A stretch of DNA of 22,774 bases from a virus, in the IMG/VR virus record IMGVR_UViG_3300003267_000110, positions 1 through 22,774 of that record. One strand, written 5' to 3'. The notes below the pieces were generated by a model, which saw nothing but the letters and a program-made list of their open reading frames with translations, searched no databases and was not told where the DNA came from. Positions 1 to 22,774 of this stretch are shown in pieces. The translations under genes were made by a program, and so were the position numbers. Position 1 is the first letter of the stretch; each line of letters begins with the position of its first letter.

Positions 1-11
1 TGGGTTTCTTA

Positions 12-25
12 GGGGGGTAAAGAGT
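12..25 (+). repeat. Left copy of terminal inverted motif
   Basis: The 14 bases GGGGGGTAAAGAGT lie directly next to the stop codon of the large terminase gene. Their exact reverse complement forms the last 14 bases of the window (22761-22774). A related plus-strand version with GGGGC in place of GGGGTA lies at 22700-22711. Eleven bases precede this copy at the left edge, whereas the right copy is cut by the window end, so the true repeat may be longer than 14 bases. Its function is unknown. It could be a terminal repeat, a shared control element, or an assembly break point. Confidence 0.6.
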
Positions 26-1342
26 TCACACGGATGACTCGTATTTAATAGGGGCTTGCGGGACATCATAAAGTCTTCGATAGTTCACAGCGAGGTAGCG
101 CAATGCATCCACAATGTGAGTTGCCCAATTGTCAAGCGGTTTGCTTTTATAGTGCGCGCGTAATTCGTCATATTCGCGTTGATACTCGCGGAGGGCTCGA
201 ATACCAATCTGGCAGCTTATTTTATCTATTCTAAGTTTCGGAAAGATATAACGCATTGACTCAATCCCATCTTCAAAATTTACCCGTGGCGTCATCTGAA
301 AAAACCAGCCATGCTTACGAGCCATCATCAATCGAGATTCAGTGCTTTCCCATCCTTGATGGCCTTGTTTAACATCATGCGGCATAAAGTGATTTCCCCA
401 TTGGCATCCAAAGGATTTTCGTATTAGCTCTGCTTTATCCAGATAAAATTTCAGCCCTTCGCCAGAGTCATGAAGAATATGAAGAAGATTAATATACTTG
501 CCTTCTAGCTGAAATAACCATCCGGCGGTAGCATCTGTGCCTCCTAAATCCCAGACAGAATGGAGGGGAAGATTCGGATTGGGCCGTAAGTTTGTGAGTC
601 TCCCTTCGGTTTCCATATCGGACATTTCGCGCGTAAAGTAAGCCCCAATATTACCTACGTCAAAATCACAATAGAATTCCTGACGAATCATTTCGTCAGA
701 CATGCCCATTTTCCTGGCTTCAGCAATATGGTAATCAGGAATAACGCGCTGAGTTTTTTCCTCATCTAAAAAGGTTTGCTCAACGGTTAAATGCTGAACA
801 AAATAGCGAGGGTTTTCACGCACCGTGTCCATAACTTCCCAGCCATGATTTTTACCGCGCGGCGTAAATTGGAATATTTCGATACCACCATTCTGAACCA
901 AGATGGGATTAAGATACTGGCGTGCCAAAGGGTTATGCAAACTGAACTCAGAGTAAATAATGGTAACGGGGTTAGTGCCCATAAGACCATTGTAGTTATT
1001 GCTTCCACCTAGAACCATCCTTGAGCCATTGATAAGCTCTATCTCCATTCTAGCCTCATTCTTTTTGGCAATGAGGGCATCCGGAATTGCAGCTAGAAAT
1101 GGCTTCCCGTCAAAATCCATGCCTTTCCATATGACTGAGCGCGCTTGCTGAATAAGTGGAAAAAGATAAACATGCGTCCCTATTCGACTTAATGCCCGTA
1201 AAAGCCATGCTTGTACGGAAATAACATCCTTTCCAGCGCGTCGATGAATCACGGAGCAAATGTTCTTACCTTGTATTACGGCTTTTAAGAACTCTCGCTG
1301 GTAATGTCTTGGAGTTATGCCATAAGGTATTCGTATATACAT
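26..1342 (-). CDS. Terminase large subunit (DNA-packaging ATPase/nuclease)
   Basis: This is the motor that drives phage DNA through the portal into the prohead and cuts it. In the 438 residues I see a Walker A-type motif HRRAGKD at residues 33-39, a Walker B-like strand TIIYSE at 127-132 with the catalytic Glu, and a coupling-type FTPRG at 159-163. An RNase H-like nuclease domain follows: WDLGGTD (Asp265), PHD (Asp323) and HIVDALRY (Asp412) fit the metal-binding triad. The length suits the shorter terminase families (T7 gp19 is about 586 aa). The gene is last in the minus-strand block, 42 bases after the VRR-NUC gene, as in T7 where the large terminase follows the tail fibre. There is no good SD site before the ATG (AAATAGAAATA precedes it), although an in-frame stop lies 12 bases upstream, so translation may be weak or coupled. 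Confidence 0.95.
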   Translation of the reverse strand: MYIRIPYGITPRHYQREFLKAVIQGKNICSVIHRRAGKDVISVQAWLLRALSRIGTHVYLFPLIQQARSVIWKGMDFDGKPFLAAIPDALIAKKNEARMEIELINGSRMVLGGSNNYNGLMGTNPVTIIYSEFSLHNPLARQYLNPILVQNGGIEIFQFTPRGKNHGWEVMDTVRENPRYFVQHLTVEQTFLDEEKTQRVIPDYHIAEARKMGMSDEMIRQEFYCDFDVGNIGAYFTREMSDMETEGRLTNLRPNPNLPLHSVWDLGGTDATAGWLFQLEGKYINLLHILHDSGEGLKFYLDKAELIRKSFGCQWGNHFMPHDVKQGHQGWESTESRLMMARKHGWFFQMTPRVNFEDGIESMRYIFPKLRIDKISCQIGIRALREYQREYDELRAHYKSKPLDNWATHIVDALRYLAVNYRRLYDVPQAPIKYESSV

Positions 1343-1384
1343 TATTTCTATTTAATAGTTAAAGTATACAATCATTAATCGACT

Positions 1385-1768
1385 TTAATTTGTCATAAGG
1401 TATTGTTTCAGCGCATTAATCCCTTGGTCAACGCCAATTACCAAGCATGTTGAATAGCCTACTTCTTTTTGTTTCTCAAGAAATTCAAGTTGTCGATCAT
1501 GGTGAATCTTTGCTTTTTTTCCTTGAGGACCTTTCCAACCGTCCGGTTTTATTTCCATCCAAAGACCAGGATATTTTTTAGTTGGGTAGGATAAAAATAA
1601 ATCGCTAGCCCCTGCGCGAAGTCCCATGCGCTTGGCTAACATATGGGCGCCTATGGTTCGCTTGCCTTCGTTATCAATTTTAACCAGATGATCTTTGGCT
1701 ATTTTGGGGTGTTGTATCGAAAGCCATTCGCAGATGGCCAGATGTGTTTTCTGTTCTGGCGTGGTCAT
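1385..1768 (-). CDS. VRR-NUC domain nuclease
   Basis: A small PD-(D/E)XK-type nuclease of the VRR-NUC family, 127 aa from the start chosen here. The family signature is present: an N-terminal PEQ..H..ICEWL helix (Glu5), a NEGKR strand around residues 33-37, G-A-S-D (Asp56), MEIK (Glu72, Lys74), and a helix with Gln93 followed by GYSTCLVIG. Known members cut branched or structured DNA. Next to the terminase, a role in resolving branched DNA before or during packaging is plausible but inferred. The ATG at 1768 has AAGGAG 12 bases upstream. An in-frame ATG at 1789 adds MKERSVH but has no SD site. The gene overlaps the end of the DUF1353 gene in another frame by 89 bases (110 if the upstream start is used). 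Confidence 0.88.
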   Translation of the reverse strand: MTTPEQKTHLAICEWLSIQHPKIAKDHLVKIDNEGKRTIGAHMLAKRMGLRAGASDLFLSYPTKKYPGLWMEIKPDGWKGPQGKKAKIHHDRQLEFLEKQKEVGYSTCLVIGVDQGINALKQYLMTN

Positions 1769-2198
1769 GTGTACAGAGCGCTCCTTCATTAAAATGAGTT
1801 TTACCGAATAATCTAACAGCTAGCCAATATCTGAAAGCGGTACGTTTGGGAAGTCCTTCATAAACCAAGGCATCATAAAAAATCGTATCGATTTCTTTGC
1901 GACTTAGAACGCCAGGGCAAAAATATAGGTAATCATGAATGACTGCACCCGCAATAGTTTCTGTTTTTGTTGGCGAATAAATAGACCATAACACTCTTGG
2001 GATTGACGCCAAATCAGTGGCAAATCCTCGATGAACCATAAAGAACTCTTCATCGACATAGAATGTATAATTTTTACAGAGAGTAAAATCATATTCTTTA
2101 TAGGGGTAGAGGCACGGTTGTTTTGTTATTTTTAGTTCATGCGTTATTGAGCACGCCCCTATTCCAAGAAACAATAATAATAGAAAATATTTAATCAT
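1680..2198 (-). CDS. DUF1353-family putative lipoprotein
   Basis: A 172-aa protein. Residues 1-16 look like a lipoprotein signal: Lys3, a hydrophobic run FLLLLFLGIG, and IGAC with Cys16 as the lipidation site. The body matches the DUF1353 pattern: FATDLASIPRVLW (residues 59-71), AVIHDYLYF (85-93) and an acidic helix KEIDTIFYDALVYEG (101-115). The His-Asp pair and TDLASIP suggest a metal-dependent enzyme, but no reaction is established for the family to my knowledge. Export would place it in the periplasm or outer membrane, perhaps in lysis or superinfection control (inference). The recognisable domain ends near residue 136. The last ~36 residues are encoded where the gene overlaps the nuclease gene and look unlike the family. 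AAGGGA upstream at modest spacing serves as the SD site. Confidence 0.85.
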   Translation of the reverse strand: MIKYFLLLLFLGIGACSITHELKITKQPCLYPYKEYDFTLCKNYTFYVDEEFFMVHRGFATDLASIPRVLWSIYSPTKTETIAGAVIHDYLYFCPGVLSRKEIDTIFYDALVYEGLPKRTAFRYWLAVRLFGKTHFNEGALCTHDHARTENTSGHLRMAFDTTPQNSQRSSG

Positions 2199-2221
2199 AC
2201 CTGCGTATCCCTTAAGGGGCC

Positions 2222-2260
2222 GGGGCTAATAATAAGAAAGTGGGAAAACTTAATAGCCCC
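2222..2260 (-). other. Stem-loop between 50-aa gene and DUF1353 gene
   Basis: GGGGCTA (2222-2228) and TAGCCCC (2254-2260) form a perfect 7-base inverted repeat, with an inner AAGT/ACTT pairing inside the loop. The element sits in the 70-base gap between the 50-aa gene and the DUF1353 start. No T-tract follows on the minus strand, so it is not a typical intrinsic terminator. It may be an mRNA-stability or processing hairpin. Confidence 0.35.
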
Positions 2261-2268
2261 AGCATTTA

Positions 2269-2421
2269 TTAACGCTGTGGCTTCGATTTTTTACCAACCT
2301 TCATGAGTGCAGCCTCCATTCCAGTTTGCTTTTTCGCATCATAGTTAGGAGCATACTGCACGCGGTCGGTGACCAAAGTTTTAGACATTTTGACTGGGGA
2401 TTTGTTATTGCGTCCTTTCAT
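2269..2421 (-). CDS. Small basic protein, 50 aa, unknown function
   Basis: A 50-codon frame beginning MKGRNNKSPVKMSKTLV and ending KVGKKSKPQR, with a stop at 2269-2271. It is supported by an excellent SD site, AAGGAG six bases before the ATG, and by close packing: its start lies 15 bases after the stop of the 69-aa gene upstream. The protein is strongly basic (Lys/Arg at both ends), has no membrane segment and shows no motif I recognise. A nucleic-acid-binding or minor virion role is possible but is a guess. Confidence 0.72.
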   Translation of the reverse strand: MKGRNNKSPVKMSKTLVTDRVQYAPNYDAKKQTGMEAALMKVGKKSKPQR

Positions 2422-2436
2422 GGTGATCTCCTTAAA

Positions 2437-2646
2437 TTATTTTTTCTTTTTGGCTAATACTTTATCAGCTTTTCTATCAATCCGTGATAGCTCAGCTTTA
2501 GACATATTGCCTTTGTTAAATTGTTGTTGAGCCCGAGCTTTGGCATTTGCAGCGTGAGAGCGATCCTGAACAGGATAGCTCCTGTCTGGGCCCGCAAATG
2601 CAGAGTTAGGCAGCTTGTTGCGTGCTTTGGTCGTGAGTTTCGCCAT
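2437..2646 (-). CDS. Small basic conserved phage protein, 69 aa
   Basis: A 69-aa Lys/Arg-rich protein. The opening MAKLTTKARNKLPNSAFAGP, followed by RSYPVQDRSHAANAKARA, resembles a family of small conserved phage proteins of unknown role (the DUF6582-like group, from memory and not checked). The C-terminal half, KAELSRIDRKADKVLAKKKK, is helical and basic. The start is well supported: AGGAAGGA seven bases before the ATG. The first 41 bases overlap the end of the 62-aa gene in another frame, which suggests translational coupling. Function unknown. Confidence 0.82.
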   Translation of the reverse strand: MAKLTTKARNKLPNSAFAGPDRSYPVQDRSHAANAKARAQQQFNKGNMSKAELSRIDRKADKVLAKKKK

Positions 2647-2794
2647 TGCTTAGTCCTTCCTGAGATTTGTTAATTTTTTTTAGCCAAAAAGTTGCTTCAG
2701 ATAAAGCCCCTTCCAACCTCGAATAATTTTCTTTTAATCTCATCATTTCGCTGCTAATGAAATTAATTCGTTCTTCTAATATATTTTTCTCCAT
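2606..2794 (-). CDS. Small coiled-coil protein after the fibre genes, 62 aa
   Basis: A 62-aa protein whose first 45 residues (MEKNILEERINFISSEMMRL onward, to FWLKKINK) are predicted all-helical with heptad-like hydrophobic spacing. It resembles short coiled-coil proteins often found just after phage fibre genes, where the helix ends in a G-x-(hydrophobic)...WL pattern. There is no transmembrane segment, so it is not a holin on this evidence. GGGGAG lies three bases before the ATG, slightly close. The gene begins 11 bases after the second fibre gene and overlaps the 69-aa gene. A role in fibre assembly or as a small regulator would be inference. Confidence 0.72.
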   Translation of the reverse strand: MEKNILEERINFISSEMMRLKENYSRLEGALSEATFWLKKINKSQEGLSNGETHDQSTQQAA

Positions 2795-2805
2795 TTGCTC
2801 CCCTA

Positions 2806-4149
2806 TTATACAAAATAAAAACCATTTCCAGTCATTGTAATGGCGACCCCACTCACGACGCTGGTATTGTCAAATAAATTAACCGCAGCATTATTGCCTT
2901 GGGCGCCCAGGATGAGTGTACTTGTACCTACGAGTGGCGCCGAAAGTGGAGACGTTTTGCCTGCGCCATAGGTAAACCCCGCGCTGGATAAGTTAATCTG
3001 GTTGACCCCGTTAACTGTTCCTCCGACTGTAATAGGCAAGCCGCCAATCGTTAACAGCCCTGAAGAGGTTGTAAACGTAGGGGTGCACGTAAGTGTAAAC
3101 GAATAAAAAACCATCGAGCCAATGCGTGTATAAATACCAGTCTGTGTAGCATATGAAACACTAAGGTTCCCTGGTGTGCCGAAGGTAAACGTTGGAGTCC
3201 AAGAGGTATTGGATACATAATTGCTTAGGGTGCTACCTCCAAAATTAATACTTGTCGCACTGGCTGCTCCTAGGGTTGGTGTCACTAAAGTAGGGCTCGT
3301 AGCAAAGACCAATGCGCCACTGCCAGTTTCATCGGTAACGGTGGAAGCTAGATTAGCACTAGAGGGAGTAGCTAAAAATGTAGCCATTCCAGATCCCAGC
3401 CCGCTGACTCCGGTAGAAATGGGCAGACCAGTGCAACTAGTTAGGGTTCCTGAAGAAGGGGTTCCAAGAGCAGGCGTGACTAACGTTGGAGAAGTAGCAA
3501 AGACTAAGGAACCACTTCCGGTTTCATCAGTAACGGTAGCAGCTAAATTGGCGCTTGAAGGAGTGCCTAAGAATGTTGCCATCCCAGACCCTAAACCACT
3601 TACCCCGCTTGAAATAGGCAATCCAGTACAGCTAGTTAAAGTCCCAGAAGAAGGAGTTCCTAGGGCCGGTGTTACTAAGCTTGGGGATGTAGCAAATACC
3701 AGCGCCCCGCTTCCCGTTTCGTCAGTCACTGCACTGGCTAAATTAGCGCTACTGGGTGTTGCCAAAAAGGTTGCAACACCTGATCCTAATCCGCTGACCC
3801 CTGATGAGATGGGGAGGCCAGTTCCATTGGTTAAAGTAACCGCTGAGGGCGTGCCCAGATTTGGGGTTGTCAATGCCGGAGAAGTAGCGAAGACAAGAGA
3901 GCCACTACCTGTTTCATCGGTAACAGCAGAGGCCAGGTTGGCACTCGATGGTGTACCTAGAAAAGTTGCTACGTTGCTTCCTAGGCCGCTAACGCCCGTT
4001 GAAATAGGTAATCCAGTGCAATTTGTTAAAGTCCCAGAACTCGGCGTCCCTAGAACTGGTGTAGTTAAGGATGGTGAGGTGGAACCAACAAAAGAACCTG
4101 TTCCCGTCTGGCCTTCTAGGGATGTGTTTACTGCATTAATTTTAGCCAT
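2806..4149 (-). CDS. Repeat-containing second tail fibre / adhesin protein
   Basis: A 447-aa Gly/Ser/Thr-rich fibre-type protein. Residues 1-29 form a short head with no T7 gp17-type attachment domain. Residues 30-289 are four tandem 65-residue units (TPxLGTPSSGTLT..GLPIS.GVSGLGS..ATFL.TPSSANLA..VTDETGSG.LVFATSP.L). Residues 290-447 are a different C-terminal domain (NTSWTPTFTFGTPG... ending GNGFYFV) of the kind found at the tips of phage fibres. Such repeats usually form a beta-rich shaft that holds a receptor-binding tip. The gene follows the gp17-like fibre directly and probably builds the same appendage or a second one. I chose the ATG at 4149 because AGGAGG lies five bases before it; an adjacent in-frame GTG at 4152 would be too close to that site. 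Confidence 0.9.
   Translation of the reverse strand: MAKINAVNTSLEGQTGTGSFVGSTSPSLTTPVLGTPSSGTLTNCTGLPISTGVSGLGSNVATFLGTPSSANLASAVTDETGSGSLVFATSPALTTPNLGTPSAVTLTNGTGLPISSGVSGLGSGVATFLATPSSANLASAVTDETGSGALVFATSPSLVTPALGTPSSGTLTSCTGLPISSGVSGLGSGMATFLGTPSSANLAATVTDETGSGSLVFATSPTLVTPALGTPSSGTLTSCTGLPISTGVSGLGSGMATFLATPSSANLASTVTDETGSGALVFATSPTLVTPTLGAASATSINFGGSTLSNYVSNTSWTPTFTFGTPGNLSVSYATQTGIYTRIGSMVFYSFTLTCTPTFTTSSGLLTIGGLPITVGGTVNGVNQINLSSAGFTYGAGKTSPLSAPLVGTSTLILGAQGNNAAVNLFDNTSVVSGVAITMTGNGFYFV
3283..4062 (-). repeat. Four tandem 195-base coding repeats in fibre gene
   Basis: Four consecutive units of exactly 195 bases (65 codons): 4062-3868, 3867-3673, 3672-3478 and 3477-3283. A degenerate half unit (GQTGTGSFVGSTSPSLT) precedes them and a partial TPTLGAAS follows. 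The protein copies differ at only a few positions; units 3 and 4 differ at four of 65 residues. The DNA copies differ mainly at silent sites. Confidence 0.93.
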
Positions 4150-4154
4150 CACGG

Positions 4155-4160
4155 CCTCCT
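4155..4160 (-). promoter_or_regulatory. Ribosome binding site that fixes the second-fibre start
   Basis: AGGAGG on the minus strand, five bases before the ATG at 4149. It overlaps the TAG stop of the gp17-like fibre gene (4159-4161), so termination of one fibre and initiation of the next are physically linked. Confidence 0.85.
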
Positions 4161-5853
4161 ATACTGCTGTTAAAGTTCCTTGGATGCTGTAACCACTAAA
4201 AGTGTTCGCAGCAACACAAGTTAAAGTAATACAATCATATTGATTGCCAGATGATATCGAGCCGCCTACGCCGCTGGTTGTTGCAGTAGAGCCTATATGA
4301 CATTGTTGAGATGCGTTTTGAGCGATTGTCCATCCGCCGCTGGAACCGCCAACAATAATATATGTGTCTCCTATAATAGGTGATACCGGAAGCGTTAAGG
4401 TAACCAAGGATGCGCCGTTGTTAATGGCATACCGTGAATTAGCCGCTAATGTAGCTGAGGATGTATTTTGGTTAATATTTGTAATCCCTGCTGCGGGAAT
4501 GTCTGATAAATAAGCAACAGTCCCATCACTGTCTTGAAAAGTTGTTGTACGAGCATTGGCCGTATTACCAAAAACAAAACTTTGTAGATGCTGATAAGTT
4601 GTTCCAGTGTTAAAGGTAATTCCTGTATTTCCCAGCGTTGTAATTTGAAAATCAGCCGTACCTTTACAAGCGCAAGTTATACCAATATCGGAAGATGGCC
4701 CATCAGCTCGAATACCAGGGTTATCGCTGCTTATTTCATTAAAAGCCACGACATAATTAACACCCAAGGCAGTTGTATCTAATTTAAGCATATAGTTGCC
4801 AATGCCATCTTTAAAACCATCAAAGGTTGGTGCGCTGGTCGTCGCAATATCTTGGGGAAGTGTTAAGGTGATAGGGCCATCCTCGGGGGTTCCAAAGGTG
4901 CCATTGACTAACACTTGATTCTCAGTGCCTGTAATTGTTGAGACGTTTCCTGATTCGGAGAGCTCAATCCACGATGAGCCATCCCAATACTCAAGCACGG
5001 TATTAGTTGTATTAAATCGTAATTCGGTGCCAGAAGGGCTTCCAGGACGTTGGCCAGTAGTTCCCGAGGGCAAGCCTAAGCCCTCATTTCCTGGAATTAT
5101 GGGGTTATTTGCAAGCCCAATAGTAGGATTTCCTGAAATACCATTTCCATTGGTTATAGAGGTTTGATTGCTGATGCCGGTTAAAGTACGTGTTAGTTGG
5201 ACGCCGGTTGTGGTGGTGTTAACCACAAGGCCACTGTCTAAACTTCCCATGACTTGTGCATTGGGTAACTCGCTGTTAGCCACACGGATTAAATACTCAG
5301 CATTATTGGGCGCAACCCCACCACCTGAGGGCAAGTCATAAGCAATAATGGCAGTTCGGCTTGGATTCATAACCCATGCCTGATTAGCATCTAAGATAGG
5401 TAAGATAACATCAGCGGGTGTGGGGGCCGCGCTTTCGATAGTAGCGCTGACATTATAGTGAGGTGCAACCACGGTGTCATACATCTGCGCTTGCTGATCA
5501 ACCAAGGTTAATATTCCGAAATCCTGATTGAGCATTTCAGGAACAAAATTGGTGTTGGTATATAGGTTTAAGCGTTCAGCGGGAGTATTGCGCACAATCG
5601 TAATCACATCGTTAAGAGTGCGCCCTGATAAAAAAGTGACGCGAACCGTTTCGCTGCCACCAACAAAGGTCACGTTATATAGGTTGGGGTTAACTAGTTG
5701 CGTAATGTCGTTTGCCTCAACCCCATCTGCTCTGGCATAAACATTAATGTCTGTGTCTGCATCTGCTGTCCAATTTGTATTAAATACAGTCTGACCCGCA
5801 GTAGCAACTAGTTGTGTGCGTGGGATGATGTCATCAATCACAACCTGTGTCAT
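4159..5853 (-). CDS. T7 gp17-like tail fibre protein
   Basis: A 564-aa fibre. The N-terminal ~130 residues match the T7 tail-fibre attachment domain: TAGQTVFNTNWTADADTDI, a YNVTFVGGSETVRVTFL strand pair, then IVRNTPAERLN and DQQAQMYDTVVAPH. This part should dock onto the tail hub formed by the gp11/gp12-like proteins. The middle (about residues 250-330) has GTTGQRPGSPSGTELRFNT..LEYWDGSSW and DIATTSAPTFDG, modules widespread in phage fibres. The C-terminus (about residues 460-564; AANSRYAINNGASLVTLTLP, GGWTIAQNASQQCHIG, then GGSI.S.NQYDCITL) is a common distal beta domain, probably receptor-facing. GGGAG seven bases before the ATG is the SD site; the gene starts four bases after the gp16-like gene. 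Confidence 0.93.
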   Translation of the reverse strand: MTQVVIDDIIPRTQLVATAGQTVFNTNWTADADTDINVYARADGVEANDITQLVNPNLYNVTFVGGSETVRVTFLSGRTLNDVITIVRNTPAERLNLYTNTNFVPEMLNQDFGILTLVDQQAQMYDTVVAPHYNVSATIESAAPTPADVILPILDANQAWVMNPSRTAIIAYDLPSGGGVAPNNAEYLIRVANSELPNAQVMGSLDSGLVVNTTTTGVQLTRTLTGISNQTSITNGNGISGNPTIGLANNPIIPGNEGLGLPSGTTGQRPGSPSGTELRFNTTNTVLEYWDGSSWIELSESGNVSTITGTENQVLVNGTFGTPEDGPITLTLPQDIATTSAPTFDGFKDGIGNYMLKLDTTALGVNYVVAFNEISSDNPGIRADGPSSDIGITCACKGTADFQITTLGNTGITFNTGTTYQHLQSFVFGNTANARTTTFQDSDGTVAYLSDIPAAGITNINQNTSSATLAANSRYAINNGASLVTLTLPVSPIIGDTYIIVGGSSGGWTIAQNASQQCHIGSTATTSGVGGSISSGNQYDCITLTCVAANTFSGYSIQGTLTAV

Positions 5854-5857
5854 TTTA

Positions 5858-8800
5858 TTACTCCCAATAGGCCGAAGCCTGTTCCTTGGTTCTGGGTAAT
5901 CCTTCAGTCGCTTTGCCTAGAAATGCTTGGCTCATTCGATACGTCCACCACCACTGGGTAAACGGAAGAACTCTGATTCCTTTTTTAAACCCTTCTTCAT
6001 TAAATTTTCCCGTGCCAAACATTTGCACCATTGTCGTAAAATCTTTCGCATAACCAAATGCAGGGCCACCAATCATTCCAAGAGCCAGTATGCCGCGCTG
6101 TTTATCATTTTTAAGACCTTCCAGGGTCTTGCTATCTAATAAGACATTAGCCAACATGGCCGCCTTGTAAGGCATCACAAAAGGGGCCGAGTTGGAAAAG
6201 GCTCCAATAATCAATTTATTGTTATCAAGATCTACCTCTTCACCGCGTGCCCATTTGCGCAAACATTCCTCCATGGCGCCAATGAAGCCCAAGCTCATGG
6301 TTCCGATAATCATATGTGCATCAGGGCGTTGTAGAAATGGAATGGTATATCGATTAAAGGCGGAGAACCCCCACCCCATAAATTGCGTGACCATCGACAT
6401 GACGGGGTTTGACATCCAAAACGGTTCATTGCCAACCTGTCTTTTAATGATGGTGTCATTAACAGCCATGAGAATGGCCTGCCCCATTTTATTTTTGGCG
6501 GCTGTATCAGACCAGAGATAATAATTACTTTGATAACCTCCAAATAGCCCTTTCTCTCCGAATTCCTTAAATTGTTCCATGAAGATTTCTGACCACTCTT
6601 CATGTTCGATCCCTAATCGACTTAAATTTCTTTGTTGACGTTTGTTGATGGTTCCATCGGCTGCCCGAGCCATCAGTTTCATAATTCGGTTTTGTGCAAT
6701 ATTTGCCGTCATAGAGCGGTTAAAATTCTCAAGCCAATTCATCAAAGTAAATTTCGCGGTAATTTGCGCGGAACTTCGCGCGAAGTCACTTATGAAACGC
6801 GACACGGAATTATTGGGCGTAATGTCGTTGTAAGGGTCAGCCCCATAGAATTTTTTCGTTAAATTGGTTCTAAATCCTTCGACGCCAATTAATGCTTCGC
6901 TGGCATTCTCTCTATAACGCTCACCAATCTTCGATTTAATTAACCCATTCATTGACGACACCGCTGGCGCAAAACCATCTCTAAAGAAAGAATAGGTGCC
7001 ATATTTAAAAATTATTCCACCCATGTCTGATAATTGAGTGAGGGGAACAAACCCGAGCTTAACCGAAGCCGCTAGATTTTTTGCAGATTGTGCAAATTGC
7101 ATTACTTCACGGCTTCCTGATGGAACGCCCATCAGGGCATCCTGGAAGTTATTTAAAAATTTTCGATTCTTATCGTAAGTTTTATATTCTTTATCAAGAT
7201 TTTTTTTGCGCTCTTTCTCAGGCATATCTTCAATTTTATTTAACCGTTGTAAGTGTTCATCACGCAGTGATTTATAGACGCCTTCAAGTCCAGTGATTGC
7301 TCCAGTGCGCTCTTTAAATTGTGCCAGGGATTCTTCTAAGGCCGCGGATTTCCCCAGGGACATAGCATAGTTATGAGCCATGGCTGGCAAATCTGTGGAC
7401 AGCCAGCCACCGGTTAATAGGTTTTTCGTGCGAAACATGACGCTGCGTTTTAGAGCAGGATTGCTTTGAAAGAAATCATGAATAGAACGCATGGATTGGG
7501 TGGCAATTTCATCATCGGATAAATTCATCAACGTTTCCCAAAGACCATTAACCTCTTCTTCCATATGCTCTTGATCGCGGTAAAGCGGGCGAAATTTTGG
7601 TTTTAGGGATGGGTCTTTAAAATGAATAAAACCGGTCTCTGGGCTTTTAGTAAACCAGCGCTTGGGAACCTTACCACTTTCAGCTTCGCTATTTAGTCGG
7701 AAATCTTCATCTAGAATTTCGTTTTCTTTCGTCTTTAAATTGGCTTCTTGTTGGGTAATCGATAATTCAATATCTTCCATCCTTGACTTATCTTTTTCAA
7801 ACTCTAGTTGGAGTTGCTCATCGGATTTATTTTTACTTGATTTGCGCGTCATCTTTTGCTTTAAGCGATAACGCTGCTGCTTGAGCGCAGAAACAGCGGC
7901 TTGAACTTCGTCTCGTTCATGGCGTAAATCTTGAAGTGGTTTTAAGAAATTAGCCAGTCCTTCAGCATCTTCAGAGGAGAGAGGGGCTTCTTCTAACATG
8001 ATTAAATAGGACGGGTCTTCGCGAAGCTTCCCCTGTAATTCATCAATAATTTCTTTACGTGAAGTGTTGGCTTCCGATAGCTGTTGTCGATTTTCGCGAA
8101 GATTGACACCCGATAAAATTAAATCTTCAAGACTTTTAATACGTGCCTCAACATCCGTAAGCGGTGCTAATGTCTGTTGAATAATACGGTCTTGGTCTTG
8201 GAGTTCCGTGACACCAAAACGAATAAATTCGTTTTTGTTGCGCGAAATACGATAACGATTATAGACCCGTGAGAAATAGCCTTCATCATTCCAATGACCT
8301 ACATGTTCTGTGTCATACCCATAGGCATTCGCCCAACGGGTGCGAATGTCATTGGTAAATGCGCTCCACTTCGCAGAGGCTTCGTTAATCTGTAATGCCT
8401 CATGGTTTTGTTTCATAAGCGTTGAAAGAGCGACTTGGTAACCGAAGGATGCCGGATCGTCAGGTTTTTTCTTGTTCAATGTTGATTTTAATTTCTTTAA
8501 AGCGTCAGTTTCAGTACCGGTTAATTCAATGCCATTGTATTGCTTTCGCAATCCTTCCATGTCTAAACCGAATTTAATAGCCTGTCCTTCCAACTGGTTA
8601 ACTCGGTCTTGAAAACTAATGCCTTGAGGAACTGTTTTCTTTCCGCCAATCGTATTAATGCCATGAGAAACCATGACATTTGTATAATGATTAAGCGTTC
8701 CGTAGGGGTTCGTTAGTCCTCTCATTACAGGACTTAAGGGTGAAAAAATATTAGCTATTTTGGGAACAGCAAATAATCCAGATTCCTTAAGCCGAGAAGA

Positions 8801-9778
8801 ATAAAATATGTCAAGGTTATGTAACCTAGCAGCGCTAAGGCTATTATCTTCTGCTCTTTGGGCGGTCGCATTTATAATGTCTCCTTCATTGGTAAGATCA
8901 AAGCCTACTTGAACCCCCTCACTATTCGCCTTTAATACCTGTGGGGCACTTTGCTTGAGTTTATAGCCTCGATAAATCGCTGAGAGCCCATGGCCAGCGC
9001 CAAGCAGGAAAGTGCCCGCCATCGTCTCATAAAGCATATGCTCCGCAGCATTCGCTGCTGTTGTATCATCATCAAGGGCGTAACGCGCGCTTTCTTCAGC
9101 ACCGGCAATGCCGGAGATTAACAACGCATCCCGCGGCGCATTGTAAAGAATGTTCTGCGAAATTTTCGCGTACTTTACTGCTTGCGCCCATGGAACTAAG
9201 GTAGGCCAATCCGCTACAAAACTTAATGGAACACCAACCCCGTAGGAGACCATTTTTTGAAACCAAGATCCTTTCTTATAATACTCGTCCTGTTTCATCA
9301 TTAATTGCGCATAATTAAAGCGAGCTAATTGATCGGCAGGACTTTTGGCCATTTGCAACAAATCCCAATATTTGGGAAAGGTTTGCTTGTAAAGGTCTTC
9401 ATTATCAAGGCTAGTCCAATTTTCTGGAATAATATCGGCGGTAGGACTTTCAGCATCTAAGTTGGTTGCTTTGAGCGCATTATGCTTTTGATAAGCATTA
9501 ATAAGGGAACCCGTTAATGAGAAATCTTTCCAGACATGACCTATCCCCTCAAACACACCGGGGGAAGTCTCAACCTCATCTTCGATGGGTATAGGGGTAT
9601 AATGAAACGGTTTTTGTCCATGTGCGGTATCAAAGGCTTGCTGCTCATCAATGGACGACTCTATATCGCTGGGTATAGTCGCCTCATGAGGTAAAAAAAA
9701 CTCACGAGATTGCGTGGCCACTTCCTTTAGATTATCCCAAGGATTGGTCGAAGCTTTCTCTAGGCGTTGACTAGTCAT
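5858..9778 (-). CDS. gp16-like internal virion protein (ejection protein)
   Basis: At 1306 aa this is almost the length of T7 gp16 (about 1318 aa) and sits in the same place, after the gp14- and gp15-like genes and before the fibre. Such proteins are packed inside the head and ejected to build a channel across the cell envelope. Visible parts are an N-terminal region with no lytic-transglycosylase motif, a Lys/Glu-rich coiled coil at about residues 560-700 (around ALKQQRYRLKQKM and SITQQEANLKTKENEIL), and a C-terminal section with hydrophobic helices (FMGWGFSAFNRYTIPFLQRP, then IIGTMSLGFIGAM, about residues 1140-1180) like those of other podophage ejection proteins. T7 gp16 has a wall-cutting domain at its N-terminus; this one apparently lacks it. 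SD GGGGAG lies four bases before the ATG; the start overlaps the previous gene by eight bases. Confidence 0.87.
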   Translation of the reverse strand: MTSQRLEKASTNPWDNLKEVATQSREFFLPHEATIPSDIESSIDEQQAFDTAHGQKPFHYTPIPIEDEVETSPGVFEGIGHVWKDFSLTGSLINAYQKHNALKATNLDAESPTADIIPENWTSLDNEDLYKQTFPKYWDLLQMAKSPADQLARFNYAQLMMKQDEYYKKGSWFQKMVSYGVGVPLSFVADWPTLVPWAQAVKYAKISQNILYNAPRDALLISGIAGAEESARYALDDDTTAANAAEHMLYETMAGTFLLGAGHGLSAIYRGYKLKQSAPQVLKANSEGVQVGFDLTNEGDIINATAQRAEDNSLSAARLHNLDIFYSSRLKESGLFAVPKIANIFSPLSPVMRGLTNPYGTLNHYTNVMVSHGINTIGGKKTVPQGISFQDRVNQLEGQAIKFGLDMEGLRKQYNGIELTGTETDALKKLKSTLNKKKPDDPASFGYQVALSTLMKQNHEALQINEASAKWSAFTNDIRTRWANAYGYDTEHVGHWNDEGYFSRVYNRYRISRNKNEFIRFGVTELQDQDRIIQQTLAPLTDVEARIKSLEDLILSGVNLRENRQQLSEANTSRKEIIDELQGKLREDPSYLIMLEEAPLSSEDAEGLANFLKPLQDLRHERDEVQAAVSALKQQRYRLKQKMTRKSSKNKSDEQLQLEFEKDKSRMEDIELSITQQEANLKTKENEILDEDFRLNSEAESGKVPKRWFTKSPETGFIHFKDPSLKPKFRPLYRDQEHMEEEVNGLWETLMNLSDDEIATQSMRSIHDFFQSNPALKRSVMFRTKNLLTGGWLSTDLPAMAHNYAMSLGKSAALEESLAQFKERTGAITGLEGVYKSLRDEHLQRLNKIEDMPEKERKKNLDKEYKTYDKNRKFLNNFQDALMGVPSGSREVMQFAQSAKNLAASVKLGFVPLTQLSDMGGIIFKYGTYSFFRDGFAPAVSSMNGLIKSKIGERYRENASEALIGVEGFRTNLTKKFYGADPYNDITPNNSVSRFISDFARSSAQITAKFTLMNWLENFNRSMTANIAQNRIMKLMARAADGTINKRQQRNLSRLGIEHEEWSEIFMEQFKEFGEKGLFGGYQSNYYLWSDTAAKNKMGQAILMAVNDTIIKRQVGNEPFWMSNPVMSMVTQFMGWGFSAFNRYTIPFLQRPDAHMIIGTMSLGFIGAMEECLRKWARGEEVDLDNNKLIIGAFSNSAPFVMPYKAAMLANVLLDSKTLEGLKNDKQRGILALGMIGGPAFGYAKDFTTMVQMFGTGKFNEEGFKKGIRVLPFTQWWWTYRMSQAFLGKATEGLPRTKEQASAYWE

Positions 9779-12338
9779 TGGACTCCCCTAAAAATTGACG
9801 TCGTGCCAACTCACCCGTTAGCCCACGGCTTGCTAGCGTTGAAGGGGATAAGGTGTCTTCTTTGGGTTTGGATTGAAGCGAAATCCGATATCGAGCCATT
9901 GCCTCCTCATAACTGGTCTGACCACCTGATGAATTAATAAAATTGGCGGTATTATTACGGATTGTCATGAAGTCAGGGGTGTATACCACCGGCAACATCG
10001 CATGCCCAGCTAAGGCTTGAATGCTCACCCGAGCGCCCTTTGGTGAGATTAGAAAAATATCGTAGTCCCCTATAATTGGAGATGACGTATCATAGGAAAA
10101 ACTCGTATTATCGCCTGCGTTAATGGATAGTGTGAAAGTTTCAGTATGGCCTTCAATACCAACTTCACCTTTCCAGACCTGTTCTACTTGAATGGGTTTT
10201 GACCAATCATTGATACCATTGATTTTTTGTTGCAGCGGGGTTAATTGATTAATTAAATCATTGCGCTCATTTTGAAGTTGGTTGAATTCGGCATCATACT
10301 TAATGCCACCGTAGTACCCCCCTTTATCCATCTTGGCTTTCAGTTGCACCATTTTGGTGTCCAGTCGATCAAGGCTATTTTTGATCGTTTTTGCTTGGTC
10401 AAGGGTGGTACCCAATCCGGTCAACGACCAGTTATCGGCATCCTTAACCCGATAAAAGAAATTACTACGTCCCTCATCAAAGGCTTTTCGATAAGCACCA
10501 AACTGTGATTGCAAGCTATTAATTAAATCATGCTGTATGAAAAATGTTGATTTATTGCCATAGCCTGAATATTTTTCAATCGGGAATTTGGCAACTTCTT
10601 TTTTTCCATTAAAATGCGTCTCTCCATAAATAGTACTCACGGCGTTTTTTGTAGCAGTCTTTGCGGCCTCCGTGTCCCCATTAAAGAGCTTCGTATATCG
10701 TTCTAAAATATTGGTGATATGCTGAGAAGTTTCGGTGCTTGATAAAACATCGGGTTTAAAAAACAAGCCGTTGGCACTCAAAACGGTTTTTGCATACTTC
10801 AAGCGGTCTGCCGATGTGCTTAAAAAATTTCGTCGATAATCTGCCCAAGCTGCATTATTAGCATCTTTCTGATCTTGGTTTTTAGGAAGCATCACATTGC
10901 GAGCCATAGCTGTAGCTTGCACACTATCAGCAGGGTAAAGCTCTCTAAATGCATCAAAGGCCCTTATATTATCGAGGGTACCTTGAGAAAGTCCGGATAA
11001 ATTTTCGGGAGAACGATTATTAACAATATGATACATACGTGAGGCCCGTTCTAATTCTCCTGGAACCGCAGACCTCGATAGACTTGTTAAATGATTAAAA
11101 AATGACTGATTAGGCCCTCCAGCAATGGCTGCAACTTCTGCCTCAATGGTGCCTATTTCAGCATCAGGACGTTTTTGTTTTATCGATTGAACGATTGAGT
11201 TAAAGGCTTCGTTTTGTTTTTTAGCAGGGGCTGCATTATAGGCAAGCGTATCGCTAAATCCTGTAGCTGTCGCAAGCAGTTCATTTTGTGCCACTTGATG
11301 CGATGATTGCCATCGGTTCCACTTCGCTGTTAACTCATTAATATCAGCAGGCCTTAATAATCCAGAGGCCTGAGCCTCTTCAATATCCTGATTACTCAGT
11401 GCACCAGTAAACAATTTGGCATTTAAATCACTAACAATATCTTGGCGCTCATTTTGTTCAAGCCGATCTAAATGTTGCATAAACCGCAGGGTGTTAGTCC
11501 CCATCGTATTGTATTGGTCATAAGTAAGATCGGCAGGTTTATTGTCAAAGTCCGCAAGACTAGCTAAATATTTATCTAGCTCCCCTCTGCCTGCTTTGCG
11601 TGCAGCCAATGCTTTCGCGTTCGATATAGCAGTGTGGTAGCTGAGTTTTGCAGTTTCATTAGACGTGTAAAGCTGCGATTCAGCCATCATGCCTGATTCA
11701 AACTGGCGCTTGTTGTTTTCCAGTTTTGATTCATAAAGCTTGCGAGCACCCTCTAAATCCCCACTCATCGCCTTGTTAATAATTTCAACATCAGTCTGTT
11801 TATCAACAACTTTCATGTGCTCAGCAACGCGGGCTTTGTTTTGATTATCGAGCTTGATGGATAGATTATGTGTTGTATTTTGGATTTGGGAGGCATATTG
11901 AGCCCCCAGCGTAGATTTAAGTTGGATCGGTGCATTGCTTAATATTTGTTCCACACCTTCCGACATCTGTTGATGATAGTCAGTAATGATGCCTGGGGTT
12001 AATTGATTTAGATTATGCAGTTGCGCATTGGCTTTTAACATCATGTCATTGAGTTGTAGGCTCAGGGTATTGCTGGATTGCGCCATATATGCTTGTTGAT
12101 AAGCTTTATCCGCTTTGGTCAGCGGAGGAACCAAATCCCCATGCGGGGTTAATCCCGCTTGATAGCCCCATTGAGTAGCCAACATATTAGAAGCACTTTG
12201 TGCAGTTGCTGCTCCTAAATCCCCTAGCATTGTGGGCGTCATCGCTGCATTAGAAAAAGAGGACTCAAAAGGTGCCTGACCCACAGTGGTATCAATTTTA
12301 ACTTGTTCTTGAATCGGTTCTGGTATTGGGGTGGCCAT
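9771..12338 (-). CDS. gp15-like internal virion protein
   Basis: An 855-aa protein between the gp14- and gp16-like genes. It is helical and rich in Gln, Asn and Ala, with long amphipathic stretches (for example ANAQLHNLNQLTPGI and RLEQNERQDIVSDLNAKL) and a coiled segment near FNQLQNERNDLINQLTPLQQK. A beta-rich section follows (VWKGEVGIEGHTETFTLS ... DYDIFLISPKGARVSI, about residues 700-770), giving a domain I cannot name. T7 gp15 (about 747 aa) forms the middle of the ejection channel; assignment here rests on position, length and composition more than on motifs. I chose the ATG at 12338 because its A is shared with the previous stop (TAATG). An upstream TTG would add four residues but has no SD site. 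Confidence 0.8.
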   Translation of the reverse strand: MATPIPEPIQEQVKIDTTVGQAPFESSFSNAAMTPTMLGDLGAATAQSASNMLATQWGYQAGLTPHGDLVPPLTKADKAYQQAYMAQSSNTLSLQLNDMMLKANAQLHNLNQLTPGIITDYHQQMSEGVEQILSNAPIQLKSTLGAQYASQIQNTTHNLSIKLDNQNKARVAEHMKVVDKQTDVEIINKAMSGDLEGARKLYESKLENNKRQFESGMMAESQLYTSNETAKLSYHTAISNAKALAARKAGRGELDKYLASLADFDNKPADLTYDQYNTMGTNTLRFMQHLDRLEQNERQDIVSDLNAKLFTGALSNQDIEEAQASGLLRPADINELTAKWNRWQSSHQVAQNELLATATGFSDTLAYNAAPAKKQNEAFNSIVQSIKQKRPDAEIGTIEAEVAAIAGGPNQSFFNHLTSLSRSAVPGELERASRMYHIVNNRSPENLSGLSQGTLDNIRAFDAFRELYPADSVQATAMARNVMLPKNQDQKDANNAAWADYRRNFLSTSADRLKYAKTVLSANGLFFKPDVLSSTETSQHITNILERYTKLFNGDTEAAKTATKNAVSTIYGETHFNGKKEVAKFPIEKYSGYGNKSTFFIQHDLINSLQSQFGAYRKAFDEGRSNFFYRVKDADNWSLTGLGTTLDQAKTIKNSLDRLDTKMVQLKAKMDKGGYYGGIKYDAEFNQLQNERNDLINQLTPLQQKINGINDWSKPIQVEQVWKGEVGIEGHTETFTLSINAGDNTSFSYDTSSPIIGDYDIFLISPKGARVSIQALAGHAMLPVVYTPDFMTIRNNTANFINSSGGQTSYEEAMARYRISLQSKPKEDTLSPSTLASRGLTGELARRQFLGESND

Positions 12339-12868
12339 TAATACCCCCAATTAAAATCGCCGCCCGTATTGCTGGTGGCATTTGTTGAGCTTTTCTTTTT
12401 AGATTGTCTAAAAAGTGAATCTAGGCCCGCGCTAAGTGGAACTGTGTTTAAGAAATCTTTAAACAAACTTTGTCCGAGTTGCGTTTCAGATTGAAGCGTA
12501 TGAAGGCCGGACAACACCTGGCCTGCGCGCAGTTGGGATTCTTTGGCGAGAAGATTTAGCCGTCGTCGTCGTTCATCATTATTAAAATTACTGACACTTT
12601 CTTGAATGCCTAAATAGCTTGAACCACCGCGATTTCCACGTGCTGCATTGGCTACAATTTGAGCGCCTATATTTTGGCGAACCTGTTTCATTTCATCCAA
12701 AGAAGCCTGAGCACTCTCAAGCCTCAAGGCCTGAAGGTTGGTCGTGAATTGTTCTTGTTCAAGTTTACGTCCCAGTTCAATGGTTTTTCGCTGTGATTTA
12801 TAGCCATAAGCGCTGCTCACTAAGCCTGCTGCTTGCATAGATAACAGAAATGCTGTCATCGGATCCAT
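12338..12868 (-). CDS. gp14-like internal virion protein
   Basis: A 176-aa protein of the internal virion protein B type (T7 gp14, 196 aa), which is ejected first and forms the outer-membrane part of the channel. The N-terminus DPMTAFLLSMQAAGLVSSAYGY is hydrophobic and Ala/Ser-rich, then a long helix (about residues 25-75, ELGRKLEQEQFTTNLQALR) leads to the family-like segment NAARGNRGGSSYLGIQES. The C-terminus is basic and Ser/Asn-rich (RQSKKKSSTNATSNTGG). GGAG eight bases before the ATG serves as the SD site, and the AAAAGGAG overlaps the end of the tail tubular B gene. Its stop shares a base with the start of the gp15-like gene. Confidence 0.87.
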   Translation of the reverse strand: MDPMTAFLLSMQAAGLVSSAYGYKSQRKTIELGRKLEQEQFTTNLQALRLESAQASLDEMKQVRQNIGAQIVANAARGNRGGSSYLGIQESVSNFNNDERRRRLNLLAKESQLRAGQVLSGLHTLQSETQLGQSLFKDFLNTVPLSAGLDSLFRQSKKKSSTNATSNTGGDFNWGY

Positions 12869-12882
12869 AGCCTAAACTCCTT

Positions 12883-15402
12883 TTAAGCATCGACCTTATA
12901 GAATATGCCCGTTAGCTTCATGCCAAAGGGTTCACGATGGTTAATCGTGAAAGCGTTATAAGTAAAGTCATTCCATCCACCCAAGAGCGACATCTCAAAA
13001 CTTCCAGTTGTGGGAACAGGTGGTTCACCAGGAGTTGTCTGTAAGAGCGTTCTTAATGCAATGGGTACAGTATTATTACCGTCTGTTATTGTACCACCAA
13101 TTGTGTCAGCAAACAGAAAAGTTGCAAATCTTAAATGCTTTGTGTCAATTAAATTTGAACTATGAGCGGTAGATCCCATCGGTAACGAGAGAGGAAGCGG
13201 CTTAATTTCCACTTCAATAGGAAATCCATATTGGGCCTCAGAGACCTCGCGAAGCATCCCGTGAGACTCGAAATAAATTTTGCCATTCTCTACCCAATCA
13301 TTAAATCCATAACCGTCGCCTTGCATTAATACCTCTTGACCATTAAAGCGAGTTTGACCGGTAATCAGACTGGTTGGAGTGCTCGAGTAATAGCCCACAC
13401 AGTCCATCTGTGCATCAAAATCTAATTGTTCAATAAATAAAAAGGTTTGAAGGGGGTAGGCGGTTACCGTGGCCAAAGTGCCACTATCTGAAATAGTAAA
13501 GGGGTTTTCATCAGCCAGCGCATCTTCCTGCGTCAAATAAATTTTAAAATGAGTAGCATCCACTCCAACCGCCCAATAGATATGATCTGCAACAATTTGA
13601 GGTGACGTGGTGGGCAACGTGGTTCCAGCAAATGAGCATGCAGTAAACGTATCCGTGGGGAATGCATAGGCCGCTTGAAAAGAGGATGATGTAAAGCCAG
13701 TAATGGAAACAGGTGCTTGAGCAGTGCCTATTTCGCGCTCCGTAATAAACCATGCTCGCCCATCAAAGTTTGACGCCACCCATCTGAAATAAGCATTCCC
13801 ATAAGATTGCTCAAGCTCGGCCACTGTAAAGCCGGATACATTTTCAGAGATTAATGTCTGATAAATGGCCATGGTTCCATCTTCATTGACGATGAACATA
13901 TAGCGAGAACCTCCACGAACTTTATCAACATAGGGCGCTTCATCAATCGGCGTGCGTAAAAGCTGTTCATTAGCGATGGAAATAATGCTGGATGTATAGG
14001 CATTATTGAATCCATCCCATAATAGGCTATGGGCGTCATTTCCAGAAAGAACAATAATCTGGTTGTCGAGCCCCGCTGGTTGCACGCGGTCAGCAGGGGT
14101 TGAGTCCTGTAAGCTTAAGGAGAAATTTGCTGGTGTAATGGCTGTCTCTACCGATAATGGTGTTGAATAAACCCCTGAATTTGTATGTATGGTTAAACTG
14201 CGGTAGGGGACAATAAAGTTGATATAGTTCACCGTATCAGAGGTCGGGTACCAACTAATGGCATTGGTAGGATCTTTTTCAATGTCGTCAAAGTCATCGA
14301 ATTCATTGACTACGGAGGCCCACAGACCATTGGATAATAGCTCGGTATTCGCAAAGAACGCTCGATTTTGAAAGGAGGAACATTTTCGTGGCCAGCCTCG
14401 GTCATCAGACCATGCAGGCTCAGCAATAAAACATTGAGTGCCTGGAATCGCCGCAGTAGAGTTGAATGGCTGAACAATATCAAGAGTAGCCTGATTTGTG
14501 CCATTTGTGGCTGTGATGCGCGCTATACCTCCATTTCCTGAAAACATTCCACCTACATAAGCGGTCACAAAATTAAAGGCGCCACTTGTGCGTGTGAGGG
14601 TTACCCCAAACCCCGTTGCCGCTCCTGGCGTAAAAGCCGAGGTATTATATCCCCCCGTAAAATCAAAGACAGGACGATTTTTAAACGTCACGTTTGCAAA
14701 TGTCCATATATTAAGTATCACAATGTTGGCACTCGTTCCTGCACTACTAATGGTAAAGAAATTTACATCTGCCGCAGCATCCTGAGCAGTGGCATAAATT
14801 CGAATTGTGGTAGTAGTTACCGCTCTAACAAAATAAGTTTTATTGGTATGAATTTGAGGAGAAGTGGTTGGCAATGAGCCAGCATGCGTGAATTGTGTGG
14901 GCCAAAATCCATTCAAAGGCAACGGTGTAGTTACCGTCAATGTATCATTAACGGACGAAAAAGCGGTAATGGCATTAGGAGTCACTGCGGAACGGGTTAA
15001 ATCTTTAGGGGGATAGATTCCGGTTGTCACTCGAAAATGATTTTCCAAAATCGTATGATCAATGAGCTGTACTTCATCAGCCATGATGCCAGTCCCAGTA
15101 ACGGTCGCAATGAGATAATCTTCAAGGAAGATTGCAATTGAATCGTTAAAGAAAACAATCAGATAACAGCATTCATTAAGATACTGAAATGTTTTAAAGT
15201 AAACCTGCCTGTAATTAGACAGTCCAGTTTGCACAACGTAGCGAGTCCCAAATCGTTTACCAGCAGACCCCTGAGGCAAACATAAAACATTTTTAGCACG
15301 CTTTAACCCTTGGTAATAAGCATTCAATGTTACCCTGGAATACATGAGTGGCGAAAGTTCGCCCTTTGCAAAAAAATCCTGTGACCAAAGTATATGTGCC
15401 AT
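12883..15402 (-). CDS. Tail tubular protein B (T7 gp12-like nozzle)
   Basis: An 839-aa protein of the gp12/nozzle type, which forms the tail tip below the gp11 ring. The N-terminus is characteristic: FFAKGELSPLMYSRVTLNAY then GLKRAKNVLCLPQGSAGKRFGTRYV (residues 10-55). The middle carries typical segments WSDDRGWPRKCSSFQNRAFF (331-350), then LWASVVNEFDDFDD and SGNDAHSLLWDG. T7 gp12 is about 794 aa; the extra length fits two related insert modules at residues 143-228 and 564-648. AGGAAG five bases before the ATG is the SD site; it overlaps the stop of the gp11-like gene (TCATAGGAAG). Confidence 0.93.
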   Translation of the reverse strand: MAHILWSQDFFAKGELSPLMYSRVTLNAYYQGLKRAKNVLCLPQGSAGKRFGTRYVVQTGLSNYRQVYFKTFQYLNECCYLIVFFNDSIAIFLEDYLIATVTGTGIMADEVQLIDHTILENHFRVTTGIYPPKDLTRSAVTPNAITAFSSVNDTLTVTTPLPLNGFWPTQFTHAGSLPTTSPQIHTNKTYFVRAVTTTTIRIYATAQDAAADVNFFTISSAGTSANIVILNIWTFANVTFKNRPVFDFTGGYNTSAFTPGAATGFGVTLTRTSGAFNFVTAYVGGMFSGNGGIARITATNGTNQATLDIVQPFNSTAAIPGTQCFIAEPAWSDDRGWPRKCSSFQNRAFFANTELLSNGLWASVVNEFDDFDDIEKDPTNAISWYPTSDTVNYINFIVPYRSLTIHTNSGVYSTPLSVETAITPANFSLSLQDSTPADRVQPAGLDNQIIVLSGNDAHSLLWDGFNNAYTSSIISIANEQLLRTPIDEAPYVDKVRGGSRYMFIVNEDGTMAIYQTLISENVSGFTVAELEQSYGNAYFRWVASNFDGRAWFITEREIGTAQAPVSITGFTSSSFQAAYAFPTDTFTACSFAGTTLPTTSPQIVADHIYWAVGVDATHFKIYLTQEDALADENPFTISDSGTLATVTAYPLQTFLFIEQLDFDAQMDCVGYYSSTPTSLITGQTRFNGQEVLMQGDGYGFNDWVENGKIYFESHGMLREVSEAQYGFPIEVEIKPLPLSLPMGSTAHSSNLIDTKHLRFATFLFADTIGGTITDGNNTVPIALRTLLQTTPGEPPVPTTGSFEMSLLGGWNDFTYNAFTINHREPFGMKLTGIFYKVDA
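13453..13713 (-). repeat. Second copy of duplicated module in nozzle protein
   Basis: This encodes about residues 564-650. It shares with the first copy (14713-14976) the order LPTTSPQI, a Tyr-containing strand, (F/I)(K/R)IY.T.(E/Q)DA.AD.N.FTIS.(S/A)GT.A. The match is obvious in protein and only partial in DNA, so the duplication is old or the two copies were acquired separately. Confidence 0.8.
14713..14976 (-). repeat. First copy of duplicated module in nozzle protein
   Basis: This encodes about residues 143-230 of the nozzle protein. LPTTSPQI sits at residues 177-184, followed by IRIYATAQDAAADVNFFTIS and SAGTSA. See the second copy at 13453-13713. Confidence 0.8.
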
Positions 15403-15411
15403 CAGTGCTTC

Positions 15412-16008
15412 CTATGAGCCAACACTATTGCCGATTATCGTTCCCAAGTTTCTATTGGCTAGTACGGGGAAGGTGTATTGTGTAAATTGCGGTCTATTTT
15501 GAGCCTCTACAGCAGCAGCCATGGCATACGCTTGTTGGCGCTTTGCTTCTATGGGCGCATAGAAATCTGGTCGTTGAGCATTAGACAGCGCCAGATAAGC
15601 TGCAATCTCGTAGACAAAATATTTGACAAAGTGGGCAGGTAGCTTAGAAATATCGGGTTGAAAGATATATTCCATGAACCATTCGCCACTGTATTGCGCA
15701 TATATCTTTGAGTTCTCATAAATGTCCCAAACATAAATATTGGGATAGACTCGAATGGTTTTCAGCCATCCAGCAGGTAGTAAATAAACGGTGAGCCAAG
15801 GCTGAGGAGGCACCTCAATTGACACGGACAATTGCTGAATTTGAGTTGCAAATCGCCAGTTATTCTCAGCAAGAATAGCTGGATAGAGCATATCGAAAGC
15901 TTGTTCGGCTGCGACCACCATCTGATCACCTGCCGTCAAGCTTTCGATAGGCTGATGCCCAAGCTGCGTTATCGCATTCGAGATAATCGAAACTTTAGAC
16001 TCAGCCAT
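15412..16008 (-). CDS. Tail tubular protein A (T7 gp11-like adaptor)
   Basis: A 198-aa protein close to T7 gp11 in length (196 aa). It forms the ring that joins the portal to the nozzle. The opening SKVSIISNAITQLGHQPIES, followed by E..FD.LYPAILAENNWRFATQ (about residues 32-54), is the hallmark of the family: a helical start, then the Asn-Trp-Arg-Phe stretch. A beta section with YLLPAGWLKTIRVYPN follows, and then the C-terminal helix ALSNAQRPDFYAPIEAKRQQ. GGAG seven bases before the ATG is the SD site. It lies 15 bases after the decoration-like gene and nine bases before the nozzle gene, an order that supports the call. Confidence 0.93.
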   Translation of the reverse strand: MAESKVSIISNAITQLGHQPIESLTAGDQMVVAAEQAFDMLYPAILAENNWRFATQIQQLSVSIEVPPQPWLTVYLLPAGWLKTIRVYPNIYVWDIYENSKIYAQYSGEWFMEYIFQPDISKLPAHFVKYFVYEIAAYLALSNAQRPDFYAPIEAKRQQAYAMAAAVEAQNRPQFTQYTFPVLANRNLGTIIGNSVGS

Positions 16009-16023
16009 CCATATACTCCAAAA

Positions 16024-16965
16024 TTATACGGTTGGAATAACCCTATACCAGAGATGAGCCACAAAGGTACTGTCACCAGTCGTAAACGCACCAGTGAGGT
16101 TACTTAGGTACAAGCCTTTGTTCACAGTGGTTGTGAAGGGTAGTACTACCACTCCAGCATTCATTGTGAAGGTTGTACTGGCCGTAGCCTGGAAGGTAGC
16201 AGCAGATAAAGTGGTTGAAGCGATAACACCAGCTCCGTTTGCTGTTGAGTCATACTGTACTGCCGCAACACCACCACCAGCAAAAGCAGCCGCACCATAA
16301 GTCATTACTAATTGAAGCTGGTCTAATACGATTAAGGTATTAGCGCCCTGAGCTGCTAGAAGTAATTTAGGAGCCGCGTACATGCCGTTGAACTCAGCCG
16401 CAGTAATAGCAACAGTTGTATACTTTCTAACCAGTGGTGATATTTTTGCGGAAGTCACAGCGTTGTTGGCAATAGTGACCGTACCAGTCGCGCCAATCGT
16501 GGCATCGCCACCCATGGTTACGTCGGTTACCACGCCAGCATTACCAGCAAGGATATGACCAGTTGCTAAGCTTGCAAACTTAGAGAATGCGATCGCCGCA
16601 GAAGCATTGATCTTAGCGTTGGTGACCGCGCCATCAGCAATGTTGGCAGTGTCCACAACACCGCTTGGGGTAAAGCCAACTACAGTAATTGTTCCTGCAC
16701 TTCTATCTACAGTAGCTACTTGAAGCATATTTGAGGCATCAGAACCTTCGGCAATAATAATATCGCCTACACATAGGTTTTGAACCTCATCTGCGAAATA
16801 GTTCGCCGCAGAAATAGTAGCAATTGTGTCTGCGGATGAGGCATAAGAAAACAATTGCGGGCCATTAGAAAATGCTGGCGTATCACTAGGGTTAAAAGAA
16901 GTAGTTATTCGTCCGGCATTGAAGGCAACGGTTTGCCTTACAAAACGATTAAGATCGAAAGCCAT
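16024..16965 (-). CDS. Putative capsid decoration / head-fibre protein
   Basis: A 313-aa Ala/Thr/Gly-rich protein directly after the major capsid gene. The N-terminal third has YASSADTIATISAANYFADE, GDIIIAEGSDASNMLQVATV and TITVVGFTP, a small beta domain often encoded near phage capsid genes. The middle (about residues 105-180; IADGAVTNAKINASAAIAFS and ILAGNAGVVTDVTMGGDA) is the repetitive type seen in phage fibres. The C-terminus looks like a beta-sandwich ending in HLWYRVIPTV. This arrangement suggests a protein standing on the capsid surface, but an alternative minor structural or tail role is possible. GGAG eight bases before the ATG supports the start. No homologue in T7 itself is evident. 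Confidence 0.65.
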   Translation of the reverse strand: MAFDLNRFVRQTVAFNAGRITTSFNPSDTPAFSNGPQLFSYASSADTIATISAANYFADEVQNLCVGDIIIAEGSDASNMLQVATVDRSAGTITVVGFTPSGVVDTANIADGAVTNAKINASAAIAFSKFASLATGHILAGNAGVVTDVTMGGDATIGATGTVTIANNAVTSAKISPLVRKYTTVAITAAEFNGMYAAPKLLLAAQGANTLIVLDQLQLVMTYGAAAFAGGGVAAVQYDSTANGAGVIASTTLSAATFQATASTTFTMNAGVVVLPFTTTVNKGLYLSNLTGAFTTGDSTFVAHLWYRVIPTV

Positions 16966-16977
16966 TGTAGTTTCTCC

Positions 16978-17808
16978 TTAAACTGAAATATCACAATCAA
17001 TTGCGATTACGCCGCGGTTATCAATAACCACAGAACCCGCTGAGAAAATACCGTTGACTAGCCAGGAAGTACGGTCAGGCAAGTAGTTAATCTCAGTTCT
17101 AAAGTCATGGCCTATTGCCATACCGGTTGACATTTTGTGCCATGCAAACGCAGTCTGAATGTCTCCAGCTAAAGGCAAACCGCCCTCAGTCATGTCTGGA
17201 ATTGTCACGAAGTTAATGCCTAAATATTCAAGAATATAACCACGATCAAGAATTCTGTTTTCGGTATAGAAGGTCGAAATAAACTGGTCGTCCTGCATGA
17301 GTGAACGCACCATAGGTGCTGATACAGCAATCCAACGTTCACCCTTGGGCACTGCATTTCGCTCAAAGCGCTCATAGACTTCGGTGAATTTTTCATAGCT
17401 GAAGTTCGTACCCCCATCAGCGATGGTTGTACCCGGATCTGCATCTAAGGCATCAATGATGATTTGGTCAGAACGTCTGCCCATGGCTTGTCCGACCAGC
17501 ATGGCATTTTCCATTTTGGCATCAAAGTTAACGGTCAATTCTTGAACAGTATCCACCGCTGTAGGCGTGGTGTATTTTTGGATATTACAAGTTACTTTTG
17601 TGTAATCTGGATCCTGAATGTTTACGGCAGCAAGGTAAGCCGTGGGTACAGAAATTACCTGATCCACTTTGCGAAATTCAACGCTAGAACCTATAACATC
17701 ATTTTTAGTCCGCACAGAATCACGCAGAATAAATCCTTGTGAACGGTATTCGGCTTTTACGAGCTCATCGAAATCGGTTTGTTGTACTGCGGTTAATGAC
17801 TGTGACAT
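16978..17808 (-). CDS. Major capsid protein (HK97-fold type)
   Basis: A 276-aa protein following the scaffold gene, as expected for the main shell protein. It is short for an HK97-fold capsid protein (T7 gp10A is 344 aa) but resembles the small Phage_capsid_2-like group (name from memory). Supporting stretches include FRKVDQVISVPTAYLAAVNI, the central helix AMLVGQAMGRRSDQIIIDAL (about residues 103-122), PKGERWIAVSAPMVRSLMQD (about 154-173) and the late segment FAWHKMSTGMAIGHDFRTEI. The start lies behind a 190-base leader with its own promoter, the largest gap in the window, which fits a highly expressed gene. The SD site is not strong (AGGG about ten bases from the ATG), so leader structure may matter. 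Confidence 0.9.
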   Translation of the reverse strand: MSQSLTAVQQTDFDELVKAEYRSQGFILRDSVRTKNDVIGSSVEFRKVDQVISVPTAYLAAVNIQDPDYTKVTCNIQKYTTPTAVDTVQELTVNFDAKMENAMLVGQAMGRRSDQIIIDALDADPGTTIADGGTNFSYEKFTEVYERFERNAVPKGERWIAVSAPMVRSLMQDDQFISTFYTENRILDRGYILEYLGINFVTIPDMTEGGLPLAGDIQTAFAWHKMSTGMAIGHDFRTEINYLPDRTSWLVNGIFSAGSVVIDNRGVIAIDCDISV

Positions 17809-17840
17809 GGTGAGATATCCCTATCAAATAATTAATTACG

Positions 17841-17860
17841 TTTTGCCGACCTTGGCAAAA
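17841..17860 (-). other. Hairpin in capsid-gene leader
   Basis: TTTTGCC and GGCAAAA flank a six-base loop as a perfect inverted repeat, about 32 bases before the capsid ATG and inside the predicted transcript. No T-run follows on either strand, so it is not a standard terminator. It could stabilise the mRNA or expose the ribosome site. Confidence 0.55.
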
Positions 17861-17961
17861 ACGACCATCAATTACTAAGTAGGGCTATCACGGTGATGAG
17901 GGTGTCCTTTCGGGCCTCGGTAATAGGTGTCCTGTTAGTTAATTTTTTAACAACTATTGCA

Positions 17962-17990
17962 ACTATATTACTATCTTTGCATTATGTAAA
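17962..17990 (-). promoter_or_regulatory. Sigma-70-type promoter for the major capsid gene
   Basis: On the minus strand TTTACA (-35, at 17985-17990) and TATAGT (-10, at 17962-17967) are separated by exactly 17 bases. Each hexamer matches the sigma-70 consensus at five of six positions. The expected start, near 17955, gives a leader of about 147 bases before the capsid ATG. The promoter overlaps no other gene: the scaffold stop is at 17999. It indicates that host RNA polymerase can transcribe the capsid and downstream tail genes. Confidence 0.7.
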
Positions 17991-17998
17991 TACTAATA

Positions 17999-18706
17999 TT
18001 ACACTTTTTGGTTCATTACAATTCGTTCTAACTTTCGCTCCATTTCTTTGCGGTAATACGGGTCATTTTTATATTTTTGATAATTGGCCTGTAGTTCGGA
18101 TCTATATTCTTCCATGGTCAAACCACCGTTCGTATTAGCTGCATTATTTCCTGGTACCATAGTATTATTTCCTAGCATTTTTTCTCTAATTTCCTCAAGC
18201 GCTTCAATGGCATCAGCCGTCCTCATATTACCGCTTAACACGGTAAAGGCTTTCTCTGATAAATTGGAGCGCGCCCAATTGTTAAGAACCTGTAAACGCT
18301 CACTTGCATTCTCACCGAGCTTTGCCTTTTCTTCATTCATATCTGTTCTAAATTCATCCAGATACAATCCAACAGTTTCAAGCATCTTGTCCATCACCGA
18401 TTGTGGGACATGGTGTTGCTTGGCAAAATCCGCCATGTGCTGGAAAGGCTCATAATCCGGCTCAATCCAACCTTCCCCTTTGGAAAAGTCATATTCTGCT
18501 GGCGCTTGTCCTAAACGCTTCTCAAGCTCCCCATAGGCTTTAGCAACATCGGCTGCGGATTTATATTTCGTAGGCAGCCATCCAGGGCGATCGCCACTCC
18601 CAGGGGTATTTTCATCCCAATACCAGGTCGGAGAACTTGGGGCTTCGCTTTGATTAATTGATTCTCCTGCTTCAGCCGCCGTGTTGCTTTCTTCTAATAA
18701 ACTCAT
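17999..18706 (-). CDS. Capsid assembly scaffolding protein (T7 gp9-like)
   Basis: A 235-aa acidic, helical protein between portal and capsid genes. The pattern W...PGWLPTKYKSAADVAKAYGELEKRLGQAPAEYDF (residues ~42-74, given with gaps) is typical of podophage scaffolds. The rest is amphipathic helix (MADFAKQHHVPQSVMDKMLE), and the basic C-terminus (NDPYYRKEMERKLERIVMNQ) is the kind that contacts the shell. Scaffolds guide prohead assembly and leave before DNA filling. The start overlaps the preceding stop as ATGA; GGAG lies 11 bases upstream. Confidence 0.9.
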   Translation of the reverse strand: MSLLEESNTAAEAGESINQSEAPSSPTWYWDENTPGSGDRPGWLPTKYKSAADVAKAYGELEKRLGQAPAEYDFSKGEGWIEPDYEPFQHMADFAKQHHVPQSVMDKMLETVGLYLDEFRTDMNEEKAKLGENASERLQVLNNWARSNLSEKAFTVLSGNMRTADAIEALEEIREKMLGNNTMVPGNNAANTNGGLTMEEYRSELQANYQKYKNDPYYRKEMERKLERIVMNQKV

Positions 18707-19041
18707 GCTTGTTTACTCTCCGCTTGTTTAATACTTTCGGCTTTGATGCGTTGTTCATGAGATTTAATACTGTGCCGAATCATCCTAAATGCCTCTTTAA
18801 ATCCCTCATAATATAAAGCTGCATCTCTTGGATTTGGGGCAGATGGGTGTATGAATCCAGGAATTAAATAGCGCTCTGTGACCACCTCCAGGAATTTTTT
18901 TCCATCGTCAGTTGAAAAAACGAAGTAGCAAAGCTTATCAAGTTCTACTACTTCGGGTTTATTTTTTAATTTTTGTACACTGTCTGTATACCCTTCAAAA
19001 TAATTTTCTGGCTCTAAAAATGGATTTCCTTTCGTCGACAT
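18703..19041 (-). CDS. Bbp19-like small phage protein
   Basis: A 112-aa protein between portal and scaffold. The segment CYFVFSTDDGKKFLEVV (residues 38-54), followed by PRDAALYYEGFKEAFRMIRH (72-91), matches the pattern of the Bbp19 family described from Bordetella phage BPP-1 (an F-x-x-V/I-F-x-T..G..FL start, then an A-x-Y-x-E-G-x-x helix). The molecular role is not established; its constant place beside portal and scaffold suggests a part in head assembly. Start and stop are both coupled: TAATG with the portal gene, ATGA with the scaffold gene. GGAG is ten bases before the ATG. Confidence 0.75.
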   Translation of the reverse strand: MSTKGNPFLEPENYFEGYTDSVQKLKNKPEVVELDKLCYFVFSTDDGKKFLEVVTERYLIPGFIHPSAPNPRDAALYYEGFKEAFRMIRHSIKSHEQRIKAESIKQAESKQA

Positions 19042-20678
19042 TAAGCGGCTTCTCCTTGTATAGAATTCTCGATGGCTGCCATTTCTTCAGCTTGTTGTTG
19101 CTCTTGTGCGCCCGCCATCATGGCGTCTTGCTGATTCTGAGCTTGTTGAGCCATTTCTTGCACTTGGTCAGGGCTATTGAGATATCTTGCATCAACCTGC
19201 ATTTGCTCGGCTATTAGGAATGGGGCCAACCCAGAATTAATATATGTCAACGCTGGGCCTGGGCCATACATCCCTTGCATTAATTGGAAGTATTGAGTAA
19301 ATCGCGCAATGTCCTGCTGCCCTTTAGCCAATGCAAGCGGGGAGCGATAACGGAAATTGATTTTCACGCCCTTTACTTTAGGGATTGGTAAAAGGCCACG
19401 CTTGTCAAGAATATAGGCGCAGCGCTTAATGACAGGCCAAAGAAATTCTTGCTGCAACCGCGAAAAGAGCGGGCCAATCTTCTGAGCCAAATTTTGTTGC
19501 ACAATCATTAATTCGGTTGCTGTTTGGGGCTGAATGCTCTCATTCGGATTCACATCATTAAATAGAAGTGTCTTAATCTGATTACGTAAATCCTGAATCG
19601 TTAATTGTGAAAATTGTGGATCGGCTGAACCTGGCAATGGAATAAGCGGGGCTTGTGACCCGGCCCCTATGGGTGCAATTGGGATGACGGTAAATGGCTC
19701 TAATTTAAACGTATGCGGATTAAACACTGCATCCGTAAACCCCATATAAGGTTTAAACGTATTTAAGTTGGCCGCAGCTAGCTCAATCCGTGCTAGTTCA
19801 TTCAAAGAAATTATTGAAGGCAGTGCATCCATCACTGGACCGCGGCCAAAGACTTCGTTGTTAACCTTCTGGAATCGCCAAACAATCCCAGGGTTGGATT
19901 CAAACTCTTCACACAAAATGGGACATTCTTCGGTGCCAATCATATACATGTAAGGCTTTTCTCGATGAGGCATATACATGACTCCCTCATAGAGACACCG
20001 GCATACTGCATCTGGATTTTCGATGACCATCATCATCATTTCAGGAGTTAGCTTCGCATTAGGCCAGCGCACCTGGATTTCATTAATCTTAACGTCTTCC
20101 CAATATCGATACCAAGATTCAACGCGGCCTGTGAATGCCTCTTCTATGGATAGCTTATCCATGGGAACAGAGGTAAATAAAAGCGGTTGTTCATCGGTAA
20201 ATGAATTGATAACTAGACAACTTGTGCCGATGGCTAAATCAAAATAGCACTCATTGATGACCACATCAAAATTTGACTCATGGATGTAGACAAAAAGCTT
20301 TCGCATGTAATTGTCCAGCATTTGCTGAATTTGGGTGCGGTCAATATCTTCTTCGGTATCAAAAGTTTCATCAATATCAAGGTAGCCCCATTGAACATTA
20401 GGCGGCGTCATGGCGTCATGTAATTTTGATACAAATGTTTTAGTCGCCTCGACAGCAGTTGTATCATAGAGACGAGTGGCCTTAAACTCCCCTTGCTGCT
20501 CTTTGGGGCGATAGAATCGGTTTCTATAAGGAACCGCATAATAGTAACAGGCTTCCAATATGGAAGCCCATAAATCGGCCACAGTCTTCGCAGACTGATA
20601 TCGTTTTCTAAATAAGCGCCATAGACGTTCATGCTCCGCATAAACTAAATCTTGGCCTACAACCTCCATGTAGTCCAT
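19041..20678 (-). CDS. Portal / head-to-tail connector protein (T7 gp8-like)
   Basis: A 545-aa protein close to T7 gp8 (536 aa). It forms the twelve-part ring through which DNA enters and leaves. The N-terminus has a helix with LFRKRYQSAKTVADLWASIL, YYAVPYRNRFY and RLYDTTAVEATKTFVSKLHD (residues ~22-89), followed by MTPPNVQWGYLDI, which together are the hallmark of the podophage head-tail connector family. The later wing/stem and clip region includes NELARIELAAANLNTFKPYM and ATELMIVQQNLAQKIGPLFS. The C-terminus is Gln/Ala-rich (QQAQNQQDAMMAGAQEQQQA), as in many portal barrels. AAGG six to seven bases before the ATG at 20678 is the SD site; a second ATG three codons in is less well placed. Confidence 0.95.
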   Translation of the reverse strand: MDYMEVVGQDLVYAEHERLWRLFRKRYQSAKTVADLWASILEACYYYAVPYRNRFYRPKEQQGEFKATRLYDTTAVEATKTFVSKLHDAMTPPNVQWGYLDIDETFDTEEDIDRTQIQQMLDNYMRKLFVYIHESNFDVVINECYFDLAIGTSCLVINSFTDEQPLLFTSVPMDKLSIEEAFTGRVESWYRYWEDVKINEIQVRWPNAKLTPEMMMMVIENPDAVCRCLYEGVMYMPHREKPYMYMIGTEECPILCEEFESNPGIVWRFQKVNNEVFGRGPVMDALPSIISLNELARIELAAANLNTFKPYMGFTDAVFNPHTFKLEPFTVIPIAPIGAGSQAPLIPLPGSADPQFSQLTIQDLRNQIKTLLFNDVNPNESIQPQTATELMIVQQNLAQKIGPLFSRLQQEFLWPVIKRCAYILDKRGLLPIPKVKGVKINFRYRSPLALAKGQQDIARFTQYFQLMQGMYGPGPALTYINSGLAPFLIAEQMQVDARYLNSPDQVQEMAQQAQNQQDAMMAGAQEQQQAEEMAAIENSIQGEAA

Positions 20679-20691
20679 GTAAACCCTTATC

Positions 20692-20982
20692 TTAGCCTAG
20701 AGTGTTGCTTAATCCAGGATCTGCCTCATCCATAAAGCCTGGCATCCGGTAAGCTCTTCGCATACTGCGAATTTGTTTTTCAGCAATTTTTTGTTTTTCT
20801 CGCTCACGTTCGCTTTCAATTTTCGCGCTTTCGCTAGCCATTTGTTCTTTTTGCTGCTGATAAAAACTGATTTGCTCTGCGACTGCTTGATTGGCGGCAC
20901 GTCTATCAGCGGAATGTTGGTGCGGTATAGTATTAGAAATGGCTTTCTCAGCCTTCTTGAGCCATCGGGATAATTTGCTCAT
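20692..20982 (-). CDS. Basic coiled-coil protein upstream of portal, 96 aa
   Basis: A 96-aa protein starting SKLSRWLKKAEKAISNTIPH. Residues ~35-72 form a highly charged helix (FYQQQKEQMASESAKIESER then EREKQKIAEKQIRSMRRAYR), ending in a short non-helical tail MPGFMDEADPGLSNTLG. Small coiled-coil proteins in this place before podophage portals are common, but I know no proven function. The start has an excellent SD site, AGGAG eight bases before the ATG, lying inside the end of the 47-aa gene. It ends 13 bases before the portal gene. Confidence 0.82.
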   Translation of the reverse strand: MSKLSRWLKKAEKAISNTIPHQHSADRRAANQAVAEQISFYQQQKEQMASESAKIESEREREKQKIAEKQIRSMRRAYRMPGFMDEADPGLSNTLG

Positions 20983-20985
20983 GAT

Positions 20986-21129
20986 TTAAGCTCCTTTTAA
21001 ATCAATATGAACATAGATAATTTTTTCTTCAAATTCCGATGGGTCAATTAATTTATCAACGAATCGGATTCGATACGGAATGGTAATCTTTTTTTCAAGT
21101 TTTCTCAATTGTGCTGCAATTGTGGCCAT
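20986..21129 (-). CDS. Small protein of 47 aa between small terminase and coiled-coil gene
   Basis: A 47-codon frame, MATIAAQLRKLEKKITIPYR then IRFVDKLIDPSEFEEKIIYV and HIDLKGA. GGAG seven bases before the ATG is a near-ideal SD site. The frame fills what would otherwise be a gap, overlaps the end of the small terminase gene by 35 bases in another frame, and its last codons contain the SD site of the next gene, whose ATG lies three bases after its stop. That packing argues for a real gene. There is no recognised domain; it mixes a charged helix with a beta-like C-terminus. Confidence 0.72.
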   Translation of the reverse strand: MATIAAQLRKLEKKITIPYRIRFVDKLIDPSEFEEKIIYVHIDLKGA

Positions 21130-21667
21130 GGTTTAACTCCATGCGTTTCACATTCTTCTCCATCTCAGTTACTCGTTCTTGAAGTTTAAAGGTTTCATAA
21201 ACTGACCTTCCTATATTCACTGACTCCATTAGCTGTTTAATTTCGGAAGCAGTAAACTCTTCTCCGTTAGCTTGTTTAATAAGCTGTTGGTATTGCTCGT
21301 AAGGGCTGGCCTCTGGGTCGATGGCCATTCGGACACGGTTTGTACGGCCAACCCCATATCGACACGCGCCAGTGATTCGCCAGTACTCGAGATTAAAATT
21401 CTCATCATCCTTTCCCTGTTCACCCTCCGCCTCCCAATTAGCCTTTGAAATCATTTTCCCCACTTGATAGCAGCGCTCAAAGATGGGGTATTGTCTACAC
21501 CATTTATAGAAAAGCGCGTCACTTATTAATGCCTCTTCGCAAAATGCTGTCATTGTCCCACGAGTATTCATTATCCGAATAATCATAGGGCAGTGAGTTG
21601 ATTCCTTATAAGAAGACTCCCCGTGCTTTAATTTAAGGTAGAGTCTTTTTGCTTCTATTTTAGACAT
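21095..21667 (-). CDS. Terminase small subunit-like DNA-binding protein
   Basis: A 190-aa protein at the head of the packaging block. Residues ~38-66 (TMTAFCEEALISDALFYKWC then RQYPIFERC) have the helix-turn-helix pattern of small terminases, where the recognition helix is followed by a Tyr-x-Trp and P-x-F segment. Residues 155-178 form a coiled coil (VYETFKLQERVTEMEKNVKR), as needed for ring assembly. Small terminases bind the packaging start site on phage DNA and hand it to the large subunit. I chose the ATG at 21667, nine bases after GGAAGGA; an in-frame TTG at 21685 would put that SD site inside the gene. The large subunit gene is about 20 kb away at the other end of the cluster. A regulator with a similar HTH cannot be excluded. 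Confidence 0.75.
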   Translation of the reverse strand: MSKIEAKRLYLKLKHGESSYKESTHCPMIIRIMNTRGTMTAFCEEALISDALFYKWCRQYPIFERCYQVGKMISKANWEAEGEQGKDDENFNLEYWRITGACRYGVGRTNRVRMAIDPEASPYEQYQQLIKQANGEEFTASEIKQLMESVNIGRSVYETFKLQERVTEMEKNVKRMELNHGHNCSTIEKT

Positions 21668-21676
21668 ACTCGGAAA

Positions 21677-21683
21677 TCCTTCC
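21677..21683 (-). promoter_or_regulatory. Ribosome binding site for small terminase gene
   Basis: GGAAGGA on the minus strand, nine bases before the ATG at 21667. It favours this start over the in-frame TTG at 21685. Confidence 0.7.
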
Positions 21684-21726
21684 AATTTGCATTAATATAA
21701 CACAACAAACTATTTAAGGATAAATT

Positions 21727-22197
21727 ATGCTCGATTGTTCGCAATTTCGCTCACTGATTATTGAACCCGTTTTATCCAAGTTGCAAGTTTATTCAAAAGA
21801 TGCGGAAGAAATTCTCGTCTTTACGTGCGCCGCAGAATCTTTAGGTGGAACATTGTTACACCAAGTAAAAGGGCCGGCCGTAGGCATTTATCAAATGGAG
21901 CCCAATACCTATACGGATATCTGGACGAATTTTATTCGCGCACGAAATAGAATGGCCACCCTGATGGCCATGCATTTTAATTGCACAAAAATTCCAGAAC
22001 ATGAGCGCATGATTTATGATCTTCATTTCGCCACTGCTATGGCTCGAATTCACTACCTTCGATTTTCTGGGAAACTTCCCGATGCCAAGGATATTGAGGG
22101 GTTGTGGGAGTACTATAAAAAGTATTACAACACCGAGAAGGGAAAAGCCAAGAAAGAAGACTCTATTAAGAAGTATGAACAATTCATTAAATCATAA
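21727..22197 (+). CDS. Lysozyme/transglycosylase-like endolysin candidate
   Basis: A 156-aa protein and the only plus-strand gene. ILVFTCAAESLGGTLLHQV (residues 29-47) and PAVGIYQMEPNTYTDIW (50-66) show the pattern of lysozyme-fold phage enzymes: a helix with catalytic-type Glu37 in A-A-E-S, then G-P-A-x-G-I-x-Q-M-E-P. The later parts ATAMARIHYLRFSGKLPDA and GLWEYYKKYYNTEKGK agree with the C-lobe of the same group. It would cut peptidoglycan, either to release progeny or during infection. There is no signal peptide, so release would need a holin, and I see none in the window. AAGGA about seven bases before the ATG is the SD site. The gene is head to head with the small terminase gene across about 59 bases and tail to tail with the Cys-rich gene. 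Confidence 0.77.
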   Translation: MLDCSQFRSLIIEPVLSKLQVYSKDAEEILVFTCAAESLGGTLLHQVKGPAVGIYQMEPNTYTDIWTNFIRARNRMATLMAMHFNCTKIPEHERMIYDLHFATAMARIHYLRFSGKLPDAKDIEGLWEYYKKYYNTEKGKAKKEDSIKKYEQFIKS

Positions 22198-22218
22198 GGA
22201 ATATTCAGGCGCCCATTC

Positions 22219-22267
22219 CACACGCTTGAGGGCTGCAAGCTGCATCTAACCTTGGGTTTAGTGTGTG
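22219..22267. other. Possible three-arm structure between convergent genes
   Basis: In the 79-base gap between the lysozyme-like gene and the Cys-rich gene, CACAC (22219-22223) can pair with GTGTG (22263-22267). This encloses GCTTG/CAAGC (22224-22240) and CTAACC/GGTTTAG (22246-22261, one base bulged). There is no T-tract, so a standard intrinsic terminator is not supported; it may still separate the two opposing transcripts. Confidence 0.25.
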
Positions 22268-22276
22268 TTCTTAAAA

Positions 22277-22471
22277 TCATTCACGATGTTTATGGGCCTC
22301 GGAAATGAGGGCTTCTTGAAAGCATACACCGCATATTAGACCAGTCACATGTTCTGACTGCTTAGTTATAGAATAAGATAGCGGCATCCATTTATGATAC
22401 GGCTCAAATCCTGGCTCAGCATGAGCACATCTCCGCATTTTATTTAGCCAATCAGAGCAACATTTTGTCAT
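22277..22471 (-). CDS. Small Cys/His-rich protein, possible zinc binder, 64 aa
   Basis: A 64-aa protein, MTKCCSDWLNKMRRCAHAEP ... TGLICGVCFQEALISEAHKH. Cys4, Cys5 and Cys15 at the front, then C-x2-C (48 and 51) and H-x-H near the end could bind zinc. It is not a match to any finger class I can name. Its ATG overlaps the TGA of the 58-aa gene (ATGA), strong support for translation by coupling. It converges on the lysozyme-like gene. A small regulator or host-takeover protein would fit but is inference. Confidence 0.68.
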   Translation of the reverse strand: MTKCCSDWLNKMRRCAHAEPGFEPYHKWMPLSYSITKQSEHVTGLICGVCFQEALISEAHKHRE

Positions 22472-22644
22472 AAATTATCCCCCATTCCTTCCAATTCGGC
22501 ATCCATCTTATCTAAGGCGAGCATTACGACCATGCGCAATCGCTTTCGATTTTTTCTTTGCAGGCTAAAATCCATCTCATTTGGCAATAAATATTCTGAA
22601 AGCGCCAACAAATCTTGTCGTGTAAATATATCTGTAATCCTCAT
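22468..22644 (-). CDS. Small protein of 58 aa, first gene of coupled pair
   Basis: A 58-codon frame: MRITDIFTRQDLLALSEYLL then PNEMDFSLQRKNRKRLRMVV and MLALDKMDAELEGMGDNL. It is helical with a basic patch (QRKNRKRLR, residues 29-37) and an acidic tail, with no recognised domain. GGAG lies exactly six bases before the ATG at 22644; a second ATG four bases upstream is in another frame and stops after 23 codons. Its stop overlaps the start of the Cys-rich gene as ATGA. Confidence 0.72.
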   Translation of the reverse strand: MRITDIFTRQDLLALSEYLLPNEMDFSLQRKNRKRLRMVVMLALDKMDAELEGMGDNL

Positions 22645-22650
22645 TCATTT

Positions 22651-22654
22651 CTCC
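22651..22654 (-). promoter_or_regulatory. Ribosome binding site for the 58-aa gene
   Basis: GGAG on the minus strand, six bases before the ATG at 22644 and only two bases before the out-of-frame ATG at 22648, which selects the longer frame. Confidence 0.65.
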
Positions 22655-22699
22655 AAGGCCAGCGAATTATTTCATGGAAAAGGAATGAAAACATGAGAA

Positions 22700-22774
22700 G
22701 GGGCAAGAGTGATTTTTTATAGAGGGACGCCCCATAATCCGCTGGTGCCCTCACTATAACACTCTTTACCCCCC
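22700..22774. repeat. Large imperfect hairpin at right edge
   Basis: Two ~32-base arms (22700-22731 and 22744-22774) can pair around a 12-base loop. From outside in: GGGG/CCCC, AAGAGTG/CACTCTT, TTATAG/CTATAA after a five-base bulge, AGGG/CCCT after a two-base bulge, and CGCC/GGTG with one G-T pair. I count 25 pairs. It lies in the non-coding 130 bases beyond the 58-aa gene. No T-run follows on the minus strand. The outer arm contains the 14-base motif repeated in inverse at the left edge. Confidence 0.75.
22761..22774 (-). repeat. Right copy of terminal inverted motif
   Basis: The last 14 bases are the exact reverse complement of bases 12-25. The copy is cut by the window end. It also forms the outer arm of the hairpin at 22700-22774. 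Confidence 0.6.

Follow-up and report, generated by a model that had tools for sequence, protein, structure and literature searches.

Why does this viral record stop at an imperfect hairpin? The window, i.e. the whole stretch of 22,774 nucleotides analysed here, is an entire record of IMG/VR, classed as linear, and the hairpin therefore lies at the record end. It is preceded by a late module with a boundary gene on either side and by two small genes:

Positions 26–1342, minus strand: large terminase gene terL, left boundary of the late module (phrog_2 terminase, 7.8e-22).
Positions 1385–21685, minus strand: late module with tail, internal virion, capsid and portal (connector) genes in a T7-like order.
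Positions 21727–22197, plus strand: transglycosylase-like lysis gene (phrog_3108), right boundary of the late module.
Positions 22277–22471, minus strand: small gene of 64 amino acids; similar frames were seen by eye behind the transglycosylase gene in close relatives.
Positions 22468–22644, minus strand: small gene of 58 amino acids, overlapping the start of the 64-residue gene and beginning 56 bases from the hairpin.
Positions 22700–22774, no strand: imperfect hairpin with 25 pairs and a 12-base loop, the right arm of which ends in the edge of an inverted repeat.

The terminases of the closest relatives are 82–86% identical to that of the window at the amino acid level. Matches of the transglycosylase gene in phage records are annotated as lytic murein transglycosylase or endolysin. 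Within the late module, a frame of 448 residues (2806–4152, minus strand) is made up of repeated units of ~70 residues (GTPSSGTLT...GLPIS.GVSGLGS...), and an open frame of 323 residues (3221–4192, plus strand) runs antisense to it.

The hairpin folds as an earlier note on this DNA had described it, with 25 pairs around the 12-base loop, and the predicted fold spans positions 22700–22772. As RNA, the plus strand has a minimum free energy of -28.3 kcal/mol (z = -4.26; 0 of 200 shuffled sequences were as good) and the minus strand one of -29.8 kcal/mol (z = -2.86). Folded as DNA, the region reaches -14.0 kcal/mol (z = -3.97). Refolding against 1000 shuffled sequences resulted in z = -4.0 for the plus and -3.0 for the minus strand. 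The hairpin beats its shuffled controls, the check proposed in the note, both as RNA (z about -4.3) and as DNA (z about -4.0). The accompanying claim that this is the most structured stretch is tenable for non-coding DNA only; over the whole window it fails, since a fold in a tail gene is stronger, and 14 of 9080 75-base windows (both strands, step 5) match or beat the plus strand of the hairpin. The strongest RNA-type fold (-38.8 kcal/mol, z = -7.3) is located at 15881–15955 on the minus strand, within the tail gene 15412–16008, with the arms ATCGAAAGCTTG and CAAGCTTTCGAT.

One possible role for the hairpin is in transcription: it could separate late from early transcription as a bidirectional terminator or insulator, or it could form the 5' leader of the leftward small-gene pair. 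Its position between the late and early transcription units is suitable, it does lie upstream of the small-gene pair as had been noted (56 bases from the start of the 58-residue gene), and it folds well on both strands. Against this, the T-run is indeed absent, the combination of GC stem and T-run that marks an intrinsic terminator is not found, and no sigma70-like or terminator-like site was detected at 22700–22774. The expectation that related phages would carry the same hairpin with compensatory changes was disappointed: the hairpin is not conserved and no compensatory change was observed. In the nearest relatives a dyad of different sequence occupies the repeat edge (0 of 13 pairs compensated); the equivalent place in other phages holds a different dyad or no special fold, and the best fold differs in each one tested. 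A role in transcription, which would be compatible with the repeat described below, is possible on these data yet rather doubtful. A replication or packaging signal, another role on the list in the earlier note, did not emerge from the analysis. Other readings of the hairpin were set aside. As an RNA element it has no Rfam family in the window or in the loci of five relatives, and the edge dyad of the relatives shows no compensatory change; this reading is further weakened by best folds at the repeat edge that differ from one tested relative to the next. A T7-like promoter in the hairpin arms was considered by eye and dropped, given that the arm motifs are absent elsewhere in the window and that the early module of G003, a close relative, contains O-like replication-initiator and lambda-P-like genes. 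Most probably the hairpin is a dyad particular to this lineage, placed at the repeat edge and serving as a DNA site or operator, not as RNA.

The last 14 bases of the record recur, inverted and without mismatch, at its other end, where the copy begins directly after the terminase stop codon:

Positions 22761–22774, plus strand: inverted-repeat copy at the transglycosylase end, of which the first 14 bases, counted from the late-side edge, are present before the record ends.
Positions 12–25, minus strand: the other, inverted copy of this edge behind the terminase stop codon; the record goes 11 bases (1–11) further.

A 14-base match was reached in 1 of 20,000 trials when the terminal 40 bases of each end were shuffled, and in 0 of 20,000 draws of paired 40-mers from the window. 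The ends extend unequally into the repeat (14 versus 25 bases), unlike the usual k-mer overlap. The repeat visible on both sides of the window amounts to 14 bases, and the early half of the genome is absent from the record. When 21 bases of the repeat were used to look for the early contig of the window's own phage, 0 records were retrieved.

Relatives were collected by retrieving viral contigs that match the transglycosylase protein (21 loci) and the terminase (28 loci, then 62, overlapping the earlier ones). Their contigs often end within a few hundred bases of the terminase or transglycosylase gene. For each record, the sequence that lies beyond the terminase gene, outside the late module, was compared with that beyond the transglycosylase gene. 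Inverted copies of at least 25 bases were present in 30 of the 42 records with both boundary genes (14/17, 3/3 additional ones, and 13/22 of a second set). In these 30 records the visible repeat measures 25–189 bases at 95.7–100% identity, it flanks a late module of ~22 kb, and one copy runs into the record end (13 bases short of it in one case, G053). The late module is thus bounded by inverted copies in the manner of a phage invertible segment in these 30 of 42 records, and by 14 bases of them in the window. The 12 records without a 25-base repeat are the window (14 bases), G006, G024 and nine of the second set. Most of these break off at or within a boundary gene; G061 and G065, however, reach past both. 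Two pairs of records from the same sample, outside the counts for the 42 records, share 116 and 127 bases at 100%.

The shared end lengths cluster at 99, 103–106 and 119–127 bases, and common assembler k values lie close to these numbers. This is expected for contigs that end in a repeat longer than k. The suggestion in the earlier note that 22774 is a site where assembly stopped is well supported, as the record stops at the first bases of the inverted repeat, just as dozens of relatives do. In three more distantly related control phages, phiAX1 (over 50,000 of 50,652 bases), MW202510 and MEP301, no inverted repeat longer than 30 bases was found at E<=1e-3. Fifty stretches in bacterial genomes matched a pattern for relatives and none was confirmed. 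The phage collection searched contained no close isolates (best terminase 36%, best portal about 30% identity).

How the repeat is placed in a whole genome can be seen from five records of 31.6–35.3 kb, which are near-complete circles broken only inside the second repeat copy. Each has one internal repeat, and its two edges recur as reverse complements at the record ends (at 98.7% for the last edge in G041), which gives the map late module, repeat, early module, inverted repeat. Two unique regions split by two inverted repeats on a circular map are therefore found in all five. The internal repeats have the following lengths:

G009: 487 bases.
G025: 497 bases.
G039: 817 bases.
G041: 539 bases.
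G044: 1193 bases.

Read from the late towards the early side, a repeat copy in the relatives has first the 3' end of terL or an edge dyad, then a conserved element together with a C-rich tract, and finally a promoter. Outside the nearest group of the window, the repeat in most records takes in the last terL codons, which results in an orphan terL 3' end behind the transglycosylase gene. Such orphan C-terminal codons (about 20–104) were seen in L066 (6855–7028), L065 (10001–10312) and L012–L016. The conserved element, CTGG-N17-TT-N7-ACC-N-GA (in short CTGG...ACCGGA), is present in 15 of 15 aligned sequences (alignment A3) and is followed by the C-rich tract. The pattern occurs in 16 of 18 sequences examined, one of the 16 lying outside the alignment. 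Treated as RNA, this element has 4 pairs, 0 of them compensated, and no covariation; it might instead be a packaging, origin or recombination site. A TTGACA...TATAAT-like (sigma70-like) promoter, identified by eye, faces the early genes in each copy. In four loci of the nearest group (L039, L042, L040, L059) 0.3–1.4 kb of differing DNA separates the terminase from the repeat, as might be seen at a hotspot for insertions; G003 has a leftward frame of 114 residues within this DNA. In L007 a tRNA-like stretch lies close to the repeat, and no tRNA was called there.

In the assembled records the late and early modules appear in two orders relative to each other. G037 and G039 are identical (100%) over 10,810 bases of late and 4,168 bases of early DNA and represent one strain; G038 is 99.99% identical to G039. 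The early module is joined to the terminase gene in G037 but to the transglycosylase gene in both G039 and G038, and the split coincides with the repeat edge. The orders of G037 and G039 come from different metagenomes. To the junctions we assigned a kind by the orientation of the rec gene (phrog_3657), and in L009 by collinearity with G003. Junctions at the terminase end number 2 of one kind (G003, G037) versus 2 of the other (G009, G035), and those at the transglycosylase end 7 (G020, L009, G036, G038, G039, G031, G044) versus 2 (G025, G041). The junctions counted should not be taken as independent events: G038 and G039 belong to one strain, and the early gene content varies. A perfect repeat of more than 0.5 kb is beyond short-read resolution, and the orientation in any one record may be the assembler's guess. 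Because short reads are unable to cross the repeat, the occurrence of both orders is suggestive and not proof. When the junction on the transglycosylase side was sought for the G037/G039 strain, 6 records were retrieved, 0 of them from the G037 metagenome.

The early modules contain genes that may act on such a repeat. A serine recombinase is encoded in the early regions of the nearest group (3 of 3: G003, L009 and G020) and in no other locus examined. It matches PF00239 (144 bits), the DNA invertase family phrog_125 and the DNA-invertase structures 4m6f (2.3e-29) and 3uj3 in the PDB. In these close relatives the Gin-like invertase gene adjoins the inverted repeat. At the repeat edge, seven aligned sequences of the nearest group share a dyad of about 28 bases of the type AAGTCTGGTTATC...ATAATCAGACTT, with no compensatory change, and full edge dyads were found only at the repeat in the loci checked. 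As judged from sequence, the dyad is consistent with a putative recombinase or repressor site. It is absent from the 25 repeat bases visible in the window. Early modules also encode a RecE-like exonuclease (exonuclease VIII model, 1.6e-34, below the curated cut-off of the model) and, beside it, the phrog_3657 protein. An AlphaFold model of the latter (mean pLDDT 80) has RAD52, Mgm101, Sak, Red-beta and RecT among the 50 matches listed, with a weak best Z-score of 5.8 (<8); Foldseek returned nothing at E<=0.001 for this model. Further early genes encode a protein with an RNA polymerase alpha C-terminal domain (L107, 7983–8570, plus strand; PF03118, 1.8e-20), a thymidine kinase (L106, 6611–7156, plus strand; PF00265) and a C5 cytosine methylase (L107, 16520–17416, minus strand; PF00145).

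Based on these observations we propose the following scheme. The hairpin would lie at the late-side edge of one of two inverted repeat copies, about 0.5–1.2 kb long in complete relatives. The copies would divide a circular-map podophage genome of about 32–36 kb into a late module (~22 kb) with the terminase at one end and the transglycosylase at the other, and an early module with replication and recombination genes. Records stop at the repeat, on the best reading, since its length exceeds the assembler's k and assembly fails to resolve it. Recombination between the copies would keep them identical and flip the late against the early module to yield two isomers. Candidate agents are the early exonuclease/annealase pair and, in the nearest group, also the Gin-like serine invertase, the likely site of which may be the edge dyad. 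That the record stops at the inverted repeat and that recombination flips the two halves of the genome is, in our judgement, probably correct. For the window's own phage, the early half of which is absent from the record, we infer the whole scheme.

Alternatively, the early control region (promoter and late 3' end) could have been duplicated and the duplication fixed as the repeat, so that two convergent early operons share one promoter. The copies would then be kept alike by gene conversion, the genome would have one orientation, and mixed junctions would be assembler errors. This would account for the sigma70-like promoter facing the early module at the end of each copy and for G025, the early module of which reads inward from both ends; the repeat is also too long for short-read assemblers to span. 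However, one strain is assembled both ways in different metagenomes, and each kind of junction is seen repeatedly in different phages. The nearest group has an invertase gene next to the repeat, and gene conversion accompanied by crossover would, between inverted copies, also cause inversion. We regard a fixed duplication as unlikely, though worth weighing.

Many records end at this place, so that position 22774 might be a physical genome end, either a covalently closed hairpin telomere or a terminal repeat. Other records, however, continue through it into 1–13 kb of early genes, the shared end lengths cluster near assembler k values, and the early module meets this repeat at its far end as well. 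A closed telomere like that of N15 does not agree with the continuation of the relatives' records and with a hairpin located wholly inside the record. A physical terminus is very improbable, and the terminus-linked role offered in the earlier note is disfavoured with it, because other records read through the same place into early genes. A chimeric fold-back at the contig end, suggested by the inverted arms and a hairpin ending exactly at the edge, is hardly credible, as the inverted partner of the last 14 bases is 22.7 kb away beside the terminase gene and the same arrangement is present in 30 of 42 records from many metagenomes.

The proposed inversion of the late against the early module can be compared with known systems. 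The G segment of Mu and the C segment of P1 span 3–4 kb, and the serine invertases Gin and Cin invert them to switch tail-fibre genes. The yeast 2-micron plasmid (FLP/FRT) has a circular map with two perfect inverted repeats of about 0.6 kb, a recombination site within the repeat and two isomers. Herpesvirus genomes consist of two single-copy regions separated by inverted repeats, and these viruses encode an exonuclease/annealing pair. The phages described here share with Mu and P1 the inverted copies and, in the nearest group, a phage-encoded invertase of the same family. Here, however, a whole late module of 22 kb is bounded, no gene is seen switched at the edges, and the edges lie behind the terminase and transglycosylase genes and not in fibre genes, as a tail-fibre switch would require. 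With the 2-micron plasmid they have in common the circular map, two perfect inverted repeats, a predicted recombinase site in the repeat and presumably two isomers. That system, in contrast, is a plasmid with a tyrosine recombinase, and amplification is not shown for the phage.

Similarity to herpesviruses lies in two single-copy regions split by inverted repeats and an exonuclease/annealing pair, the annealase being assigned here by weak fold similarity; the kind of virus and its packaging differ, and the repeats here are shorter. Isomerisation of herpesvirus genomes is the subject of PMC3415443. Large invertible blocks are already known from the L-region of Halobacterium phage phiH, described in PMC6210493 as an invertible segment of 11–12 kb flanked by copies of ISH1.8/ISH12. 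There, too, a large replication and regulatory block of a tailed-virus genome inverts at flanking copies. The repeats of phiH are an insertion sequence, whereas here they consist of the phage's own control region and terL 3' end and occur across a clade. Among isolates, Methylophilales phage MEP301 and Pelagibacter phage Hodr have a similar portal and late module with a similar podophage gene order, and MEP301 likewise carries a recombinase, a YqaJ exonuclease and an ERF protein; the portal, however, is only about 30% identical, and no inverted repeat was found in MEP301. A literature search conducted mostly outside subscription journals returned no description of this inverted-repeat architecture.

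The hairpin is ordinary in itself. The inverted-repeat architecture that it marks is not, and the importance of the hairpin is its position at the edge of a long inverted repeat. A bolder version of the proposed scheme would see an environmental podophage clade with a herpes- or 2-micron-like genome, in which perfect inverted repeats serve as paired early control regions and recombination sites, the halves flip during infection, the flip turns replication of the circle into double-rolling-circle or annealing-driven concatemer formation, and the added invertase of one lineage drives the flip; this we offer as speculation with a low chance of being right. The common stopping point of many records in this clade is explained by the inverted repeat, which the genome carries and which assembly leaves unresolved. 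Many "fragments" of 20–25 kb are then the late half of a genome of 32–36 kb. If the halves do invert, this would be a tailed phage that isomerises like herpesviruses and has recombination genes next to its repeats, joined in one lineage by an invertase.
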